This document shows positions 1-64,000 of a DNA stretch of 64,000 nt, in pieces; position 1 is the stretch's first letter, and each line of letters starts with the position of its first letter. The stretch spans positions 29,648 to 93,647 of IMG/VR virus record IMGVR_UViG_3300036832_000330. The stretch is one strand, 5' to 3'. The notes under the pieces are model-generated. The model had not been told where the DNA came from. It saw only the letters and a list, made by a program, of their open reading frames with translations, and did no database searches. This DNA is from a virus. Made by a program: the position numbers and the translations under genes.

Positions 1-2
1 AC

Positions 3-116
3 TCGGCACCCACCCCGGTCAGACGCTGGACCGGCTCGCTGTCGACCACCAAGTCAGTGAACGCAGGCGACACCTTCTCGATCTCGATAGGTAGCTATAG
101 CAAGAGCATGTCATGA
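3..116 (+). CDS. C-terminal fragment of an upstream gene
   Basis: The window opens inside a plus-strand reading frame that ends in TGA at 114-116. The visible 37 residues are Ser/Thr-rich (ending SIGSYSKSMS) and show no recognisable motif. The ATGA overlap with the following gene supports it being a real, translationally coupled gene. The product cannot be named from this end alone. Confidence 0.55.
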   Translation, partial: SAPTPVRRWTGSLSTTKSVNAGDTFSISIGSYSKSMS

Positions 117-295
117 GCGTCGTCAGCGGCGTGGTAACCATGACGGCATCGACCACCATGGTGGTGACTCCTCTTCAACCACCTCCACTGGTCGACCAGA
201 TCATCGCCCTGTCCGGTCAAGATCCAGCCCTGCTGGGGGCCATGGGCTACATGGACGATGTCTTCACCACTCGTCTGGTGGGTGACATCAACTAG
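113..295 (+). CDS. Small hypothetical protein, 60 aa
   Basis: Sixty-residue protein starting at an ATG that overlaps the stop codon of the preceding frame (ATGA). It is Thr/Val-rich at the N-terminus and has an acidic C-terminal half, with no membrane segment or motif. Its stop overlaps by four bases the stop of the convergent collagen-like gene, so this is the last gene of a plus-strand unit entering from the left. Function unknown. Confidence 0.55.
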   Translation: MSVVSGVVTMTASTTMVVTPLQPPPLVDQIIALSGQDPALLGAMGYMDDVFTTRLVGDIN

Positions 296-873
296 CGCAT
301 ACAGGCCAGGAAGTTGAAGACCTGGCTCTTCTCCTTGATGGAGATGGGTTTCAGGGAGTATCCGGCTGGGCAGGTAGTTCCCGTAGGCCCTGCTGGCCCC
401 CGTGGTCCGGTCGAACCGGTTTGCCCCGTAGCTCCCTTCGTTCCTTGGGGACCGGGAGGCCCAGCAGGGCCAGCAGGTCCGCTACGCCCAGTCGCGCCAG
501 TTGCACCCGGTTGCCCCTGCGATCCTGCGGATCCGGTGGATCCTGTCTGGCCTTGTGTTCCCGTCGCTCCCGCCGTGCCGGTGCTTCCCGCTGCTCCCAC
601 TGCTCCCGCCTGGCTCGCAGTTGTTGATCCGGTTGATCCGGTTCCGGCTGGTCCGATGGCACCTCTTTCTCCTTGTGGTCCCCGTTGGCCTGTTGGCCCT
701 GGCGGTCCAGTTTTCCCCTGCGGTCCAGGGGGGCCATGTACTCCTGGTGGCCCTGCTGCCGCAGGTTCGGGAGGATTCCCCACTACCAGAGCTATGGCGC
801 AGGCAATAAATAGGGCAGCGGCGATGAGTAGCAAGGCCACCCCGCTACTAAAGACTCTTCGGATCCACCCCAT
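292..873 (-). CDS. Membrane-anchored collagen-like protein of the lysis cassette
   Basis: About 193 residues from the ATG at 873, which is preceded by GGGGAAGAGG. An upstream ATG at 936 would add 21 residues but overlap the previous gene much more. A basic start (MGWIRRVF) is followed by one hydrophobic segment at roughly residues 11-32, then about 120 residues of G-x-y repeats ([19 protein letters not shown]), then a short C-terminal cap with two cysteines. This gives an N-in membrane-anchored, probably trimeric rod projecting outward from the membrane. It is the last gene after endolysin and two holin-like genes. A spanin-like role is an inference from position only. Confidence 0.7.
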
Positions 874-1126
874 CCTCTTCCCCGTTCTGTTTCGGCGGCT
901 TGATGCCATGTTCCGCCAGATCGAGTAGAAGCTCATAGTTGTGACGTTCCGCCTCGATGCGTAGACGACGCTCGTCGGCCAGCATGTGGCTCATGCTGTC
1001 GAGGTCTTCTTTGGCTCCCTTGCGCTCCTTGTTACGCACGGTCCTGATCGCCAGCAAGACACCCCCGATGGCGGCGACGATCCCCCCTATCCCGGCGATG
1101 AGGGCGATGAGATCGGTGACACTCAT
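848..1126 (-). CDS. Holin-like protein, one membrane segment plus coiled coil
   Basis: Ninety-two residues. Residues 4-29 form one hydrophobic segment ([22 protein letters not shown]) followed by a charged, probably coiled-coil tail ([32 protein letters not shown]). The start overlaps the stop of the two-helix membrane protein upstream (ATGA). Small one-helix proteins with a cytoplasmic coiled coil next to an endolysin are commonly holins or holin regulators in actinophages. The assignment rests on context and topology, not on a family signature. Confidence 0.65.
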
Positions 1127-1401
1127 TCATCTCGTCTGCGACGCCTGGTCATGGCGAGGAGCATGGTCTCCACTGGGATGATGCCGATCAGGATCAGTCC
1201 CGTGATGATGTAGGCGATGTTCTTGCTGCTGGCGCTGACCGAGTAGGTGATGATCCACACCCCCAGCAGGAAGACGGCTACCTGTCGGACGATAGCTACC
1301 CATCGTGGGTATTCCTGATCCTTGTTGACACGCTGAGCCAGCCACTCAAGCCGACTGACCTCCTTCGGTTCCTCAGATTCTCGGCCTGGTACCGAACTCA
1401 T
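1123..1401 (-). CDS. Holin, two membrane segments
   Basis: Ninety-two residues with two hydrophobic segments: about 40-57 (VAVFLLGVWIITYSV) and 63-84 (NIAYIITGLILIGIIPVETMLL). It has a charged N-terminus and a very basic C-terminus (TRRRRRDE). It lies directly downstream of the endolysin, with its ATG next to the endolysin stop, as usual for holins. It would form the membrane lesion that releases endolysin, possibly together with the one-helix protein that follows. The class is clear from topology and context; no specific family is recognised. Confidence 0.7.
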   Translation of the reverse strand: MSSVPGRESEEPKEVSRLEWLAQRVNKDQEYPRWVAIVRQVAVFLLGVWIITYSVSASSKNIAYIITGLILIGIIPVETMLLAMTRRRRRDE

Positions 1402-2235
1402 TCATGTGACCGGAGCGGTCCATGAGGTAGCCCAAGTCTGTGATCCCACTAGACCATCTACGGTCAAGCCCTTCTCGGATTGGAAGCTGCGGGCCACGCT
1501 GTATGACTGATCACCGAAGTCACCGTCCACGCTTATGGCCCATCCTCTGTGCGCCATCTGCTGTTGCCAGGTGCGGACGTTCGTGCTATCCACGCCACCG
1601 TAATGGCCGGAATGACAATATGGGCTGGGGTCCGGTCGCCCCAGGTAGTGACCCGCCGGATAGGGAAAGGGTGGGGCTTTACCTGCCGGGGGAGGCGTGG
1701 GCGTAGGTCCGGGTGATGGTGCTGGTTGCCCCCCGGCCATGGCGATGACCTCGTCCATGGGGAAGCCACTCCCGCAATCGACGTGCCCGCCCCCCCAGCT
1801 ACCGAGATCGATGTGCTGGCATACACCCCGTCCATTGGACTGGGCCTGCTGGGCGTTCAGCTTGGTCAATGGGATGCCGAAAGCAGCACTCTCCTCACGT
1901 AGCCAGGACGCCACGTTGGAGAGCATGTTGGGGTGCCTGTGCCACTCGGCGCTGTCCCAGGCGGCAAACGCACAGATTTCTGCCTGACAGGCCACTGGAT
2001 TAGCATTGCTCGCGGTCCAGGCTTTATCACCACGTTTTACGTAGACGCCGATAGTGCCCAAAGTGTCGTCTATGCCAGCATGGCTGGAGACACCGCTTGA
2101 AGAAGACGCAAAATAGTTACCCAACGACTGGTACGTCCTCGATCCCTCAGCCGTATGCAGCACCAGGAGGCGCACACCGGCCCCGCCCCGGCTGGAGTAG
2201 TTCGGACTGGGGATAGCAACACGGTTCAGCGCCAT
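1402..2235 (-). CDS. Endolysin: N-acetylmuramoyl-L-alanine amidase with peptidoglycan-binding domain
   Basis: 277 residues. Residues 1-165 are an Amidase_2/PGRP-type zinc amidase: VLHTAEGS with His27, and a C-terminal cluster CQHIDLGS...GHVDCGSGFP with His141, His151 and Cys154 as likely metal ligands. A proline-rich linker (about 170-190) leads to a C-terminal PG_binding_1-type domain (about 200-272, including VDGDFGDQS and KGLTVDGLVGSQT). It would cut the MurNAc-L-Ala bond of the host wall at the end of infection. No signal peptide is present, so export depends on the adjacent holins. The start overlaps the stop of the 51-residue gene upstream. Confidence 0.93.
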   Translation of the reverse strand: MALNRVAIPSPNYSSRGGAGVRLLVLHTAEGSRTYQSLGNYFASSSSGVSSHAGIDDTLGTIGVYVKRGDKAWTASNANPVACQAEICAFAAWDSAEWHRHPNMLSNVASWLREESAAFGIPLTKLNAQQAQSNGRGVCQHIDLGSWGGGHVDCGSGFPMDEVIAMAGGQPAPSPGPTPTPPPAGKAPPFPYPAGHYLGRPDPSPYCHSGHYGGVDSTNVRTWQQQMAHRGWAISVDGDFGDQSYSVARSFQSEKGLTVDGLVGSQTWATSWTAPVT

Positions 2236-2381
2236 CTACGATCCTCCTCATCGTCCAGGGGAGTCTTGGCATGATCGTGGATTGGTTCCTTGTTCGGCTC
2301 TTCCGCGGGATCGGGCCATAGGACACCGACGCTCTCGTGGAAATTCTCGGGATCTGGATCCCGCGATCGATCTCTTTCCAT
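2226..2381 (-). CDS. Small acidic hypothetical protein, 51 aa
   Basis: Fifty-one residues, very rich in Asp, Glu and Arg (MERDRSRDPDPENFHESVG), with no membrane segment. The ATG is preceded at good distance by AGGAGCT, and its stop overlaps the endolysin start. It sits just upstream of the endolysin in the late minus-strand operon. No family recognised. Confidence 0.6.
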   Translation of the reverse strand: MERDRSRDPDPENFHESVGVLWPDPAEEPNKEPIHDHAKTPLDDEEDRRWR

Positions 2382-2388
2382 GTAGCTC

Positions 2389-2568
2389 CTAGTTGATCTG
2401 TTCGCCTGTGGTGGGGTTGAACTCGCTGGCAGGGTCTTCGGTGCCGGGAGGAACGTCCTCTTCCGGCTCTGGGGTCTCCTCTTCCGGCTCTGGGGTCACC
2501 TCAGCAGACTTCTCTGTCTCGGTGTCGGGGCCTTCACCCTCAGGCGTTGGCTCTTCAGTGGTGGACAT
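2389..2568 (-). CDS. Small Glu/Pro-rich hypothetical protein, 59 aa
   Basis: Fifty-nine residues, strongly acidic, with a tandem internal repeat (TPEPEEETPEPEED). It is probably unstructured. The ribosome-binding site is weak. It lies between the collagen-like protein gene and the 51-residue gene in the same operon. Function unknown; short acidic linker-like proteins are frequent in phage structural operons. Confidence 0.5.
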   Translation of the reverse strand: MSTTEEPTPEGEGPDTETEKSAEVTPEPEEETPEPEEDVPPGTEDPASEFNPTTGEQIN

Positions 2569-2609
2569 GGTCTAAAGGTAGTTCTCGACTGGTCGACGCT
2601 CGGCGTCAA

Positions 2610-3413
2610 CTAGTTCGCCCACAGTTCGGCGTAGATCGTCATGGCACCAGCAGACACAGGCGTGTACTGGTAAAGAGCGACCCTCTCTCCTGGCCGGATG
2701 GCAGGAGCTTCGGTGCTACGGATGTACTGACCGGAGAAGGTGCCCCCACCGCTCACCTGTGACCCACAAACGACGTTGTTCGCGCTGTCATAAACCATCA
2801 CGTAGATCTGCCCACCGGTCTCGTTGGCAGTGCAGTTCTCCCGATAGGTGAAGATGACCGAGTGCAGGTTGCCGTCGTTGGGGGCGGTCCAGGTCACGAT
2901 GTCCTGGGTTCCGTTGACGAGGGCCACGCCACTCGCTCCGGTAGAGGCGACACGCTGTAAGCCGGCAGCCGTCCCCGCAGGACCGGTCGCTCCAGTCGGA
3001 CCAAGTGGCCCCTGTGCCCCGGTAGGTCCGACCTGACCCTGCACCCCTTGAGGCCCCAAAGGACCGGGTATTCCCTGGACGCCCTGAGGTCCGACCGCGA
3101 TGTCCAGGGCCATCCAGCCCTGGATCGAGTCGTAGAACCAGACCACAGGCGGGGTGCCTACCAGCCACACCATGCCGGCCTGAGCCGGCGTAGGAACAGC
3201 GGGTAGGTGGGTGTTGTCAGCGACTGATCCGGCGACGAGGAAGCCGCCTGGAGGCCCCTGTGGCCCGCTGGGACCGACTGGGCCGGCGGGACCGGTTGGC
3301 CCCTGCATCCCACCTGGACCCTGTGGCCCTGGTTTGCCTGGAGGCCCAGGTAGTCCTGGGACAGTGATCTCGATCACGTCCGCAGTCGGCCCGGTGACCG
3401 TGATGTCACTCAT
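2610..3413 (-). CDS. Collagen-like virion protein with globular C-terminal domain
   Basis: 267 residues from the ATG at 3413; the frame is open further upstream, but that region codes for the preceding protein. Residues 1-20 ([20 protein letters not shown]) precede two blocks of G-x-y collagen-like repeats (about 20-60 and 115-155) separated by a segment resembling a fibre linker domain ([24 protein letters not shown]). The last 110 residues form a beta-rich globular domain of jelly-roll/C1q type. This is expected to be a trimeric appendage or decoration of the virion. It overlaps the upstream gene by eight bases. Confidence 0.75.
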
Positions 3414-3858
3414 AGCTGCCTCGCTCTCCGATGGTGAGGGCCAGGTTGGTGTTGGGCTTGGCCGGCTGGGTGATGTTCGGGTCCACGTTGAAGAAGCCGC
3501 GCATGATGCGGTCCTGCACTCCGCTGGCGGTGTAGGTGGCGAAGAGGTCATACAGGTACGACCGGCCAATGCCCCAGAACCCGACAGCCTGGACGGCCCC
3601 TGGATAGTTGCCCTGGGCGAAGTAGGTCAGCGAGTCTTCCTGGCTGATGTGGAGTGCAATGGTGGCCCCGTCCTCCAGGATGGTGCAGCGGCTGGAGGCG
3701 GCGTCGAGGCGCATGACCAGTACCCAGTTGGTGTTGCGGATCTCCATGACCGCGTCGCTCAGTGGCACCAGTTGCGCCGTTTGGGAGTCTCTGATCGCCA
3801 CGGTTCTTTGCCAGTCGGCCCAGGCGTCGAGATAGAGGTCGTATTGAGCTAGTGCCAT
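3406..3858 (-). CDS. Probable head-tail connector or tail-completion protein, 150 aa
   Basis: A 150-residue protein without membrane segments or Cys clusters, lying between a 168-residue connector-like protein and a collagen-like protein in the late minus-strand operon. Size and position fit a neck or completion protein, but I see no decisive motif. The stop overlaps the next start by eight bases. Confidence 0.55.
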
Positions 3859-3859
3859 A

Positions 3860-4366
3860 TCACCACGTCATGGTCTGTACGAAGAAGTCCTGCTGCTGGG
3901 TGTCGTTGACCACCTCTTCGGCCTTGATCTGCTCGCCCAGCGCAGAGATGGTCATATAAGTGCCGTGGACGAAGCCTTGTTTTTCATACTTCGTCACCTT
4001 GTAGACGATGTTGTCGTAGCTGAACCGATCACGAAAATGGTTGGCGGTGTTGAGCGGGCTGATGCGAAAGCGGTCCATAGCCGCCGTCACCTGGAACACG
4101 ATGCTGGCGGTGGAGAGGACGTAGAAGCCCTCGTCGGTCTCCAAGGGGTCATCCTGGCGGAAGTCGACAAACATGACGGGTAGTACCACGGGTGGGTACC
4201 AGGCGCGGCTCGGTCCCTCGTCGTAGACCTGATGCTTGGTCGAGGCCATGGGGTCGTACTCAGCCCACAGGACGGCCTCGCCCCAGTATCGCTGGTAGTT
4301 CCGCATGACCTCGTTCATGCGGATGATCTGATCCTTCTGGTACCAGGCCGGCGTGTAGAGAGGCAT
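3860..4366 (-). CDS. Probable neck/connector protein, 168 aa
   Basis: 168 residues, mixed alpha/beta composition, with aromatic-rich N-terminus (PAWYQKDQIIRMNEVMRNYQRYW). It resembles in size and place the neck proteins that join portal and tail in contractile-tailed phages. It overlaps the preceding gene by one base and is separated from the next by one base. The call is from context. Confidence 0.5.
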   Translation of the reverse strand: MPLYTPAWYQKDQIIRMNEVMRNYQRYWGEAVLWAEYDPMASTKHQVYDEGPSRAWYPPVVLPVMFVDFRQDDPLETDEGFYVLSTASIVFQVTAAMDRFRISPLNTANHFRDRFSYDNIVYKVTKYEKQGFVHGTYMTISALGEQIKAEEVVNDTQQQDFFVQTMTW

Positions 4367-5007
4367 CAGAACAGCTTCCCTTGTGCTGACTTTGGCTTGA
4401 GCTTGGCTTTGCGCTTCTTGTCGGCTGCCGCCCTCTGAGCTAGCTCCTCCCGCTGATAGGGGTGGAAGCCGTAGTGGACGTTCTCCCAGATGGGAGGTTC
4501 ATGAGCAGGCTTGCCTAGTGGGGCGTGTACCTCTTCGGTGCGGTAGTTGGCCCAGACATCAGGCTTGAGGTCTGGTCGCACCCGGTTGGAGAAGCGTTCG
4601 CCGGCCTCAGAGCGTTCGGGTGAGTGGATGGGCACGGTCTCCTGGCCGAAGTTCCAGTAGTGCGCTGAATGAAATAGCGCGCCGGCCAGGCCCCTGGCTC
4701 TGGCATCTCCCTCTTTGGTGTGCCCGGTGGCGAGGTTCTCCACCATGGTGACTTCACCAGGGGTACCGGACCCTTTCCTGGCCCAGGACAACTCTGCCGC
4801 CACTGAGGGGTACTTCGGGTGCGATACGTCGACCGCAGCCAGGTGATGCTCGTGCGGTGACTGCTGCATATCGAGCATGTAGCCGTGGGCTATGGGACCG
4901 GCCCAGGGGTGGGCCAGGTGTTCCATGCCAGGCAGGGCTAGTTGGTGCGGGTTGATCTCGCGCTTGGTGCCGGCGAACTGCTCAGGGTTGAGGGCCTCGT
5001 GACTCAT
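4366..5007 (-). CDS. Tagged protein with degenerate GNAT-like domain (MSHEALNPEQF tag)
   Basis: 213 residues. It begins with the tag MSHEALNPEQF shared by five other proteins in this window. Residues 90-150 follow the layout of the two GNAT-type acetyltransferases at 35561 and 37609: a strand (GEVTMVENLAT), a glycine/arginine loop before a helix (EGDARARGLAGALFHSAHY), then HSPERSEAGERFSNRV, matching their HSxxRTxxGxAWAR block. The acetyl-CoA loop is poorly kept, so activity is doubtful. It ends in a Lys-rich tail terminating in QGKLF. It lies among neck genes, consistent with a virion-associated protein. Confidence 0.6.
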   Translation of the reverse strand: MSHEALNPEQFAGTKREINPHQLALPGMEHLAHPWAGPIAHGYMLDMQQSPHEHHLAAVDVSHPKYPSVAAELSWARKGSGTPGEVTMVENLATGHTKEGDARARGLAGALFHSAHYWNFGQETVPIHSPERSEAGERFSNRVRPDLKPDVWANYRTEEVHAPLGKPAHEPPIWENVHYGFHPYQREELAQRAAADKKRKAKLKPKSAQGKLF

Positions 5008-5609
5008 CGAGCCAACCTGTGCGCCACAGTGCGGTGATGACCCTCAGCGAGCCAGGTCTTGCCTCCATGCTCGTAGGTTTCTGGCTCGTAAGGCACGCTT
5101 TCACCGGGGTAGTCCGGGTCATGTCGCGGTACATCACCCTGGGCGTACTCCCGCAGGGTGGGCAAGTGGAGGTGGGCCTGGGATGTCCAGACTTCGCCAT
5201 GTGGATAGCCACGGCTCTCCCCGTACCCCTCAGCGGCACCGACGAGGTGGGGGGCAGCTACGAGGGGATCGGTATAAGGCTTGTGGGCCTCAGGGTTACG
5301 ACTGGTCTGGCGAATATCAGCCTGGGCGAAGACATGCTTGGCAACTCGGCCTCGGATCACATCAGGAGCTTCTTCACCACCCAGGGAGGGATGTACCCCT
5401 AGCAACTGGGCGACATTCTCAGGCTCTTCCTGGAAATCCCGCCAGGGGCGAGGGTCACCTCTACGTGCTGCTGTCTGCGCTCGCCCCAGACGAGCTTGGT
5501 TCTCAGGATCGAGCTTGGGCCGGTTGGCTGCGATGTGTTCTTGCACGCCTGTGGTGATGCGGTTCTTCCACTGCTCAAACTGCTCGTCGTTGAGAGCTTC
5601 GTGGCTCAC
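5004..5609 (-). CDS. Tagged protein with ParB/Srx-like C-terminal motif (MSHEALNDEQF tag)
   Basis: 201 residues from a GTG start. The N-terminus (MSHEALNDEQFEQWKN) carries the shared tag. The middle is helical and charged. The C-terminal GKTWLAEGHHRTVAHRLA matches the GHHR-A core of ParB/sulfiredoxin-fold nuclease domains, as in the 35074 product (YVLDGHHRVAGAM). Members of that fold bind nucleotides or cleave DNA; no more precise activity can be claimed. It overlaps the next tagged gene by four bases, so two tagged proteins are made in tandem. Confidence 0.6.
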   Translation of the reverse strand: MSHEALNDEQFEQWKNRITTGVQEHIAANRPKLDPENQARLGRAQTAARRGDPRPWRDFQEEPENVAQLLGVHPSLGGEEAPDVIRGRVAKHVFAQADIRQTSRNPEAHKPYTDPLVAAPHLVGAAEGYGESRGYPHGEVWTSQAHLHLPTLREYAQGDVPRHDPDYPGESVPYEPETYEHGGKTWLAEGHHRTVAHRLAR

Positions 5610-5610
5610 G

Positions 5611-6723
5611 TCACCACCAGCCGACCCAGCCTGTATTGATGGTGGTGTAGGCCCAGTAGTACCCGTAGCCGGTGGTGGGGTCCACGTCCCTGGTGGGGTC
5701 GATATTGGTGCTGGGCTGGAGGGCCACGTAGCGACGGTTCTGGTAGTCGATGAGATCCTGGGGTTGGTAGGTGTGTGTGGAGTTCCACAGGCCCTGGTAG
5801 CTGTACATCTTCTGGGTCACATCGATCTGTGGCATCTCCCGCTGGGGCCAGGTCAGGTCGTCGTACTCCTTGGACCGGTAGATGGGCACCAGCCGCTTGG
5901 TGGTGCGCGACACCCGCCGCAGCCTCGATTGGGTGATGCGGTACAGGCCCACGCCCAGGGCGCTCGACAGTGCCATGTACTGGCCGTTGAGCCGGTCGAT
6001 CATCTGGGTGATCTGATTGAAGGTCTGGCTGATCGGGATGGTGACGCCGTCCGGTGTATGGACATCGTGCTGCTGGGCTACGCCAGTGGCGATGTCCCAC
6101 AGGGCCATGACCGTGACCAGGATGGAGATGGGGTACTCCTCCACCTCAGTGATCATCATGGGGGCCGGTGTCCCGTAGTCGATGGGCTGGCCGGTAGTAC
6201 CCAGTGGAGGAGGTAGTACCGGGGGGTAGCCCTCATCGATCTCGCCGGCTGGGCTGGTGCCATAGGTGTGCTGCACATAGGCCGTGCGGACGTAGAGGTC
6301 AAGCTCGGCGGGCAGCAGGTCACGGTAGTAGGTGCCCTGGGCCACCAGGAGCATGCCGATGGCGGGGGCCTGGGTGAAGACCAGGACGCCACCATGCTCG
6401 TCCAGGACGTAGTCGAAGCCCAGGTTGGCTGAGGTAGTACCTCCTGCCGTGGTGTCGGTCAAGACCACCTGGAGGTTGGACGATGACACGTTCTCGACGG
6501 GAAGCTCAAAGCGAAAGGCCACGCCAGAGCAGGTCTGCCGGCAGATGAAGGGCCGGGGCAGATCCCGAAGTCGGAGTCGCGCCATCTGGGCGATCCGCTG
6601 CGTCGAAGAGGGGCTGACCGGCGGGTAGGCCAGCCCCTGATCGGTGTCGGGGTACTGCCCCGGCGATCCTGCCGTGATGTCATATGGGTTCGGAAGCCCG
6701 GAGACCGGCCCAGAGACTGACAC
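5611..6723 (-). CDS. Virion structural protein with carbohydrate-binding-like C-terminus, first gene of late minus operon
   Basis: 370 residues. The GTG start lies exactly six bases after a TAGCCT hexamer, so the mRNA is probably leaderless. The protein is beta-rich (FRFELPVENVSS, YVLDEHGGVLVFTQAPAIG). The C-terminal 60 residues (WNSTHTYQPQDLIDYQNRRYVAL) look like a CBM5/12-type module, often used by phages for surface polysaccharide contact. It heads the operon that includes neck-like proteins. A neck, whisker or decoration role is likely but unproven. Confidence 0.6.
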   Translation of the reverse strand: MSVSGPVSGLPNPYDITAGSPGQYPDTDQGLAYPPVSPSSTQRIAQMARLRLRDLPRPFICRQTCSGVAFRFELPVENVSSSNLQVVLTDTTAGGTTSANLGFDYVLDEHGGVLVFTQAPAIGMLLVAQGTYYRDLLPAELDLYVRTAYVQHTYGTSPAGEIDEGYPPVLPPPLGTTGQPIDYGTPAPMMITEVEEYPISILVTVMALWDIATGVAQQHDVHTPDGVTIPISQTFNQITQMIDRLNGQYMALSSALGVGLYRITQSRLRRVSRTTKRLVPIYRSKEYDDLTWPQREMPQIDVTQKMYSYQGLWNSTHTYQPQDLIDYQNRRYVALQPSTNIDPTRDVDPTTGYGYYWAYTTINTGWVGWW

Positions 6724-6731
6724 ACACCCAG

Positions 6732-6775
6732 GCTAGGTCCGGGTGGTCAGGGGGGACGCGACACCCGGACCTAGC
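6732..6775. promoter_or_regulatory. Divergent late promoter region with 14-bp inverted repeat
   Basis: Perfect inverted repeat: GCTAGGTCCGGGTG at 6732-6745 and CACCCGGACCTAGC at 6762-6775. On the minus strand it ends in TAGCCT (6730-6735), six bases before the GTG at 6723. On the plus strand it ends in TAGCAT (6773-6778), about 70 bases before the ATG at 6849. Each arm thus places the same element over an outward-facing -10, so one regulator could switch on both structural operons. Confidence 0.7.
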
Positions 6776-6848
6776 ATTGTGGCTATCCGGTCTGATTCCA
6801 CCGGTCAGGTAGTACAGCTAGAAAATGCCCAGCCTTTTGTGAGGAAAA

Positions 6849-7265
6849 ATGCCTTCCTCGTCGTATAACTGCGTCAAAAAATCAGACGTGGCAAAGCTGG
6901 GAAAAGCTGTCTCTCAATACAAGAGGATCTCGGATTCCAAGACGGTCAGGAAGCAGGCGTCGAAAGCCGGCCAGCCGTTGCTGGAGCAGATGCAGGGTCT
7001 GATCCGGGGTGAACCCAGCCTGTCTGACTTCGGCCACATAGCCGACGCCATGCGGGTCTTCAGCCATGACGACAACGTCAGCGTCGGCTTGCCGGCGGAT
7101 CACCCCCTGCTGCCCTCAGCCCAACAGATGCACAACGTCTTCCAGGTCAGCGACGTGGCCTTCGACTTGGCCCAGCAGAGTGGTGAGGTGGAGGGGGCCT
7201 TCCATGACAACCTGGGCCTGCGGTCTCAGCCCTGGTGGCGACGCATGGTGGAGCAGATGCGATGA
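6849..7265 (+). CDS. Probable tail-completion/minor tail protein, 138 aa
   Basis: 138 residues; the ATG is preceded by TGTGAGGAAAA. The N-terminal half is helical and basic (KLGKAVSQYKRISDSKTVRKQASKAGQPLLEQ), resembling HK97 gp10-type tail-completion proteins in its start and layout. It is the first gene of the tail operon, immediately before the gene preceding the sheath, a usual place for head-tail joining proteins. A moderate call from layout and position. Confidence 0.55.
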   Translation: MPSSSYNCVKKSDVAKLGKAVSQYKRISDSKTVRKQASKAGQPLLEQMQGLIRGEPSLSDFGHIADAMRVFSHDDNVSVGLPADHPLLPSAQQMHNVFQVSDVAFDLAQQSGEVEGAFHDNLGLRSQPWWRRMVEQMR

Positions 7266-7302
7266 CGATAAAGGAAGATCTTCCTATATCGGGGGTGGTG
7301 TC

Positions 7303-8028
7303 ATGACCCTGACCAACCCGCCCAACGATGTCGTCCCCAACCCTCCCTTCCTGGGTCTTTATACCGAAGAGGACATGGGCCTGAAGACGCACCTCCAGGG
7401 CCTCTATGTCAGTGATCTGAACGCCCCCAACGAGACCCGCCAGGTACCGGTGTGGTTTCACAATCCCGAAAGGGAGGAGCGGAGGATCACCTATCCCAAC
7501 ATCACCATCAACTTCACCGGAGAGCGGATAGCTCACGAGCGCGAGCATCGGGGCTGGGTGGGGATCGGCTATCGGTACCTCCAGGGCGTCCCCTTCGTCC
7601 TGGGATCAGAGCAAACCCCGCCGTCCATGGAGTACCCCATCCCCATGGACTTCGACTACACCGTCACGGCCAGCGCCCGGATCAACCAGCACATCTCCCA
7701 GATCTCTGGCAGCTTGGCGATGAGCAAGCTCCATCCCCGCTTCGCCCAGATGGAGTGCCCCGGTGGCACGGTGCGGAGGATCACGGTCATGGGCGTGAGC
7801 CGCACCAATAGCATGGAGTCCGACAAGCGGCTCTTTCGCCAGATCTACCAGCTTCGGATCTCCACCGAGATCGAGGATGTTGTCACTGCGCTCGGCACCA
7901 GGGTGGCCTGTGTTGTCCTGAGCGTCTTGGGTCAGGTGAATGTGAAGCTAGATGGCGGGTTGACGATCAGGGATATGCAGGGCGGCGTCCTGTGGGGTCC
8001 GCACACAATCACATCGGAGGAAGAATAA
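7303..8028 (+). CDS. Tail protein preceding the sheath, 241 aa
   Basis: 241 residues from the ATG at 7303 (GGGGGTGG upstream). It is beta-rich with several charged loops and no obvious enzyme motif. Its stop TAA touches the ATG of the sheath gene. In contractile phages this slot often holds a tail terminator or neck-to-tail protein. I cannot tell which from the sequence. Confidence 0.6.
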   Translation: MTLTNPPNDVVPNPPFLGLYTEEDMGLKTHLQGLYVSDLNAPNETRQVPVWFHNPEREERRITYPNITINFTGERIAHEREHRGWVGIGYRYLQGVPFVLGSEQTPPSMEYPIPMDFDYTVTASARINQHISQISGSLAMSKLHPRFAQMECPGGTVRRITVMGVSRTNSMESDKRLFRQIYQLRISTEIEDVVTALGTRVACVVLSVLGQVNVKLDGGLTIRDMQGGVLWGPHTITSEEE

Positions 8029-9894
8029 ATGCCCACCTTGACCAGGCCGGGGGTTTACGTCGATGAGTCGTCGTTCCCCACCTACATCGGTGCCACTCCC
8101 GGCACAGCCGCGGCGTGCTTCGTCGGCCCGTGCCCTCGCGGCCCGTGCCAGGTGGGTCAGTCGGGTGGGGCCAACCTGCCTGTCGCCTATGGGGTGACAC
8201 CGACGCGTGTCAACTCCTGGAGAGAGTTCACGGCCTGGTTCGGTGGCTTTGAGACTGCCTATCCCCCCAGCCTCCTGCACTTAGCTGTCTATTGCTTCTT
8301 CTCTGCGGGCGGCACCAATGCCACGGTCATTCGATCCATTCGTCAGGACGCCTCTGGGCCAGTGGTGGCGAGCCACACCTTCAATGACTCCCAGACCGTA
8401 GCGCCCCGAACCGTGACTGATGGCGTGACGACGAGTACGTCGGCCACGGTAACGTCAGCCACCGCCAACTTCACCACCAACGACATCGGCAGGACGATCT
8501 CGGGTGCCGGCATCCCTGCCAACAGCACGATCATCACGATCAACAGTGGCACCAGTGTCGTCATCTCCGCGAATGCCACGGCCACCGCTACCGCAGTCTC
8601 TCTGACTATCAGCGGCGGCGGCTTGCCTACCCTGGAGGTTGACGCAGCGAATCCAGGTGCGTGGGCCTCTGGTACGACCCAGAATCCCAACGGGGGACTG
8701 TGGATCGACATCCTGCCGGGAACCATCAGGGACTCCCACTCAAACATCATCAGCTTCACTATCCAAGTGAAGTATCAGGGCAATGGCCCCAACAATGTCG
8801 TAGAGCATTGGCCGGATCTATCCATGATCCCCGGTTCGACCAACCTGGGCCAGGCCAACTACGCCCCTGACATCATCAACAACCCCTACACCGGGTCGAA
8901 GTACATCCATCTGGTGGACAAGGGAAATGTGCCCACTCCCCCGGCTATACGCGACTACACCTGGAACCCGTCCACCACCACCGCTTCGCAACAGTTGACC
9001 GGTGGCTCTGACGGCCAGCCCATCACCTTCCAGGATCAACTGTCTGCTCTCCAACAACTGGATGCGTACCCGGAGCAGCCCTTCGTGATCAACATGCCGG
9101 GGCTGATCACCGGGTCGGACATCTCTAGCGTGGTGGGCTACGCCCAGACTCGTGGCGATAGCTTCGTGGTCATCGATTGCCCGCCGGCCTACAGCCCCAG
9201 CGCCATGGTCACCTTTGCCCAGGCTCTGTCGTCCAGTGCCCAGTGCGCCATCTACTACCCCCAGGTGAAGATCTCCGACCCGTACTCGGCGGTGCCGGGA
9301 GTGACGCGCATGGTGGCACCGGGTGGCTTCGTGGTCGGTCAGTACATCGCCACTGACGCCAGGCGGGGGGTGCAGAAGGCTCCCGCCGGCCTGGGCAACT
9401 CCCTCCTGGGGGCCTTCGGCGTGGAGACCATCCTCACCAACACTGACCAGGGCAACCTGACCCAGGCCAACGTCAACTGCATCATCTCGGTGCCTGGCGC
9501 AGGCGTGGTGATCTGGGGCGCTCGCACCCTGTCGCCTTACCTCGTCACCCGGTACGTCCCCGTCGAGCGCACTCTGCTCTATCTCGCCACTGAGATGACG
9601 GCCATGACCAAGTTCGCGGTCTTTGAGCCGAACGACTGGGTGTTGTGGAACATGATCACGTCGGTCCTCAGCCAGTTCTTGACCTCGTTCTGGCAGAGCG
9701 GTGGTCTGCGGGGGACGAGTATCTCGGAGGCGTTCTACGTCACCTGTGACAGCAGCGTCAATACGCCTCAGTCCATTCAGCAGGGCATCGTCAACGTCGA
9801 GGTCGGTGTGTCGCTCCAGTACCCCGCTGAGTTCGTCATCATCTCCATCGGCCAGTGGGCCGGTGGTCAGAGCGTCAGCGTCACCACTACCTGA
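8029..9894 (+). CDS. Contractile tail sheath protein
   Basis: 621 residues. The N-terminus LTRPGVYVDE is the classic sheath start. The C-terminal domain (ISEAFYVTCDSSVNTPQSIQQGIVNV ... PAEFVIISI, interrupted here) matches the conserved sheath C-terminal core that interlocks neighbouring subunits. Residues about 115-215 are a Thr/Ser-rich beta insertion (TSATVTSATANFTTNDIGR), probably an exposed domain. It surrounds the tube and contracts to drive it through the envelope. The tube gene follows 11 bases downstream, confirming a myovirus-type tail. Confidence 0.95.
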   Translation: MPTLTRPGVYVDESSFPTYIGATPGTAAACFVGPCPRGPCQVGQSGGANLPVAYGVTPTRVNSWREFTAWFGGFETAYPPSLLHLAVYCFFSAGGTNATVIRSIRQDASGPVVASHTFNDSQTVAPRTVTDGVTTSTSATVTSATANFTTNDIGRTISGAGIPANSTIITINSGTSVVISANATATATAVSLTISGGGLPTLEVDAANPGAWASGTTQNPNGGLWIDILPGTIRDSHSNIISFTIQVKYQGNGPNNVVEHWPDLSMIPGSTNLGQANYAPDIINNPYTGSKYIHLVDKGNVPTPPAIRDYTWNPSTTTASQQLTGGSDGQPITFQDQLSALQQLDAYPEQPFVINMPGLITGSDISSVVGYAQTRGDSFVVIDCPPAYSPSAMVTFAQALSSSAQCAIYYPQVKISDPYSAVPGVTRMVAPGGFVVGQYIATDARRGVQKAPAGLGNSLLGAFGVETILTNTDQGNLTQANVNCIISVPGAGVVIWGARTLSPYLVTRYVPVERTLLYLATEMTAMTKFAVFEPNDWVLWNMITSVLSQFLTSFWQSGGLRGTSISEAFYVTCDSSVNTPQSIQQGIVNVEVGVSLQYPAEFVIISIGQWAGGQSVSVTTT

Positions 9895-9905
9895 GAGGAG
9901 GACAC

Positions 9906-10541
9906 ATGACGCGTCCCTTGAACAGTGATCCACTGCGGAACTTCCGCTTCCTGGTCACCATCACCTCACCCAACCATACGGCTGTGCCCACCACTATTGG
10001 TCGCATGGGATTCATGGCCGTATCCGGTCTATCTGTTAACAACGAGGTCATTCCTTACCGTGAAGGTGGGAACAACACAACGACCCGTAAAATGCCCGGG
10101 CAATCTGACTTTGGCCCTCTTACTCTTACAAGAGGGTTCATGGCTATCCCTGTTGATGGCGGCAATGGTGGCACAGATGAGATCTATAAGTGGTTCCAAA
10201 TGATCTTCTCTGTAGCGGGAGCAGCCGGCAGTGGTACTGGCGCACCGGGCATGAACTTCCGTAGCGGAGTAACCATTGACGTGCTGGAACACCCTATCAC
10301 CAAGACCGCTTATGCGGCTGGTGTTTCCGGAGGCACGCCGGCTATCAAGGCTCGCTTTGCAGTTTATAACGCTTGGCCTATGGGCTATTCATTCAGCGAC
10401 TTGGAAGCCGGTGGCAACGCAGTGTTTATAGAAAACCTTACGCTTGCACATGAAGGCTTTGGCGTATTAGCCGGTAAGCAGGATCCGGGTCTCTTTATCG
10501 GCGGATCTGAGTATCCAGCGGCAGGTAATCCAGGTGCCTGA
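9906..10541 (+). CDS. Tail tube protein
   Basis: 211 residues from the ATG at 9906 (GAGAGGAGGACAC upstream). NFRFLVTI near the start and the GFMAVSGLSVNNEVIPYREGG segment are typical of T4 gp19-like tube proteins, and the gene directly follows the sheath. Tubes stack as hexamers inside the sheath. The G+C of this gene is clearly lower than its neighbours (27 of 60 bases in 10021-10080, against 40 of 60 in 9301-9360 of the sheath), and A/T-ending codons are frequent. Confidence 0.92.
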   Translation: MTRPLNSDPLRNFRFLVTITSPNHTAVPTTIGRMGFMAVSGLSVNNEVIPYREGGNNTTTRKMPGQSDFGPLTLTRGFMAIPVDGGNGGTDEIYKWFQMIFSVAGAAGSGTGAPGMNFRSGVTIDVLEHPITKTAYAAGVSGGTPAIKARFAVYNAWPMGYSFSDLEAGGNAVFIENLTLAHEGFGVLAGKQDPGLFIGGSEYPAAGNPGA

Positions 10542-11355
10542 TCCGCTCGCTGAGTTCACCGCGACAATCATTGATCCGGCTTCTAGCCCGGAGATCGTCC
10601 ACGAACTGACCAAGCCGGCGGTGCCATTGATGCCGTCCCTGCCGGCTGACACCGTGACGCTCCCAGGCGGTCTCCTGGACAGCGACGGTGTGCTGCACGC
10701 CGAAGCACGTATCCGGGAGATCAACGGGTCCGACGAAGAGGCCATGGCCCGTGAGCTACGTAGCCCCACCGTCAACATCCCCAAGGTGGTGGATCTCATC
10801 CTCAAGAGGTGCGTGCTGTCGGTGGGTCCGTACGAGTCGACCCCCAAGCTGCTGCTGGGCATGCTGACCGGGGATCGGTCTGCTCTCATGCTGGCGATCA
10901 GGATCCTGACCTTTGGCCCGGATTGGGAGGTGCCTGACTTCCCCTGCCGGATATGCGGCAAGTCCTTCGGTGTCATCGTGGAACTCGACAAGGACATCGA
11001 GATCAAGAAGATGGACAACCCGATGGTGCAGGACATCGAGGTGCCGCTCCGCAATGGTCACCTGGCGCTCGTCCACATGCTGACCGGGGATGTTCAGCTT
11101 GAGATGGTGGGCGATGGCAACAGGACCGGCCCGGAGGAGGCCACCATCGCCATCGACCGTAGCCTCCGCTCGCTGAACGGCAGCCCGGTGATGGGCAACA
11201 TCGCTCAGAAGATGAGCATGGCTGATCGGCGCAAGATCATCCAGGCCATGACTGACGCGCAACCTGGCCCGCGTATGGAGGAGGTGATGGTCACATGCAC
11301 CGAATGCGGCCAGGAAGCCGCCTACCAGTTGAGTCTGGTGGATCTCTTTCGCTAA
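10534..11355 (+). CDS. Tail assembly chaperone, zero-frame product, zinc-finger type
   Basis: 273 residues; the GTG start overlaps the tube stop. It contains two CxxC pairs (CRICGKSF near residue 139 and CTECGQEA near 255) that could bind one zinc. It lies between tube and tape measure, the standard slot for tail assembly chaperones (compare baseplate hub/assembly proteins of T4-like phages). The reading frame at its end continues in another frame without a start codon, which suggests a longer frameshifted form (see next entry). Confidence 0.75.
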   Translation: MPDPLAEFTATIIDPASSPEIVHELTKPAVPLMPSLPADTVTLPGGLLDSDGVLHAEARIREINGSDEEAMARELRSPTVNIPKVVDLILKRCVLSVGPYESTPKLLLGMLTGDRSALMLAIRILTFGPDWEVPDFPCRICGKSFGVIVELDKDIEIKKMDNPMVQDIEVPLRNGHLALVHMLTGDVQLEMVGDGNRTGPEEATIAIDRSLRSLNGSPVMGNIAQKMSMADRRKIIQAMTDAQPGPRMEEVMVTCTECGQEAAYQLSLVDLFR

Positions 11356-11497
11356 CTACGTCACCCCGTTCGACCTCCTCTACCTCCAGTACCGCCGGAT
11401 CGCTGAGCGATTCTCGGGCTGGAGCCTGTCCGAGATCAAGACCATGAGCTACCCGGAACGCATGCACTGGGTCGAAGTCGTCCTGGAGACTAAGTAA
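11351..11497 (+). CDS. Frameshift extension of the tail assembly chaperone
   Basis: The frame one base ahead (+1) of the chaperone is open from 11333 to the TAA at 11495-11497 and encodes a protein-like segment (NYVTPFDLLYLQYRRIAERF ... WSLSEIKTMSYPERMHWVEV). The first ATG in it lies only at 11441, after much of this segment, and there is no ribosome-binding site. A +1 slip on CTC-TTT-C (TTT to TTC, 11347-11350), or a -2 slip, just before the TAA at 11353 would give a fusion of about 320 residues. Its stop overlaps the tape-measure ATG. Tail chaperones are commonly made as such frameshift pairs. Confidence 0.7.
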   Translation, partial: ANYVTPFDLLYLQYRRIAERFSGWSLSEIKTMSYPERMHWVEVVLETK

Positions 11498-14340
11498 TGC
11501 CCGGTGGTGGGTATGGCGTCGGGCTGTTCGACTCCTCGGGACCGGACAAGTTCGCGGAGTCGATCAAGAAGATCACGTCTGCCCTGACCGGGGTCCAGGG
11601 CGGCTTCACCAACTTTGGGAATGCCGCCAACAAGAGCCTGAGTGGCCTCGGGACACTCATCGACAACCTGACCAAGAAGCTGGGTGACTTCCAGAAGCAG
11701 GCCCAGGCAGCCAGCAGCGCCATGGGTGGTGGCGGTGGTGGAGGCGGTGGAGGAGGCACTCCTGCCGGCGGTGGAAGTGGGGGCACCGGAGCAGCCGATG
11801 GCTCGTGGACTGCGCCCAGTGCCAAAGGTAACCCCGGTGGCTACAACCAGGGTCCGCTCGACACCGGCCAGGGCACCCAGCCGGATGGCAGCGCGGCGGC
11901 GGCGCAACTGAAGGATCAGTGGGGTCGGATGCCTGAGGGCACGCCCAAGCCCAAAACGGACTCCATGGTCAGTCCTGGCAATGACCAGAGCAGCATGCTA
12001 GGCAAGGCAGCCGGCTCCATGATCCCGGCTGCCATGGGCAAGATGGCGACCTCTGTGCAGCAGGGAGCCGCCGGCAACCTGATCGCTTCGTCTATTCAGG
12101 GGGCGACCATCGGACAGATGCTGGCCCCGGCTTATGGGGTCAGCGCCAAGAGCATTTACACCTTCGGTACCGGTACGTGGGCGCAGAATCCCCAGGACGT
12201 GGCGCAGTCCGCTATGTATGCCTCCACCTACATGGGTGCCGGCCCTGGTACTAGGAACTGGTCGACTGTCAACCGTGGCGCTAACCAACTCATGGCATTG
12301 TCGCCTGGCATGACCCGGCAGCAGGCCATGGTCACCCAGAATCAGATGCAGCAGCCAGGGACGCTCAACGCTGGCCTGATGTTTGGCTTGAACTTCAAGC
12401 CTGGCGGGAAAATGATGGAGACCACTCAGCAGTACAGCATGATTTATCAGAAGTTGTTCTCCAGCTATCCAGGTGGCAAACCGACTGCTGATCAGTTCTC
12501 GGCGTACTTTGCTCCGGGTGGTCCGGGCGAGAACAACCTGGCTGCCATGGGCATCCAGCCCGGTACTGATCAATACCAGGCGTTCATGAACTACGCCACT
12601 GCCCGTCTGGGCGTAGCCAATAAGGGCGGGGACATAACCAAGATGGATCTCAGCACGAAGAAGGGAGTGAAGCAGGCCGGTCTCGACACGCCGGCTTTTG
12701 CCCAGTTGCAGGCTCAGACTGCCAAGGCTTCCACCATGTCGAAGGCTGAGCCTGGTCTCGCCGGGGCTGCCACGAACCTCAACAACGCCGCCGCTGCTCT
12801 GTTGAAGGCCGTTGGCCCGCTAGCCAGTTTGGGCGGTGGTGTCATCGGCAAGATCTTCGGCGGCAGCCATGGTCTGCTGGGTGGGCTTGGCCCTGAAGTG
12901 AGCATGATTGGCAAGCTCGGCGGTCACCTACCGGGCGTGGGTGGGATCATCAAGAGCATCTTCCAGCAGGGCGGTCAGGTGCCGGGGAATGGCCCTCAGT
13001 TGGCCGTTGTCCATGGCGGCGAGTACGTCCTGACCAAGGACGATGTCGACAAGATGCAGGGCAAGAAGGGTGGGCATGGGGCCGGCGCAGGTAGCGTCCT
13101 GGGCAGTGTCGCGGGCGCGAGTGCGGGGCCGGGGGCTAAGGGCGGCGACTCTGCCCTCAAGCTGCTCTCGGAGAAGCCCTCCGACAACCCCACCATTGCG
13201 CTGTCGATGCTGTTGTCGCCCCCTCCACCTGGATCGCCTCTGGCTGCCCTCGCCAAGGGTGGCGCTCAACATCAGCTAGGTGCCGGCAAGACTGCTGCTC
13301 CTGCCCAGACTGGTGGAAAGGGAAATGCTGGAGTGGGTGGGGCCGGCATGCCTGGTCAGTGGGTGGTGAATGGCGCTCTCACTCCTGCTGGCATGGCAGC
13401 CTTGATGGGGACGGGAGGAATGGGTGCGGCGTTGGCAGCGACGCTGCCAGGAGCCGCCACCGGGACAGCAGGAGGCCAGCCCGCGACAGGAGGCAGTGCC
13501 TGGAACTACAAGTCAGCCGGCGTGGGTGCTAGCGATCTGTCGGGGATGTTCGCCGGTTCAGGCACGAACACCCAGACCTCTGACGGCTCTGGTAGTGGAG
13601 CGGGTGGCTCGGGTGGGACTGGTTCCGGCACGCCCACAAGTCTGAACGGTAGCGGCAACGTCCAGCAGGCGTACAACTACTACATCGGTAAGGGCCTGAA
13701 GGATTACCAGGCAGCCGCCATCATTGGGAACTTCGCCCAGGAGTCTGGGGTCAACCCTAGCTCCAAGCAACCTGGCGGTGTTGGACGTGGTATCGCTCAG
13801 TGGTCGGTAGGTGGTCGATGGGATCAGCTTGTTGCCTGGGCCAAGGCATCGAACCGAGACCCCAACAGCATGGCAACCCAGTTGGACTACACCTGGGTGG
13901 AGTTGACCGGTTCCTATGGCAGCGCCCTGTCGAATCTGAAGGCAGCCGGCAACGTCAGTGATGCCACCACGGTCTTTGAAACAGGCTACGAGGCTGCTGG
14001 CAAATCGGCTATGTCGAGCCGGATCAAGTACGCCCAGAACGTCCTGGCCTCTAAGGGCCAGGGCTATGCCCGTGGCACCCAGCTTGTGGCTCGCAACCAG
14101 CTTGCCATGCTCCACCGGGGCGAGGCCGTGGTGCCGGCGGCTGACAACTATTCCACCACCCCCTACAACAAGGGTGGCGCTCAGGGTGGTAGCCCCATTG
14201 TCCAGTTGAACTTCAAGCCAGGCTCGGTGGTGTTGCAGGTTCCGGCCAACTCCACCCAGCAGGACATGGACTCGCTCGCCAAGCAGTTCATCGCTGCGGT
14301 GTCCAAGCCCCAGAACCTGGCGTCAGTGAGGAGTACGTAA
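11497..14340 (+). CDS. Tape measure protein with tail-lysozyme domain
   Basis: 947 residues, the longest gene of the operon, following the chaperone. Gly/Ala/Gln-rich low-complexity segments alternate with helical parts. Two short motifs typical of tape measures occur: HGGEYVLTKDDV (about 507-518) and HRGEAVVP (about 870-877). Residues about 722-845 (AYNYYIGKGLKDYQAAAIIG, NFAQESGVNP, GRGIAQWS) match the Phage_lysozyme2/tail lysozyme family; the Glu in AQESG is the likely catalytic acid. It sets tail length and may locally open the peptidoglycan during injection. Confidence 0.9.
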   Translation: MPGGGYGVGLFDSSGPDKFAESIKKITSALTGVQGGFTNFGNAANKSLSGLGTLIDNLTKKLGDFQKQAQAASSAMGGGGGGGGGGGTPAGGGSGGTGAADGSWTAPSAKGNPGGYNQGPLDTGQGTQPDGSAAAAQLKDQWGRMPEGTPKPKTDSMVSPGNDQSSMLGKAAGSMIPAAMGKMATSVQQGAAGNLIASSIQGATIGQMLAPAYGVSAKSIYTFGTGTWAQNPQDVAQSAMYASTYMGAGPGTRNWSTVNRGANQLMALSPGMTRQQAMVTQNQMQQPGTLNAGLMFGLNFKPGGKMMETTQQYSMIYQKLFSSYPGGKPTADQFSAYFAPGGPGENNLAAMGIQPGTDQYQAFMNYATARLGVANKGGDITKMDLSTKKGVKQAGLDTPAFAQLQAQTAKASTMSKAEPGLAGAATNLNNAAAALLKAVGPLASLGGGVIGKIFGGSHGLLGGLGPEVSMIGKLGGHLPGVGGIIKSIFQQGGQVPGNGPQLAVVHGGEYVLTKDDVDKMQGKKGGHGAGAGSVLGSVAGASAGPGAKGGDSALKLLSEKPSDNPTIALSMLLSPPPPGSPLAALAKGGAQHQLGAGKTAAPAQTGGKGNAGVGGAGMPGQWVVNGALTPAGMAALMGTGGMGAALAATLPGAATGTAGGQPATGGSAWNYKSAGVGASDLSGMFAGSGTNTQTSDGSGSGAGGSGGTGSGTPTSLNGSGNVQQAYNYYIGKGLKDYQAAAIIGNFAQESGVNPSSKQPGGVGRGIAQWSVGGRWDQLVAWAKASNRDPNSMATQLDYTWVELTGSYGSALSNLKAAGNVSDATTVFETGYEAAGKSAMSSRIKYAQNVLASKGQGYARGTQLVARNQLAMLHRGEAVVPAADNYSTTPYNKGGAQGGSPIVQLNFKPGSVVLQVPANSTQQDMDSLAKQFIAAVSKPQNLASVRST

Positions 14341-15689
14341 TGCCTGTCCTCAATCCTCCTGACGTTCCAGGCAGTGCCTACCCCGGCGCGGCCACCAAGC
14401 CGGCGGTCACCCAAGACCAGATCGACAAGATGGTGTCCTGGGCACTCAGCCAGGTGGGCAAGGGATACTCCGAAGGCGCAGGCGTGAGGTGTGGCCCGGA
14501 CAAGTACGACTGCTCGGGGTTTGTTTACACCGCCTGTAAGCAAGCTGGCATACGGCCTCCTGGTGGAATTCAGTCCTCTTGCACCACCACCTTCACCCAG
14601 TGGCCTGACCGGAACTCCAATGGCAATACGGAGGTGCAGCCCCCGTTCGCCAAGGGGGTCTTGATCTACTTCAACACCAGCAGCGGGGCACAGCCGGGTC
14701 ACACCGCCATCTCACTGGGTGACGGGACCATGGTGAACGCCCTCGACACCCAGTACGGCATCATCACTTGTCCCCAAAGCTGGGGCGGGACGCCCATGGG
14801 CGGCATCTCCCTGGTCGGTGCTGGCAGCACGGGAGGAGCGGGATCCGACACGGGAGGAGGGTCTGGCTCTGGCTCTGGATCGGGCAATGCCCAAAGCACC
14901 ACAGGGAAGACCTGGCAAGACGAGGTGGCTGCTCAGCAGGCCATCGTCGCCAAGCTCCCGGACCCACGAGACAACCTGCCCTTCTCCAAGTACTTCCAGA
15001 CGATGCGTATGCCGCCGGCCAATAACCTCGTGCGCGGTGGGATCGCGGACCTCACCACCAGGCAGTTCAAGTGCTACTTCATGATGAACCCCCAGCAGAT
15101 CTCGATGGGGTCCAACATTGACACCAGCAACCTGACCTCGCCCCTGCAACAGGATCCTTCGGTCATGCAGTACGGCGGTTACTGGGTGACCAACCAGACC
15201 GTCAGCTTCACCATCTATTTCAACCGCATGTATGAGGTGTGGCAGGGTGGGGTCAAAGGGCCGTCCGATATCGGGTGTCGCTGGGACATCCGCGCCATTG
15301 AACGGCTCATGGGCATCTTCGACGCCCAGACCAAGGGCGGGGCATCGGTTGGCATTGGCAACTACGGAGCCGGTGGCTACCCGCCCATGACCTACCCGCT
15401 CCAGGTGGTCTTCGGTGGGTCCAACTCCTACCAGTTCCAGGGCACCATCGCCGGTATGGACTACACCTACACGCTCTTCTCCAAGGACATGATCCCCATC
15501 GAGGCGTTCTGTGACCTTCAGATCATGCGTATCTACCAGCCCAGCATGTCCACCCCTGATCTGGTCAATGGCACCTTCATGACGGCGGCGAAAGCCAGTC
15601 AGTACGCGGCCAACCCCGCGGCCAATGCGTCGAAGTTTGCCAACACCCCCTTCAATCTGCCGAAGAAAGGCACGGCGAAGAAGAAGTGA
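14340..15689 (+). CDS. Baseplate protein with N-terminal NlpC/P60 peptidase
   Basis: 449 residues. Residues 25-150 are an NlpC/P60-type cysteine peptidase: YDCSGFV with Cys58 and PGHTAIS with His121. A Gly/Ser linker (about 161-190) joins a C-terminal domain (about 205-430: CYFMMNPQQISMG, FTIYFNRMYEVWQ, GCRWDIRAIERLMG) resembling the adaptor proteins between tail tube and hub in contractile injection systems. It would cut peptide cross-links of the wall, complementing the lysozyme of the tape measure. The start overlaps the tape-measure stop. Confidence 0.85.
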   Translation: MPVLNPPDVPGSAYPGAATKPAVTQDQIDKMVSWALSQVGKGYSEGAGVRCGPDKYDCSGFVYTACKQAGIRPPGGIQSSCTTTFTQWPDRNSNGNTEVQPPFAKGVLIYFNTSSGAQPGHTAISLGDGTMVNALDTQYGIITCPQSWGGTPMGGISLVGAGSTGGAGSDTGGGSGSGSGSGNAQSTTGKTWQDEVAAQQAIVAKLPDPRDNLPFSKYFQTMRMPPANNLVRGGIADLTTRQFKCYFMMNPQQISMGSNIDTSNLTSPLQQDPSVMQYGGYWVTNQTVSFTIYFNRMYEVWQGGVKGPSDIGCRWDIRAIERLMGIFDAQTKGGASVGIGNYGAGGYPPMTYPLQVVFGGSNSYQFQGTIAGMDYTYTLFSKDMIPIEAFCDLQIMRIYQPSMSTPDLVNGTFMTAAKASQYAANPAANASKFANTPFNLPKKGTAKKK

Positions 15690-15964
15690 CCATCGGCCTG
15701 TACTCTCGCTATCTGGGTCAGCCCGTGGTCGCGGTGCCTCTCGATACCTCTGGGCAGTACAAGTCGGCGGTGTTTGGCCCACCCACCACTGGCCCCACCC
15801 AGTTCGCCTACTACACCGTGGTGGACGGGGATCGCTTCGACACCATCTCCTATGAGGTGTACGGCCTGCCGGATTACTGGTGGAAGATCGCCAATGCCAA
15901 CCCTGAGGTGTTCTACCCGGACTACCTCGTCCCTGGCTCGATCCTGAGGATCCCAACCTCATGA
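15686..15964 (+). CDS. LysM-like baseplate protein (gpX/gp53 type)
   Basis: Ninety-two residues, GTG start overlapping the previous stop. The C-terminal 60 residues (YYTVVDGDRFDTISYEVYG, YWWKIANANPEVFYPDYLV, PGSILRIP) form a LysM-type fold as in tail protein X and related baseplate proteins. These bind tail components or peptidoglycan. The place between the baseplate adaptor and the hub is standard for contractile tails. Confidence 0.85.
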   Translation: MTIGLYSRYLGQPVVAVPLDTSGQYKSAVFGPPTTGPTQFAYYTVVDGDRFDTISYEVYGLPDYWWKIANANPEVFYPDYLVPGSILRIPTS

Positions 15965-17148
15965 CCATTCAAGCCGTGGCGTATCCGACCTTCGATCCTG
16001 GTGGCATCGCGGCCAAGAAGACCGTCAGCACAGTCAAGGTGATGATGACTGAGGGCATGCATGACACTGCCATCATCACCCTGCGCTCGGAGGTGACTGA
16101 TGCCCCGGAGCTTCAACCCGGCACCCCGGTGCAAGTGCAGTATGGCTGGAACCCCCTCGACATGGACTGGTTCTACGGCTACGTCGACCACGTCGAGGCC
16201 CACTACGACAAGTCCCTCCCCGATCAGTCCACCTTTGAGGACGTGGTCTGCCTGGGGGCTAGCTATTGCCTGAAAGATCCTTTCTCGGGGGCCTGGACGC
16301 ACGTCCAGGCATCGAGCCTGGTGACTCAGATCGCCAGCCAGTACTTCCTGGCTTCGCTGATCGAGAACGACGACTACATCTGGCCGCAGTTGTCGAACCC
16401 CGGTTCGTCGGCCTGGTCGTTCCTCGTCCAGCTTGCCAACAAGAACGGCTACAGCCTGGCCGTGAACCAGACGCTGTTGCGGTTCCTCTCTATCGATGTC
16501 GGTGTGCGTTGCTACGGGCCAGCCATGCCGGTATTCAAGACCCGCAAGACCGCCGCCAGTGTGGTGCAGCAAGGAATCTCAAACTTTCAGGCTATTACCG
16601 GGGAGACTTTCACCACTCCAGGCGGCAACAAGGCCATCCGTACCATTGCCGGCCTCGATCTCACCACGGGCACGGTCGTCGGAGCGGTCAACACGGGCAC
16701 CGAGAGCATCCTGGGACAGGACGCCGTCTATCCCTTCTTCACTCAGCAGGTCTCTGACACGGTGGTCAACTCTCAGGGATCGGCCCAGAACACGTTGATA
16801 GGCATGGCTGAGTACAACCGGCTCAGCTATCGGGCCACGGCCAGTCTCACTGGCCTGACCACAGTCAAGCAGGGCACACCCATCGTGCTGAATGGAATTG
16901 ACGCCAACAACGATGGGGTGTGGTGGGTCATGGAGGTTACTCACCGGATCTCATCGGTGGGCTACTCCATGGATGTCTGTTTGGGCCGTGACTCCAAGGG
17001 TGACAATGGCATGCGCCCGGTTCAGTCAGCAGCGGCGGCTTACACCCCTCAGAACCCCATGTCCTACGCCGTCAAGAACGCTCCTCCCACCAGGCTCGTG
17101 AATAATCGCTGGCGCGCCGGGAACCAGTTCAATGTCAACATCAGTTAG
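15961..17148 (+). CDS. Baseplate hub protein (gp27/gpD type)
   Basis: 395 residues. The N-terminal beta barrel region (ATG overlapping previous stop; [34 protein letters not shown]) is the usual hub pattern in which a short strand block precedes GTPVxVxxG. Size and order (LysM protein, hub, spike) match gpX-gpD-gpV of P2-like tails and gp53-gp27-gp5 of T4. It forms the trimeric hub on which the spike sits. Confidence 0.85.
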
Positions 17149-18901
17149 CCCCACCTCCACTCCGCAGCTTTACCCTGGTGTCTATCCGGCCAAGGTCTTC
17201 GCCAACAATGATCCGCAGCACAAAGCCCGGATCCAGATGTACATCCCCCAGATCTACGGGACCATGCCGGTCAAGATCTGGGCACCTCCGGTCTCCCAGG
17301 CATCCGGCTCGCCGGCAGTGGGCAGCGTGGTGTGGTGCCTGTTCCAGGGCGGTGACCCTGCCTACCCCACCTACCTGCCCCAGACGGCGGGTGGAGGTGG
17401 TGCCATTGGCCCGACAGGCCCCACCGGGCCACAGGGTCCAGTCGGTGCCCAGGGTCCACTAGGTCCGACTGGCCCAACGGGACCGCAGGGGATCGTTGGC
17501 CCCACTGGTCCCTCAGGTGGCCCACCTGGGCCTACGGGAGCGACGGGTCCGACCGGCCCCACGGGATTGGTAGGGCCTCCAGGAGCGACCGGTCCTGCGG
17601 GTGCCATCGGTAGCCCTGGCCCGACTGGATCCACAGGACCGACTGGCCCTCAGGGTCCAGCCGGTGGCCCTACCGGACCCACCGGTCCTCAAGGCCCACC
17701 TGGACTCACCTACATCACCACGCTGACCTCGCCCACGGTGGCCGGCTCCCCTTACACCGTCGTCCACAACCTGGGTGCCACCTATCCACTGGTCGAACTG
17801 TGGGATGCGGTGACTGGCTTCATGATCACCGCCGATGTCACGCGGGTGGACGCTAATACCATCCGGGTCTCTTTCCGACAGAACGCCGCCAACAACGTCA
17901 CCGTGGTGGTCACGGGAGGAGCATCAGGCAGCGGACCTACCGGCTCCACTGGCCCCACTGGTGTCGCTGGTCCGACCGGCCCCACCGGGCCTACTGGAGC
18001 GACTGGGCAAGGCATCAGCATCAAAGGCTCGGTGCCCAACTCGGGCAGTCTGCCCTCCACTGGTAATCAGCCAGGTGACGGGTGGATCACTGCTGATACC
18101 GGGCACCTGTGGGTATGGGACGGGACCAAGTGGACAGACGCCGGCCTGGTTCAGGGTCCACCCGGTGTCGCTGGCCCCACGGGACCGACTGGAGCTATTG
18201 GCCCCACGGGTCCGACCGGCAACACGGGAGCCACTGGATCTCAAGGCATCCAGGGAGTGGCCGGTCCCACCGGGCCAACAGGAGCCACCGGGACGACAGG
18301 GGTCACTGGCGCGTCTGGATCCACTGGGCCGACAGGGCCGACTGGTGCGGCCTCCACTGTCCCTGGCCCCACTGGGCCGACTGGGTCGACCGGTCCTGCC
18401 GGCACGGGCCTCGTCTACACGGCAACGCTCACCACTCCTACGGTGGCCGGTTCTCCCTACACAGTGACTCACACCCTGGGCGTTCAGTATCCCTTGGTGG
18501 AACTGTGGGACTCTGTCACTGGCTCCATGATCCAGGCCGATGTCGCCACTGTCGACACCAACAGCATCCGGGTCACGTTTCGTCAGGATGCCGCCCACAA
18601 CGTCACAGTGGTCGTCACTGGCTCGACTTCAGGGAGCGGCCCCGCCGGTCCTCCCGGCCCCACCGGTCCCACAGGAGCCACTGGCCCCGCCGGTACGGGA
18701 GCCGGTCAGACCTTGACCTGGAACCAGGCCAGCGCAGCCACGGTGTGGACGATCCCTCACAATCTTGGCTACTACCCCAACGTGACCGCAGTGGACTCGG
18801 CGGGCACTGAGATCTTCCCAGGCACGGTGAAGTACATAAGCGCCACCACAGTTGAACTCGACTTCTCGGCTGCCGTGGGCGGCTCGGCGTACCTGAGTTA
18901 G
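17132..18901 (+). CDS. Spike-like OB-domain protein fused to collagen-like rods and repeat domains
   Basis: 589 residues. Residues 12-87 ([47 protein letters not shown]) are a gpV/gp5-type OB domain as in baseplate spikes. They are followed by G-x-y collagen-like blocks rich in GPTGPTGPQ (about 91-190, 270-290, 345-425, 505-525). Between these are two copies of a roughly 70-residue domain ([16 protein letters not shown] ... VTVVVTGG) and a third diverged copy at the C-terminus. The spike domain thus carries a long trimeric appendage. It overlaps the hub gene by 17 bases. Confidence 0.8.
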
Positions 18902-18910
18902 GAGCGAACC

Positions 18911-20392
18911 ATGCCCACCTTCTACGGCGCTGTTGACCTGATCCAGAACGAGCTTCGCAACGCCACCGTCCAGAACCTGGGATCGGCCCCGGCCACACCA
19001 CATGCCGGTCAGCTTTACTACAACACCGCCAATAACACACTGTGGTGGTGGAATGGCACAGCCTGGATAGCAGCTTCAGGAGCTACACCGGGCAGCACAG
19101 TCACCACCCAGGCAGTCGGTGATGCTGCGGTCGTTGGTGCCCTCACCAGTTTTGCCCGTGAGGATCACAAGCACGGGCGAGAAGCATTCGGTGGCACGGT
19201 CACGGCAGACACCACCTTTGGTGCTGGTTCAGCAGTCGGTAGTGCTACCACGCTGCCGCACTCTGACCATAGTCATGGTTCTCCCACCCATGACGCCACG
19301 GCGCACAGTGCCCTGTTAGGTACGGTCACGGCGGAACCGACCTTTGGTAGCGCCAGCACCAACGGTGCAGCAGGCACGATCTCACGCTCGGATCATGCCC
19401 ACGGTAACCCCACCCACGGTGCGGCTGACCACACGGCCTTGTTGGGAGCGGTCACTCCCGAACCCACCTTTGGCTCAGCCAGTGCCAATGGTGCGGCCAC
19501 CACCATCTCTCGTTCAGACCATGCTCACGGCAATCCCACCCACCTGGCCGGCGATCACTCCTCGATCTCGCTGTCGGCCTTCGCTGTGCCTACGGCGGCG
19601 CTGAACCTCAACAACCAGAACATCAACAACCTGGCGGATCCCACTACCGCTCAGCAGGCTGCCACCAAGAACTACGTCGACAATGCGGTAGCGGGCCTGT
19701 CCTGGAAGGCCCCGGCTCGGGGTGCATCCACCGCCAACATCGCCGCTCTGTCGGGCACCATGACCCTGGACGGCGTGGCCCTGATCGCGGGCGACCGTGT
19801 CCTGGTCAAGAACCAGACCACACAGTCAGCCAACGGTGTCTATGTGGTGGCGGCGGGAGCGTGGGCCAGGGCCACTGACTGTGCCACCGCGGCCCAGCTT
19901 CTCAACATGGCGGTCTACATCGAGGAAGGCACCACCCAGGCCGACACGGGCTGGGTCATGACCACCAACGCTCCCATCACGGTGGGCAGCACGAACCTCG
20001 TCTACGTGCAGTTCACTGGGGCGGGCACCTATACCGCCGGCAATGGCCTGCAACTTACTGGCAACGTCTTCTCGGTCCTGAATGCTGACACGAGCATCAC
20101 GGTGGCGGGAGGTGGCATCTCGGTCAACACCGCAGTCATCGCCACTCAGGCGTACGTCAACACCGCCGTCACCGGGGTGACCAAGAAATACGCCGCCAAC
20201 CTGACCGGCACGGCCTCGCCGGAAACCGTGACCCATAACCTCAACACAAGGGATGTGCAAGTGACTGTACTGAATGGCGCATCGCCCTACGGTGCCGTCG
20301 AGGTGGATTGGCAGGCCACTACTGTCAACACCGTGACCATCAGCTACAACCCCAACCTGGGAGCGGGTTATCGAGTGGTGGTGCAAGGCTGA
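18911..20392 (+). CDS. Tail fibre protein with repeated HxH motifs
   Basis: 493 residues; AGGAGCGAACC precedes the ATG. Four near-tandem units contain DHxHG (REDHKHG, HSDHSHG and twice SRSDHAHG), interleaved with NPTH/SPTH. In T4 gp37 similar HxH motifs bind metal along the fibre axis. A later block (LNLNNQNINNLADPTTAQQA, ATKNYVDNAV) is the common fibre motif before a receptor-facing domain. The C-terminal 70 residues are a copy of the HNLN-type domain found in the flanking genes. This is a long fibre component. Confidence 0.85.
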   Translation: MPTFYGAVDLIQNELRNATVQNLGSAPATPHAGQLYYNTANNTLWWWNGTAWIAASGATPGSTVTTQAVGDAAVVGALTSFAREDHKHGREAFGGTVTADTTFGAGSAVGSATTLPHSDHSHGSPTHDATAHSALLGTVTAEPTFGSASTNGAAGTISRSDHAHGNPTHGAADHTALLGAVTPEPTFGSASANGAATTISRSDHAHGNPTHLAGDHSSISLSAFAVPTAALNLNNQNINNLADPTTAQQAATKNYVDNAVAGLSWKAPARGASTANIAALSGTMTLDGVALIAGDRVLVKNQTTQSANGVYVVAAGAWARATDCATAAQLLNMAVYIEEGTTQADTGWVMTTNAPITVGSTNLVYVQFTGAGTYTAGNGLQLTGNVFSVLNADTSITVAGGGISVNTAVIATQAYVNTAVTGVTKKYAANLTGTASPETVTHNLNTRDVQVTVLNGASPYGAVEVDWQATTVNTVTISYNPNLGAGYRVVVQG

Positions 20393-21978
20393 TGCCCCGT
20401 ACTTATGGCACCACCAACGTCATGCCCTACGCCTCTGCGCCGGCAGTGGGCGCGGTGGGCGACGAGTACTACAACACCACCAACAAGTTCCTGTACCTCT
20501 CGGACGGCACGGCCTGGAACGCCATTATGGGTGGGGGAGGAGGAGGTGGTGGCTCGCCGGCCTGGGTGGGCACCATCACCTCGCCGGTAGCGGGGACCAC
20601 CTACACCCTGACCCACAACCTCAACACCTCGACGCCCTTCGTGCAGCTATGGGATGCCGTCACGCTGGTGCAGGTCATCGGTCAGGTGGTGGCTGTCAAC
20701 GCCAATCAGGTACAGGTCACCTTCTCGGCCACCCCGGCCCACAACGTGACGGTGGTGGTAGGCGGCATCTCGGCGGTAGGCACGGCCACCTCCACTGGCC
20801 CCTGGACTGGGACCATCTCCACGCCCGCCGCCAATACCGCCTACACCCTGACCCACAGTCTGAATACCGCCACCCCCATCGTGCAGATGTACGACGCCGT
20901 GACCAGGGCACAGATCATGGGTCAGATCGTGGCGACCACCGTCAACTCCATCACGGTCACCTTCACCCAGGCCCCGCCCAACAACGTCACGGTGGTCATC
21001 AGCACGGGCGGCATAGCCGCCTCTGGTGTCGCGCCCTCTGGTCCCTGGACTTCCGCCATCGTCAGTCCCGCTGCCCTGACCACCTACACCCTGACCCACA
21101 GCCTGAATAGCTCTACACCTTTGGTGCAACTCTGGGATGCGGTCACCAAGCTCCAGGTGCAGGCCCAGGTGACGGCGCTCGACGCCAACCGCATAGCGGT
21201 CCTCTTCGCCACGGCCCCACCCAACAACGTCAACGTGGTGGTGAGCAGCGGAGGTGGCACGCCCGGACCCACGGCTGCCAATGTCTATTACCTGACCTAC
21301 TACCAGACCATCCCGGCAGTGCAGGCCGGCTCGCCCTACACCCTGAACCACAGGCTCAACAGCACCCAGATCATCGTGCAGCTATGGGACGCGACCACCC
21401 TCCAGTTGGTGCAGGCCCAGGTTCAGATCATCGACGCCAATAACATCCGCATCAGCGTGGCTCAGTCCATGCCCAACGCCGTGAACGCGGTGGTGATGAT
21501 CGGTCCTAGCACTCCTGCGGCGGTCAACCCTGGCGACATGGCGAGCAAATCCTACGTTGATACCGCAGGGTCCACCCGCTATGCCTTCAGGGGTGTGCGG
21601 ACTGCTGCGCTTAACTCATCTGGCACAGCAGCCACTTCACAGATCGTGGTGTTCGATCAGGCACCTGTCAATCAGGGCAACTGTTACAACACTACTACCG
21701 GTCTGTATACCTGCCCGGTTGCTGGTGTGTACATGGTTCACGGCGGGTTAGGGTGGAACCTGAGTGCGTCGGGCCAGGGTTTTACACAAATATTTAAAAA
21801 CGGTGCCGAAGTGCGACGTGTAGGTATTACCAGCTCTGGATATGCCGAGACTAGTGTTACATACATCGATCTGTGCGTGGCAGGGGACACATTCCAACTG
21901 AATAATCAGAGTTCGTTGACTACCCAAGGTATTCGGCTCGGCACTGAAACCTACTTCAATGCTGTATTCATGGGATAG
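20392..21978 (+). CDS. Tail fibre protein with four repeat domains and a C1q-like tip
   Basis: 528 residues, ATG overlapping the previous stop. Four copies of a 75-90-residue domain (TSPVAGTTYTLTHNLNTSTP, FVQLWDAVT, NVTVVVGG) occupy about 55-375. Then ASKSYVDTAG leads to a C1q/TNF-like globular head (about 390-528: RYAFRGVRTAALNSSG, PVAGVYMVHGGLGW, GTETYFNAVFMG). Heads of this fold form trimers that contact receptors. The part coding for the head is much richer in A+T (25 G/C of 60 in 21781-21840) than the repeats. Confidence 0.82.
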   Translation: MPRTYGTTNVMPYASAPAVGAVGDEYYNTTNKFLYLSDGTAWNAIMGGGGGGGGSPAWVGTITSPVAGTTYTLTHNLNTSTPFVQLWDAVTLVQVIGQVVAVNANQVQVTFSATPAHNVTVVVGGISAVGTATSTGPWTGTISTPAANTAYTLTHSLNTATPIVQMYDAVTRAQIMGQIVATTVNSITVTFTQAPPNNVTVVISTGGIAASGVAPSGPWTSAIVSPAALTTYTLTHSLNSSTPLVQLWDAVTKLQVQAQVTALDANRIAVLFATAPPNNVNVVVSSGGGTPGPTAANVYYLTYYQTIPAVQAGSPYTLNHRLNSTQIIVQLWDATTLQLVQAQVQIIDANNIRISVAQSMPNAVNAVVMIGPSTPAAVNPGDMASKSYVDTAGSTRYAFRGVRTAALNSSGTAATSQIVVFDQAPVNQGNCYNTTTGLYTCPVAGVYMVHGGLGWNLSASGQGFTQIFKNGAEVRRVGITSSGYAETSVTYIDLCVAGDTFQLNNQSSLTTQGIRLGTETYFNAVFMG

Positions 21979-21987
21979 GACGGGCTG

Positions 21988-22545
21988 ATGACACTCCTCA
22001 ACTACACCTACCCGATCCCTCTCCCGGCCCCGGTTACGTCGGGGTCAGGTATCCAGAGCTATACCGATCCGATGGGTGACGTATGGGTAGCTGCCAATGG
22101 GGTGAACTCGGGCAACTGGAAGCGGGCCAGAGATGCGTTGCATTGTGAGTATTATCGGGCGGCTGCCTGGACGACTCCAACTTCGTTGTCGGCGGTAGCT
22201 ATGGATCAGGTCATCGAGGATTTCTATGGCCTATACAATGCCAACACTGGTGTGTTCTCGGTTCCGGTCACAGGACTGTACCTGCTTAACTTTTCCGTAG
22301 CGGCGACGGCGACCGCGATCAACCAATGGCTGAACTGCGTTCTCGTTAACACTGGCGGTAGCATGGTAGCGCAGTTCCAGAACTACGCCGGTGCCGCCGC
22401 CAACTTTACCTCTGCCACCATTTACCAACGTGCCCTCGCTAACACGGAGACAATCACTACCAAGGTGAACGCTAGTGTTGGCATGACAGGGAGTATCGGT
22501 GTGAATGCGAGTCGATTTGGGGCCGTATACCTGGGGACAAGCTGA
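21988..22545 (+). CDS. Tandem head-domain paralogue 1, C1q-like
   Basis: 185 residues. First of four tandem paralogues sharing an N-terminal half (PIPLPAPVTSGSGIQSYTDP, MGDVWVAANGVNSGNWKRAR) followed by a variable beta-rich C1q/TNF-like domain that ends YLGTS. These are likely trimeric receptor-binding or adhesin heads of the tail. The stop overlaps the next start (GCTGATG). Confidence 0.75.
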   Translation: MTLLNYTYPIPLPAPVTSGSGIQSYTDPMGDVWVAANGVNSGNWKRARDALHCEYYRAAAWTTPTSLSAVAMDQVIEDFYGLYNANTGVFSVPVTGLYLLNFSVAATATAINQWLNCVLVNTGGSMVAQFQNYAGAAANFTSATIYQRALANTETITTKVNASVGMTGSIGVNASRFGAVYLGTS

Positions 22546-23105
22546 TGAGCTTTCCTACCTACGCCGATCCCATCCCCACCCCGGCTCCCCTCACGTCGGG
22601 CACCACCACTCAGAGCTTCACTGACCCTCTGGGTGACGTGTGGGTAGCCAAGAACGGGGTCAGAGGTGGCAACTGGTACCGGGCCAGGGACGTGCTGCGT
22701 TGTCACTACAGTCGGGCCGCAGCCTTCAACTTCACCAACGCCAATGTTGTCCTCGCATATGACACGGTGAACACGGGTGGCGATTCATACGGCCTTATGG
22801 CGGGGGGTGCCTTCACGGCACCAGTAGCCGGTGTCTATATGTGGTTCCTTCAGGTTTGTGGCACGGCTACAGCCGCCGCTCAGTGGTTTCAGTTGACGGG
22901 TCTAAACAATGGGGCGTTTGGCTGGAGCCAAAACCGTGTCTATGCTGTGGGGGCGGGCAACGTCACCCTTTCAGTGACCGATTCACAGCCCCTGAACGCT
23001 ACTGACACCATACAGCCGCAGATCATCTGTTCAGCAGCTTCTCTGGCTGGTGTTGCCAACGGACTACTCACCTATGGATTCTTCAACTACATGGGGACGG
23101 GCTGA
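22545..23105 (+). CDS. Tandem head-domain paralogue 2, C1q-like
   Basis: 186 residues; the same conserved N-terminal part as its neighbours (PAPLTSGTTTQSFTDPLGD, VWVAKNGVRGGNWYRARDVL), then a diverged beta domain with PVAGVYMWFLQVCG and an end at NYMGTG. It shares almost no residues with paralogue 1 in the exposed half beyond the fold pattern. The junction with the next gene repeats the string GGGACGGGCTGATGAGCTTT. Confidence 0.75.
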   Translation: MSFPTYADPIPTPAPLTSGTTTQSFTDPLGDVWVAKNGVRGGNWYRARDVLRCHYSRAAAFNFTNANVVLAYDTVNTGGDSYGLMAGGAFTAPVAGVYMWFLQVCGTATAAAQWFQLTGLNNGAFGWSQNRVYAVGAGNVTLSVTDSQPLNATDTIQPQIICSAASLAGVANGLLTYGFFNYMGTG

Positions 23106-23692
23106 TGAGCTTTATCGAAGTACCTAGCTACGCGCCCATGATCAACCTGCCACCTCCGGTCACGTCAGGCAGTGGGCTTCAGACCTTCACTGATGTGCTG
23201 GGTGACCTGTGGGTGGCGCAGAATGGCACGGCAGGGGGAGCCTGGAAGCGAGCCAGGGACGTGTTGCATGCTCGGGTCTACCGCAATGCCGCTTTCAACT
23301 GCAACAGCGGCACCTTGACCCTGGTGCCGATGGACGGGGTGTATCGGGACGCCTGGGGGATGAGTGATGGCAGCGGGATCGCTTTCCTCGTCACCGGAGC
23401 GTTCGCCGTCACCATGCAACTTGGCTTCGTGGCGACGGTAGCGGCACAGTGGATGATGACCCGTGCCTATGTTGGGCCGGTTGGGTCAGAACTACTCCTC
23501 GGAGCGGCACAGAACGCTTCGGCCATCGCATCCGGCACTTGGTCGGCCAGTGTGACGTTCAACCATGTGGTTACGAACGCCGCTTCTCATGTGCTGACCC
23601 AAGTGACCGCCAGCGGGACCATGGCGTTATCGGTGGCTGCCGGAAGCCCGACTTGGTGCTGGCTGTCAGTGAGCTATCTAGGGACGGGCTGA
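23105..23692 (+). CDS. Tandem head-domain paralogue 3, C1q-like
   Basis: 195 residues, the longest and most diverged of the four in the variable half. The conserved start (PPPVTSGSGLQTFTDVLGDL, WVAQNGTAGGAWKRARDVLH) and the end VSYLGTG identify the family. It probably forms a trimeric globular head like its neighbours. It overlaps both flanking genes by one base. Confidence 0.75.
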   Translation: MSFIEVPSYAPMINLPPPVTSGSGLQTFTDVLGDLWVAQNGTAGGAWKRARDVLHARVYRNAAFNCNSGTLTLVPMDGVYRDAWGMSDGSGIAFLVTGAFAVTMQLGFVATVAAQWMMTRAYVGPVGSELLLGAAQNASAIASGTWSASVTFNHVVTNAASHVLTQVTASGTMALSVAAGSPTWCWLSVSYLGTG

Positions 23693-24258
23693 TGTCAACT
23701 ACTGAGTTTGCTGCTTACGTTCCGCTCATTCCGCTGCCTGCCCCGGTCACCTCGGGCAGCGCCATCCAGGTCTACACCGACCCCTATGGCGATGTGTGGG
23801 TGGCGAAGAACGGTGTGGACAGTGGCAACTGGCATCGAGCCAGGGATGTGCTGTACTGCCGGATTACCCGAACCGCTGCCTACACCCTCCCGGCTAGCCC
23901 CAACGGGGTGGCAATGCCGTGGGACGGAGCAGTAGCGGGCCAAGACAAATATGGCATGTACAATGGCACCGGCATCACGGTCCCTATTGGCGGGATTTGG
24001 ATGTTTGGGGCGGTTATTGAGCTAAACAATACGGCAGTGAATCAAGTCCTTGGTTACTATGTGGGGGCGAGTCGATCATCTACCAACCAGATGCCTGGCA
24101 CTGGCTTCCCGCTGCGTGTAGCTCACACCACCACACAGATTACGGCAGCCAATGCGGCTGTCAACGTCGTATTTGAGTACACGACAGCAAGCCTGGTGAT
24201 GACGGTTGGTACCGGGGATCGTTGCCACATGTGGGCGCAATACTTGGGGACGAGCTAA
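23692..24258 (+). CDS. Tandem head-domain paralogue 4, C1q-like
   Basis: 188 residues from the ATG at 23692, overlapping the stop of paralogue 3. Conserved N-terminal half (PLPAPVTSGSAIQVYTDPYG, DVWVAKNGVDSGNWHRAR) and end QYLGTS; the central beta domain is unique. Together the four genes form a cassette of alternative or hetero-assembled receptor-binding heads following the main fibres. Confidence 0.75.
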   Translation: MSTTEFAAYVPLIPLPAPVTSGSAIQVYTDPYGDVWVAKNGVDSGNWHRARDVLYCRITRTAAYTLPASPNGVAMPWDGAVAGQDKYGMYNGTGITVPIGGIWMFGAVIELNNTAVNQVLGYYVGASRSSTNQMPGTGFPLRVAHTTTQITAANAAVNVVFEYTTASLVMTVGTGDRCHMWAQYLGTS

Positions 24259-24270
24259 AAGGAGGAACAT

Positions 24271-24852
24271 GTGAGTTATCTGACCTACGCCCTGCTGACT
24301 GAGGACGTGAACTTCGGGAGGAGATCACGGGCCTGCATCAACTACACAGCCAACCTCAAGAACCAGGACAGTGATCCTGCCATAGCGGCACTGGCGAACG
24401 ACTTGCTGAAGCAGGAGCCGTTGCAGACTGTCGTCCTGCTGAACTCCATCTGTGCTGGCCCGAACTTCAGCGACATCGTGGACAACGGCGACGGCACCAT
24501 CGACTCGTCCAAGATCACTGACGAGGACATCACTTCCCACACCGACAATATGTTCTCTGAGGTGGCGAGGATCTTCTATCCGTACTCGGCAGACACTCCA
24601 CCTTCACAGCCGGTGATCAGCGGAGTGGATCCGACCAGCGGTAGCAAGGGCACCACCATCACTATCTCTGGGGTAGCACTGAGCGGGACCACGAATGTCG
24701 CCCTGAATGATCTTGACTGCACCAACCTCAACGTGGTCAGCGACACTGAGGTCACGGCAGACACGCCACTCGATACCGGCAAGGGTGTCTGGCCCCTCGT
24801 GGTGACGGTGGATGGCACCGACATCACCGGCCCAATCTTCCAGGTCACCTAG
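24271..24852 (+). CDS. Virion protein with C-terminal IPT/TIG Ig-like domain
   Basis: 193 residues; GTG start behind a strong AAAGGAGGAACAT. The N-terminal 110 residues are mixed and unassigned. The last 80 (PVISGVDPTSGSKGTTITIS, GVALSGTTNVAL, TPLDTGKGVWPLVVTVDG) are an IPT/TIG immunoglobulin-like domain, a common decoration on phage virion proteins. A similar domain ends the minus-strand protein at 26759. Confidence 0.7.
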   Translation: MSYLTYALLTEDVNFGRRSRACINYTANLKNQDSDPAIAALANDLLKQEPLQTVVLLNSICAGPNFSDIVDNGDGTIDSSKITDEDITSHTDNMFSEVARIFYPYSADTPPSQPVISGVDPTSGSKGTTITISGVALSGTTNVALNDLDCTNLNVVSDTEVTADTPLDTGKGVWPLVVTVDGTDITGPIFQVT

Positions 24853-24862
24853 GATCTGACCA

Positions 24863-25204
24863 GTGATTGACGGCCCGCGCCCGGTGCGCCTTCAGAACTC
24901 TGGCGACATCTACCAGGAGCTTGGCCCCAACTATTCCTCCCAGGAGCTACTGGTCACCGCGGCCCTGCGGACGGCCATGATCCCCGGCCAGGAGATCGTG
25001 GCTGAGGTGCGGCCCCCCATCCCTACTCTGGGCGATCCCTTCCCGCCCCGGTACGGGTACGCCCCCTACCAGGATCGCCAGGCCACCATCCAGGAGGCCC
25101 TCGACGTGAACCGGAGCTACCCGAATCGTCGCTGGGATCTCTCGGGCGGGGTAGCCGGCTGGCAGGGCGCAGCGCGTAACGTAGGTGTGGAAGATGTCTG
25201 GTAG
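24863..25204 (+). CDS. Hypothetical virion-operon protein, 113 aa
   Basis: 113 residues from a GTG start (GACCAGTG; weak ribosome-binding site). The middle is proline/tyrosine-rich (PPRYGYAPYQDRQAT). No membrane segment or family motif is visible. Position at the end of the tail operon suggests a minor structural or assembly role. Confidence 0.6.
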   Translation: MIDGPRPVRLQNSGDIYQELGPNYSSQELLVTAALRTAMIPGQEIVAEVRPPIPTLGDPFPPRYGYAPYQDRQATIQEALDVNRSYPNRRWDLSGGVAGWQGAARNVGVEDVW

Positions 25205-25212
25205 GAGGACAC

Positions 25213-25497
25213 ATGTCTGATCTGTTCGGAGGAGGTCGGGGAGCGCCCGAAGGGATCGGCCCCATCGAGGGCCTGGCACCCTCACCAGGAGCGGGACCGG
25301 GACGCATCCTGGGCCTGTCCCAGGCCCTCAAGCTCGGTGGTGACCTGGGTGGCCCCCTGGCTCAGCACTTCATCAATCGGGCCAAGGCCCGAAAGGACTT
25401 CAACGACGCCCCGGCGGATGATCCTCTTGGCGCAGACGATGGCAACTTGATCAAGACTGCTGGCGCTGGACCCATTGATCCAGCGGTGGTCCCCTAG
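25213..25497 (+). CDS. Hypothetical Gly/Pro-rich protein, 94 aa
   Basis: Ninety-four residues with TAGGAGGACAC before the ATG. The N-terminal half is Gly/Pro-rich (FGGGRGAPEGIGPIEGLAPS); the second half is helical (LAQHFINRAKARKDFNDAPA). No known family. The AGGAGGAC leader is repeated before the next gene, indicating efficient coupled translation. Confidence 0.6.
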   Translation: MSDLFGGGRGAPEGIGPIEGLAPSPGAGPGRILGLSQALKLGGDLGGPLAQHFINRAKARKDFNDAPADDPLGADDGNLIKTAGAGPIDPAVVP

Positions 25498-25505
25498 GAG
25501 GACGC

Positions 25506-25748
25506 ATGGCTGAGAACAGAGACCGCAGCATGAATGCCGAACTCATAGACGGCATGGTCGATGGCACCTACAAGCGTGTCATCCGCGACCGCTCCAACTA
25601 CCCGGACCCTGACCGCCGGCTCCAGCGAGCCGACAGGCTGGCCCTCAACCATGGCACCAACGGCTTCGGTGTGGCTGAGGCCCCGGAGAAGCGCACGCCC
25701 GATGGCCGCTTCTCCCATGGCGTGGGCTTCATTCCCCCTGTCACCTGA
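25506..25748 (+). CDS. Hypothetical charged protein, 80 aa
   Basis: Eighty residues, Arg/Asp-rich (MAENRDRSMNAELIDGMVDG), behind TAGGAGGACGC. The last base of its stop is the first base of the next gene. No motif seen; probably a small cytosolic or virion-assembly protein. Confidence 0.6.
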   Translation: MAENRDRSMNAELIDGMVDGTYKRVIRDRSNYPDPDRRLQRADRLALNHGTNGFGVAEAPEKRTPDGRFSHGVGFIPPVT

Positions 25749-26266
25749 TGCCACGTCTGTTGGTCTGCCGGGAGTGCAAGACCATCGAGGAACTCCCGCT
25801 CTACAACGGCTCGCCCAAGCTTGAGGCCCAGGATCCCCTCCTGGACAACCTCGTGCGCCGGCACGTCCAGGCCCATGACACCAAGGACGACACCGCTGCC
25901 CTCCTGGTGGCGTCGGAGGAGGCGTGCAACTGCGTCAAGTGCAAGGGTCGCTACACCTTCTGGCAGGCCCACCGGGACGAGGTGTTGAAGGGCCTGGGCG
26001 AGCGGTGGACTGGCTTCCACCCGGAGTTCTACGCCACCAAGGACACCTACAAAGAAGATGCCATGCGGTGCTACAACATCCACCGCCGGCCCAAGGGCAC
26101 CGACTGCATCGACTACCGCGACGACGGGCGCAAGCTGACCGGGAAGAACTGGCCCAGGGATAAGGCCGTCTACCTCTGTGACTTCTGCCCGGTGGAGACC
26201 CAGGTGACCACGGCCATCCGCCATGCCGCCGGCATGTACAAGAGAGCGCCAGGCGAAGTTGACTGA
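25748..26266 (+). CDS. Putative zinc-binding protein, 172 aa
   Basis: 172 residues with three Cys pairs: LVCREC at the N-terminus, CNCVKC near 59-64 and LCDFC near 141-145, plus several histidines, so one or two zinc sites are likely. Near the end of the tail operon. Phage zinc-ribbon proteins of this kind are mostly uncharacterised; no function is assigned. Confidence 0.6.
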   Translation: MPRLLVCRECKTIEELPLYNGSPKLEAQDPLLDNLVRRHVQAHDTKDDTAALLVASEEACNCVKCKGRYTFWQAHRDEVLKGLGERWTGFHPEFYATKDTYKEDAMRCYNIHRRPKGTDCIDYRDDGRKLTGKNWPRDKAVYLCDFCPVETQVTTAIRHAAGMYKRAPGEVD

Positions 26267-26519
26267 CCTCAACGGCTCGGAGCCGCCGCCCCAGCAGGTA
26301 CTCACCCTGTTCCTGGTGGTGGTCGACCTGGATGGCTCCTCCAGGGCGGTCCTGGACACTGAAGAGCGGTTCATGGCCCAGCGCATCGCTGGCCCCAAGG
26401 ATGTCTACCCGGCCCTGGCGAACGTCCTGGCTGACTTCGCCGGCCTCAAGGCAGCGGAGGCCATGGTCTCCTTCCAGATGCAGATGGCGCGACAGGCTGC
26501 TGCTCACCAGGAAGGCTGA
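26259..26519 (+). CDS. Hypothetical protein, 86 aa, end of tail operon
   Basis: Eighty-six residues if started at the TTG at 26259, which overlaps the stop of the previous gene; an ATG at 26223 lies inside that gene without a ribosome-binding site. The middle (VLTLFLVVVDLDGSSRAVLD) looks like a beta strand pair and the C-terminus is Ala/Gln-rich helix (MVSFQMQMARQAAAHQEG). No family recognised. It is convergent with the next minus-strand gene. Confidence 0.5.
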   Translation: MTDLNGSEPPPQQVLTLFLVVVDLDGSSRAVLDTEERFMAQRIAGPKDVYPALANVLADFAGLKAAEAMVSFQMQMARQAAAHQEG

Positions 26520-26558
26520 GGACTGTCTACAGAGGCCCCTACACGTCGCTGTGACCGC

Positions 26559-26759
26559 CTACAGCCGACTCTGGGCAGTCCAGCCCTCCAGGTACTGGTA
26601 GGCGTCCTCCAGGGGCACTGAGGCATCGTGGGGGTGCCCACAGATCCACTCCCCCCAGCGGTCCCGGAAGCAAGGAGGACCGCTGGCGTCTTCCACCAGG
26701 AAGCTACGCCCAGAGGGACGTAGCTCCTGGGGAGTGCGGACGCCGCGCTGGACTGCCAC
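26559..26759 (-). CDS. Hypothetical small protein, 66 aa
   Basis: Sixty-six residues from a GTG that overlaps the stop of the upstream gene (TAGTG). It contains two cysteines and two histidines (PPCFRDRWGEWICGHPHDA), which could form a small metal site. Last gene of the minus-strand unit that begins at 28167. Confidence 0.55.
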   Translation of the reverse strand: MAVQRGVRTPQELRPSGRSFLVEDASGPPCFRDRWGEWICGHPHDASVPLEDAYQYLEGWTAQSRL

Positions 26760-27391
26760 TAGGTGAAGGTCATACCGCCGGCCAGGGTGGCAGAGCCGCC
26801 CGTGGTGGTCACCTTCACGTCGACTGCCGGCGGGCCTGCCACGTTGGTGGTGCCAGTGGTGCAGGTCAGTTCGCCGTCGTTGACTACGACCACTGACGTG
26901 CAAGCCACGCCACCGATGGTCACGCTCGGAGCCGACACGCTGAAGCCGCCACCCATGATGGTGACTGGGGTGGCTGCGCCGTGGACTGCCGTGGTGGGGC
27001 TGATGGTGCCCACGCTCGGTGCCCCGCCCGTGATGCCGTTGATGGCATTGATGGCGTTGGTGTTGCCGGTGCTGGAGTTGGTCAGCCGGGTCTTCTCGGC
27101 GTTCAGGGCGGTGTTGGCAGCCAGGTCACGCTCCATGATCTGGGCATCCGGCCAGGTGACAGAGGCCGTCGCCACCGGGCTGATGGCCTGGCCTGGAGAG
27201 GTGGTGGGCGCGCCCGGTCCCGGCTGGTTGGGGGCCACGTTCATCTGCCCCCAGTTGGGGGTGTAGTACGGCGACATGCACCATTGGCTGGCGCTGACGA
27301 TCTTGGGCTGCACCAGGGCAGCGGCAGCCTGGTTGGCCGGCAGTTCCTTGACGTTGATGATGTAGGGGAGGGTGGCGGGATCGTAGGGCAT
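26759..27391 (-). CDS. Protein with C-terminal IPT/TIG Ig-like domain
   Basis: 210 residues. The last 85 (PSVGTISPTTAVHGAATPVT, IMGGGFSVSAPSVTIGGVAC, VDVKVTTTGGSATLAGG) are an IPT/TIG domain like that at 24271. The first half contains a helix region. Probably a surface or capsid decoration protein. Its ATG overlaps the stop of the SAP-like gene upstream. Confidence 0.65.
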   Translation of the reverse strand: MPYDPATLPYIINVKELPANQAAAALVQPKIVSASQWCMSPYYTPNWGQMNVAPNQPGPGAPTTSPGQAISPVATASVTWPDAQIMERDLAANTALNAEKTRLTNSSTGNTNAINAINGITGGAPSVGTISPTTAVHGAATPVTIMGGGFSVSAPSVTIGGVACTSVVVVNDGELTCTTGTTNVAGPPAVDVKVTTTGGSATLAGGMTFT

Positions 27392-28167
27392 TACACATTC
27401 TCCTCTGTGACTTGTCCTGCTTCGGGATCAGAATGCGTGTGCGCGGGCACGTCCTCAGCTTGTTGCCCGTATCCAGCCTGTCGGTCCTGCTCTGTCTCTG
27501 GCTCTGGCTCTGACTCTGCCGCCACTTCCCGCTGCTGCTGCTCGGCCTCCGCTGCTGCCCCGGCTTCGGTCGGTCCCCTTCCTTCTCTCTCCTCGCCCTC
27601 TGCCACTTCCTCCTCTTCAGCTACGGGAGGCGTGTAGCCCTCCAGGCGGGGATCCTCCACGATGACGCCGCTGGCAGCCATGGTCTCGACGTGATCCGCG
27701 ATGTTGGCCTGGGCCATGGCGTGCTGCTCAGGAGGTAGCTGTAGACCCAGGTCTACGGACTCCGGGTTGCGCTCGATGAACTGCTGGGCGGCAGCGGTGT
27801 TGGCCGGCAGTTCGTCAGGGCTGTAGACCCGCTTGTAGGGGTCGACGGCCACCTCTACTGCCCCGGCCTCGACTTCACCCCTATCGACGGCCTCCTGCTC
27901 GGCCCTGGCCTGGGTGCCCTGGGGCGTGCCGGCAGCCTCCTGCTCAGCCTGAGCCTGGGTGCCCATCGGGGTGCCGGCAGCCTCCTGCTCGATCTCAGCC
28001 TGGGTGGGGCGACCGGCTTCTTGGCCTTCACTGGGCGCAGTGTCGGCGTCGTTCTGCTGAAGCCGGCTGATCAACTCGTCCTTGTTCCCTGAGGTGTGGA
28101 GGCTTCTGCTCCGAAGCTCGTCCCGTAGCTCTTCCACGGTCCTGTTCTGGTACTGGTCATCAGCCAT
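27391..28167 (-). CDS. SAP-domain-like acidic protein, 258 aa
   Basis: 258 residues from the ATG at 28167. Residues 8-38 (TVEELRDELRSRSLHTSG, NKDELISRLQQ) fit a SAP/Rho-N type helix-loop-helix that binds nucleic acid. The rest is Glu/Ala/Gln-rich with three copies of AAGTPxGTQAxAEQE-like repeats (about 60-105) and a proline/Glu tail. The protein is likely elongated. Hexamer TAAAAC lies six bases before the ATG, so it may be leaderless. A second SAP-like protein is at 32211. Confidence 0.65.
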   Translation of the reverse strand: MADDQYQNRTVEELRDELRSRSLHTSGNKDELISRLQQNDADTAPSEGQEAGRPTQAEIEQEAAGTPMGTQAQAEQEAAGTPQGTQARAEQEAVDRGEVEAGAVEVAVDPYKRVYSPDELPANTAAAQQFIERNPESVDLGLQLPPEQHAMAQANIADHVETMAASGVIVEDPRLEGYTPPVAEEEEVAEGEEREGRGPTEAGAAAEAEQQQREVAAESEPEPETEQDRQAGYGQQAEDVPAHTHSDPEAGQVTEENV

Positions 28168-28220
28168 GCCCAAGTTTTACCCATGGCCTGGTCACCCCCT
28201 GTGTCACCCGACATGGGCAC

Positions 28221-28235
28221 TAGGCTCAAGCCATG
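28221..28235 (+). promoter_or_regulatory. Leaderless promoter -10 (TAGGCT) for the 28233 gene
   Basis: TAGGCT at 28221-28226 followed by six bases and the ATG at 28233. Its form (CTAGGCT) is shared with the promoters at 35062 and, as CTAGCCT, at 6735 and 32028. No TTGACA-like -35 is visible. Confidence 0.6.
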
Positions 28236-28454
28236 GCGTTTCTTGAAGCAGCAGCACCTCTACTGGAGGGTGGCGCAGAGGCTGGTGGCGCTGGTGAGGG
28301 TCTGGGTGGCCTGAGCAAGATGCTTCCAGGCATGACACATGATTTCAACGACAATCCTGTCTCCAAGATCACCCATGCCTTCATGGGGAACATCGGTACC
28401 CACGGCGGTGACCAGGAGAAAGCCAACATCGGAACCCTCGGGTCTCTCGCCTGA
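28233..28454 (+). CDS. Hypothetical Gly-rich protein, 73 aa
   Basis: Seventy-three residues, with an Ala/Gly-rich N-terminus (APLLEGGAEAGGAGEGLGGL) and a C-terminal half containing FNDNPVSKITHAFMGNI. Its stretch HDFNDNP resembles KDFNDAP of the 25213 product, hinting at a distant relationship. It is monocistronic: leaderless promoter before it and a strong hairpin after it, which argues for a separately controlled, abundant product. Confidence 0.6.
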   Translation: MAFLEAAAPLLEGGAEAGGAGEGLGGLSKMLPGMTHDFNDNPVSKITHAFMGNIGTHGGDQEKANIGTLGSLA

Positions 28455-28473
28455 TTTTTCCAGGCTGGACGCG

Positions 28474-28500
28474 AAGAGGCCCCCCTGGAGGGGGCCTCTT
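28474..28500. terminator. Strong hairpin terminator, probably bidirectional
   Basis: AAGAGGCCCCC (28474-28484) and GGGGGCCTCTT (28490-28500) form an 11-bp perfect stem with loop CTGGA. It lies between the stop of the plus-strand 73-residue gene and the end of the minus-strand unit at 28596. Confidence 0.8.
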
Positions 28501-28595
28501 GCATGGCTAACCATGGCTACCACACCATGACCGCAACACCGTCCCCGGAGACCGACAAGCGACCGGAAAGGTACCGCTTTTTGCAGTGTAGCGGA

Positions 28596-28961
28596 TCAGG
28601 ACGCCTGACGCACCAGCACCCGGCGAGGTGGTGCCGGCTCCTCCTCCTCCTCCTCCACCTGGGGTCGGATGCGCTCGTTGGTGTCCCACTCCTGGAGGCC
28701 CCGGCGAGCCAGAGTCTGCTGTACGTACTGGTACGGCCAGTTGTTCAGGTTGCGGGAGATCTCCATGATGCCCTGGCCGTCGAGGAACATGGCGACGATG
28801 GTCTCGTCCCGGATCTGGGACTCGTCCCACTTGGACATGGGGGTCTCGGAGCAGTCCTCGCAGCACCAGAACACGAACCGTCCTATGCGGCGTCGGTAGC
28901 CCATGAACACCCCGCAGGCGCGGCAGCGCATCTCCTGGAGTTCATCATCCTGGTCAGCCAT
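28596..28961 (-). CDS. Zinc-ribbon protein with helix-turn-helix-like middle, 121 aa
   Basis: 121 residues from the ATG at 28961, which overlaps the preceding stop (TGATG). Cys pairs CRACG (about 12-16) and CCEDC (about 33-37) form a zinc ribbon. Residues 50-85 (IVAMFLDGQGIMEISRNLNN, WPYQYVQQTLARRG) look like a helix-turn-helix. The C-terminus is acidic then basic. It is a likely DNA-binding regulator; target unknown. Confidence 0.65.
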   Translation of the reverse strand: MADQDDELQEMRCRACGVFMGYRRRIGRFVFWCCEDCSETPMSKWDESQIRDETIVAMFLDGQGIMEISRNLNNWPYQYVQQTLARRGLQEWDTNERIRPQVEEEEEEPAPPRRVLVRQAS

Positions 28962-29083
28962 CAGTTCGGCCTCCCTCCAGAACGGCTGCATCTCTTCTTC
29001 GTGGCTGGGTCATTGTGGGTGTACAGCTTGCCCAGTTTGGTCAGAGTCACCTTCTTGGCGCAGTAAGGACAGCGGGTCTTCAT
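28961..29083 (-). CDS. Mini zinc-ribbon protein, 40 aa
   Basis: Forty residues starting MKTRCPYCAKKVTLTKLGKL and containing HNDPATKKRCS. CPYC plus the later His/Cys can bind one zinc. Start and stop overlap its neighbours (ATGA at 29083, TGATG at 28961), which supports reality despite its size. Lys-rich, so nucleic-acid binding is plausible. Confidence 0.6.
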   Translation of the reverse strand: MKTRCPYCAKKVTLTKLGKLYTHNDPATKKRCSRSGGRPN

Positions 29084-29325
29084 CAGCCCGCCTTTCTGAG
29101 AGCGGCGATGACATCGTCCAGGTAGCTGGCCGGGAAGACCGCGCCGCTCATGTTCTGGCCGTTGGGGAGCAGGTTGATGCCGACTCTGATGTAGTCGTCG
29201 TTCCCCCCGGTGGTGATCCTGGTGACCCGAACCTCTCGACTGTCGCCTAGTTTGACTCGGCTCATGACCTTGGGGGGGCGGATGGTCCTGGTGGGGTTGG
29301 GCTTGGTGCTGTTCTTTTCAGGCAT
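29083..29325 (-). CDS. Hypothetical protein, 80 aa
   Basis: Eighty residues: a basic N-terminal third (KNSTKPNPTRTIRPPKVMSR) followed by a beta-alpha unit (VRVTRITTGGNDDYIRVGIN, YLDDVIAALRKAG). Overlaps both neighbours. No family recognised. Confidence 0.6.
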   Translation of the reverse strand: MPEKNSTKPNPTRTIRPPKVMSRVKLGDSREVRVTRITTGGNDDYIRVGINLLPNGQNMSGAVFPASYLDDVIAALRKAG

Positions 29326-29557
29326 GGTTGTCTTTCATGTTAGTGGTTTTTTGAAGTCTTTCCTGCTCGTGCTTGAGGAACGTAAGGGTGTCCAGCCAGC
29401 CGGTGGTGTAGACCTTGCCGCCACCCACCACATAGATGGTGGCTCGACCACCCTTACGGACAACCCAGTCCCTGATGGTGCCTGCCTCCTTGGCGGCGCG
29501 TAGCTCGGAGCGCAGGATCGTCATGAGGTTGGGGGACAGCGGCTCGCTCACGGCCAT
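29318..29557 (-). CDS. Hypothetical protein, 79 aa
   Basis: Seventy-nine residues from the ATG at 29557, overlapping the stop of the membrane protein upstream by ten bases. N-terminal helix (LMTILRSELRAAKEAGTIRD) and a small beta part (ATIYVVGGGKVYTTGW). No motif beyond this. Confidence 0.55.
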   Translation of the reverse strand: MAVSEPLSPNLMTILRSELRAAKEAGTIRDWVVRKGGRATIYVVGGGKVYTTGWLDTLTFLKHEQERLQKTTNMKDNHA

Positions 29558-30009
29558 ACCGCGGTGGGATAGACATCGATCAGCCGGCGGCGGTACCTGT
29601 CGTAGGGCACCCAGACCGGCTGACCGGTGCGCTCGATCTCCTGCTGGATGTCCCAGTAGCGGTCGTAGCGGCGGCGATAGCGTGCCCGCACCGCCAGGTA
29701 CCAGAGGGCGTAGATAGGCAGGGCCACGAAGACGAAGACGGCGTCGACTCCACCGAAGACCGCCGCGCTGCCGAAGGCGATGAGCATGCCGGTGTACCAG
29801 CGTTCCCAGTGGTGCTTCTGGCTCTGCATCAGGGCTTCGCATCCGTAGGGATCCATGTAGCGCCCTAGTCTGCGCCGGCTCTTGACCTGGCGGAACGAGG
29901 GGGCTGGCGGCTTGGGAGAGCCGCGTAGCCCAGCCCAGTAGCTCTGAGAGTCGAGGAGGTAGCCGGCGTACTTCGGGTTCTGTTGCGGTGGTGGTAGTTG
30001 GATTGCCAT
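29548..30009 (-). CDS. Small membrane protein, leaderless, 153 aa
   Basis: 153 residues from the ATG at 30009. Two hydrophobic segments at about 80-115 (WYTGMLIAFGSAAVFGGVDA, VFVFVALPIYALWYLA) are flanked by basic, Tyr/Arg-rich regions (RARYRRRYDRYW). The hexamer TACCAT (30016-30021, minus strand) ends six bases before the ATG, so the mRNA is probably leaderless. Possible envelope modulator; function unknown. Confidence 0.6.
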   Translation of the reverse strand: MAIQLPPPQQNPKYAGYLLDSQSYWAGLRGSPKPPAPSFRQVKSRRRLGRYMDPYGCEALMQSQKHHWERWYTGMLIAFGSAAVFGGVDAVFVFVALPIYALWYLAVRARYRRRYDRYWDIQQEIERTGQPVWVPYDRYRRRLIDVYPTAVWP

Positions 30010-30043
30010 GGCTACATGGTACCACATGTATGAGTGAACGTGG

Positions 30044-30211
30044 TCATGTTGCTAGGTCTTCTAGATTGATCTCGACCTTGCCCTTGACGAAGGCGTTGAT
30101 GAGCAGGACTTCGGAGTTCATCAGGTCAACGGGCCGAAGCACGGCAGTGCCGTACTCCGACTCGATCCTGATCCGCGGGTCAGTCTTGGGGGTCTGGATA
30201 GTGATCTTCAC
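30044..30211 (-). CDS. Hypothetical protein, 55 aa
   Basis: Fifty-five residues from a GTG behind AAGGAGGCGGC. Alternating hydrophobic pattern (KITIQTPKTDPRIRIESEYG) followed by INAFVKGKVEINLEDL suggests a small beta-rich protein. Its start overlaps the stop of the peptidase-like gene. Confidence 0.6.
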   Translation of the reverse strand: MKITIQTPKTDPRIRIESEYGTAVLRPVDLMNSEVLLINAFVKGKVEINLEDLAT

Positions 30212-30639
30212 GCCGCCTCCTTGTAGTAGTAGCCATACACGGCGCGGGTGCCGTCCCGGCTGGGATCACCAGTGTCATGGATGACCCCGTCGATGACGGC
30301 GGTGTAGTGCTTGGAGCAGGCCACTACGAGCCGGCCCATCGGTAGCTCGCCCTCCTTCAAGTGGACCGTGGTGCCACTGCCGATGCTCATGGTGGGCACC
30401 CATGTCCAGCCCAGTTGCTCCATGAACCGGCGGCATGTTCGCTTGGACACACCGTTGCGAGAGCTAGAGCGCGTTGTGCCCTTGCCGGGTCGCTCCAGCT
30501 TGACCACCTCGTTCATGGTCTCGTAGATGTTGTTGTAGCCAAGCTCGGTGGCGATGGCGATGGCTCGCACCACGCAGTCGCCCGCCGATCCTTTCCAGCC
30601 GGCAGCCTTGCGGCCACCGTCGTCGTAGACCCAGTTCAT
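30208..30639 (-). CDS. Papain-like cysteine peptidase-type protein, 143 aa
   Basis: 143 residues. SAGDCVVRAIAIAT (Cys22 at a helix start), then HYTAVIDGVIHDT (His111, Asp122) give the Cys-His-Asp order of papain-fold peptidases and related amidases. A conserved-looking RNGVSKRTCRRFMEQLGWTW lies between. Small phage proteins of this pattern exist in actinophages without known substrate. It sits in an operon with small unknown proteins and begins after an 86-residue gene with a leaderless promoter. Confidence 0.6.
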   Translation of the reverse strand: MNWVYDDGGRKAAGWKGSAGDCVVRAIAIATELGYNNIYETMNEVVKLERPGKGTTRSSSRNGVSKRTCRRFMEQLGWTWVPTMSIGSGTTVHLKEGELPMGRLVVACSKHYTAVIDGVIHDTGDPSRDGTRAVYGYYYKEAA

Positions 30640-30896
30640 CGTGGCCTCTTCTTCAGCAGTGCCTTGGTCAGGGCCGCGCTCTGTGCCTGGAGAGCCTTCC
30701 TTTCCTCTTCAGTGAAGCGACTCTTCGGTGCGTTCTTTGCGTCTTCCCACTGGTAGGCGAGCTTGATGAGTTGACTGTCGGACATGGACTCCATGGAGTT
30801 GACTGTCTCCTCAGGGATCTCGGCGGTGACGAGGTCACCCTCCATCCCCCAGGTGCCAGTCTGTCGGTCAATGTATACGTGGTAGTTTTTTGCCAT
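30636..30896 (-). CDS. Hypothetical leaderless protein, 86 aa
   Basis: Eighty-six residues, basic C-terminus (ALTKALLKKRPR), helical overall. TAAACT (30903-30908 on the minus strand) ends six bases before the ATG, preceded by CACATGCGGTGTGG, the early-type upstream box. First gene of the unit running down to 28596. Confidence 0.6.
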   Translation of the reverse strand: MAKNYHVYIDRQTGTWGMEGDLVTAEIPEETVNSMESMSDSQLIKLAYQWEDAKNAPKSRFTEEERKALQAQSAALTKALLKKRPR

Positions 30897-30902
30897 GTGG
30901 AC

Positions 30903-31007
30903 AGTTTACCACACCGCATGTGAAGAGTGTTGGCAGCATGTGAGGTAGATTATGTGACGTACGTCACACCGGAACAGCGCACATCCATCTGCTCACTATG
31001 ATATGCT
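30903..31007. promoter_or_regulatory. Divergent leaderless promoters between 30896 and 31014
   Basis: Minus: TGTGGTAAACT with the hexamer at 30903-30908. Plus: CTGCTCACTATGATATGCT with TATGCT at 31002-31007. Each hexamer ends six bases from its start codon. Boxes of the types CACATGYG and CTGCTCACT, repeated at other early promoters, lie just upstream of each hexamer. GTACGTCAC/ACGTAC-like symmetry occurs near 30957-30967. Confidence 0.65.
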
Positions 31008-31013
31008 GTACTC

Positions 31014-31253
31014 ATGGCTAACACCGATGACATCCGCAGGGAGATGATCGAGACCGGGCAACCGGCAGTCGATCTCGCTGCCACCATAATCACTGACCAA
31101 CCCACCTGGGACACCGACGCCCTGCGTCAGGAGTTTGAGGTGCTGGGCTTCGCCGCTCCCTTCGTCGTCGTTCGACGCAAGTCGGATGGTCAGAAGGGGT
31201 CGCTAGAGTTCACCCACAACCCGCGGGTGTACTTCAACTTCGTCGCTGACTGA
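31014..31253 (+). CDS. Hypothetical leaderless protein, 79 aa
   Basis: Seventy-nine residues. Pattern: an acidic helix (DDIRREMIETGQPAVDLAAT), then a beta-like region where VVRRKSDGQKGSLEF leads to a short aromatic end (HNPRVYFNFVAD). No family recognised. First gene of a three-gene plus-strand unit driven by TATGCT at 31002. Confidence 0.6.
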   Translation: MANTDDIRREMIETGQPAVDLAATIITDQPTWDTDALRQEFEVLGFAAPFVVVRRKSDGQKGSLEFTHNPRVYFNFVAD

Positions 31254-31261
31254 GAGGGTAG

Positions 31262-31579
31262 ATGGAACAGCCCACTTACGAGAGTGAGTTCCCCAAGCAT
31301 CTCGGCCCGCCTCCGGTTCCTAACGGGACCGGGGGCAAGCTGCACGATGCCACCAAGCCCACCTACCTGCTCCAGCTTGACTCTGGAGCCTTCATGGCTG
31401 TCTGGGAACACATGGAAGCTGAGGCACGGCACCGCTTCCCCACCAGGGGCACCTATGCCCACGCTCGCGCTTACCTGCGCGCCGTCGAGGCATTCCGCAA
31501 GTGCTACTGGGCCAACCACGAGGCCCCGGATCCTCCCAAGCCGACGCCGGTTCGCCGGCTGGTGAGGAGGGGACGATGA
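31262..31579 (+). CDS. Hypothetical protein, 105 aa (dATP/dGTP-pyrophosphohydrolase-like pattern possible)
   Basis: 105 residues behind GAGAGGGTAG. It contains KPTYLLQLDSGAFMAVWEHM, EAEARHRFP and a helix rich in Ala/Arg (YAHARAYLRAVEAFRKCYWA), with a basic tail. Phage proteins with a 'property-of-small-molecule' type helix pair look like this, but I do not recognise a definite family. Overlaps the next start. Confidence 0.55.
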   Translation: MEQPTYESEFPKHLGPPPVPNGTGGKLHDATKPTYLLQLDSGAFMAVWEHMEAEARHRFPTRGTYAHARAYLRAVEAFRKCYWANHEAPDPPKPTPVRRLVRRGR

Positions 31580-31827
31580 GTGAACTGATGGTCACCATCC
31601 CTCACCCGTTCGGGGACGTGACCATGCCCTTCACCCAGGCAGAGGCCGTGGGCCAGTGCATCGAGAAGCTGGCCTTCAAAGGCAAGGAAGCCACCTGGCA
31701 CCGGGCCGAGTGCGCCTGCTGCATCGTCGTCCACGAGGCCGGCGTCGAACCCTGTTACGAGGGGTTCATCGTGGGCCGGGACGGTGCCTTCGACTGGGTC
31801 GAGCATGACCCAGTCGAAGAAAACTGA
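31576..31827 (+). CDS. Hypothetical protein with Cys cluster, 83 aa
   Basis: Eighty-three residues from the ATG at 31576, overlapping the previous stop. ECACCIVVHEAGVEPC places three cysteines and a histidine together, so metal binding is possible. Beta-rich N-terminus (ELMVTIPHPFGDVTMPFTQA). No family recognised. Confidence 0.55.
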   Translation: MSELMVTIPHPFGDVTMPFTQAEAVGQCIEKLAFKGKEATWHRAECACCIVVHEAGVEPCYEGFIVGRDGAFDWVEHDPVEEN

Positions 31828-31842
31828 GGGTGTAAGCAGGAG

Positions 31843-32007
31843 CTACCAGTAGTACCTCCGCGTGCCGGTGTAGCCGCCCCGGAAGGTCGGTGCCGCCCAG
31901 AACAGAGCTAGGCAGACGGCAGCCACGATCAGGATGACGCCGATGATCCAACTCACGAACAGCAAGCAGACCAAGCCGACGATGAGAAGCAATCCAGCTA
32001 GAGCCAT
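31843..32007 (-). CDS. Small two-helix membrane protein, 54 aa
   Basis: Fifty-four residues, almost entirely hydrophobic: MALAGLLLIVGLVCLLFVSW followed by IIGVILIVAAVCLALFWAA, then a basic aromatic tail (RGGYTGTRRYYW). The hexamer TAAGTA ends six bases before the ATG, an imperfect leaderless layout, and is divergent to the 32040 gene. It could be a holin-like or superinfection-exclusion-type protein; function unknown. Confidence 0.6.
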   Translation of the reverse strand: MALAGLLLIVGLVCLLFVSWIIGVILIVAAVCLALFWAAPTFRGGYTGTRRYYW

Positions 32008-32039
32008 GGGCAGTACTTACCCACAACTAGCCTTGGCAT

Positions 32040-32261
32040 ATGACTACTGCTCCCGCACCTGGACAGCCTGGTCAGCGTCGGTACTGGTACAACGCTCCCG
32101 CGGCGTACTCTCCCTTCCTCCGAGTGCTGGCCGTGGCATGTGTTATTGCCATCTTGATCGTCGGGATTCTCATCCTGGCTGACGACAAGGTGACCGTAGA
32201 CCGAGTGGCCTCAGGATTCATCGCCACCGGAGTCTTGGGAGCCATCCTGGTCTTCCTCTGA
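32040..32261 (+). CDS. Small membrane protein, leaderless, 73 aa
   Basis: Seventy-three residues: a polar N-terminus (TTAPAPGQPGQRRYWYN) and two hydrophobic segments (FLRVLAVACVIAILIVGILI; FIATGVLGAILVFL). TAGCCT at 32028-32033 ends six bases before the ATG. Its last 51 bases overlap the end of the convergent SAP-like gene, an unusually long antisense overlap. Topology is clear, role unknown. Confidence 0.6.
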   Translation: MTTAPAPGQPGQRRYWYNAPAAYSPFLRVLAVACVIAILIVGILILADDKVTVDRVASGFIATGVLGAILVFL

Positions 32262-32408
32262 GTCGCTGCCCTGGTCGGACTCTTCCAGACGGGCTACGAG
32301 ATCTTCCTTCTTGCCGGTCTTGGGCAGATCCCGCTCGGCTAGCTCGTCCTTCAACTCAGCCACGGTCTGGCTCTCGTAGGGGGTCTCGGTTTCGTTCTCT
32401 TCGGGCAT
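32211..32408 (-). CDS. SAP-like acidic mini-protein, 65 aa
   Basis: Sixty-five residues. TVAELKDELAERDLPKTG, then KKEDLVARLEE, is a clear SAP-type helix-turn-helix as in the 27391 product (TVEELRDELRSRSLHTSG). The C-terminus is Asp/Glu/Ser-rich (DQGSDSEEDQDGSQDSGGDE). It probably binds nucleic acid through the SAP part. The 3' end overlaps the convergent membrane-protein gene. Confidence 0.65.
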   Translation of the reverse strand: MPEENETETPYESQTVAELKDELAERDLPKTGKKEDLVARLEESDQGSDSEEDQDGSQDSGGDES

Positions 32409-32438
32409 GCCTCTACTCCTGCCCCTCTGGCCGGCGCG

Positions 32439-32696
32439 TCAATCAGCAGGGATCAGGTTCTCCAGCATGCCCAGGCACGCCTCCAGGTGCAGGCGTAGCT
32501 CCAGTAGCTGATCGAGTTGGGTCTCTCGGTCATCGGCAAGCTGTCGGTACCGGGAGATGGTCTGGCCGCACTGCATGAGGATCAGGTCGACCTCGTTGAC
32601 GAGTTCCGGCTCCCGCAGGGAGGCTGACCGGTCCCTGGCCTTCTTCCAGAACCCGGTGTCGCGTCGATCTCTTCGCCAGTCCTTAAGAACTGACAC
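32439..32696 (-). CDS. Hypothetical helical protein, 85 aa
   Basis: Eighty-five residues, strongly helical with a coiled-coil-like middle (VDLILMQCGQTISRYRQLAD, DRETQLDQLLELRLHLEACL). Basic N-terminus (KDWRRDRRDTGFWKKARDR). It overlaps the stop of the AT-hook-like gene by 14 bases. Function unknown. Confidence 0.55.
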   Translation of the reverse strand: MSVLKDWRRDRRDTGFWKKARDRSASLREPELVNEVDLILMQCGQTISRYRQLADDRETQLDQLLELRLHLEACLGMLENLIPAD

Positions 32697-33513
32697 TGGC
32701 TGACTTGCCCACCCTGACCAGGCGTCGCCGCTGTGGAAGCTCGGTGATGGTGGCTAGCTCGGGCTTGCTCACCCGCTTCTTGGCCTCTCGCTCCTTGAGC
32801 CGCCTGGCTCGGGCCTTCTCCAGTTCCCTCTGCTTGGCCTTGTCAGCCGCCCTGGCCTCCTTGGACCCCGGCACCAGGCCGTCCTTCCTGGGACGGCCAC
32901 GAGGCCGCTCGGAGGGGGTCTTGTTGGCTCCAGGAGGTGGGATGGAGAAGGCTGTCTTGGTGAAGGTGTGCCGGGGTCCGAACTTGGTCCGGGATCCCGG
33001 TGTGTTGAAGTCCAGGGTGGCCTTGGACTCCGACTCCAGGGGCACCGCCGGCAGGACGTACTGGGCCGGCTTGGTCTGCACCACGATCTTGAAGTCGCTG
33101 CCGGCCAGGGACAGGGCGTCCTGGACGTGAGCCGGCAGCCCGTTGGTTGGCCCGGTGTTGAAGATCGAGTTGGCCCACGCCTCGATGTCGGCCTGGGTCT
33201 TGATCTGCTTGTTCAGGAGGCCCTTGACCCTGATCCCCAGCTTCTCTAGTTGAGGGATGGTGTCAGGGAAGGCGGCTAGAAGCTCCAGGGCGTTCTGCCG
33301 CAGCTTGTCGACGCGCTCGGGGTTAGACGAGTACTCCATCCCCGGCCAGATGACGGCAGTGTTCCTGAACCACGTCCAGGTGCCCCCGTTGTAGACCGGG
33401 ATATAGCCCACTCTCCCCAGCTTGAGGCTGCCGTTGGAGGCAGTGATTTTTTGCCAAGCCTCAGTTCCGTTCAACTCCACTCTCCAGATCACTCGCTCTA
33501 GCCACGGCGTCAT
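32683..33513 (-). CDS. Basic protein with AT-hook-like motif, 276 aa
   Basis: 276 residues. The N-terminal half looks globular (GYIPVYNGGTWTWFRNTAVI, WPGMEYSSNP). The last 80 residues are highly basic and contain RPRGRPRKDG, a good AT-hook, followed by KAKQRELEKARARRLKEREA. This fits a DNA-binding protein. The start overlaps the previous gene by about 50 bases; internal GTGs at 33489 or 33480 would shorten the overlap. Confidence 0.55.
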   Translation of the reverse strand: MTPWLERVIWRVELNGTEAWQKITASNGSLKLGRVGYIPVYNGGTWTWFRNTAVIWPGMEYSSNPERVDKLRQNALELLAAFPDTIPQLEKLGIRVKGLLNKQIKTQADIEAWANSIFNTGPTNGLPAHVQDALSLAGSDFKIVVQTKPAQYVLPAVPLESESKATLDFNTPGSRTKFGPRHTFTKTAFSIPPPGANKTPSERPRGRPRKDGLVPGSKEARAADKAKQRELEKARARRLKEREAKKRVSKPELATITELPQRRRLVRVGKSASVSS

Positions 33514-33814
33514 GCCAGTCCCGCTCCAGGGGGGAGTCGCTCAGGATACGGGGTGGTTTCCCACGAATCCAGACGCCTGACGCGTAGGCATGATGTTTTT
33601 TCCTGAGCATGATACCCAGGCCGTGCCGCCAAGGAGGAGTGATCTCTCGGGTCAGGGCTACGGAGAGCCGGCGTTGCCAGGGGTTGGGCTGGCCGCTCCA
33701 GAAGTAGAAAATCGACCAGGACTTGGTGTTGTCAGGAACTGAGGAAGCGTCGGGGAGGTGGGGTAGTACCCAGTCGTTTTCCTCTGGGTCTCGGCTGTCG
33801 GGGTGGATCTCCAA
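33461..33814 (-). CDS. Hypothetical protein, 117 aa, start uncertain
   Basis: 117 residues if it starts at the TTG at 33814, which lies 83 bases inside the gene upstream. There is no better start until an ATG far inside. It contains YFWSGQPNPWQRRLSVALTR and a C-terminal helix. The long overlaps on both sides are unusual here and suggest either a mis-placed start or a frameshift relation with the 33732 gene. Confidence 0.45.
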   Translation of the reverse strand: MEIHPDSRDPEENDWVLPHLPDASSVPDNTKSWSIFYFWSGQPNPWQRRLSVALTREITPPWRHGLGIMLRKKHHAYASGVWIRGKPPRILSDSPLERDWHDAVARASDLESGVERN

Positions 33815-33920
33815 GAGCTTTTTCGTTCTCTTCCAGGGCCTGGTCGATCTGGGCTAAAAGAGCGTCGATCCGCTCATTCAGCACCGGGGCTTTTTTGGGC
33901 GGATCGCACTTCTTCGCCAT
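33732..33920 (-). CDS. Hypothetical Lys/Pro-rich protein, 62 aa
   Basis: Sixty-two residues: basic start, a short helix (LNERIDALLAQIDQALEENE), and a basic proline-rich tail (PPRQPRPRGKRLGTTPPPRR). It overlaps the following gene by 83 bases in a different frame. Function unknown. Confidence 0.45.
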   Translation of the reverse strand: MAKKCDPPKKAPVLNERIDALLAQIDQALEENEKALGDPPRQPRPRGKRLGTTPPPRRFLSS

Positions 33921-33922
33921 GG

Positions 33923-34405
33923 CTACTCAATGCTCCCCCAGCCGCCTTGACCGTAGGGGTAAGCGTTCAGGACGGCGTTGATGTATCGCCCAGGAGACTC
34001 CACCCGCTTGAAGCGGTTCCAGATCCTGGGGGGCACGTTGGAGTAGTGCCAGGGTGTGCCATCGCGGAAAATGACCTCCAGTTGTTGCAGGTTCCGGGAG
34101 TAGCGCGCCTGGAGGGTCCGGGGTCTAGGAGGGTTGATCGTCCTGGTGGGCCAGTAGTAGTCCCAGGCCGGATCCGGGGTGGGGCCGAATGGCCCCTGGG
34201 TGCCGTGTGGCTCCTCGTCGGAGACCAGGGGGAAGTCCTCAGGCCGCACGTACTGGGGGTGCAGCTTGAGCATGGCGTTACGGGCGCGCTCCTCCCGTGC
34301 CTGGGAGTAGCTGTCGTAGCCGCGGGCCTTCTCCCGCTCGTTGCGGACTGCGTAGTAGCTGATGTCCCTCCGGGTCGCTTCGGCCCGGATGGACTCCCTG
34401 GGCAT
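33923..34405 (-). CDS. KTSC-domain protein, 160 aa
   Basis: 160 residues. The N-terminal half is helical and charged; the C-terminal 60 (NLQQLEVIFRDGTPWHYSNV, PPRIWNRFKRVESPGRYINA, VLNAYPYG) match the KTSC domain, a small fold (strand-strand-helix with F-Sx-G-xx-I/F) often found beside lysyl-tRNA synthetase or in phage proteins and thought to bind nucleic acid or ligand. Its partner here is unknown. Confidence 0.65.
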   Translation of the reverse strand: MPRESIRAEATRRDISYYAVRNEREKARGYDSYSQAREERARNAMLKLHPQYVRPEDFPLVSDEEPHGTQGPFGPTPDPAWDYYWPTRTINPPRPRTLQARYSRNLQQLEVIFRDGTPWHYSNVPPRIWNRFKRVESPGRYINAVLNAYPYGQGGWGSIE

Positions 34406-34408
34406 TGG

Positions 34409-34717
34409 CTAAGGCGCGGTCAGGCCAGGGAGGGAGGGCCTCATGACGGGCACCTGTGCCCCGGCGCTGTTGGCTACGAACGCCTTCTGGTCGGTCCAGC
34501 CCCCGAAGGGGTCGGTGGCGTTGACCGTGACCCAGTTGCCGGGGCTAGCCAGGCCGGGGTAGGGCGGGATCGAGGTGGTCATGTTGATGAGGTCGAAGAT
34601 CGGCCCCACACCGGGGAACACGGTGTTGCCCACATACGGGGTACCGGGCGGGTTGGGGGCAGTCGGTACCGATCCGCCGCCTTGTGCCGTCCAGGCCCGC
34701 CAGTCCACTACGCCCAT
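34409..34717 (-). CDS. Hypothetical Gly/Pro-rich protein, 102 aa
   Basis: 102 residues, low in charge, rich in Pro, Gly and Thr (TAPNPPGTPYVGNTVFPGVG), likely beta-structured or extended. It could be a virion-surface protein by composition. The ATG lies one base after the stop of the zinc-finger gene. Confidence 0.55.
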   Translation of the reverse strand: MGVVDWRAWTAQGGGSVPTAPNPPGTPYVGNTVFPGVGPIFDLINMTTSIPPYPGLASPGNWVTVNATDPFGGWTDQKAFVANSAGAQVPVMRPSLPGLTAP

Positions 34718-34718
34718 G

Positions 34719-35018
34719 TCATCCTTCTTTCACTCGCTTGACGGGTGTGCCCTTCAGTCGGGCCAGATTGGCTCGGACGAGGTACAGATCCTTCAGCACC
34801 TCATCGATGATCTCGATCTGCCGGCCTGGGTCGGTCTCCTCCATCATCTGGCTCAGACCGCCCAGGACGTTCCTGGTCCGATGCTCCCAGGACAGCATTG
34901 GCTCCTTGGGCTTGACGGCTCGGGCCGGATGCTCCTGGTCGAAATGTGCTTGCACGTCGGCGTCGATGGCGGTGTTGCACAGGTAGCAGAACCCGTGGGC
35001 AACCTGAGCATCGGACAC
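34719..35018 (-). CDS. C2H2-like zinc-finger protein, leaderless, 99 aa
   Basis: Ninety-nine residues from the GTG at 35018, chosen because TAGGCT (35026-35031, minus strand) ends seven bases upstream; an earlier GTG at 35060 lies inside the promoter repeat. CYLCNTAIDADVQAHFDQEH is a C2H2-type finger (CxxC-x12-HxxxxH). The C-terminal half is helical (IEIIDEVLKDLYLVRANLAR). A likely nucleic-acid or protein-binding regulator. Confidence 0.6.
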   Translation of the reverse strand: MSDAQVAHGFCYLCNTAIDADVQAHFDQEHPARAVKPKEPMLSWEHRTRNVLGGLSQMMEETDPGRQIEIIDEVLKDLYLVRANLARLKGTPVKRVKEG

Positions 35019-35025
35019 GAGATCC

Positions 35026-35067
35026 AGCCTAGGTGGCCGGGGTGGCGCGACCTGGGGCACCTAGGCT
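35026..35067. promoter_or_regulatory. Divergent leaderless promoters with inverted repeat
   Basis: AGCCTAGGTG (35026-35035) and CACCTAGGCT (35058-35067) are a 10-bp perfect inverted repeat. Each arm contains a TAGGCT hexamer facing outward: minus strand seven bases from the GTG at 35018, plus strand six bases from the GTG at 35074. The design is the same as at 6732-6775. Confidence 0.7.
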
Positions 35068-35073
35068 TGGGGC

Positions 35074-35343
35074 GTGTCGATCCCATTCTCAACCCAGCAG
35101 TTTGAGAAAAAACCAAACCGGAAAATGCCCCGGACTACCGTGCGTTTAGACAAGGTCGTTGCTACTCAAGGGAAGCTGGACTCGGCCAAGGTGCAGAGCA
35201 TCGCCCAGAGAGGGGCTGATGACGGCACTGATCCTCTGGTAGCCCCGTTCCGGGGCAAGTACTACGTCCTCGATGGTCACCACCGGGTGGCTGGGGCCAT
35301 GGAGCGCGGTGACACCAAGATCAAGGTCAGACGGGTCAAGTGA
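35074..35343 (+). CDS. Tagged ParB/Srx-like domain protein, 89 aa
   Basis: Eighty-nine residues, leaderless GTG start. It begins MSIPFSTQQF, a diverged form of the MSxxALNxEQF tag, followed by a minimal ParB/sulfiredoxin-like domain: TVRLDKVVATQGKLDSAKVQ, then YYVLDGHHRVAGAMERGDTK. The GHHR-A motif is the nucleotide-binding core. It starts the plus-strand accessory operon. Confidence 0.65.
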   Translation: MSIPFSTQQFEKKPNRKMPRTTVRLDKVVATQGKLDSAKVQSIAQRGADDGTDPLVAPFRGKYYVLDGHHRVAGAMERGDTKIKVRRVK

Positions 35344-35561
35344 GAAAGGTTAGCAAGGCGAAGCTTCTCGAGGGCCGCACCCCACGGGCCACCAACATCA
35401 GCCAGTTCTACGACGGGGCCAACGGCTCTCGTCACCCTGGTGACTGGCCCAGCCTCCTACGCCGGTCCTGGGAGCTTCGCTACGGCCAGACCCAGCCCTA
35501 CCCCTACGGCCCGGACAATGTCCAGAGTCCGGGATCCAGAGCCAGCCAGTACACAAGCTGA
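35340..35561 (+). CDS. Hypothetical protein, 73 aa
   Basis: Seventy-three residues from a GTG overlapping the previous stop. Basic N-terminus (RKVSKAKLLEGRTPRATN) and Pro/Tyr/Ser-rich C-terminus (YGQTQPYPYGPDNVQSPGSR). Probably unstructured in part. Overlaps the GNAT gene by one base. Confidence 0.55.
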   Translation: MRKVSKAKLLEGRTPRATNISQFYDGANGSRHPGDWPSLLRRSWELRYGQTQPYPYGPDNVQSPGSRASQYTS

Positions 35562-36085
35562 TGGCAAGCAGACGCCGCCAACGGGCTAAGACGATGGCCC
35601 GTCAACGTGAGAACGTGCTGGTGATCCATCCCAGTCACACCGGGATTCCTGGTGGTGTAGGTGAAGCCCTGCACAAGGTGGCAGCCCAGGAACCTGATGT
35701 CAGATTCGGCTGGCGGAAGAGGGATGAGCACGAAGCAGTAATCCACGCTTCGATTCCTGACGCTGACGAGCGTGCCGGGATCGGGCACATGACCTGGCAC
35801 GCCGGTCCTGCCAAGCCCGAACGCGTCAGGACGAATAGGTATGGTGAGGAAGTCCGTGATCCTGCGGTGGGTCAGGGTGAGATCGATGAGCTACACGTCG
35901 ATTCGGCCTATCGTCGGCAGGGCATCGCCTCAGCCATGTGGCACGTCAGCCGCCAGTTGCTGCCCTACGTCGCGCCTGAGCATTCGCCTCACCGGACCAA
36001 GAAGGGTGACGCCTGGGCGCGGGCCGTGGGAGGCCCTCTGCCCAAGCAGCAAGAAGCCGCCTGGAACCCGCTGAGGGACGACTGA
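35561..36085 (+). CDS. GNAT-family N-acetyltransferase, 174 aa
   Basis: 174 residues. IDELHVDSAYRRQGIASAMW is the GNAT motif A (strand 4 plus the acetyl-CoA pyrophosphate loop R-R-x-G-I-A). The C-terminus HSPHRTKKGDAWARAVG, then PLPK, is shared with the tagged GNAT at 37609, so the two form one phage subfamily. It has a basic N-terminus instead of the tag. The acceptor (protein, nucleotide or antibiotic-like compound) is unknown. Confidence 0.8.
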   Translation: MASRRRQRAKTMARQRENVLVIHPSHTGIPGGVGEALHKVAAQEPDVRFGWRKRDEHEAVIHASIPDADERAGIGHMTWHAGPAKPERVRTNRYGEEVRDPAVGQGEIDELHVDSAYRRQGIASAMWHVSRQLLPYVAPEHSPHRTKKGDAWARAVGGPLPKQQEAAWNPLRDD

Positions 36086-36609
36086 TGAGCGTGGCCCTGG
36101 TCGCTATCGAGGGTGTCCTGGGGGAGAGCAGTGTCCTCCACGGCTTCTATCCCATCGTGGACGGGGTCAAGCTGGCCCACGCCTTGCGCTCGGGCTACCG
36201 GCTGTTCTTCAGCAGCGTCCAGGCCGGCGCGGAGGCGGTCGAACATTGGCTGCATATCAACGGCATGACCCAGCCGGCCTTCTACGAGAACTTGATAATC
36301 AGGGACTCAAGATGGACCGATTTGTCCGATTCTCAGCTTCGGGCAGAGCATGCTGCTCACTTGAGGCGTCTGGGGGTCGACCTGGGCCTGGTGGTGTCGG
36401 GAGACCCGGCCACTGTCCTCCTGGTGAGTGAGATGGGTGTGCCATCGCTGCTGTTCTCCAACCCGGCCTACCGCTGGGGGGAGTACCGGCCTGACCGCAA
36501 GAGGCTGCCCAAGCCCTGGCAGGACATCGATAACGAGATGGTCCGACAGATGGAGCTAAAGGCCGGTGATCCCCGGCTCTCTGACGAGGAACAGGTGGAG
36601 CGCATATGA
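36085..36609 (+). CDS. HAD-like protein lacking the catalytic aspartate, 174 aa
   Basis: 174 residues. The start (VALVAIEGVLGESS) follows the HAD motif I layout (hhhhDxDGTL) but has Ala-Ile-Glu in place of the Asp nucleophile region. SGDPATVLLVSEMGVPSLLF resembles motif IV with its following strand. A pseudo-phosphatase or binding protein is likely. It overlaps both neighbours by 1-4 bases. Confidence 0.6.
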   Translation: MSVALVAIEGVLGESSVLHGFYPIVDGVKLAHALRSGYRLFFSSVQAGAEAVEHWLHINGMTQPAFYENLIIRDSRWTDLSDSQLRAEHAAHLRRLGVDLGLVVSGDPATVLLVSEMGVPSLLFSNPAYRWGEYRPDRKRLPKPWQDIDNEMVRQMELKAGDPRLSDEEQVERI

Positions 36610-36833
36610 GCATAGGTGCCATCAGTGAAAAGCAGTTCAACACCCAGAGGTCGCTCCTGGCCCAGGGCAACTCGGATGAGTTGGCTACCCAGGTGCGCGG
36701 TACCCAGACCATGACCTCCAATATCTTTCGGCCCTCCTTCTACCATGACCTCACCACGGTGCGCGGCATGCCCTCTGGCACCCAGTTCAAGATGGGGGGA
36801 GCGGGTGAGGAAGAGGGAGAAGAGGGGATGTGA
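36606..36833 (+). CDS. Tagged small protein, 75 aa (MSIGAISEKQF)
   Basis: Seventy-five residues. The N-terminus MSIGAISEKQFNTQRSL is a variant of the shared tag. The rest is mostly polar, ending in a Gly/Glu tail (GGAGEEEGEEGM). With little beyond the tag, it could be a stand-alone adaptor. The stop overlaps the start of the next tagged gene. Confidence 0.6.
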   Translation: MSIGAISEKQFNTQRSLLAQGNSDELATQVRGTQTMTSNIFRPSFYHDLTTVRGMPSGTQFKMGGAGEEEGEEGM

Positions 36834-37612
36834 GCCAGCGCGCCCTCAACGCGGAGCAGTTCGGACGTACCGCCTCCCAGGTGGGATACGAGGAGGGTCG
36901 GAGCAGGCCCGATTTTCGTCGGTTGAGTGAGGCTCATAAGGCCAAGGGCGGCAATGTCGCAGATGCCTGGACACCTCATATCCAGGGGCAACTCTTCGAC
37001 CCGGCTGAGCTTCCTTCGATCCCCGCCCACCACCAGCTTCCTGAGCAGTTCGCTGCTGATCCCCAGACGTGGTTCCATGCTCGGGTCATGAAGGAGGCCC
37101 AGCCCAAGGCCCCCAAGGGGGCAGGGGCAGAGGGCTTTCACGCCGGCACCCGGCTCTCAGCCATGCAGCGTCTTCGGTTCAACGTCAAGCGCAGGGGCCT
37201 GAAGGAGGGCCTGGTTGGTCGCGTGTTCCCGCTACGGGCTACTGGGGACTTTGAGGAGGGGTTCCAACGGGAGCCAGAACCCACCAAGAACCCCTTCCGA
37301 AAGGGTCCGGGCAGTATCCGCCACACTGGCCTGGGCGGGGCCGAGAAGGGCTATCGGTACAAGAACGCGGTGGAGGACGAAGGCTCTATATCCATAGGTG
37401 CCCCCCAACGGGCCGGCTTCCTGTCCACCCACAAGGAGATGGTGGGTGCTGCCAAGGCCCGTGGTGAGTATGTCCACCCCAACGTGGAGTGGGCTGCCAA
37501 GCATTACCCCGAACACACCGGAGAAGTGGCAGCGCGCTCTGAGCCGTCCCGGTATTGGTCGCCTCCCGTGACAAACGAGCAGCAGTTCTGGCCTGGTCAG
37601 GGGTACAAATGA
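36830..37612 (+). CDS. Tagged protein with possible ADP-ribosyltransferase-like region, 260 aa
   Basis: 260 residues from a GTG. MSQRALNAEQFGRTASQ is the tag. QGQLFDP occurs at about 53-59. Residues 100-235 contain GFHAGTRLS, followed later by a strand with SISIGAP and PNVEWAAKHY; the FHxGT-like start and late Glu resemble some mono-ADP-ribosyltransferases, but the match is weak. Lies between two other tagged genes. Confidence 0.5.
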   Translation: MSQRALNAEQFGRTASQVGYEEGRSRPDFRRLSEAHKAKGGNVADAWTPHIQGQLFDPAELPSIPAHHQLPEQFAADPQTWFHARVMKEAQPKAPKGAGAEGFHAGTRLSAMQRLRFNVKRRGLKEGLVGRVFPLRATGDFEEGFQREPEPTKNPFRKGPGSIRHTGLGGAEKGYRYKNAVEDEGSISIGAPQRAGFLSTHKEMVGAAKARGEYVHPNVEWAAKHYPEHTGEVAARSEPSRYWSPPVTNEQQFWPGQGYK

Positions 37613-38055
37613 GCCACCAGGCACTCAACCCGGAGCAGTTCCAGATGTTCAAGGCCAACCCGAAGGAGATGGGTGGTCGACCGACTCATACCGTCGAGGC
37701 ATGGGCACCTGAGCATGTTGGCACCGACTGGGCCAAGGCCCGCCCTGAGGAGCGGGAGCATTATGCCGGCTCAAGCGCGGACCCCGGTCATCGACCCATG
37801 GGATCGATCTCTTGGCACCACAAGACCGGTGAGATCCTGGGCATGTACGTTGACCCTGCACACCAGCGTCAGGGTGTGGCAACGGCTATGTACCGCCATG
37901 CTCATAGTGTCGCTACCGAGACCAGGGGCGTAACGCCACCACGGCACTCCTCGTTCCGTACCACCTCTGGGGAAGCCTGGGCGCGCTCTCTAGGGGAGCG
38001 TCTACCGAAGCATTTGCAGCTTCATGGGACTCTCGGGGAATGGCAGCCGGCGTGA
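37609..38055 (+). CDS. Tagged GNAT-family N-acetyltransferase, 148 aa
   Basis: 148 residues from the ATG at 37609, overlapping the previous stop. MSHQALNPEQFQMFKANP is the tag in its fullest form. ILGMYVDPAHQRQGVATAMY is GNAT motif A with the R-Q-G-V-A loop. HSSFRTTSGEAWARSLG and LPK match the GNAT at 35561. This is the clearest case of the tag fused directly to an enzyme domain. Confidence 0.8.
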   Translation: MSHQALNPEQFQMFKANPKEMGGRPTHTVEAWAPEHVGTDWAKARPEEREHYAGSSADPGHRPMGSISWHHKTGEILGMYVDPAHQRQGVATAMYRHAHSVATETRGVTPPRHSSFRTTSGEAWARSLGERLPKHLQLHGTLGEWQPA

Positions 38056-38531
38056 GCCATGATGCGCCCTGGGGTTACGACAAGTGGACCCACACGCAGG
38101 TCATCCCCAAGCCGCCTCCGATCCGGTGGAGGTGGCACTTGGGGCCGGTGGCCCCGAAGCAGCACCAACCCATACCTGGGTTCCCAGGAATCCCATATAC
38201 AGGAAATGAGGACGTACTCATGCAACTGACCGCTGACCAGCAGGTTGAGCTTTCCATCAGCGGACAAGACAACTATGGCAACCCGGTGAATATCACCGGC
38301 AATACCTCCTGGTCTTCCTCCGACACCTCGATTGTCTCGGTGAACATGACCGACTCCTCCCACGCCACCGCAACCGCCGTAGGCCCCATTGGCTCCGCGG
38401 CAGTGACGGTCACCAACGATGTCGACCAGGACGGGACCGGCGACTTCATCGGCAGCCTTGCCATTGACGTGGTGGCCGGGAACATGACCGAGATCACCAT
38501 CACGGCAGGGACGCCCACCACCAAGCCGTAA
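38052..38531 (+). CDS. Protein with Big2-like Ig domain, 159 aa
   Basis: 159 residues from a GTG overlapping the previous stop. After a Pro/His-rich N-terminal part, residues 57-159 (LTADQQVELSISGQDNYGNP, TSWSSSDTSIVSVNMTDSS, ATAVGPIGSAAVTVTND) form a Big2-type Ig-like domain. An internal ATG at 38220 would give only the Ig domain. Such domains decorate virions, which agrees with the view that this block contains virion-borne proteins. Confidence 0.65.
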   Translation: MSHDAPWGYDKWTHTQVIPKPPPIRWRWHLGPVAPKQHQPIPGFPGIPYTGNEDVLMQLTADQQVELSISGQDNYGNPVNITGNTSWSSSDTSIVSVNMTDSSHATATAVGPIGSAAVTVTNDVDQDGTGDFIGSLAIDVVAGNMTEITITAGTPTTKP

Positions 38532-39808
38532 TGCCTAAGAAGGGCCGCAAGGCCACCCGTACCACACCGGGGTTCACCGGGCCGTTCAAGGGCAATGCCC
38601 AGCAGGGCACGCTCTTCGACGTGGGCACTCTGCCCAAGACTGGTGACGAGATCGGCCCTCGTGGCTACAGCCTGAACCGCTCTCGCCAGTTCCAGGCCAT
38701 CTTCCAGGGCGTCAAGGGCACGATAAAGCCCGGTACGAGGTATGCCTTTGGAGCAGAGGGTCCGAAAACCCACATGTTCATCAAGCATGTAGCTAGAGAT
38801 CCGATGGATCCAGAAGCTGGGACTCGCCCTGCCGTAGAACCTAATCAGCACCCCTTCGGGCCATCTCGGGTGCCTCTGCCTCCCCCGGAAAAACGTAACG
38901 CTGCTACTAAGCACATCCAACTGGCACAGAGCCTGGAGCGAGCTAAGTCCAAGTTGGTGGACACCCTGGCACGTTCCACGGTGGACCCGGAGTCGCTCAA
39001 GGGTCTGTCGGAGATCTCCATGCAGCCCGAAAACCCGGAGTATGCCGGCAGATACCACGGCCCGCCTCATCGACAACACACCTCCATCCAGTTGGCCGTC
39101 ACCAAGGAGTCACCCGAAAAAACCTCGTGGCCGACTGAGGATCGGCCTGACATCCCGTTCTCCTATCCCTCTGATGTCAAGCGCCCTGAACAACGAGGAC
39201 CGGTTGACCCTCACTCAGAGATGACCCTCCTGCACGAACTGGGTCACCACGTTTCGGCCATGACCGAGAGACCGTCATCCGAATACCGTGATCCTAGACA
39301 GATGGGAACAGAGGAAGGATTTGCCGACGCTTTTGCCGTAGGGCACTACCGGGAAGATACTCGCACCGCTCGTTGGCATGGGCGTATCGATCCCCGCGAA
39401 CACACCTACCTGGGCCGTGGTGGCCCCCGTGACTGGCAGAAGTTCTCAGTCAGCCCCATATCCCAGTATCGACAGGCTCTAGGGGCGCAGAACGTCCCTC
39501 CTGACAAGGGTGAATCTCTGGAGCGTGGCGCTATCCAGGAACGACATGAGCGACCCATGCTGGATGAGTACCTACCTGCACACCAGCAGGTCTTCAGCAC
39601 TCGCATAGAGGGATGGTCGAGCCGTGGTGCTACTCCCGAAGAACATCGGGCAGGGGTGTACAAGAAGGCGCGCCAGATAACCAATACGCGAACCGGTAGG
39701 TTCAAACAAGAGCGGCAGGAGGTCAAGCGTCGCTGGGGCGTGAACCGTAACTCAGCCTTCCAGGGATCACAGTGGGCGGGTGGGGATGAGGAGAGCAATG
39801 AGCGTTGA
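38531..39808 (+). CDS. Zincin metallopeptidase-domain protein, 425 aa
   Basis: 425 residues. LLHELGHHVSAM (His235, Glu236, His239) with MGTEEGFADAFAV about 22 residues on (Glu261/262 as third ligand) is a gluzincin signature of the kind seen in toxin-like and polyvalent phage proteins. AQQGTLFDVG at 24-32 repeats the QGxLFD string of the 36830 product. The N-terminal 200 residues and basic C-terminus are unassigned. Substrate unknown; a host protein cleaved early in infection is one possibility. Confidence 0.7.
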   Translation: MPKKGRKATRTTPGFTGPFKGNAQQGTLFDVGTLPKTGDEIGPRGYSLNRSRQFQAIFQGVKGTIKPGTRYAFGAEGPKTHMFIKHVARDPMDPEAGTRPAVEPNQHPFGPSRVPLPPPEKRNAATKHIQLAQSLERAKSKLVDTLARSTVDPESLKGLSEISMQPENPEYAGRYHGPPHRQHTSIQLAVTKESPEKTSWPTEDRPDIPFSYPSDVKRPEQRGPVDPHSEMTLLHELGHHVSAMTERPSSEYRDPRQMGTEEGFADAFAVGHYREDTRTARWHGRIDPREHTYLGRGGPRDWQKFSVSPISQYRQALGAQNVPPDKGESLERGAIQERHERPMLDEYLPAHQQVFSTRIEGWSSRGATPEEHRAGVYKKARQITNTRTGRFKQERQEVKRRWGVNRNSAFQGSQWAGGDEESNER

Positions 39809-41225
39809 GTTGTACTTCGCCGGGGCTGAGGTGCCCACCTGGAGGAAGCTCTTGGCCCAGGAGCATGTGCCCCACGTCGCCATCAACTACCTCCACCTCA
39901 AGCCCCGTTTGCCCCAGGAGAAGCCCTGGACCCTGGCCCAGCACTTCCCGCAGGAGGCCAAGCTGTTCCTGGTGTCGGGGGCCTCAGCCACCGAGAAGAA
40001 GGGCTGGAGCGTCGAGCAGCACGAGGAGTTCTTCGCCGGCTACTTCGACTTCGTGCGGGAGAACATCGACCGGCTGGCCTACTTCACCGAGTACGACGCC
40101 CTGGGCCTGGGCCTGGACTGGGTGCTACGCCAGCGCCAGGTCTGGGAGGGCCTGGCTGACGAGAAGCTGGTGCCCATCTGGCGCGAGACCTGGGGTGCGC
40201 CCCTGCTTCGGGACATGGTCGAGGCGCACCCCAACCTGGGTGTGCCTCCTATCACGCCCAGGACCGCCAACGTACTGTCGGGCCTGGTCAGGCGCACGAG
40301 GATTTCGCTGCACGGGCTGTCCTTCAGCCACCCCTATGATCAGCCTGGCGGTCTCTACAGCACCATCGTTTCCTCGTCCTGGATCTCCCCCACCCGGTTC
40401 GGGGAAACGGTGGTGTGGGACCAGAACCGGCTGCGCCGCTACCCGGCTGATGAGAAGGCCAAGATCCGCCGCCGGTACGCTCAGCACTTCGCCCAGGCCG
40501 GTTTCGACGCGGAGCGGATCCTGAAGGACGACTCCAAGGAGGTGGCCCGGTACACCATCTGGGCCTGGCGTCGTCTGGAGGAGTCCATGGAGGGGCCGGG
40601 ATCAACTCATGGAGATATGGGAAGATCTTCCGATAACGGCTCGGACCCCGTTGAAGTAGTTGGTCATAGGAGCCTGGAAGTGCATCAAAACGGGTCAGAC
40701 GACCGCCAGGTCATGCCGGTGTTCGCCTTCCGCCCGGTGACCTCCACCGTGCCCAACCCAGACGGGGCCGGCACCGTCGAGGTCACCAGCCAGGTGGCGG
40801 TAACGGGGCAGGCCAGCGTGCGTGCCTGTGACTCCTGTTCCCTGGCCGTGGTCTGCCCGCTCTTTGAGTCAGGCTCTCAGTGCAAGTACTCGATCCCCAT
40901 CGAGATCCGCAACCGTGACCAACTCTTGGGCATCCTGCACTCTCTCCTGGAGCTTCAGGGGCAGAGGATCGCCTTTGCCCGGTTCTCGGAGGAGCTTCAG
41001 GGCGGATACCCCGATGCGAACCTTTCGTCCGAGTTAGACCGATTCATGAAGATGACCATGTCGGTCAAGGAGATCCAGGACAACCGGGACTTCTTGAAGG
41101 TGACCGTGGAGGGGCGTGCCCAGGCCGGGGTGCTGAGCCGGCTGTTCGGGGCCGAGAGGGCTGAGTCTCTACGTCGAGTCGATCCTGACAAGGCAGAGGA
41201 TGCGGTTCGACGCACGATGCAATAG
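39798..41225 (+). CDS. Conserved phage protein with TIM-barrel-like N-terminus and Cys cluster, 475 aa
   Basis: 475 residues from the ATG at 39798. The start ELYFAGAEVPTWRKLL and the strand-helix pattern (AKLFLVSGASATEKKGWS, HEEFFAGYFDFVRENIDRLA, YFTEYDA) suggest a TIM-barrel-like domain of about 270 residues. After an acidic linker, CDSCSLAVVCPLFESGSQC carries four cysteines in a spacing able to bind Zn or an Fe-S cluster, then SIPIEIRNRDQLLGIL and a helical end. Such genes are known in large actinophages, without firm function as far as I can say. Confidence 0.55.
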   Translation: MSVELYFAGAEVPTWRKLLAQEHVPHVAINYLHLKPRLPQEKPWTLAQHFPQEAKLFLVSGASATEKKGWSVEQHEEFFAGYFDFVRENIDRLAYFTEYDALGLGLDWVLRQRQVWEGLADEKLVPIWRETWGAPLLRDMVEAHPNLGVPPITPRTANVLSGLVRRTRISLHGLSFSHPYDQPGGLYSTIVSSSWISPTRFGETVVWDQNRLRRYPADEKAKIRRRYAQHFAQAGFDAERILKDDSKEVARYTIWAWRRLEESMEGPGSTHGDMGRSSDNGSDPVEVVGHRSLEVHQNGSDDRQVMPVFAFRPVTSTVPNPDGAGTVEVTSQVAVTGQASVRACDSCSLAVVCPLFESGSQCKYSIPIEIRNRDQLLGILHSLLELQGQRIAFARFSEELQGGYPDANLSSELDRFMKMTMSVKEIQDNRDFLKVTVEGRAQAGVLSRLFGAERAESLRRVDPDKAEDAVRRTMQ

Positions 41226-41319
41226 GCCCGCCTTCTTCGTTCTCTTCATGGTCATGACCGTGGTGGTGGTGGTGTTGGGACTCTGCCTGGGCGTCGTCCT
41301 GGCCGTGGTGTTCTCCTAG
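41200..41319 (+). CDS. Single-pass membrane mini-protein, 39 aa
   Basis: Thirty-nine residues: a basic start (MRFDARCNRPAF), then one long hydrophobic helix (VLFMVMTVVVVVLGLCLG, VVLAVVF). AAGGCAGAGG precedes the ATG, and it overlaps the end of the 39798 gene. Likely a membrane anchor or small regulator. Confidence 0.5.
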   Translation: MRFDARCNRPAFFVLFMVMTVVVVVLGLCLGVVLAVVFS

Positions 41320-41464
41320 GCGGGTCCATGTAGATCTGCTCGGCGCGCCGCTTGGCTCGCATGTACTGGCCCCAGTCGCCCTTCCCCTCCAGGCAACCCA
41401 TCCAGGCCCTCCACTCCCAGTGTCGGGCACGCCAGTGTCGCCACCGCCAAATAATCCACTTCAA
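41252..41464 (-). CDS. Trp/Arg-rich small protein, 70 aa, doubtful
   Basis: Seventy residues from a TTG overlapping the previous stop. The N-terminus is remarkably rich in Trp and Arg (WIIWRWRHWRARHWEWRAW), the C-terminus in Pro and Arg. It overlaps the 3' end of the convergent membrane mini-protein. Real coding is supported only by the junction geometry and filling of the gap. Confidence 0.4.
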   Translation of the reverse strand: MKWIIWRWRHWRARHWEWRAWMGCLEGKGDWGQYMRAKRRAEQIYMDPPRRTPRPGRRPGRVPTPPPPRS

Positions 41465-41814
41465 TCTGGCAACCTCTTCCCCTTGATTTTTGAAGACTCT
41501 ACCGCCTGCTGGTGGAAGTAGTCGGCGATGTCCAGCATCCGCTGGTACTCGTCCTCATCCATGTCGTTCCGCATGAGATCCAGCACGGTGAGGATGGCAC
41601 TGCAATAGGTGTGCAAGGCGGTGGCGGCGAAAGGGTCTTTCAACCGGATCACCACGGCATCGCCCACGGGTGTGCCGTCACGCTTGGTGACGATGTACTT
41701 GTCTTCGGTTACGTCTGGGTCGATGTGCATCATGCCGGCGAGCTTGCCATTCGCGACCAGTCGCGAGGAGGGGCCTGGGGATCGCCTCCCCAGGAGGTAA
41801 TCCCCGGTGCCCAC
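41461..41814 (-). CDS. Hypothetical protein, 117 aa
   Basis: 117 residues from a GTG. KYIVTKRDGTPVGDAVVIRL, followed by KDPFAATALHTYCSAILTVL, is a pattern common in small conserved actinophage proteins. The ATG-ATG at residue 28-29 could be the true start. Divergent from the leaderless 41848 gene. Confidence 0.6.
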   Translation of the reverse strand: MGTGDYLLGRRSPGPSSRLVANGKLAGMMHIDPDVTEDKYIVTKRDGTPVGDAVVIRLKDPFAATALHTYCSAILTVLDLMRNDMDEDEYQRMLDIADYFHQQAVESSKIKGKRLPD

Positions 41815-41835
41815 GAGCAGCCGGGGGGCTGGTCG

Positions 41836-41850
41836 TACGCTCGGACCATG
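41836..41850 (+). promoter_or_regulatory. Leaderless promoter -10 (TACGCT) for the 41848 gene
   Basis: TACGCT at 41836-41841 and the ATG at 41848 are separated by six bases (CGGACC). No Shine-Dalgarno sequence. It starts the plus-strand unit running to 45572. Confidence 0.55.
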
Positions 41851-42390
41851 AGCGTGAAGATGATCCTCCAGGGCGGGCCGCTTGACCGTGAGGAACAGCT
41901 AGTCCTGGATCTGAACACCGCTCCCGGCTACCAGATGCAGTTCAACATCCCGAACTACCAGACCTTTCACACCGATGGGGAGTCGGTGCTGAGCCAGGGC
42001 CTGGTGGCGGTGTACGGCTACGTCGGGCCGGGGCCGGCACCAGGGGGAAGCGACACTTGGACATCGTCGGAGATCTATGAGTTCACGGGTGAGTACTTCG
42101 TGCCGGCACCGGGACCATTGCCCACACCAGGGCCATTGCCGCTTCCACCCACGGTGTTCATGAACGCCCTCAGCGGCATGACGGTCAACGCCAACGACCC
42201 CTTGCCAGGGGTCCAGCTTGTCGGTGAGGGCGACATGTCGGTCGACGCCCTGGTCATCTCCTTCGACTACGCCACCGTGGCCCTCCTGGCTGAGACCAGC
42301 ATGAGCATCACCCGGCAGACCTGGGCCAACACGGTCAGCATGAGCGCCCAGACATCCCTACAAGTCACAGGATTGGTGAACGGACAATGA
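41848..42390 (+). CDS. Hypothetical beta-rich protein, 180 aa
   Basis: 180 residues, low charge, with a proline hinge (VPAPGPLPTPGPLPLPPTVF) between two parts. The second part (VQLVGEGDMSVDALVISFD, ATVALLAETSMSITRQ) has regular beta repeats, maybe a virion surface fold. Leaderless start. Overlaps the next gene (ATGA). Confidence 0.6.
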   Translation: MSVKMILQGGPLDREEQLVLDLNTAPGYQMQFNIPNYQTFHTDGESVLSQGLVAVYGYVGPGPAPGGSDTWTSSEIYEFTGEYFVPAPGPLPTPGPLPLPPTVFMNALSGMTVNANDPLPGVQLVGEGDMSVDALVISFDYATVALLAETSMSITRQTWANTVSMSAQTSLQVTGLVNGQ

Positions 42391-42614
42391 GCAGCAGCAT
42401 CACTCTCCAGACCACTGACGGTCGAATCATTCATGGCATCAACTACGGCGTCAACACCACCACCCTGCCCAGTGACCCAGCCGCCCTGGCTGCCGGCATG
42501 CCGGGTGGCATGGCCTATGGCGTGTACCACATCCACACCCCCAGTGGTTGGCAGTACATCCCGGCCAGTCAGATTGCCGCCGTCCTCCAGGTGTCGGCAG
42601 GGAAGCCGACGTGA
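42387..42614 (+). CDS. Hypothetical protein, 75 aa
   Basis: Seventy-five residues, neutral and beta-leaning (SSSITLQTTDGRIIHGINYG; YHIHTPSGWQYIPASQIAAV). Overlaps both neighbours by four bases. No family recognised. Confidence 0.55.
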   Translation: MSSSITLQTTDGRIIHGINYGVNTTTLPSDPAALAAGMPGGMAYGVYHIHTPSGWQYIPASQIAAVLQVSAGKPT

Positions 42615-42769
42615 AGACCTGTGAGGAATGCCTGGGTCATGGCTACATCGAGTGCCCCACCTGTGACGGTACGGGTGAGGTAGAAGGGGAAGAGTACGAG
42701 CAGCTACAGATCCCAGGAGAAGACTGGTCGAAATATGAGCGCCCTGAACGGAGCGGGACTGGACATTAG
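42611..42769 (+). CDS. DnaJ-type zinc-finger mini-protein, 52 aa
   Basis: Fifty-two residues from a GTG. CEECLGHGYIECPTCDGTG holds two CxxCxGxG-type repeats as in the DnaJ cysteine-rich domain, followed by an acidic tail. Overlaps neighbours on both sides. Similar pairs occur at 57785. It may act as an adaptor or thiol/zinc chaperone; no partner visible. Confidence 0.6.
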   Translation: MKTCEECLGHGYIECPTCDGTGEVEGEEYEQLQIPGEDWSKYERPERSGTGH

Positions 42770-43154
42770 TTGCGGGTGCTACAGCGGCACCTGTGAAGGC
42801 TTCGACGCCCTGCGGATCATGCTGTCCCAGGTGGCCGGGTACGGCATCCAGGACTACCGCCACCAGGGCGGGCCGGTCTTGCCCAACCTGGACTGGCATG
42901 CCTTCACCGACGACGACCTGCACGGGGAATGGCCTAACGGCGCTCCTGATGATCCCCTGGTGATCCTCCTGGCTCACCACGAGCATGCGGGGCGGATCAA
43001 GCGCGAGCATGCCTCCTACCTGGCTGACCGCCTGGAGGAGCTAAGTGCCGTCCTTCTGGGCCATCGCGATATGCGCTGGGCATTGCTGACCCAGCAGTTC
43101 GTGCGGGGCCTGCGCTATGCCGTCAGCAACCACATGGATGTAGTGTTCAACTGA
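42735..43154 (+). CDS. Hypothetical protein, 139 aa
   Basis: 139 residues. Three cysteines near the start (DISCGCYSGTCEGFDALRIM) and a His-rich middle (LAHHEHAGRIKREHASYLAD) are reminiscent of metal-binding helical proteins. The rest is helical. It overlaps the DnaJ-like gene by 35 bases. No family recognised. Confidence 0.55.
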   Translation: MSALNGAGLDISCGCYSGTCEGFDALRIMLSQVAGYGIQDYRHQGGPVLPNLDWHAFTDDDLHGEWPNGAPDDPLVILLAHHEHAGRIKREHASYLADRLEELSAVLLGHRDMRWALLTQQFVRGLRYAVSNHMDVVFN

Positions 43155-43345
43155 TGTCTGATGAGTACCACCGGAAGCTGGACGAGCACTCCTTCGTCCA
43201 TCGCATCGACCCCCTGCGGGATGCAGCCAGGCGAGCGGTGGATCAGTGGGATCGGGAGGACGAGATGGACAGGATCGAACTCTCCAATGGTTTCTGGGAC
43301 GCCATGAGACAGCTACGGCAAGTTCTAGATGAGGTGAAGCGATGA
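43154..43345 (+). CDS. Hypothetical charged protein, 63 aa
   Basis: Sixty-three residues, helical and highly charged (DPLRDAARRAVDQWDREDEM). Overlaps neighbours by one and four bases. Function unknown. Confidence 0.55.
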   Translation: MSDEYHRKLDEHSFVHRIDPLRDAARRAVDQWDREDEMDRIELSNGFWDAMRQLRQVLDEVKR

Positions 43346-43833
43346 GCGAGACTCCTACTCCCCTCTTGGTGGGTGCCCAGTTCCTGGGGCTGGCCGACGA
43401 TGCCAAGTTCCAGCGTCAGGTCTTGACCGACCCCTACCTGCAAGCTGCTGTCTACGCGCTGGGGAAGGTAGTGATCATGGGGGAGGTACCAGAGGTGGAG
43501 GTGACATCCTCAAGCTCGCTCATGCATGCAGCTTCCCCTGAGAGGCCCCCAGAACGCCGCAGGAGCGGCGCAAAAAATGTTTCCGACCCACACCTTCAAA
43601 ACGTCTTTATTTCGGAGGCACGGCGTTCTACGGGCCAGCCTGACGTGGAGACCGTTCGGGAGTTCCTGGGCCGGGAGGTGAGGCTGGTCTTTAATGTGGA
43701 CTGGCCCCCGAAGCTGGGCACGTTGACCCAGATCATCGACCTCCCCACCGCCGCACCTGTCTATCTCGTCATGGATGATGACGACTCGATCCGGTATCCC
43801 CTCTACGCCGTCCAGAGCATCGAGTTGGTATGA
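43342..43833 (+). CDS. Hypothetical protein, 163 aa
   Basis: 163 residues. An N-terminal globular part (LLVGAQFLGLADDAKFQRQV, LTDPYLQAAVYALGKVVIM), a polar linker near 55-85, then a beta domain (VRLVFNVDWPPKLGTLTQII, PVYLVMDDDDSIRYPLYAVQ). The linker portion around 43560-43620 is poorer in G+C than the rest. No family recognised. Confidence 0.55.
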   Translation: MSETPTPLLVGAQFLGLADDAKFQRQVLTDPYLQAAVYALGKVVIMGEVPEVEVTSSSSLMHAASPERPPERRRSGAKNVSDPHLQNVFISEARRSTGQPDVETVREFLGREVRLVFNVDWPPKLGTLTQIIDLPTAAPVYLVMDDDDSIRYPLYAVQSIELV

Positions 43834-43991
43834 CCACTGACCACCCTCCCGTGGACGTGAAGGGCGTCTACTTCCAGGACGTGGAGCTACCGAAGTTCGA
43901 CGCCTTCCCCCGGCTCTTTGAGTGCGGGGAGTGCGGAGCCGTGGTCATCGACCGCCAACTGCACGCCGGCTGGCACAAGAGGCAGGAATGA
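43830..43991 (+). CDS. Zinc-finger mini-protein, 53 aa
   Basis: Fifty-three residues ending FECGECGAVVIDRQLHAGWH with a short basic end: CxxC plus HxxxH gives a C2H2-like finger. The start overlaps the previous stop, and its own stop overlaps the glycosyltransferase ATG. This is one of several tiny zinc proteins in the window. Confidence 0.6.
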   Translation: MTTDHPPVDVKGVYFQDVELPKFDAFPRLFECGECGAVVIDRQLHAGWHKRQE

Positions 43992-45064
43992 CAATCGGCC
44001 TGGTCATGATCGTCAAGGACGAGGCAGCCATCCTGCCCCGGTTGGCTGAGAGCTTGAAGGGCCAGATCGACTACTGGACAATGGTGGACACCGGCAGCAC
44101 TGACGACACAGAGCGCGTCGCCAGGGCGGCGTTCGCTGATGTCGAGGGCCAGTTCCTCCATGACGAGTGGCGGGGGTTCGGGCCGTCGCGGACGGTCGCA
44201 CTTCGTGCCGCGGAGGCCCACAGCGACTGGATGCTCGTCCTCGACGCCGACGACACCTTCCACGGCAAGATCGATGAGGCGCAGTGGCTGCCCGGTACGG
44301 ACTGCATCGAGGCCCGGATACAGAGCGGGGACTTGGTGTGGTGGCTGCCCAAGCTGTTGCGCTCCAACCGGGGCTGGGAGAGCCGGGGGCGGGCGCACGA
44401 GTACTACAACAGCCCCATCGCCAGCCCTGCCATTCGCACCGACAGTTTCTGGATCGAGCATCACGGTGACGGCAGTGGGCGGGCTGGCAAGTTCCACCGG
44501 GACGTGGCCCTGCTCCTGACCGACTGGGAGGAGGATCCCACCGACAGTCGGACGGCCTTCTACCTGGCCCGCAGCTACGATGATGCCGGCGACTGGCCCC
44601 AGGCCATCGACTGGTACCGCACCCGGCTGCGCCTGGGGGGCTGGGACGAGGAGACCTTCTACGCCCGGTACCGCCTGGGGGCCTGCCTGGTCAACCTGGG
44701 GGCCACCCAGGAGGGCTGTGGGCACCTCTGGGAAGCCTGGGGCCTGCGGACAGACCGGGCTGAGCCACTGGTGACCCTGGCTGAGCATTACCGTCTGAGC
44801 CAGCAGTGGGCGCTGGCCTACCACGTCATCGACCTGGCCTACAGCCACTGTCTGGCCCAGCCCGGTAACCGGCTGCCGCGCCATACCGGGCTGTTCGTGG
44901 ATGTCAACGCCGCCGCCTGGAGAGCGGCTTACGAGCAGTCCATCAGTGCCTGGTACACCGGCCACAAGCAACGTGGCAAGATGCTCTCGGAATGGCTGTC
45001 CAGCGTGATCCTGCCCGAACCTTACGCCGCCTCGGCACGGGCGAACGCCGCCTTCTATGAGTAA
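43988..45064 (+). CDS. Family 2 glycosyltransferase with TPR-like C-terminus, 358 aa
   Basis: 358 residues from the ATG at 43988. TIGLVMIVKDEAAILPRLAE at the start, DTGSTDDT (34-41) and VLDADD (DxD, 86-89) are GT2/GT-A hallmarks for nucleotide-sugar and metal binding. Residues about 185-300 form TPR-like helix pairs (TAFYLARSYDDAGDWPQAID; YRLGACLVNLGATQEG). It could glycosylate virion proteins, phage DNA bases or host surface. No DNA-base-modifying partner is visible in this window. Confidence 0.85.
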   Translation: MTIGLVMIVKDEAAILPRLAESLKGQIDYWTMVDTGSTDDTERVARAAFADVEGQFLHDEWRGFGPSRTVALRAAEAHSDWMLVLDADDTFHGKIDEAQWLPGTDCIEARIQSGDLVWWLPKLLRSNRGWESRGRAHEYYNSPIASPAIRTDSFWIEHHGDGSGRAGKFHRDVALLLTDWEEDPTDSRTAFYLARSYDDAGDWPQAIDWYRTRLRLGGWDEETFYARYRLGACLVNLGATQEGCGHLWEAWGLRTDRAEPLVTLAEHYRLSQQWALAYHVIDLAYSHCLAQPGNRLPRHTGLFVDVNAAAWRAAYEQSISAWYTGHKQRGKMLSEWLSSVILPEPYAASARANAAFYE

Positions 45065-45290
45065 CAGCTTCAAGTGCCCCAGGTGTGGCACGGTCAGCTA
45101 TCTCCCCCATGACCTGGAGGAGGGTTATTGCGGTCACTGCCATGACTGGACTGCGTCGCCTCATGGCATCGTCTGGCCCTTCGTGTCGAGGAGGGAACTG
45201 GAGGATCTGGAGGTGGTCGAAGTGCCTGACCGGATCATGGGGAACCGGGTAGAGACAGAGCGTGGCGAAAAAACCCAATCCTCTGACTGA
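45057..45290 (+). CDS. Zinc-ribbon protein, 77 aa
   Basis: Seventy-seven residues: KCPRCGTVSYLPHDLEEG, then YCGHCHDW, gives a clear four-Cys ribbon at 7-31. The C-terminal half is acidic (RELEDLEVVEVPD). Overlaps the glycosyltransferase end by eight bases. Probable nucleic-acid or protein adaptor. Confidence 0.6.
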   Translation: MSNSFKCPRCGTVSYLPHDLEEGYCGHCHDWTASPHGIVWPFVSRRELEDLEVVEVPDRIMGNRVETERGEKTQSSD

Positions 45291-45441
45291 GGCCCAGGGC
45301 AACCTTATTGTGGCTGAACTGGGTGTCCTGGCTACCTGCGCCCTCCTGACCCTGTACGGGGCCTGGCGAGGCATCTTCACCGTGACCAAGACCGCCTCTC
45401 AGGTCAAGGACGTAGCGGAGGGCATGGCTAGTCGCTTCTGA
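45262..45441 (+). CDS. Small membrane protein, 59 aa
   Basis: Fifty-nine residues from a GTG inside the end of the previous gene. One hydrophobic helix at about 15-36 (LIVAELGVLATCALLTLYGA) with a Lys-rich N-terminus and an amphipathic C-terminus. Junctions (29-base overlap before, TGATG after) support it. Function unknown. Confidence 0.5.
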   Translation: MAKKPNPLTEAQGNLIVAELGVLATCALLTLYGAWRGIFTVTKTASQVKDVAEGMASRF

Positions 45442-45572
45442 TGCCCCACTACCGGGCCTGGCCTAAGTCCTGGGGCCTGATGTGGGTCAATGACACCCTG
45501 ACCCTGCGGAGCGGCTCGCACGCCTGGTTGCTGGACTGGAGGAAGCTGCGGGAGCGAGCCAGGTACTACTGA
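45441..45572 (+). CDS. Small Trp/Arg-rich protein, 43 aa
   Basis: Forty-three residues (HYRAWPKSWGLMWVNDTLTL; WLLDWRKLRERARYY) starting in a TGATG overlap. Basic and aromatic, possibly membrane-surface or nucleic-acid binding. Last gene of the plus unit; its end overlaps by seven bases the end of the convergent gene at 45566. Confidence 0.5.
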   Translation: MPHYRAWPKSWGLMWVNDTLTLRSGSHAWLLDWRKLRERARYY

Positions 45573-46147
45573 CCTCGCTTGCGGGCCTGGTATGTCTCGA
45601 TCATCTCCCAGATGACCTCGACGGCCCACTGGCACACCGTGATCCGATCAGCGGCTGCGGTGCGGTCGAAGAAGGTGCCGCAGTCATGTGGGTATAACTC
45701 GCTCTCGTGATCCTGCTCCCCGGTCTCGATGTTGCGACCGTGGAAGGTGGTGATGGCGTAGAAGGTGACCCGTCCGCTGGTGCGGTCTACCACCTCGATG
45801 AGGTAGCCCATCATATAGTCGGCGTCGATGGTCATGACCACGCCGTTGATGTAGGTCTCCTCGTTGCAGTGCCAGAACTCGCTGTGGAGGCCGGTGCCCC
45901 AGTTCTCACGGGTCTGGATGTCCCAGGGGATGTCGAGAAAGCACTGAACTACTTCCTGCATTTTTATCTTCTCCTCGTGGCACACGCAGGCACAGCCGGC
46001 GCGAGCCTGGTCGACATGGCAGTCGCACTCGTCACAGTGCAGGAGCCGGTACTGCAACTCGGGCCAGGTAGGCATCTTGCCCCCGGCAGCTATGTAGTCC
46101 CGCAGGATCTTCGCGGCTTGCTCGTTGGTGATGGGTTCTTTGCTCAC
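45566..46147 (-). CDS. Hypothetical protein with CxCxxC-type metal cluster, 193 aa
   Basis: 193 residues if it starts at the GTG at 46147 (MSKEPITNEQAAKIL); the upstream frame runs through the structured RNA and is not coding-like. LHCDECDCHVDQARAGCACV and CH give a dense Cys/His cluster at about 37-58. The remainder is mixed (WHCNEETYINGVVMTIDADY). No clear ribosome-binding site is present. It lies directly downstream of the probable RNA gene. Confidence 0.6.
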   Translation of the reverse strand: MSKEPITNEQAAKILRDYIAAGGKMPTWPELQYRLLHCDECDCHVDQARAGCACVCHEEKIKMQEVVQCFLDIPWDIQTRENWGTGLHSEFWHCNEETYINGVVMTIDADYMMGYLIEVVDRTSGRVTFYAITTFHGRNIETGEQDHESELYPHDCGTFFDRTAAADRITVCQWAVEVIWEMIETYQARKRGQ

Positions 46148-46194
46148 ACTCTGTACAAGGAGGCTTGAGCGGCGAAGTGTCAAAAGAAAATCGA

Positions 46195-46310
46195 GAACCC
46201 CTGACCGGGGCAGTGCCTCTCGCGCCAACGGCCCAAGGCGGGGTGTGAGTCCTGTACTGGAACAAGGTCGAGTCAGGTCTCAGGGACCAAAAGAAGCCGG
46301 TCAGGGGTTC
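46195..46310 (-). ncRNA. Probable structured RNA, about 116 nt, ends base-paired
   Basis: On the minus strand TATATT (46322-46317) with TGTGG upstream would start transcription near 46310. That is exactly where GAACCCCTGACCGG begins. Its perfect complement CCGGTCAGGGGTTC ends at 46195, followed by a U-rich run (TCGATTTTCTTTT). Inside are further short hairpins such as GGTCCCTGAGACC. The 14-bp closing helix, promoter spacing and lack of coding sense point to a discrete RNA. I do not recognise a family; it is not a canonical tRNA. Confidence 0.6.
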
Positions 46311-46316
46311 CCGAAA

Positions 46317-46327
46317 AATATACCACA
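46317..46327 (-). promoter_or_regulatory. Extended -10 promoter of the structured RNA
   Basis: TGTGGTATATT on the minus strand (hexamer 46317-46322). The TGTGG part is shared with the early-type promoters at 30009, 30896, 49914 and 61890. Confidence 0.6.
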
Positions 46328-46720
46328 CTACGAGTAGCGAAGGCGGTCGTATTTTCCTTGCAGGCGGGCCACCACCTCGATGGCCTCCTGGGAGGGGTTC
46401 TCGATGTCGCGCTTGCCATGCTCGCACGCCTCTGTACCGGAGGCGAACAGCGGGGTGTGTTCCTCGACGGTGCTGGGGTCGACGCCCCACAGGCGAAAGG
46501 CTAGAGGCTCATGTGCGTGGTCTTGACGCCCGTGTACGACCGTCCAGCCATGGCAGATGACCTCAGGGGTGGCATGGCAGTGGAAGGCCCCCATGGGCTG
46601 CTCATGGGTCTCTGCGTCGTACTGAGCCAGCTTCTCGTACTCGCTGGCAGCCCACACTCCACTGGGCACATCCCGGCGATAGGGGCAGGCCAGACAGGAC
46701 TCCTTGCGGATGTCAGCCAT
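46328..46720 (-). CDS. DUF6283-like Cys/His protein, 130 aa
   Basis: 130 residues. CLACPYRRDVPSGVWAASEY at the start, then MGAFHCHATPEVICHGWTVV, matches the small phage/actinobacterial family with CxxCPxR-D-PxG and CHG motifs (DUF6283 as I recall it), thought to bind metal. Function unknown. It overlaps the previous gene by eight bases. Confidence 0.6.
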   Translation of the reverse strand: MADIRKESCLACPYRRDVPSGVWAASEYEKLAQYDAETHEQPMGAFHCHATPEVICHGWTVVHGRQDHAHEPLAFRLWGVDPSTVEEHTPLFASGTEACEHGKRDIENPSQEAIEVVARLQGKYDRLRYS

Positions 46721-46862
46721 CCTTAGGCTCCACGGGCCGGTGAGGGGCGTCGAAGACGCCGTAGGAGCGGGCGTGGTTGTCGCAGTAATACTCGTCGTAC
46801 TCGGTGTCGAGCGTGGTGGCGGTCTCGCCGCACACGCAGCAGGTAGGGAGATCGGTGGTCAT
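46713..46862 (-). CDS. Mini zinc-binding protein, 49 aa
   Basis: Forty-nine residues: LPTCCVCGETATTLDTEYDE, then YYCDNHARSYG gives CxxC and CxxH, one probable zinc site. Overlaps neighbours on both sides. Unknown role. Confidence 0.55.
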   Translation of the reverse strand: MTTDLPTCCVCGETATTLDTEYDEYYCDNHARSYGVFDAPHRPVEPKDG

Positions 46863-47044
46863 GCCAGGGCCTCCGGGTTGATGTCCCTGGCCTCCAGGAT
46901 GCGGGAGATCAGGATGGGGCGGGTGATGTCGGGGAAGATCTGCGCCCCCACGCGCTCAGCCTCAGCGACGAGTTCCATGTAGCGCATCTTGTGCAGCCGG
47001 CGCTCATAGCCCACGAGGTCGCGGACGGTCTCTTCTTCACTCAT
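46859..47044 (-). CDS. Hypothetical helical protein, 61 aa
   Basis: Sixty-one residues. The pattern MELVAEAERVGAQIFPDITR, then PILISRILEARD, looks SAP-like (helix-loop-helix), though less clear than at 27391. Overlaps both neighbours (ATGA). Confidence 0.5.
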   Translation of the reverse strand: MSEEETVRDLVGYERRLHKMRYMELVAEAERVGAQIFPDITRPILISRILEARDINPEALA

Positions 47045-47244
47045 TGGTGTTCCACCCGCACGCTGTTCTCAAAGAACTCGTGCGGCATCCAGGTGGCCCC
47101 AGGATCCGGGCGGAAATCCACCTGGATGGTGGTGGGGTCGAGGTGCCCAGGCAGGCGCACCAGCACCTGGGTGCATGTGCGATCTGTCGCTGTTGCGTTG
47201 GGCACGGTGATGACGATGGCGGTCTCGATGTAGGTCTCAGGCAT
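47041..47244 (-). CDS. Hypothetical protein, 67 aa
   Basis: Sixty-seven residues from the second of two ATGs (GGAG lies seven bases upstream of it). Beta-rich (YIETAIVITVPNATATDRTC; QVLVRLPGHLDPTTIQVDFR). Unknown function. Confidence 0.5.
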   Translation of the reverse strand: MPETYIETAIVITVPNATATDRTCTQVLVRLPGHLDPTTIQVDFRPDPGATWMPHEFFENSVRVEHQ

Positions 47245-47518
47245 CGGCATGCTCCAGTGCGTATTTCATCGCTATGTCCTTGGCCTCTTTCATGGTGGCG
47301 ACCAGGGTGATGTCGGTCGACCGTGCGTTCTTCGGCTCCAGGCGCACCTCCCAGGTCTTGGCGATCAGACCGCTCCAGCGGACGCTGGAACCTCGCATGT
47401 CAGCGATGTAGATATCGGTGCCACGCAGCCGGTAATAGCCGGGTTGGATGCGCTGCCAGGTCAAACGCTTGCCCTTCTCGGGGCCAGCGTTGCCCTGCCA
47501 CCAGTCGATGTTAGGCAT
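47237..47518 (-). CDS. Hypothetical protein, 93 aa
   Basis: Ninety-three residues from the ATG at 47518. Pattern of strands (YYRLRGTDIYIADMRGSSVR; TWEVRLEPKNARSTDITLVA) ending in a helix. It resembles small phage proteins that wrap host factors but no family is recognised. Overlaps both neighbours by eight bases. Confidence 0.5.
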   Translation of the reverse strand: MPNIDWWQGNAGPEKGKRLTWQRIQPGYYRLRGTDIYIADMRGSSVRWSGLIAKTWEVRLEPKNARSTDITLVATMKEAKDIAMKYALEHADA

Positions 47519-47747
47519 CGTCCAGCACCTGGCGACCTTTTTCGGTGATGACACACGCTTTGCCGTTATTGATGTCTATGCGGTAGGTGCTATTGGGGTC
47601 ATTGGGATTGTCCGGTACGACCGGTACGATCAGGCCCTCCTGTATCAGGTTGTAGACCATGGGCATGAGGCTGGCAGCGTCCCAGATCCTGGGGTGCCCG
47701 CTCTCGTAGCTGCGGAGCATGTCCAGGTCTTCGGGGGTGATGGTCAT
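47511..47747 (-). CDS. Hypothetical winged-helix-like protein, 78 aa
   Basis: Seventy-eight residues: helices (LDMLRSYESGHPRIWDAASL, MPMVYNLIQEGLIVPVVPD) followed by a short beta wing (STYRIDINNGKACVITEKGR). This matches a winged-helix layout as in the 49122 and 50553 products. A possible regulator. Confidence 0.5.
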   Translation of the reverse strand: MTITPEDLDMLRSYESGHPRIWDAASLMPMVYNLIQEGLIVPVVPDNPNDPNSTYRIDINNGKACVITEKGRQVLDDA

Positions 47748-48106
47748 TTGAGACTCCCGTCTTCGTTGTGTGGATAGAAGGTCTGCTCACCGCGGAACCG
47801 CATCTGCTCGTCGGCCTCATGAGTGAGGTGGAAATGGATCAGGCCACGGATCTGTTGGCGAGGATCCTCGTAGGGGTCGACCTCAATGGTCACCCGTAGC
47901 TGATCCATGTCCTCATGGAAGTCCTTGTCGGTGTCGAGGACGAACACGTTCAGTTGCAGCCGGTTGGCCTCCCGGTCGACGCTGACCTCGCCCAGGACGG
48001 TGTCGCCCAGGCCCCACTGGAAGTGATCGCACTCCTCATCCAGGCGGTCGTACATGGCGTCCAGGGCGTCCAGGCGTCCCTCCAGCCGGTCAGTACTCCA
48101 GGTCAT
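47744..48106 (-). CDS. Hypothetical protein, 120 aa
   Basis: 120 residues from the ATG at 48106. An acidic N-terminal helix (DRLEGRLDALDAMYDRLDEE) then strands (VSVDREANRLQLNVFVLD, LRVTIEVDPYEDP). No recognised family. Confidence 0.5.
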   Translation of the reverse strand: MTWSTDRLEGRLDALDAMYDRLDEECDHFQWGLGDTVLGEVSVDREANRLQLNVFVLDTDKDFHEDMDQLRVTIEVDPYEDPRQQIRGLIHFHLTHEADEQMRFRGEQTFYPHNEDGSLK

Positions 48107-48327
48107 CGGTCCATCATCTGGACATACCAGAGGACTTTCTCCAGCCACTCAGCGGTGGGCCAGGTCTCGGCCTGGGCGCTGTTGGGCACCTCGATGCCCA
48201 GGCGGCGCATGATGGCGAAGGCGACCTCGTGACGCCATTCGCTGCCGCCCTCCATGTCTACGTTGCCTTCTTTCTCCAGGGCCTCCCAGGCGACGTGGAA
48301 GGCTTCGGGGTCGGATATGTCAAACAT
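48103..48327 (-). CDS. Hypothetical protein, 74 aa
   Basis: Seventy-four residues from the ATG at 48327, helical, acidic N-terminus and a Trp-rich C-terminus (WPTAEWLEKVLWYVQMMD). Overlaps by 4 and 8 bases. Confidence 0.5.
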   Translation of the reverse strand: MFDISDPEAFHVAWEALEKEGNVDMEGGSEWRHEVAFAIMRRLGIEVPNSAQAETWPTAEWLEKVLWYVQMMDR

Positions 48328-48721
48328 CGGTCTTCTCCTGGGCCGGCGCGGGCTGCACTTCCCTGTGGTCAACGCTGGTGCTGGTGCCTCCGAATGTGCC
48401 GTCCTTCTGCTTGAGGAACACGGTGTACCAGATCTCCTGATGGGACCAGGGCTGGCCGGCCTCGTCACCGAAGATGGCGGTGTCCGGGTTGATGCCCTCT
48501 GTGTAGTTGAGGCGCACCCGATAGATCCGGGCGGGCCACATCGTGCGCTTACCAAATAGCTTGCGGGGCACCAGGATGATGTCGCCTTCCTGGAAGCGTT
48601 CCCAGCCTCTGAATCGCTCCTCCAGGAGAGCATCTTCGGTCACGTCCAGGCGGGCTTGAGTGGCGGTGACCTCCTCCTGGAGCCGGTCGCGCTCAGCGAT
48701 CAGTTCTTCTAGCTTGCTCAT
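48320..48721 (-). CDS. Coiled-coil-start protein, 133 aa
   Basis: 133 residues. An N-terminal coiled coil (KLEELIAERDRLQEEVTATQ, ARLDVTEDALLEE) and a beta-rich C-terminal domain (GDIILVPRKLFG, WPARIYRVRLNYTEG). The coiled coil implies oligomers. Function unknown. Confidence 0.55.
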   Translation of the reverse strand: MSKLEELIAERDRLQEEVTATQARLDVTEDALLEERFRGWERFQEGDIILVPRKLFGKRTMWPARIYRVRLNYTEGINPDTAIFGDEAGQPWSHQEIWYTVFLKQKDGTFGGTSTSVDHREVQPAPAQEKTDV

Positions 48722-49125
48722 GATTTCTCCTTGTCGATTACTTTCCAGCCCCAGCCCACCGGCTCCCAGTCTGCGATCCAGCCCAGCAGCTTGTTGGCCT
48801 CGTTGATGGCACCGTCGGGATCGCCGGCACGGGTGCCGGGGATCTCGTAGCGCCAGCCGCTCCCCTGCGAGAGGTTGGCGACGTGCAACGACCAGTTGCG
48901 GTCCTGGCTGCGGGAGGCACTGGCGTTCTTCGGCGGTGCCAGTGTAATGGTCACATCGATCTGCTCGCCCCCATCCTTATATCCCAGGAACCGGTGTTGG
49001 TGGGTCAGATGACGGCTGTGGTGGTCATCCTGGTGCCAGGTGATCCAGTGCTGGTGCGTGCCCCGGTGGACATGCTCGCCATGCTGGCTCGCCAGGTGTG
49101 CCACGAGGGCCTGCTTGGGGGTCAT
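48718..49125 (-). CDS. His-rich hypothetical protein, 135 aa
   Basis: 135 residues. The N-terminal third is very rich in His (HGEHVHRGTHQHWITWHQDD, HHSRHLTHQHRFLG), suggesting metal binding. A beta domain with WSLHVANLSQGSGWRYEI follows. Overlaps both neighbours. Confidence 0.5.
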   Translation of the reverse strand: MTPKQALVAHLASQHGEHVHRGTHQHWITWHQDDHHSRHLTHQHRFLGYKDGGEQIDVTITLAPPKNASASRSQDRNWSLHVANLSQGSGWRYEIPGTRAGDPDGAINEANKLLGWIADWEPVGWGWKVIDKEKS

Positions 49126-49604
49126 GACTCTTCCAGGGGGTGGCTGTCGAGGTACTCCTGCACCAGGGCGTCGTACTCAGCCTGGTGGCGCAGCACGAGG
49201 TTGTCAGCGGCGCTCTGCTTGGCAGCCGCCACGCGCAGGCGAGCGTTCTGCTTGCGCTCCTGCTCATCCCAGCGAGCATGGCGCTCAGCCATGATCTGGC
49301 GGTCGATCTCCTTCCAGATGGCGGCGACCTCAGGGATGGCCTTGTAGTGGGGCCGGCGGTAGGAGGTCTTGCTGGTCTCAGTGACGGTCAGCAGGCCCCG
49401 CTTGACCAGGGAGTCGCCCAGCTTGATCTGCGTGGAGTGGTTGCTCCAGATCCAGCCTGAGGAGCCTTCGGACCAGCCGCCATGCGCGCACATGCTCTCC
49501 AGGTATGACCACTGGTCATCGCCCATGCGGGCCAGCTTGATGAGCGGACTCATGTCGTCAGCGAGCTTGGCGACCTTGTCCTGGAAGATGATGTGCCGGT
49601 CCAT
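49122..49604 (-). CDS. Winged-helix-like protein, 160 aa
   Basis: 160 residues from the ATG at 49604 (TGATG overlap). STQIKLGDSLVKRGLLTVTE resembles the recognition helix and wing of a small winged helix (LGDSLVKRGLL). A long charged helix follows (AIWKEIDRQIMAERHARWDE). DNA-binding regulator likely. Confidence 0.55.
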   Translation of the reverse strand: MDRHIIFQDKVAKLADDMSPLIKLARMGDDQWSYLESMCAHGGWSEGSSGWIWSNHSTQIKLGDSLVKRGLLTVTETSKTSYRRPHYKAIPEVAAIWKEIDRQIMAERHARWDEQERKQNARLRVAAAKQSAADNLVLRHQAEYDALVQEYLDSHPLEES

Positions 49605-49870
49605 CACTGGGTCACCGGCACGCACTTCCAGCCGAAGCTGGCCCAGCGGGCGGGGGTAGGGCCGGTCAGGCCACGCATGCGGACCTGGCGGGTGCTGGCG
49701 AAGGTTGTGATGCCCATGAGGCCGGCATCGGTCTGAGTAGCGGGCCAGCAGTGGTCGTAGCGCAACATGTCGGTGGGGAAATCCCCCTTGCCCTCGACAT
49801 CGAAGGTGATGGCGGTCTGGGCTGCCTCTACGAGCTTGTCTCGCTGGCGCTGTGTCAGTTTGGTGGGCAT
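49604..49870 (-). CDS. Hypothetical protein, 88 aa, first gene of an early operon
   Basis: Eighty-eight residues behind AAGGAAACCGAA. It begins TKLTQRQRDKLVEAAQTAI, then a mixed part. The palindromic operator and TAAGGT lie 44-70 bases upstream, so this gene opens the operon that runs down to 46328. Confidence 0.55.
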   Translation of the reverse strand: MPTKLTQRQRDKLVEAAQTAITFDVEGKGDFPTDMLRYDHCWPATQTDAGLMGITTFASTRQVRMRGLTGPTPARWASFGWKCVPVTQ

Positions 49871-49913
49871 TTCGGTTTCCTTTGGGTTGTCGGTTGCTGT
49901 GGTAGCTGGGTAA

Positions 49914-49941
49914 ACCTTACCACACTCGCATGCGAGTGTGG
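49914..49941 (-). promoter_or_regulatory. Promoter with 22-bp perfect palindrome operator
   Basis: CCACACTCGCATGCGAGTGTGG at 49920-49941 is a perfect palindrome, directly followed on the minus strand by TAAGGT (49914-49919). The palindrome ends in GTGTGG, the extended -10 of the early class. A dimeric regulator bound here would control RNA polymerase directly. Confidence 0.75.
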
Positions 49942-49957
49942 CGTCAGGTATGCGGAT

Positions 49958-50308
49958 TTATTTGTACTCGGGATGCTCGGCCAGGAACAGCTTCCTGGCC
50001 TCCTTGTTGATGTCGAGGTGATGGATGAGCAGTGGGGGGGAATCTGCCACACCCAACTGGGTGCCCTGCACGAACACATCGAAGTAGGGGTGCTTGCCCT
50101 TGTCGTTGGGGAAGACCCGGTAGGTGACATGGGTGACTCGGGCCTTGATGTCCTTGCCCGTGATCTCCTTGCCCCCCTGGAACATCCTGTACCGTTGCTG
50201 GGACAGGGAGTTGGGCATGGTGGGATCGAGTCGGCCCTCCACGATGGGGCCGTCCTTGATCCTGTACTCGTACTCGCAGAAGAGGCGGGGTTTGGGTGCG
50301 AGCTTCAT
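49958..50308 (-). CDS. Hypothetical protein, 116 aa
   Basis: 116 residues, beta-rich (LFCEYEYRIKDGPIVEGRLD; ARVTHVTYRVFPNDKGKHPY; FDVFVQGTQLG). Last gene of the ArdC-headed operon. No family recognised. Confidence 0.5.
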   Translation of the reverse strand: MKLAPKPRLFCEYEYRIKDGPIVEGRLDPTMPNSLSQQRYRMFQGGKEITGKDIKARVTHVTYRVFPNDKGKHPYFDVFVQGTQLGVADSPPLLIHHLDINKEARKLFLAEHPEYK

Positions 50309-50553
50309 GCCTCCAGCCCCTTCAGTTCCTTGTCGTAGGCAGCCTTCAGCTTCTCCTCCACATCCTGGAGGCGTCGCATGACATGCTCATGCTCCAGGAT
50401 CTTGTCGGTGCTGCGCTGGTTGGTGCCCTTGCATCGGTCCAGGGCCTTGGCGTGCTGCTCGTGAGCAGCCACGATGGCGTGGCGTAGTCGCCAGTAGTCG
50501 TCGTTGCTGAGTGTGACGGTGACGTTCATGTAGTCGGGGTCGTTGGTGGGCAT
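50305..50553 (-). CDS. Hypothetical helical protein, 82 aa
   Basis: Eighty-two residues. An N-terminal strand (VTVTLSNDDYWRLRHAIVAA) then a long helix (EHEHVMRRLQDVEEKLKAAY) giving a probable coiled-coil dimer. Unknown function. Confidence 0.5.
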   Translation of the reverse strand: MPTNDPDYMNVTVTLSNDDYWRLRHAIVAAHEQHAKALDRCKGTNQRSTDKILEHEHVMRRLQDVEEKLKAAYDKELKGLEA

Positions 50554-50816
50554 CAGCCCTGTCCTTTCTCTTGGTTGACTCGGTTGGTGTACTCGGTGAT
50601 GATGGCGTCCTCTTTGAGGGCCTGGTCTCCTGCCGGGGTGGTGACATAGACGGTGCGGTTGCGGCCCCAGTAGCGGACGTAGCGCCCGTCAGAGCGGATC
50701 AGGCCCCGCTTTTCCAGGGACTCCAGCACCTCCCGGCGTGAGTGCGCCGCCGCCCTCACAGGCTCGACAGAGACCCACTGGAGAACCCACCGCTGGGTGC
50801 TGCCCAGGGGGCGCAT
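50553..50816 (-). CDS. Winged-helix DNA-binding-like protein, 87 aa
   Basis: Eighty-seven residues from the ATG at 50816 that overlaps the ArdC stop. SRREVLESLEKRGLIRSDGR, with YVRYWGRNRTVYVTTPAG after it, has helix plus wing as in small transcriptional regulators. It may control its own operon. Confidence 0.6.
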   Translation of the reverse strand: MRPLGSTQRWVLQWVSVEPVRAAAHSRREVLESLEKRGLIRSDGRYVRYWGRNRTVYVTTPAGDQALKEDAIITEYTNRVNQEKGQG

Positions 50817-51883
50817 TACTCGCCCCCCTCTTCGCTCTTGTCGAACGTGACGCCCAGGATGTGGTCGACGGCCTTCTGCGCCTGGGACGCAGCCCTGATG
50901 ATCAGGTTCTTGTCCTGGCGCAGGGCCTTGAGCCAATGGGCGATGTAGGCGGCGCTGTTGTCGAGGACGGCGTCCTGCTTGATGCCGGCGATGGCGGTGA
51001 GGAAGCTGGCCCCCAGTTCGGCCACCAGTTCCTCAAACGAGTACACGGGTGAGCCGAATGGGCCGAAGGTGCCCTGGGCGATGCCCTCACGCTTGAGCCT
51101 GGAGTCATGCCCGCTGGAGTGCGTCAACTCGTGGTACAGCGTCGAGAAGTAGCCCTCCGCGGTGCTGAAGTCCTCAAAGCGAGGCATTTGCACATGGTCA
51201 GTGGCCGGCGTGTAGCAGGCCCGGTCCCCGCCATGGGCCAGCGAGGGGCCATTGGCGAGGTACTCAGCGACCAGTTCCTCAGCATCAGCGAGGGTCTCCT
51301 TGGCCTCACGTACTGGTGCAGTAGGCACGCCCTTGCTGCCCTCAGGGAAGTTGCACTGGTCCGCGTTGAACACATGCCAGATGACGGGGAAGCCACTGCG
51401 CTTGAACAGCGGGCTGCCGTCCTTCTTCAGCACCGGCTTGCCGTCCTCCAGGACCGGGCGGTCAGAGAAGATCCAGCGAATGATCTCGGTGGACTTCTCG
51501 CCAGCCCGCACACCTCGTGGTGTCGGGTCGACGGTGCCGTCCTCCAGCTTGGGCGAGAAGTACTTGACGCGGTCGCTGCCGTCGCGGTTCTTGCCGACGA
51601 CGGTGGCGACCATGCCGGCGCGCTCAGCCATCTGGTTGTAGGTGCCGAAGTACTTGGAAGTCCATCCGTTGTCGACCATGGCGATCCAGAGGCGGATGGT
51701 GTTGGAGCCGCGGTAGATCAGGCCGGTAGCCAGCGAGGTGGGCATGTCGCCGCCCTCACAGTGCCAGTCCTTGTGCCAGGGCACCGTGCCAGCCTCCAGG
51801 CGGGCGATGATGGCGTTGGTTTGCTCCTGGGCGGCGTCGCGGGTGTTGGTGCGGTTCTTCTTCGATGTGGTAGCTCGTGCCAT
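50816..51883 (-). CDS. ardC: ArdC-like antirestriction protein
   Basis: 355 residues. The N-terminal part (about 1-150: TNAIIARLEAGTVPWHKDW, GLIYRGSNTIRLWIAM, YFGTYNQMAERAGM) matches the ArdC N-terminal ssDNA-binding domain. The C-terminal zincin domain has YHELTHSSGH (HExxH at 251-255) and a downstream EELVAELGA with the third ligand Glu. ArdC proteins protect incoming single-stranded DNA from restriction in plasmids and phages. TATATT ends six bases before the ATG (leaderless). Operon partners are a winged helix and two small proteins. Confidence 0.85.
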   Translation of the reverse strand: MARATTSKKNRTNTRDAAQEQTNAIIARLEAGTVPWHKDWHCEGGDMPTSLATGLIYRGSNTIRLWIAMVDNGWTSKYFGTYNQMAERAGMVATVVGKNRDGSDRVKYFSPKLEDGTVDPTPRGVRAGEKSTEIIRWIFSDRPVLEDGKPVLKKDGSPLFKRSGFPVIWHVFNADQCNFPEGSKGVPTAPVREAKETLADAEELVAEYLANGPSLAHGGDRACYTPATDHVQMPRFEDFSTAEGYFSTLYHELTHSSGHDSRLKREGIAQGTFGPFGSPVYSFEELVAELGASFLTAIAGIKQDAVLDNSAAYIAHWLKALRQDKNLIIRAASQAQKAVDHILGVTFDKSEEGGE

Positions 51884-51889
51884 GTGTCT

Positions 51890-51912
51890 AATATACCAGA
51901 GCGAGCAGTCGC
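51890..51912 (-). promoter_or_regulatory. Leaderless early promoter of ardC
   Basis: GACTGCTCGCTCTGG upstream of TATATT (51890-51895, minus strand), six bases before the ATG at 51883. The GACTGCTCGCTCT part is one half of the palindrome at 53074-53102. Confidence 0.7.
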
Positions 51913-51919
51913 ATGCAGG

Positions 51920-52117
51920 TCACTTGCGCCTATTTCTTTGCCGGCCCTTGGAGTTCAGCCCTCCACGGTTGCCGACGTGGTAGCAGTCACAGAAGCCACA
52001 CCGAAAGGCGTAGGTGTTGGCCCCCTTGTGCCGCAGCCCGGACGCGGCAGCAACAGCAGCCCGCCTGGTGGCGTACTGCTGCTTGCCGGTGACGCAGTCA
52101 CTGCCCTCCGTTGCCAC
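51920..52117 (-). CDS. Basic Cys-rich protein, 65 aa
   Basis: Sixty-five residues from a GTG overlapping the previous stop (TAGTG). YAFRCGFCDCYHVGNRGGLN contains CxxCxCxH, a probable zinc knuckle, with a very basic tail (SKGRQRNRRK). Such knuckles in small phage proteins often bind RNA or act as bacteriophage recombination-type zinc fingers. Confidence 0.6.
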   Translation of the reverse strand: MATEGSDCVTGKQQYATRRAAVAAASGLRHKGANTYAFRCGFCDCYHVGNRGGLNSKGRQRNRRK

Positions 52118-52743
52118 TAGAAAGGCTCCTCGTCCTCCTGGTTCTCCTGGTAGGCCACCAGGGCATCCCAGGCAGCCCGCTGGGCCTGCTCCTGGGTGAA
52201 GCTGGTCCCCTGGGCCACCTTGACCTCGTCGCCCGTCTGAGGGTTCACACGCCACACCTCCCAGGCCCATGTCGTACCGATGTAGCCAGTGACGTACAGC
52301 CAGAAGTTCTCGGACCACACATCATCGACTGGGGCACCCTTGCTCTCACTGCTCTCCTCAGGCCAGGGGATCCAGTCCAGGCCCCGGTACTGCTCTTCGT
52401 TGGCCTGCGTAGCCTCGTAGGCCAGGTAGTTGGCCGCACCCATGAGGATGTTGCCGCGATCCTTGTCGCCGCTCTCCTGCTCCTGCTTGGCCTTCGCGAC
52501 CAGGCCCTGGCGCACCTGGGGAGTGTGGGGCAGAGGTGCCAGCACCAGGGCAATGGCAGCCTCCTCCAGGGCACGGTAGGCGTGGTCTGCGAAGCAGTGC
52601 ATGACGTAGCTGAAGTTGCCGGTGACGCGCTCAGTCTTGCCACACACGCATGTGCAGATGTAGCTGCTGGAGTTCTCCACCTCCCCGACGTGCCAGCGGT
52701 GGGCACCGATGTAGCCGGTGTCGAAGGGTCCGGTGGTGGTCAC
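52117..52743 (-). CDS. Hypothetical protein, 208 aa, DUF-type zinc knuckle at N-terminus
   Basis: 208 residues. YICTCVCGKTERVTGNFSYV is a CxCxC-type metal site at 29-36; CF and DH follow (HCFADHAY). The middle is helical, the end beta-rich (WLYVTGYIGTTWAWEVWRVN). It overlaps the start of the previous gene by four bases. Function unknown. Confidence 0.55.
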   Translation of the reverse strand: MTTTGPFDTGYIGAHRWHVGEVENSSSYICTCVCGKTERVTGNFSYVMHCFADHAYRALEEAAIALVLAPLPHTPQVRQGLVAKAKQEQESGDKDRGNILMGAANYLAYEATQANEEQYRGLDWIPWPEESSESKGAPVDDVWSENFWLYVTGYIGTTWAWEVWRVNPQTGDEVKVAQGTSFTQEQAQRAAWDALVAYQENQEDEEPF

Positions 52744-53036
52744 TGCTGCTCCACCAACTGCTCGGTGATGGCAGCCTTCTTGGCCTCAGCCGCCTCCTGG
52801 CGACGGTTCCGGGAGGTCTTGATGCTCTCCCAGGTAGCCATGTCGAGGATCTCCTTCGCCAACTCGACGGCCTCCTCGACGTTGTCGAGTTCGACATGGT
52901 CGTAGCTGGTCTCAGCCTTCTGCCACTCCTTGCCGCGCCCGGTGACGAAGCCTTTGGTGGTGACCTTCTGAAGCTGGACGGTGCCATCCTCCTGGAGGTA
53001 GACATTCCAGCGCACTTCGGTGTAGGGGGTCTTCAT
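52740..53036 (-). CDS. Hypothetical protein, 98 aa, operator-controlled
   Basis: Ninety-eight residues. The N-terminal 60 are beta-rich (VRWNVYLQEDGTVQLQKVTT), the rest helix with a Lys/Arg/Gln-rich end. First gene of the three-gene unit under the palindromic operator at 53074. AAAGGAAC lies upstream. Confidence 0.55.
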   Translation of the reverse strand: MKTPYTEVRWNVYLQEDGTVQLQKVTTKGFVTGRGKEWQKAETSYDHVELDNVEEAVELAKEILDMATWESIKTSRNRRQEAAEAKKAAITEQLVEQQ

Positions 53037-53073
53037 GGTGTGGTAGTTCCTTTGTTAGCTGTGTGGGGTGTTC

Positions 53074-53102
53074 GACTGCTCACTCTACCAGAGTGAGCAG
53101 TC
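53074..53102 (-). promoter_or_regulatory. Promoter embedded in a 29-bp perfect palindrome
   Basis: GACTGCTCACTCT (53074-53086) and AGAGTGAGCAGTC (53090-53102) are a perfect inverted repeat around ACC. On the minus strand the -10-like TAGAGT (53082-53087) lies in its centre. A bound regulator would block the promoter. Single halves of the same sequence occur at 51896-51909, 53869-53881 and near 30990. Confidence 0.75.
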
Positions 53103-53115
53103 ATATGTGGGTCGG

Positions 53116-53496
53116 TCAGGAGATTTCTTCAGGCTTGACCTCCTTGCCTCCGCAGTCGACACAGGTGTCGTTCTCCCAGTACTTACAGCCGCACCAGCAT
53201 CGGTCCAGGCCCTCACGCCGCTCCCAGTTGCCCAGGCGATCAGCGACCTTGCGCTGCTTGTTCGTGGGCGTGATGATGGGCGTATGGGTGCCGCCGATGA
53301 GCGCCAGCTTGTACTTGGTGGCACCGAGATCCCGGAACTTGGTGATGCGCCGGATGACGTATACCTTGGCGGCGGGGAAGGGGCCGATGTACTCGGTGCG
53401 AAGGATGTGGTCCCCCTCCCTCAGGTCACGAGGGAGGGTCCAGCGAAACTCGGGCAGGTCGTCAGGGTCGTAGGTAGTGATCCAGATATCGCTCAT
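53116..53496 (-). CDS. Zinc-ribbon protein, 126 aa
   Basis: 126 residues with a C-terminal CWCGCKYWENDTCVDCGGKE (four or five Cys) forming a zinc ribbon. The N-terminal 90 are beta-rich (RTEYIGPFPAAKVYVIRRIT). It might be an RNA-polymerase or nucleic-acid binding factor, but no specific match is recognised. Confidence 0.55.
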   Translation of the reverse strand: MSDIWITTYDPDDLPEFRWTLPRDLREGDHILRTEYIGPFPAAKVYVIRRITKFRDLGATKYKLALIGGTHTPIITPTNKQRKVADRLGNWERREGLDRCWCGCKYWENDTCVDCGGKEVKPEEIS

Positions 53497-53831
53497 CAGT
53501 CCTCCTTGGTGCCCTGGTCACCGACCAGGACAGCGATGAGGTTGGCGCTGTTCCACTTGTGGGAGGTGGTGCCAGTTTCGGGCAGCGCCCAACGCTTGCC
53601 GTTGCTCATGCCGAACACGCCGGCAGTGGCGTCCTGGTCAGCGACGAAGCTATGGATGTCCACGCTCAGGTGGTCACCCAGGCCAATGGGGTTGACGATG
53701 ACGGTCTTGTCACCGTGGCGGATGATGATGAACGGGGAAGGCTCGTTGCCGCCCTCCACGTTGATCTCGGTCACGGGGTGCGACCCGTCATCGTTGTAGT
53801 CGGACAGGAACTCTTGCAGGTTTTTGGGCAT
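53496..53831 (-). CDS. Hypothetical protein, 111 aa
   Basis: 111 residues behind AAAGGAGAACC. Beta-rich (FIIIRHGDKTVIVNPIGLGD; HLSVDIHSFVADQDATAGVF). The promoter TATACT at 53862-53867 (minus) with CGCTCGCTCTGA upstream lies 30-35 bases before its ATG, so this gene is leadered, unlike most early starts. Confidence 0.55.
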   Translation of the reverse strand: MPKNLQEFLSDYNDDGSHPVTEINVEGGNEPSPFIIIRHGDKTVIVNPIGLGDHLSVDIHSFVADQDATAGVFGMSNGKRWALPETGTTSHKWNSANLIAVLVGDQGTKED

Positions 53832-53861
53832 GGTGTCGGTTCTCCTTTGTGGTAGGGGTTG

Positions 53862-53882
53862 AGTATATCAGAGCGAGCGAGT
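53862..53882 (-). promoter_or_regulatory. Early promoter of the 53831 unit
   Basis: ACTCGCTCGCTCTGATATACT on the minus strand. TATACT occupies 53862-53867; the mRNA would carry a leader with AAAGGAG before the ATG at 53831. Confidence 0.65.
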
Positions 53883-54731
53883 CTATGCGGGCAGTAGCTG
53901 GCGCTCGGCGGCGGCGATGATCTCAGCGATGGACAGAGCCACGGTGAAACGCTTGCCCACCTTGTCCTCGACGGCCCGGTACTCCTGGGCCAGCGAGGGG
54001 TTGTGCTTGGCGGCGATGATCAGGTCAGGCTTGCTGGCGAGGACGCAGAAGCAGCAGGACAGGCGAGACATGCCCTTGTCGTAGGCATCGTGGTAGCGGA
54101 CACCTGACGCATGGATGCGGTCCCAGACCTGCTCCTCACTCCAATCGAAGATGGGGAGCCAGCGATCCACGTCACGCTTGCCGTTGCACGCCTTGGGATC
54201 CTTCTCCCAGGCGGCTTTCTTGGCCCGTGCCGGCGACTCCTGCGCCCGGATGCCCAGGCAGTTCAGGATGCGCGCCTGGCGCTTGGCGTAGGTGCCGTCA
54301 GCGTTGCGGATCCAGCCCGCCTTGTTGCGGATCTCATCGGTCAGCGAGGTGATGAGCTTCAGCACCTGGGCCGTCTTCTGATCAGAGGTACACCAGCGAG
54401 CGGCGCTGGAGGGCCAGGGAGCGATGTCGCGACCCTTGGCGATGTTGGCCTCGTGGCGCTGCTCCACCTGGGTCAGCAGGTCACCCTTCTCACGAGTGAC
54501 CACCTCAAAGCGCAGCCCGTAGTGGGCAGCCTGCTCAGCGGCGAGTTCAGCGGTGCCTTCCCACTCCACGCGGCCCAGGTCGCAGTGAACGACCACCAGG
54601 CGGGAGCGAGCGACGCCCTGGGCATCAGCGAGTTCCACGAGGTAATCGAGCATGGCCTGCGAGTCCTTGCCCGCGCTGGAGTTGACCAACACCCAGTCGT
54701 AGCGCCCCAGGTCGGGGATGTCATGTGCCAT
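53883..54731 (-). CDS. PAPS-reductase/DndC-family PP-loop protein
   Basis: 282 residues from the ATG at 54731 (leaderless, TACCTT six bases upstream). SSAGKDS at 18-24 is the PP-loop that binds ATP or PAPS; RWCTSDQK and LGIRAQESPAR follow, then a Cys pair with SCCFCVLASKPDL typical of the phosphoadenosine-phosphosulfate reductase fold. In phages this fold occurs in proteins linked to DNA or tRNA sulfur/base modification. No DndDE partners are in the window, so the substrate remains open. It starts with MAHD like three other genes. Confidence 0.75.
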   Translation of the reverse strand: MAHDIPDLGRYDWVLVNSSAGKDSQAMLDYLVELADAQGVARSRLVVVHCDLGRVEWEGTAELAAEQAAHYGLRFEVVTREKGDLLTQVEQRHEANIAKGRDIAPWPSSAARWCTSDQKTAQVLKLITSLTDEIRNKAGWIRNADGTYAKRQARILNCLGIRAQESPARAKKAAWEKDPKACNGKRDVDRWLPIFDWSEEQVWDRIHASGVRYHDAYDKGMSRLSCCFCVLASKPDLIIAAKHNPSLAQEYRAVEDKVGKRFTVALSIAEIIAAAERQLLPA

Positions 54732-54737
54732 GGGGAC

Positions 54738-55131
54738 AAGGTACAGGCCAGCCGCATGCAAGTGGGATCACTCGCATGTGTCATCCGTCACATCAACATG
54801 CTCACAGTCGCATGCTGACCCCCTCTCAAATGCCCTGAGAGGCCCCTGTACGCCTCCCTGAGGCCCGCCACCCCCTCCAGGCACCAACCACCCATTGCTG
54901 AGGCTTACAGGGCCTCCTGGAGGATTCCCACAGGGTGTGGATAAGCCGAGAAACCCTTATGGGGCAAGGGCCAATGGCCCGCTTGGCAGGTACATAAACC
55001 TGCTCACACTCACATGCCTACCCGATGCATTCCATGTACTGGCTCACGCTGGCCCACGCTCAGGGAAAGAAATCTGGAGAAATGTGCCTGCCTGCACCTG
55101 CTCGCTCTCACATGTGCTGTATCTTGTCCCC
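54738..55131. promoter_or_regulatory. Divergent early control region, possible origin-type site
   Basis: About 400 bases without a gene. It holds the leaderless promoters TACCTT (54738-54743, minus) and TATCTT (55120-55125, plus). There are several copies of the early box: CTCGCATGTG (54771), CTCACAGTCGCATG (54801), CTCACACTCACATG (55003) and CTCGCTCTCACATG (55101). One perfect DnaA-box-like TGTGGATAA lies at 54936-54944. Only one DnaA box is seen, so an origin role is weak. Confidence 0.55.
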
Positions 55132-55719
55132 ATGCCCAAGAACGCAAACCCCATCACCCCTGAACTGGAGGCCCTGGCCCTGAGTGTGGTCGCCTCCCTC
55201 GATGGCCCGCCCGCTGGCTTCGTGCCGGCAGTCGCAGGCCAGGTCACAGTCGGCCAAGTGGTCTCCTGCTGGGGCCACAACAAGCAGCGCGTGGGTGTGG
55301 TCACTGAGGTGACCAAGACCCGTGTGCATGTCCTCTTCACCACCCCTGGTGCCATCAAGGAGGCCCAGGACAGTGTGGTCCGCACCATGGCCCGCCCCAC
55401 CGACCTGGCAAGCCACATCGCTGAGGCCCGTCCCACCTCCACCAGCAACTACCTGTACTGCCTGGGTGAGGCCCGTGCCGAGACCGCCAAGTACGGCAAG
55501 CACTTCGATGGCACCCCCGACACCGAGCATCTGGTCGACGCCGCTGACCGCCTGACCGAGTGGGAAGAGGAGGGCTTTGAGGCTCGCCTGACCGCCCAGG
55601 CTGAGGTCGCCCTGGCTGACGTGCTTCGCCGCCGGGAGATCCCCTGGCAGGACCGGGTGGGCTACACCCACTCCTGGAAGAAGGTCTCCGACGTGCTGGT
55701 GGAGGGGGTGGTCGCCTGA
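55132..55719 (+). CDS. Hypothetical leaderless protein, 195 aa
   Basis: 195 residues from the ATG at 55132. VAGQVTVGQVVSCWGHNKQR, then VGVVTEVTKTRVHVLFTT, resembles a small SH3/Tudor-like beta barrel at about 37-72. The rest is helical (LTEWEEEGFEARLTAQAEVA). Could be a nucleic-acid or protein binding factor. First gene of the plus early region. Confidence 0.6.
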   Translation: MPKNANPITPELEALALSVVASLDGPPAGFVPAVAGQVTVGQVVSCWGHNKQRVGVVTEVTKTRVHVLFTTPGAIKEAQDSVVRTMARPTDLASHIAEARPTSTSNYLYCLGEARAETAKYGKHFDGTPDTEHLVDAADRLTEWEEEGFEARLTAQAEVALADVLRRREIPWQDRVGYTHSWKKVSDVLVEGVVA

Positions 55720-55729
55720 CATTCTCCCG

Positions 55730-55777
55730 GCTCCGCATGCATGTGACCCCCCATGCATGCGGAGCATGCTGTAAGAT
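55730..55777 (+). promoter_or_regulatory. Inverted repeat with early promoter TAAGAT
   Basis: GCTCCGCATGCATG (55730-55743) and CATGCATGCGGAGC (55752-55765), 14-bp perfect arms, are followed by GCATGCTG and TAAGAT at 55772-55777. It may serve as operator for the 55815 gene and as terminator for the previous one. Confidence 0.65.
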
Positions 55778-55814
55778 GGCCCCGCTACCACGCAGACCGC
55801 CCAGGAGGCACCCG

Positions 55815-56135
55815 ATGTTCCCCAACTCCCCCACCACCTACAAGCTGCCCTTCGATGACACCGTTCGCGTTGGCTCCAAGTGCCGGTTCGTCCTGGTCCG
55901 CATCCCCAACCTGGGGGACGCCCCGAAGGCTGAGATCCTTCGCCGGTCTGACAACCTCGCCACCCTGGAGAGGATCTACGACCCGGCCACCGACTACATC
56001 ATCGACCAGGCTCGTGGCTTCGTGACCTATCACTTCAATGGCAAGCAGGAGACCTACGACGGTATCGAGGGCAAGCACCTTTATGGCCCTGGTCCCAGCA
56101 TCGTGGCTGGCAAGCCTCCGGTGGGGTGGGTGTGA
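55815..56135 (+). CDS. Hypothetical protein, 106 aa
   Basis: 106 residues from the ATG behind CAGGAGGCACCCG. Beta-rich (DDTVRVGSKCRFVLVRIPNL). The mRNA has a leader of about 35 bases. TGATG overlap with the next gene. Unknown function. Confidence 0.6.
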   Translation: MFPNSPTTYKLPFDDTVRVGSKCRFVLVRIPNLGDAPKAEILRRSDNLATLERIYDPATDYIIDQARGFVTYHFNGKQETYDGIEGKHLYGPGPSIVAGKPPVGWV

Positions 56136-56281
56136 TGAGCAAGCCTCGCAAGGCCCAGGCCCCCAGGCCGGCACGCCCCCGCGGCATGAATCCCCTCACC
56201 TGGGATCGCGCCTCGACCGTGCCCGACAAGAGGAAGCAGGCCAGCAAGCGCGCCTGCCGGGGCCGGGTGACTGACCGATGA
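56135..56281 (+). CDS. Small basic protein, 48 aa
   Basis: Forty-eight residues, rich in Arg, Lys and Pro (KPRKAQAPRPARPRGMNPLT; DKRKQASKRACRGRV). Likely binds nucleic acid. Overlaps both neighbours by 1-4 bases. Confidence 0.6.
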   Translation: MSKPRKAQAPRPARPRGMNPLTWDRASTVPDKRKQASKRACRGRVTDR

Positions 56282-56550
56282 GAACCAGGGACTTCCCCAG
56301 TTACGCCATGTACTCCGACCAGGGTGACATCGCCGTGCATCGCATGGTGACCTGCATCGTCACCGACATCGGCATGGGACGCTGCCGGCGCGTCGAGCTT
56401 GAGGGCCGGATCAAGCAGGGCTGCATCTGGGTGGCTGAGACCGGCCACCAGGAGGTCTACGACACCGAGCCGCAGGGTGACATCGAGGATGCCATCAACC
56501 GTGCCTGCCTGGAACAGGGCTGGCAGAGGGTCTCCAGGTGGGACTGGTGA
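56278..56550 (+). CDS. Hypothetical protein, 90 aa
   Basis: Ninety residues, mixed (HRMVTCIVTDIGMGRCRRVE; DAINRACLEQGWQRVSRWDW). Three Cys scattered, no clear metal motif. Overlaps both neighbours. Confidence 0.55.
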   Translation: MRTRDFPSYAMYSDQGDIAVHRMVTCIVTDIGMGRCRRVELEGRIKQGCIWVAETGHQEVYDTEPQGDIEDAINRACLEQGWQRVSRWDW

Positions 56551-56660
56551 GCCGCCCCGTCGACCCCCAGGCCCTCAACCTGGCCTGGTCCCGCTGGCTG
56601 GCTGAGCAGAACGAGCCTGAGGAGGAGGCTGAGGTGGTGGATCTTCGTGAATCCGCCTAG
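56547..56660 (+). CDS. Mini protein, 37 aa
   Basis: Thirty-seven residues from a GTG overlapping the previous stop: PVDPQALNLAWSRWLAEQNE followed by an acidic tail. One amphipathic helix. Junction geometry supports it. Confidence 0.5.
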   Translation: MSRPVDPQALNLAWSRWLAEQNEPEEEAEVVDLRESA

Positions 56661-56673
56661 GGGTGACTGGCAT

Positions 56674-56705
56674 ACGGGTGCGAGCAGTGGTATGTTCGCA
56701 CCCGT
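56674..56705 (+). promoter_or_regulatory. Promoter flanked by a 10-bp inverted repeat
   Basis: ACGGGTGCGA (56674-56683) and TCGCACCCGT (56696-56705) surround TATGTT (56691-56696) with TGG before it. Seven bases on, a GTG opens a 39-codon frame that runs into the next gene; this may be a leader peptide or not translated. Confidence 0.6.
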
Positions 56706-56795
56706 GACCCCGTTGGGACTCCGAGACCAGGGCTGCCCTGAAATATCCCGCCAAGAAATCTCGCCCCTGATCCCACATGTGTCTGCTCGTTCCCC

Positions 56796-56807
56796 TATAC
56801 TGGCCCC
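56796..56807 (+). promoter_or_regulatory. Leaderless promoter -10 (TATACT)
   Basis: TATACT at 56796-56801 plus GGCCCC reaches the ATG at 56808. CACATGTG and CTGCTCGTT boxes lie 14-28 bases upstream of the hexamer. Confidence 0.7.
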
Positions 56808-57788
56808 ATGGCACATGACATGACCCCCGAAGAGCAGTACGAACTGGTGTATGGGAGCATCCTCGACGTTGCCGGCAACTGTGACGGCGCGGTTGACCGG
56901 GACGGTGTGGGCTTCAACGGTGTGGACACCAAGTTCGGTCGCCGCATTGCCTCCGTTCCCCGCAGCCAGTGGACCCCCGATGTGATGCTGGAAGCCTGCA
57001 AGATCATTCTCAAGTACCGGGATCAGGTGCTAGCTCGCACTGGTGTCGACGTGGGGACACTCAGTGTCGTCCGGGAGGCCCAGGACAATGGCACCAACTA
57101 CGCTGCTCGCAACCAGGCCCGCACCTATGAGAAGAGGGCCAAGCACCTGGCTGCCCGCCAGATCGGTGTGGTCCGCAACCAGAAGGGCCAGAGGGTGCTG
57201 GGCATCCGCTGGGCCAACGGTGACCCTGACTTCGACTCCTTCCTGAAGCTGGTCCGCGACCTGCCTGGTCGCACCTGGAACGGGGAGACCAAGACCAACG
57301 AGGTGCCCTACAGCCCCCAGGTGGAGACCTTCATCGAGGAGTGGGACTTCACGGTCACTGAGGCTGGGCAAGCCTTCATCCAGGCTGCTCTCACCGTCGC
57401 CCCTGTGGCCCCTGCCCCCCAGGTCAGCTATGAGATCACCCTGGGTGTTGATGGTCGGGTGGTCATCAAGACCAACCTGACCGCTCCTGGGCAGCCCGCT
57501 GCCGACGCGGTCCGCTCCCTGCCGGGTCGCTCCTTCAACCGCTCGCTGTACGCCAACACCGCCAACGCCCACCCCCAGGTGCTGGCTTTCGCTCGCACCT
57601 TCAACCTCAATGTCCACCCCGACGCGGTGAGGGCCTGTGAGGCCGCAGGAGCCGCCCTACAGGCTGCTGACGCCTCTGGCCTGGCTCAGACCGACATCGA
57701 CATGGTGATGAACACCGTGAGCCGCTGCAACGGTCCTGAGGAACTCCCCGCCGTCTTCGTGATGATGCTGAAGGAGATCCTGCCATGA
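56808..57788 (+). CDS. HARP-domain-like protein, 326 aa
   Basis: 326 residues, start MAHDMTPEEQ, leaderless. Two copies of a HARP-type unit occur: FLKLVRDLPGRTWNGETKTN (then EVPYSPQVETFIEEWDFTV) at about 144-185, and AVRSLPGRSFNRSLYANTAN (then HPQVLAFARTFNLNV) at about 226-270. HARP domains bind forked DNA in SMARCAL1-type annealing helicases. The helicase itself is two genes downstream, so the DNA-binding and motor parts appear to be separate proteins here. Confidence 0.65.
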   Translation: MAHDMTPEEQYELVYGSILDVAGNCDGAVDRDGVGFNGVDTKFGRRIASVPRSQWTPDVMLEACKIILKYRDQVLARTGVDVGTLSVVREAQDNGTNYAARNQARTYEKRAKHLAARQIGVVRNQKGQRVLGIRWANGDPDFDSFLKLVRDLPGRTWNGETKTNEVPYSPQVETFIEEWDFTVTEAGQAFIQAALTVAPVAPAPQVSYEITLGVDGRVVIKTNLTAPGQPAADAVRSLPGRSFNRSLYANTANAHPQVLAFARTFNLNVHPDAVRACEAAGAALQAADASGLAQTDIDMVMNTVSRCNGPEELPAVFVMMLKEILP

Positions 57789-58240
57789 CCCGGCAGCCCA
57801 CCTACTGGGACCAGGCCAACGTGGCTTGTGTGCCATGCCGGGGCCGGGGCTGGATCATCGAGGAGGATCCCTCCTCCGGTGCCCCTGGCCGGGAGGTGAG
57901 GTGCCCGTACTGCCATGGTCGCCAGACCACATGGTGGGTGGCTCGCAACCGCCACAAGAGGATCATTCGCCCCCGCGTGCGGATGATCCTCATCCTGATC
58001 TCACTGACCTACAGCGTGTGGCCCTCTCACCACTTCGCCGCCCACATGTACGTCCTCATCCCCGTGGTGAGCTTCCTGGTGCTGGCCTGGATCAGGCCGT
58101 CCCTGTGGCCCCACCGGTCGCGCCGGCAGCATGCCCCTGGCTTCACCGACCCCCGTGAGGGCAAGGCTCTGGGCATCTTCGGGGCCGTGGTCGGTCTCCG
58201 CAGCCTGTTCACGAACCACACCAACCAGAGGGGGTTCTGA
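57785..58240 (+). CDS. Zinc-finger membrane protein, 151 aa
   Basis: 151 residues. CVPCRGRGWIIEEDPSSGAP, then RCPYCHGRQ, is a DnaJ-type CxxCxGxG pair at 15-48. Two hydrophobic segments follow (MILILISLTYSVW; YVLIPVVSFLVLAWI, about 67-105). A zinc finger at the inner membrane face is the likely arrangement. It sits between the HARP protein and the helicase, overlapping the former by four bases. Confidence 0.6.
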   Translation: MTRQPTYWDQANVACVPCRGRGWIIEEDPSSGAPGREVRCPYCHGRQTTWWVARNRHKRIIRPRVRMILILISLTYSVWPSHHFAAHMYVLIPVVSFLVLAWIRPSLWPHRSRRQHAPGFTDPREGKALGIFGAVVGLRSLFTNHTNQRGF

Positions 58241-58282
58241 AAAAATGTCCTCCCCTGACACCGCAAGCACTCGCATGTGCCC

Positions 58283-58295
58283 TACCATGGTTCAC
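58283..58295 (+). promoter_or_regulatory. Leaderless promoter -10 (TACCAT) of the helicase gene
   Basis: TACCAT at 58283-58288, seven bases before the ATG at 58296. CACTCGCATGTG lies directly upstream, the early box. Confidence 0.6.
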
Positions 58296-59810
58296 ATGGC
58301 ACATGACATCAACTTCGACCACCTCCTCCCCGATGGGCAGGAACTCAAGCCTTTCCAGACCACGGGTGTCGCATACGCCCTGATGGCTGCCCAGGACGGC
58401 AAGGGCGTGATGATCGGTGACGAGATGGGCCTGGGCAAGACGGCCCAGGGCATCGTCCTCGCCAAGCTGTTCGCCGCCGCCCACAGCATCGAGGCCCCCA
58501 AGTTCCTCTTCGTGGTCCCGCCCTCGCTGAAGGGCAACTGGGAAAAGGAGATCAACCGTTTCGCCCCCGAGTGGGACGTGCAGATCCTGCTGGGCAAGAG
58601 GCCCTACGCCCTGGTGGGCAACGTCGCCATCATCGGCTACAACCTGCTCAGCACCTGGGCCAAGGCTCTCATCGCGGAGGGCTTCACCGCCGTCACCTTC
58701 GATGAGAGCCACAAGGTGAAGGATCCCTCCACCCTCCAGACCAAGGCTGCTCTCAAGGTCGCCGCCGACGTTCGCTCCCGCAAGGGCCTGGTGGCCCTGC
58801 TCAGTGGCACGCCCTTCCTGAACCGCCCGGTGGAACTGGTCAGCCAGCTACAGATGATGGGCCGCATCGAGGAGATCGCCCCCCTGCCCCGCTACGGCAC
58901 CTCTGACAAGGACTGGGAGTTCAGCTTCAAGAACACCTTCTGTGCCCCTAAGAAGGTCTACCGGGGCCGTCAGTCCTTCACCGAGTACAAGGGTGCCAGC
59001 CGCCAGGATCTGATGAACACCAACCTGCGGAACCGGTGCTACGTGCGTCGCCTCCGCTCTGAGGTGCTGAACATGACCGAGACCCACCGGATCCACATGC
59101 CTCTCAGCCTCAACGGTGACCTGGATCCCTACTGGGAGGTCGAGAAGAACTTCCAGGCCAAGGATCCCCGCTCCTTCATGCTGGAACTGCTGACCCAGCT
59201 TCGCATCACCGCTGGCGTCTGCAAGATCCCCGCCGCTGTCGAGTGGGTCAAGACCTTCATCGAGGAGAACGAGGGCAAGAAGCTGGTGGCCTGGGCCTGG
59301 CACATCGAGGTGCAGCAGGAACTGACCAACGCCCTCAACGCTGCCGGCATCGAGGCCATCTACCTGAAGGGGGAGCAGGACAAGGGCCAGATCGAGGAGG
59401 CCAAGGCTCGTTTCAACGAGGGCACCGCCCAGGTCATCGTGTGCTCGCTGCAAGCGCACCGTGAGGGCCACACGCTCCTGGGTGATGGCACCAACGTCAC
59501 CGACAGCCTGTTTGTCGAGCAGCCCTGGCATTGTGGGGCCGTCGCCCAGGCAGAGGATCGGATCTCCCGCATCGGTCGCACCGCGGAGGCCGTCTTCGCC
59601 CACACGCTCATCGTCCCCGGCACCGTGGACACCTGGCTGGAGGACATGATCGCCAGCAAGTGGGCCACCTTCAAGGCTGGGGCCGATGGCACCATCTCCG
59701 ACTGGAACGAGAGCAGTGCCCAGAAGGAGATGATGGATCGCCTCGCCGCCCACCTCCGGGCCAAGTACGGTGAGGGCCGGTTGCCCCAGCCCCCCCAGGA
59801 GGAGGGCTGA
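58296..59810 (+). CDS. SNF2/SMARCAL1-type superfamily 2 helicase
   Basis: 504 residues, start MAHDINFDHL. Motif I GDEMGLGKTAQ (41-51), motif II DESH (136-139), motif III LLSGTP (168-173), and at the C-terminus FVEQPWHCGAVAQAEDRISR, then IGRT (motifs V-VI, arginine finger). The order and spacing fit compact phage SNF2 helicases. With the HARP-like protein two genes upstream it could perform annealing or fork regression during replication or repair. Confidence 0.88.
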   Translation: MAHDINFDHLLPDGQELKPFQTTGVAYALMAAQDGKGVMIGDEMGLGKTAQGIVLAKLFAAAHSIEAPKFLFVVPPSLKGNWEKEINRFAPEWDVQILLGKRPYALVGNVAIIGYNLLSTWAKALIAEGFTAVTFDESHKVKDPSTLQTKAALKVAADVRSRKGLVALLSGTPFLNRPVELVSQLQMMGRIEEIAPLPRYGTSDKDWEFSFKNTFCAPKKVYRGRQSFTEYKGASRQDLMNTNLRNRCYVRRLRSEVLNMTETHRIHMPLSLNGDLDPYWEVEKNFQAKDPRSFMLELLTQLRITAGVCKIPAAVEWVKTFIEENEGKKLVAWAWHIEVQQELTNALNAAGIEAIYLKGEQDKGQIEEAKARFNEGTAQVIVCSLQAHREGHTLLGDGTNVTDSLFVEQPWHCGAVAQAEDRISRIGRTAEAVFAHTLIVPGTVDTWLEDMIASKWATFKAGADGTISDWNESSAQKEMMDRLAAHLRAKYGEGRLPQPPQEEG

Positions 59811-59827
59811 GACCTTAGCCTGGGGTC

Positions 59828-59851
59828 ATGTGCCAACATCACCCAGGCTGA
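59828..59851 (+). other. Possible 7-residue leader peptide (MCQHHPG)
   Basis: TAGCCT at 59816-59821 stands exactly six bases before an ATG, as at the leaderless genes, but the frame has only seven codons. AGCCTGGG and ACCCAGGCT around it form an imperfect stem. A terminator hairpin follows. It may be a chance fit or a tiny regulated transcript. Confidence 0.3.
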
Positions 59852-59860
59852 TAGGAACCA

Positions 59861-59882
59861 GGAGGCCCCTTAGGGGGCCTTC
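59861..59882 (+). terminator. Hairpin terminator after helicase gene
   Basis: GGAGGCCCC and GGGGCCTTC form a 9-bp stem (one wobble) with loop TTAG. It lies 50 bases after the helicase stop and before the next promoter. Confidence 0.65.
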
Positions 59883-60022
59883 TGGCGCGTCTGGGGGGCT
59901 GTAGCCCCAGGAATGGCCCGTGGTGCCATACGAGACCACAGGGGCACACAGAGCCACACAGGCCCCTCTGGAGGCAACGAAGAAATCTGCCCACCTGCTA
60001 CCGCTCGCACTCAGATGTGGTG

Positions 60023-60034
60023 TAGCTTGGAGGC
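60023..60034 (+). promoter_or_regulatory. Leaderless promoter -10 (TAGCTT)
   Basis: TAGCTT at 60023-60028 then GGAGGC and the ATG at 60035. CGCTCGCACTCAGATGTGGTG upstream combines both early boxes. Confidence 0.7.
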
Positions 60035-60712
60035 ATGGCACATGACTACCGCACCAACCCGCTGACCTACACCTTTGAGGGCGTCACCGTCCGCTACGCC
60101 GGCCAGATGACCATCACCCAGATCCACGCCCACATCAACGCCATCACGGCCCAGGCCAAGAGACTGGCCCCGCGTGTGGCTGAGGAGGCCCTGGAGTCCT
60201 GCTGCACCAACACCCGCCCCACCGGCCCCAAGCAGGCCCGTGCCTGGGATCTGGTGGCCCAAGGCTTCGCCTGGAACGCCCTGGCTGGCCTGCTGACCGA
60301 CGAGGAGGGCATGACCCGCTACCTGGCCCGCACCCAGCCCCAGGCCCAGGAGGCCCCCAAGACCTACGTTTACCATCACCGCTACAGCCCGCCCGCCGGG
60401 GACATGTTTCAGGTCCACGCCGATGGCTCTGTGTTCCTCCAGGCTGGCACCGATTGGGTCAAGCTGGCTGAACTGAACGCCGCCAGCTACCGCAAGGCCG
60501 TGGCTGAGGGTCTGGCTGAACTGGTCGACATGACCCCCCAGGCTGCCTCCCAGCACGCCTCCACCCCCCAGTTGCTCTCCGACGAGGTCAAGGTCAACAC
60601 GGTCGCCAAGCTGACCGGCACCCCCAAGGCTGAGGTCGCTGCCCGCATCGCCCGCCTCGCCCAGCAGGACGAGGTCATGGCCCGCCTGGAGGGTGATGAC
60701 ACCAGCCACTGA
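60035..60712 (+). CDS. Hypothetical leaderless protein, 225 aa
   Basis: 225 residues, start MAHDYRTNPL. N-terminal strand pair (LTYTFEGVTVRYAGQ), then helices. Near residue 117-140 a second beta part (TYVYHHRYSPPAGDMFQVHA). The C-terminal 45 residues (LTGTPKAEVAARIARLAQQD) may be a small HTH. Unknown role; co-regulated with the helicase and HARP genes by promoter type. Confidence 0.6.
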   Translation: MAHDYRTNPLTYTFEGVTVRYAGQMTITQIHAHINAITAQAKRLAPRVAEEALESCCTNTRPTGPKQARAWDLVAQGFAWNALAGLLTDEEGMTRYLARTQPQAQEAPKTYVYHHRYSPPAGDMFQVHADGSVFLQAGTDWVKLAELNAASYRKAVAEGLAELVDMTPQAASQHASTPQLLSDEVKVNTVAKLTGTPKAEVAARIARLAQQDEVMARLEGDDTSH

Positions 60713-60736
60713 CACCACACGCCACCACGCAGCACC

Positions 60737-60761
60737 GCAGCCCCCCACCACGGGGGGCTGC
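60737..60761. terminator. Perfect GC-rich hairpin terminator
   Basis: GCAGCCCCCC (60737-60746) and GGGGGGCTGC (60752-60761) form a 10-bp stem with loop ACCAC, just after the stop at 60712 and seven bases before the next -10. Confidence 0.8.
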
Positions 60762-60767
60762 TTGGCG

Positions 60768-60779
60768 TATGGTCCCAGG
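60768..60779 (+). promoter_or_regulatory. Leaderless promoter -10 (TATGGT)
   Basis: TATGGT at 60768-60773, CCCAGG, ATG at 60780. It follows directly after a terminator, so it must serve the next gene only. Confidence 0.6.
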
Positions 60780-61076
60780 ATGCCTACCACGCCTGCACCC
60801 CGGCCTCGCCGGCAATCCGCCCCCCTGCCCAAGATCACCCCGCCCACCGATCCGCCCACCGTAGCCCTGCCCTTCCCGGTGTATCGCTACCGGGTGCTGT
60901 TCTCGGACGGGCAGACGGTCGACTTCCTGAGCTACGCCGACCACTCGGGCATACGAGGCCAGATGCTCGACGCCCACTTCGGCCCCAAGAGGCCCAAGGA
61001 GGCCCAGGACCGCATCGAGGGCATCGCCCACCTGGGAGAGGCATACGTGTACACCCCGCAGCCTCCAGCACCCTAG
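60780..61076 (+). CDS. Hypothetical leaderless protein, 98 aa
   Basis: Ninety-eight residues. Pro/Arg-rich N-terminus (PTTPAPRPRRQSAPLPKITP) then a beta domain (VYRYRVLFSDGQTVDFLSYA) and a helix (PKEAQDRIEGIAHLGEAYVY). No family recognised. Monocistronic. Confidence 0.55.
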   Translation: MPTTPAPRPRRQSAPLPKITPPTDPPTVALPFPVYRYRVLFSDGQTVDFLSYADHSGIRGQMLDAHFGPKRPKEAQDRIEGIAHLGEAYVYTPQPPAP

Positions 61077-61369
61077 AAGGCCCGCATACGACCCCACACG
61101 GTCGTATGTGACGACGCAACGCCCACAACGCACCACGGGTCCATACCGCCCCCTGTGACCGCCTAGAGCCACACAGGCCCTCTACAGGGCAACGACGCTT
61201 GCAGCAGGCCCACCTGGCCCCCAGATCCGCCCCGTTGCCCCAGGAGAGCAGGAGCTACACCCCACCTACACGTAGACAGGCCAGCAGGCACACCAGCCAG
61301 CACCCATCACACCCCGGCTATGCCGGGAGCAACTCATGGTGAGTGGATGTAGCCCTGGCACCTGGCCCT

Positions 61370-61629
61370 GAACACCTGTTCGGGCCATGGGGCACACCTG
61401 TTCGCCTGTACTCGAACACTTGTTCCCCACATGGGGTACAAGTGTTCGCATGATGACGCATGCGTACGCATGCTATGCATACGCATAGCTATGCAGGGGG
61501 TAAACGAGCCTTATGCCATAAGGGGTTCTCGACCACACGAGTACACACGCATACACACAGCTGCATACTCGAACACCTGTTCGGGAACAGGTGTTCGAGG
61601 CACCCCCCACCCTTATCGAACGTGTGTTC
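61370..61629. repeat. Cluster of LexA-like GAAC-N4-GTTC boxes
   Basis: Full boxes: GAACACCTGTTC (61370-61381), GAACACTTGTTC (61414-61425), GAACACCTGTTC (61571-61582), GAACAGGTGTTC (61585-61596), GAACGTGTGTTC (61618-61629). Half boxes lie near 61393 and 61437. The 61571/61585 pair sits in a 15-bp perfect inverted repeat (61568-61582 and 61585-61599, spacer GG). The pattern equals the Gram-positive/actinobacterial SOS box TCGAAC-N4-GTTCGA. Confidence 0.75.
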
Positions 61630-61800
61630 GGGAGACGGGGCCAGGAGGTACGCTTACCTGGATTGTGTGTTCGTGTGTAGTACCCGTGGGTGGGTGAAGA
61701 GGTGCGGCGTAGTACCTGGGAGTCGGCTGTAGGCGGCGCTGTGGAATCTCGGTAGTACCGTTTCAGAGGGGTAGTACCGTCATTTGGGGTCGAGCTAGAC

Positions 61801-61862
61801 GTTTTCGCAGGCTCCCGAAGGGCTAGCTGCGAGTTTTCGCAGGTCAACGCACGTTTTCGGAG
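61801..61862 (+). repeat. Three direct repeats GTTTTCGCAGG
   Basis: GTTTTCGCAGG at 61801-61811 and 61833-61843, GTTTTCGGAG at 61853-61862. They stand just upstream of the -35 of the next promoter, a typical place for an activator or iteron-binding protein. Confidence 0.65.
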
Positions 61863-61865
61863 TGA

Positions 61866-61895
61866 TTGACGGTGAACACGGGCATGTGGTAGGGT
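61866..61895 (+). promoter_or_regulatory. Canonical sigma-70-type promoter
   Basis: TTGACG (61866-61871), 18-base spacer ending GGGCATGTGG, TAGGGT (61890-61895). Transcript leader of about 50 bases with AAGGAACGACTGAC before the ATG at 61950. This is the only promoter here with a clear -35. Confidence 0.75.
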
Positions 61896-61949
61896 GGTGT
61901 CGGCTATCTACCACGCCGTACGACCGACACGAGACAAGGAACGACTGAC

Positions 61950-62420
61950 ATGAACGAGACCGAGTACCCGTCTGACTACCACCCTGGGCGATGTGCCATC
62001 TGTGACGCCGTAGAGCCAAAGGGCGGGCTGATACGCCGGCAGTTGCCGGTGGGAATCGTCTTGGTGGATGAGCAGGACCGGGTGTACCGGACTGGGGCCG
62101 GCGAGTACGCCTGGTACTGCCGTCTGGACGGTGACTGTAGGAGGAGAAGGAAGCAGATCGAGGCCCAGGCCGAAGAGGGCATGCACCGGTTCCTGGCTGA
62201 CCCCGATGCTCGACACGCTCTCCTGCGGAACAACCACAACCTGATCTACCGGATCAACGCCGATGGCACCGTGACTCAGGGGCGGGAACTCCTGGCTGAG
62301 GTACTCAAGGGCCAGGTGCCAGAGGGGGGCGTGTACCGGTTCAATGAGGAGGAGGAGTTGCGCCGGCTGACGGAGTACCTCGACGGCGCTTTCAAGAAGA
62401 AGGAAGCTCGTGACAACTAG
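61950..62420 (+). CDS. Putative zinc-binding protein, 156 aa
   Basis: 156 residues. RCAICDAVEPKGG (CxxC at 15-18) and YCRLDGDC (about 56-63) could make one zinc site. The C-terminal half is helical and charged (EEEELRRLTEYLDGAFKKKE). Its end overlaps the start of the sigma-like gene by 11 bases, so the two are made together; it could be its partner or modulator. Confidence 0.6.
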   Translation: MNETEYPSDYHPGRCAICDAVEPKGGLIRRQLPVGIVLVDEQDRVYRTGAGEYAWYCRLDGDCRRRRKQIEAQAEEGMHRFLADPDARHALLRNNHNLIYRINADGTVTQGRELLAEVLKGQVPEGGVYRFNEEEELRRLTEYLDGAFKKKEARDN

Positions 62421-63396
62421 CGAATACGACAACGAAGACCTGCTGGCCCAGATACGGGTGGCCGTAGCGGCGTTGGACGCCGTGACGAGCATGCTGTTGT
62501 CCCTGGAGCATGGCGTGGAGGTACGGCCCCTGAGCCGGGAGGAACGGGCCATGGCCCTGGAGGGCTTCTCCCGGCCCCGGAGGAGGAAGAGGAAATGGGA
62601 AGGCGTGGACATGGAGGAGATGCTGCGCCGGCATGTGGCCGGGGAAACGATCAAGAGCCTGTCCGACGAGGTGGGCATGAGCCAGAACTGGCTGTACCAA
62701 CGCCTGCACCAGTTGGACCCGGACTGCTCCCAGAAGGCCATGCTGGTACGCCGGCAGGAACGCTACGAAGCTCGGGACCGGGGCCAGAAGCCGCCCCCCT
62801 ATGTGCAGATCTCCAAGGTCGAGGACGTGGAGGCGGCTCGGGAGTTGTGGCTGGAAGGGGCCACGTTGCAAGAGATCGGTGACCGCTACGGGGTTACCAG
62901 GGAGCGGATCCGCCAGGTGATAGAGCAGCGGTTCCCCGGCTCGGGGAAAGAAGCTCGTAGACGCCGTATGGAGCGCCACGATGAGCGCAAAGCAGAGCAG
63001 GCCGCGCAGGAGGAGGCCGACAGGGAGGCCCTGATCGCGGCGCGGGGCCACGAGGCCCCGGCCTGCTGCGTGTGCGGTAAGCCCAACATCAGAGCCTTGA
63101 CCAACCCCGGCTTCACCTGTTGCTCGCATGAATGCTCGGAAGCCTGGCCGGTGCTGCGCTACTACATCGAGGAGGGGCACGCCGAGAAGCACCGCATGCA
63201 GATGGCCCGCTGGCAGGTCGAGAACGAAACGGACCCCGTCAAGCTGCGCTACGCCCAGCGGGTGCTGGATGGCAAGGTAGGCCGTCCGGTGCAGCACTTC
63301 GGTATCCGGCCCGGTACGAAAATCTGGGAGATGGCGAAGAAGTTCCGCCCTGATTTACTGGAGGGCGACATCAACGACAGGAAGGAAGAGAGATGA
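62410..63396 (+). CDS. Sigma-region-4-like DNA-binding protein with zinc finger, 328 aa
   Basis: 328 residues from a GTG. TLQEIGDRYGVTRERIRQVI (152-171) is a near-perfect sigma-70 region 4.2 helix-turn-helix. A second HTH lies at about 80-102 (TIKSLSDEVGMSQNWLYQRL). A zinc finger CCVCGKPN ... CCSHEC follows at 219-242. There are no recognisable sigma regions 2 or 3, so it is better seen as a sigma-like regulator than a full sigma factor. Likely to control phage promoters, possibly the extended -10 class. Confidence 0.7.
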   Translation: MTTSEYDNEDLLAQIRVAVAALDAVTSMLLSLEHGVEVRPLSREERAMALEGFSRPRRRKRKWEGVDMEEMLRRHVAGETIKSLSDEVGMSQNWLYQRLHQLDPDCSQKAMLVRRQERYEARDRGQKPPPYVQISKVEDVEAARELWLEGATLQEIGDRYGVTRERIRQVIEQRFPGSGKEARRRRMERHDERKAEQAAQEEADREALIAARGHEAPACCVCGKPNIRALTNPGFTCCSHECSEAWPVLRYYIEEGHAEKHRMQMARWQVENETDPVKLRYAQRVLDGKVGRPVQHFGIRPGTKIWEMAKKFRPDLLEGDINDRKEER

Positions 63397-63593
63397 CGAA
63401 CACCGCCATACACACGCCCTACCACTACACCGAGTGGGTGAGCTACTGGCGCAAGCAGCCTCCGGTGGAGGCGTTCAAGGCCGTACGGGGCAAGAGTTGG
63501 GACGACTGCCGCCACGTCCGGGAGCAGGCTGCCCTGACCGTGTGCATGGACACCCTGGGCCAGGTCTTCGCCAGCCTGGGGCAGGAGGTATGA
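63393..63593 (+). CDS. Hypothetical protein, 66 aa
   Basis: Sixty-six residues; start overlaps the previous stop. An aromatic N-terminus (YHYTEWVSYWRKQPPVEAFK) and a helical C-terminus. Unknown. Confidence 0.55.
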   Translation: MTNTAIHTPYHYTEWVSYWRKQPPVEAFKAVRGKSWDDCRHVREQAALTVCMDTLGQVFASLGQEV

Positions 63594-63612
63594 GCCAGGG
63601 GGCCTGGCGGTC

Positions 63613-63858
63613 ATGAAGCCGGCCCTGGTCATGTGCTTTGAGGTGTACCGGCTCCCTCCTCCCTGGTTCGTAGCGGTGGAAGCTCCTGCTTGTGGCGCGG
63701 TGCTGGACGTGAAGGCGGAACAGACGAACGACGGGGTAGCCAGGAGGTTCGTGTGTGACCGCCCAGAGGGCCACCCGGAGAAGACGAGCAAGACCGGCAA
63801 ACATCGCCAGGTAACCGATAACGATACCGGGGAGACCCTGGAGTGGGATACAGCATGA
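63613..63858 (+). CDS. Hypothetical protein with Cys residues, 81 aa
   Basis: Eighty-one residues from the ATG at 63613. APACGAVLDVKAEQTNDGVA, then RRFVCDRPEGHPEKTSKTGK, has a C-x(n)-C-x5-H pattern that could bind zinc, as in small phage proteins. A strong hairpin terminator follows. Confidence 0.55.
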   Translation: MKPALVMCFEVYRLPPPWFVAVEAPACGAVLDVKAEQTNDGVARRFVCDRPEGHPEKTSKTGKHRQVTDNDTGETLEWDTA

Positions 63859-63863
63859 ACGAC

Positions 63864-63889
63864 GAGGGCCTCCCCGCAGGGAGGCCCTC
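63864..63889. terminator. Perfect hairpin terminator
   Basis: GAGGGCCTCCC (63864-63874) and GGGAGGCCCTC (63879-63889): 11-bp stem, loop CGCA. It lies between the convergent genes ending at 63858 and 63921. Confidence 0.8.
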
Positions 63890-63920
63890 GCTGCAACCGT
63901 CCAACCAACCGGTCAGGATA

Positions 63921-64000
63921 CTACCAGGGCGTGGGGAGCTTCTTGGAGTTGGCGCGACCGTGGTTCCAGGCCAGCACGCACAACTGGTAGGCGGCGGTGC
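63921..64000 (-). CDS. C-terminal fragment of a minus-strand gene
   Basis: The last 26 codons of a minus-strand frame (AAYQLCVLAWNHGRANSKKL, then PTPW) enter from the right edge and stop at 63921. Too short to identify. Confidence 0.5.
   Translation of the reverse strand, partial: TAAYQLCVLAWNHGRANSKKLPTPW

Follow-up and report, generated by a model that had tools for sequence, protein, structure and literature searches.

In a phage genome, between a gene for a DUF6283 protein and an orphan gene, and close to the left-hand end of an operon that runs leftward, lies an element that, judging from its sequence, probably forms a separate transcription unit (46325-46182, minus strand) for a short phage small RNA that would terminate itself and seal its own ends. 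The DNA examined is a window of 64,000 nt, positions 29,648-93,647 of the IMG/VR record IMGVR_UViG_3300036832_000330. The small-RNA reading is favoured by a helix that is unmatched in shuffled sequence, the recurrence of the promoter nonamer, the U-run, the single G-U pair of the helix, and the occurrence in relatives of the following TTGACA box as a separate entity (Table 1). If transcribed, the RNA would be one more candidate for the short list of non-coding RNAs documented in actinophage-like viruses, with an economical design in which a single helix both terminates and protects the molecule.

Table 1. Features of the element, its neighbourhood and the promoter family (window coordinates, except where a related contig is named)
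Feature	Position	Strand	Remarks
Extended -10 promoter, TGGTATATT	46317..46325	-	Identical nonamer at 51898(-); similar sites in relatives
Predicted transcription start	46310	-	From spacing of leaderless TGRTANNNT-N6-ATG promoters; 46312 or 46311 equally good on sequence
5' arm of closing helix, TCGGGAACCCCTGACCGG	46297..46314	-	Pairs with CCGGTCAGGGGTTCTCGA
88-nt interior	46209..46296	-	Folding no better than shuffled
3' arm of closing helix, CCGGTCAGGGGTTCTCGA	46191..46208	-	Pairs with TCGGGAACCCCTGACCGG
Antisense segment, AGGGGTTCTCGAT	46190..46202	-	Perfect 13-nt complement to DUF6283 coding strand 46405-46393
U-run, TTTTCTTTT	46182..46190	-	Gives helix intrinsic-terminator-like form; shares two bases with next box
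TTGACA-N11-AAGCCTCCTTG box	46156..46183	-	Seems to open orphan gene's own module
TTGACA...CTCCTTG box in relatives	L043 5183(-); L046 14978(+); L051 12648(-)		
Upstream gene, DUF6283 protein, 130 aa	46328..46720	-	Pfam PF19800, E 3.5e-24; four close viral relatives
Downstream orphan gene, 193 aa	45566..46147	-	Alternative start ATG 45961 after GAGGAG
Promoter family sites, window	30024(-), 30911(-), 30999(+), 49922(-), 51898(-), 53090(-), 53870(-), 61887(+)		
Promoter family sites, relatives	L042, L047, L058		

The closing helix and the U-run

The 14-bp arms given in the preliminary description, GAACCCCTGACCGG and CCGGTCAGGGGTTC, lie exactly at 46310-46297 and 46208-46195 (minus strand), but constitute only the inner, all-Watson-Crick part of a longer helix, in which 46314-46297 pairs with 46208-46191 through 18 uninterrupted pairs (17 Watson-Crick and one G-U) that enclose 88 nt. 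This is the longest stem with a loop of 30-200 nt in the window, and comparable stems in 30 windows shuffled according to a first-order Markov model reached at most 17 bp. The folding energy, which the preliminary description had proposed to compare with that of shuffled sequence, also stands out: the 131-nt fold has -63.8 kcal/mol against -44.5 +/- 3.6 for the shuffles (z -5.4), none of which (0/200) was as good. The 14-bp core retains pair probabilities of 0.93-1.0 for starts at 46312, 46311 and 46310 and also for read-through RNAs that begin at 46420 or 46720. The excess stability resides wholly in this closing helix. Dinucleotide shuffles of the interior give -24.9 +/- 3.2 kcal/mol, and the interior itself, folded alone, reaches -26.6 kcal/mol (z -0.53), so that the internal hairpins previously noted are not evidence of an evolved fold; no ATG-started open reading frame was seen in these 88 nt.

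Because the plus-strand fold is nearly equal (z -4.8), folding energy alone cannot pick the strand. The minus strand is favoured by the sole non-Watson-Crick pair, which is G-U on this strand and A-C on the other, by the T-run after the 3' arm and by the promoter-like TGGTATATT before the 5' arm. The U-rich run reported after the 3' arm is present at 46190-46182; 11-mers with at least eight T account for 0.023% of the contig. One relative (L003) has ATTTTC ahead of its TTGACA box without any helix, and the T-run may accordingly predate the helix or be independent of it; it need not have originated as a terminator.

The putative promoter and its family

The putative promoter is located in TGTGGTATATT (46327-46317, minus strand), with an imperfect palindrome, CTACTCGTAG, immediately upstream. 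The window contains two copies of its nonamer, each on the minus strand. The second stands six bases ahead of the ATG of a leaderless ArdC-like anti-restriction gene, and the relative L002 possesses a corresponding site. Further sites of the form TGRTANNNT-N6-ATG are found at 30911(-), 30024(-) and 30999(+), and also in relatives. Together these look like a family of leaderless promoters in which +1 falls seven bases past the hexamer; with the family spacing, +1 of the element would be G46310, the first base of the 14-bp helix, in agreement with the start near 46310 that had been predicted earlier. Like extended -10 promoters elsewhere in the phage and in its relatives lend support to the proposal of a short RNA, transcribed from the minus strand, with its predicted first base at the opening of the closing helix. 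This support derives from the placement of the sites ahead of genes and their recurrence in relatives rather than from motif count, the bare extended -10 motif being not enriched (13 in the window against 21 expected from first-order Markov shuffles).

In most members of the family the -10 element is followed by TACCAC, usually as CTACCAC, at a distance of 16-29 bases (in one case 45) counted from where the -10 element starts, and in varying reading frames. Such pairs of -10 element and TACCAC number eight in the window, compared to 0.47 expected, and occur in three of the four relatives as well; the hexanucleotide may serve as a site for a regulator or as a signal in the RNA. The promoter of the putative small RNA has the family-type extended -10 but neither a recognisable consensus -35 nor TACCAC; the absence of the latter may mean that it is subject to different regulation or is one of the weaker promoters of the family. 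The combination of extended -10, leaderless start and downstream CTACCAC provides a means to map transcription units in these uncultured phages. TACCAC is the reverse complement of GTGGTA, which is present at several -10 sites. A perfect 16-bp palindrome, CACTCGCATGCGAGTG, at 49923-49938 (minus strand) adjoins the extended -10 TGGTAAGGT in an operator-like manner.

Among stems of at least 16 bp in the phage and four relatives (about 430 kb scanned), the closing helix alone opens within 12 bases of such a -10 element and is then followed by a U-run. An order in which a promoter is succeeded by about 115-130 bases, with the 5' arm at +1 and the 3' arm on the far side of the interior, and then by a T-run is unlikely to have arisen by chance. 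We propose that the extended -10 promoter would drive an RNA of about 127-130 nt starting at G46310 (or at G46312 or G46311), and that the first and last 14-18 bases of this RNA, once paired and followed by the U-run, would constitute its intrinsic terminator. The same pairing would stop transcription and simultaneously seal the 5' and 3' ends; with its ends sealed, the RNA would keep its 5' triphosphate out of reach of end-dependent decay and would be long-lived. The 88-nt interior, devoid of strong structure, would be the working part and would most likely pair with a putative phage or host RNA target.

Neighbouring genes and read-through

The orphan gene is on the same strand as the element, its start lies only about 35 bases past the U-run, and a helix with a U-run is a terminator by construction. 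These features would suit a 5' leader with an attenuator, where transcripts from 46325 would stop at the helix unless it is opened by a protein, ligand or RNA, in which case they would continue into the 45566 gene. Control of that gene by a leader had been suggested before and retains a small chance, but we consider it unlikely: no mutually exclusive antiterminator fold was found, the closing pairs keeping probabilities of 0.93 or more in all folds that start at 46310 or upstream of it, no riboswitch or leader match was found in Rfam, and a separate TTGACA box, kept in relatives, intervenes between helix and gene. Matching boxes precede other genes in the relatives G001 (L043), G002 (L046) and G003 (L051, with two mismatches), all without the helix, and in L043 and L046 the similarity runs on to the start codon region. 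Since the box recurs without the helix in three relatives, TTGACA seems to be where a module belonging to the orphan gene begins. Searches of viral contigs, phages, Pfam and PHROGs returned nothing for the product of this gene, which AlphaFold models with low confidence (pLDDT 49). The TTGACA...CTCCTTG box, which precedes different genes in four related phages, is -35-like, without an evident -10.

The leftward early operon spans 54.8-46.3 kb, and the element sits after its last dense gene and before a gene that has its own box. From this position, it could act as a terminator or insulator, stopping transcripts of the operon from running on and shielding the downstream promoter, with the short RNA as a by-product; the helix forms in read-through transcripts too, and a 13-nt match to the upstream gene would permit extra pairing in read-through RNA only. 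We regard this function as rather improbable because a terminator has no need of an 88-nt loop and the exact placement of a promoter at the foot of the 5' arm would be left unexplained.

All other antisense matches of the RNA across the contig are shorter than the 13-nt match, which lies mostly inside the 3' arm; this length was reached in 5/5000 shuffles of the gene and 8/5000 shuffles of the RNA, although the match was found post hoc and is to be taken as a lead only. The relatives, all of which lack the helix, have at least one mismatch in the corresponding DUF6283 segment. With AGGGGTTCTCGAT locked in the closing helix, pairing in trans would need the helix to be opened. In read-through folds the closing helix prevails over the 13-nt match, and a switch based on competition between the two was therefore rejected. 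Extending the small-RNA reading, the element could represent a class of phage small RNAs not seen before, in which one helix marks the start and acts as intrinsic terminator, the long-lived RNA is sealed around an open 88-nt cassette, and either the cassette or the 13-nt antisense 3' arm silences a specific mRNA; so far-reaching a reading is distinctly improbable.

Search for relatives and comparison with known RNAs

The DUF6283 gene has close relatives in four viral contigs (three at 82-86% identity and one at 69%), with two scans using the protein returning the identical four loci; three of these contigs also carry a relative of the tail sheath. The helix is absent from the matching place in all four loci, and no homologue of the element was found in the four related contigs, IMG/VR or deposited phages. 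In phage records, blastn yielded chance matches only. A single-sequence covariance model recovered only the element itself from the contig that carries it and from 11 viral records, related or partly so, and nothing from the DUF6283 neighbourhoods of three cultured phages. The absence of homologues, and hence of covariation and of any sign of selection on the RNA, counts against the small-RNA reading, but for covariation it reflects a shortage of comparable sequences and not a negative outcome. Also counting against this reading are the shuffle-like folding of the interior, the missing -35 and TACCAC, and the T-rich stretch that L003 has without a helix.

The exact arm pattern was absent from viral contigs, whereas a looser one detected three loci. 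In one of these, L022 (1140-1250), a 15-bp stem, GAACCCCTGCCTGGT / GCCAGGCAGGGGTTC, encloses 81 nt directly ahead of AGGAGG-ATG; this locus was rejected as a relative because its covariance model score derives from the arms used to select it, and none of its open reading frames matches the phage group. The promoter-plus-arm pattern hit 29 loci, all of lower G+C and none with the stem. In bacterial genomes, the arm pattern retrieved assorted inverted repeats and palindromes, none of them a relative. That arm sequences turn up inverted repeats in unrelated bacterial genomes, with several per genome in Prevotella and Planctomyces, would fit an inverted-repeat DNA element, for instance a small transposon of the non-autonomous type, bounded by 18-bp ends and flanked by A-rich sequence. 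Such a MITE-like origin is highly improbable, given that the element is present in a single copy in the contig and in none of the four related contigs, has no clear target-site duplication, and bears a promoter and a U-run exactly at its ends.

As stated in the preliminary description, no RNA family is recognised: Rfam 15 gave no match at the gathering score, and for 45900-46600 none up to E 10 save two chance matches. The likeness to Y or 6S RNAs drawn there is unsupported in the face of this result, the lack of significant internal structure and the absence of a Ro60 gene (TROVE, PF05731) from the 93.6-kb contig, which may be incomplete and whose host could supply the protein. With bacterial Y RNAs, the partners of Ro60/Rsr, the element shares paired 5' and 3' ends (here the 18-bp terminal helix) but it comes with no Ro60/TROVE gene in the contig, matches no curated Y RNA model and displays no internal tRNA-like fold. 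6S RNA is likewise a small RNA with paired ends; it is, however, a long rod with a large central bubble, whereas the predicted fold of the element is branched, with weak internal arms and no counterpart in Rfam. The G+C-rich helix directly followed by a U-run is shared with intrinsic (Rho-independent) terminators, from which the element differs by the 88-nt loop and by a 5' arm that coincides with the predicted transcript start.

Abundant non-coding RNAs of actinophages include the D29 63-64 intergenic RNA, the right-end RNA of L5, D29 and StarStuff, and the non-coding RNAs of Rhodococcus phage WC1, all seen by RNA-seq and of unknown function (PMC5712189, PMC10986025). The element resembles these in being non-coding and in its intergenic or genome-end location; they are known from RNA-seq, whereas the element is predicted from sequence. 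Non-coding RNAs of phages are thus a kind already known (PMC10986025), to which the element, seen in one virus, would add a single-genome candidate. An actinobacterial host is suggested by the similarity of one gene to mycobacteriophages. The same phage also encodes a queuine tRNA-ribosyltransferase-like protein (39780-41225, plus strand), the ArdC-like anti-restriction protein (50816-51883, minus strand) and a PAPS-reductase-like protein (53883-54761, minus strand).
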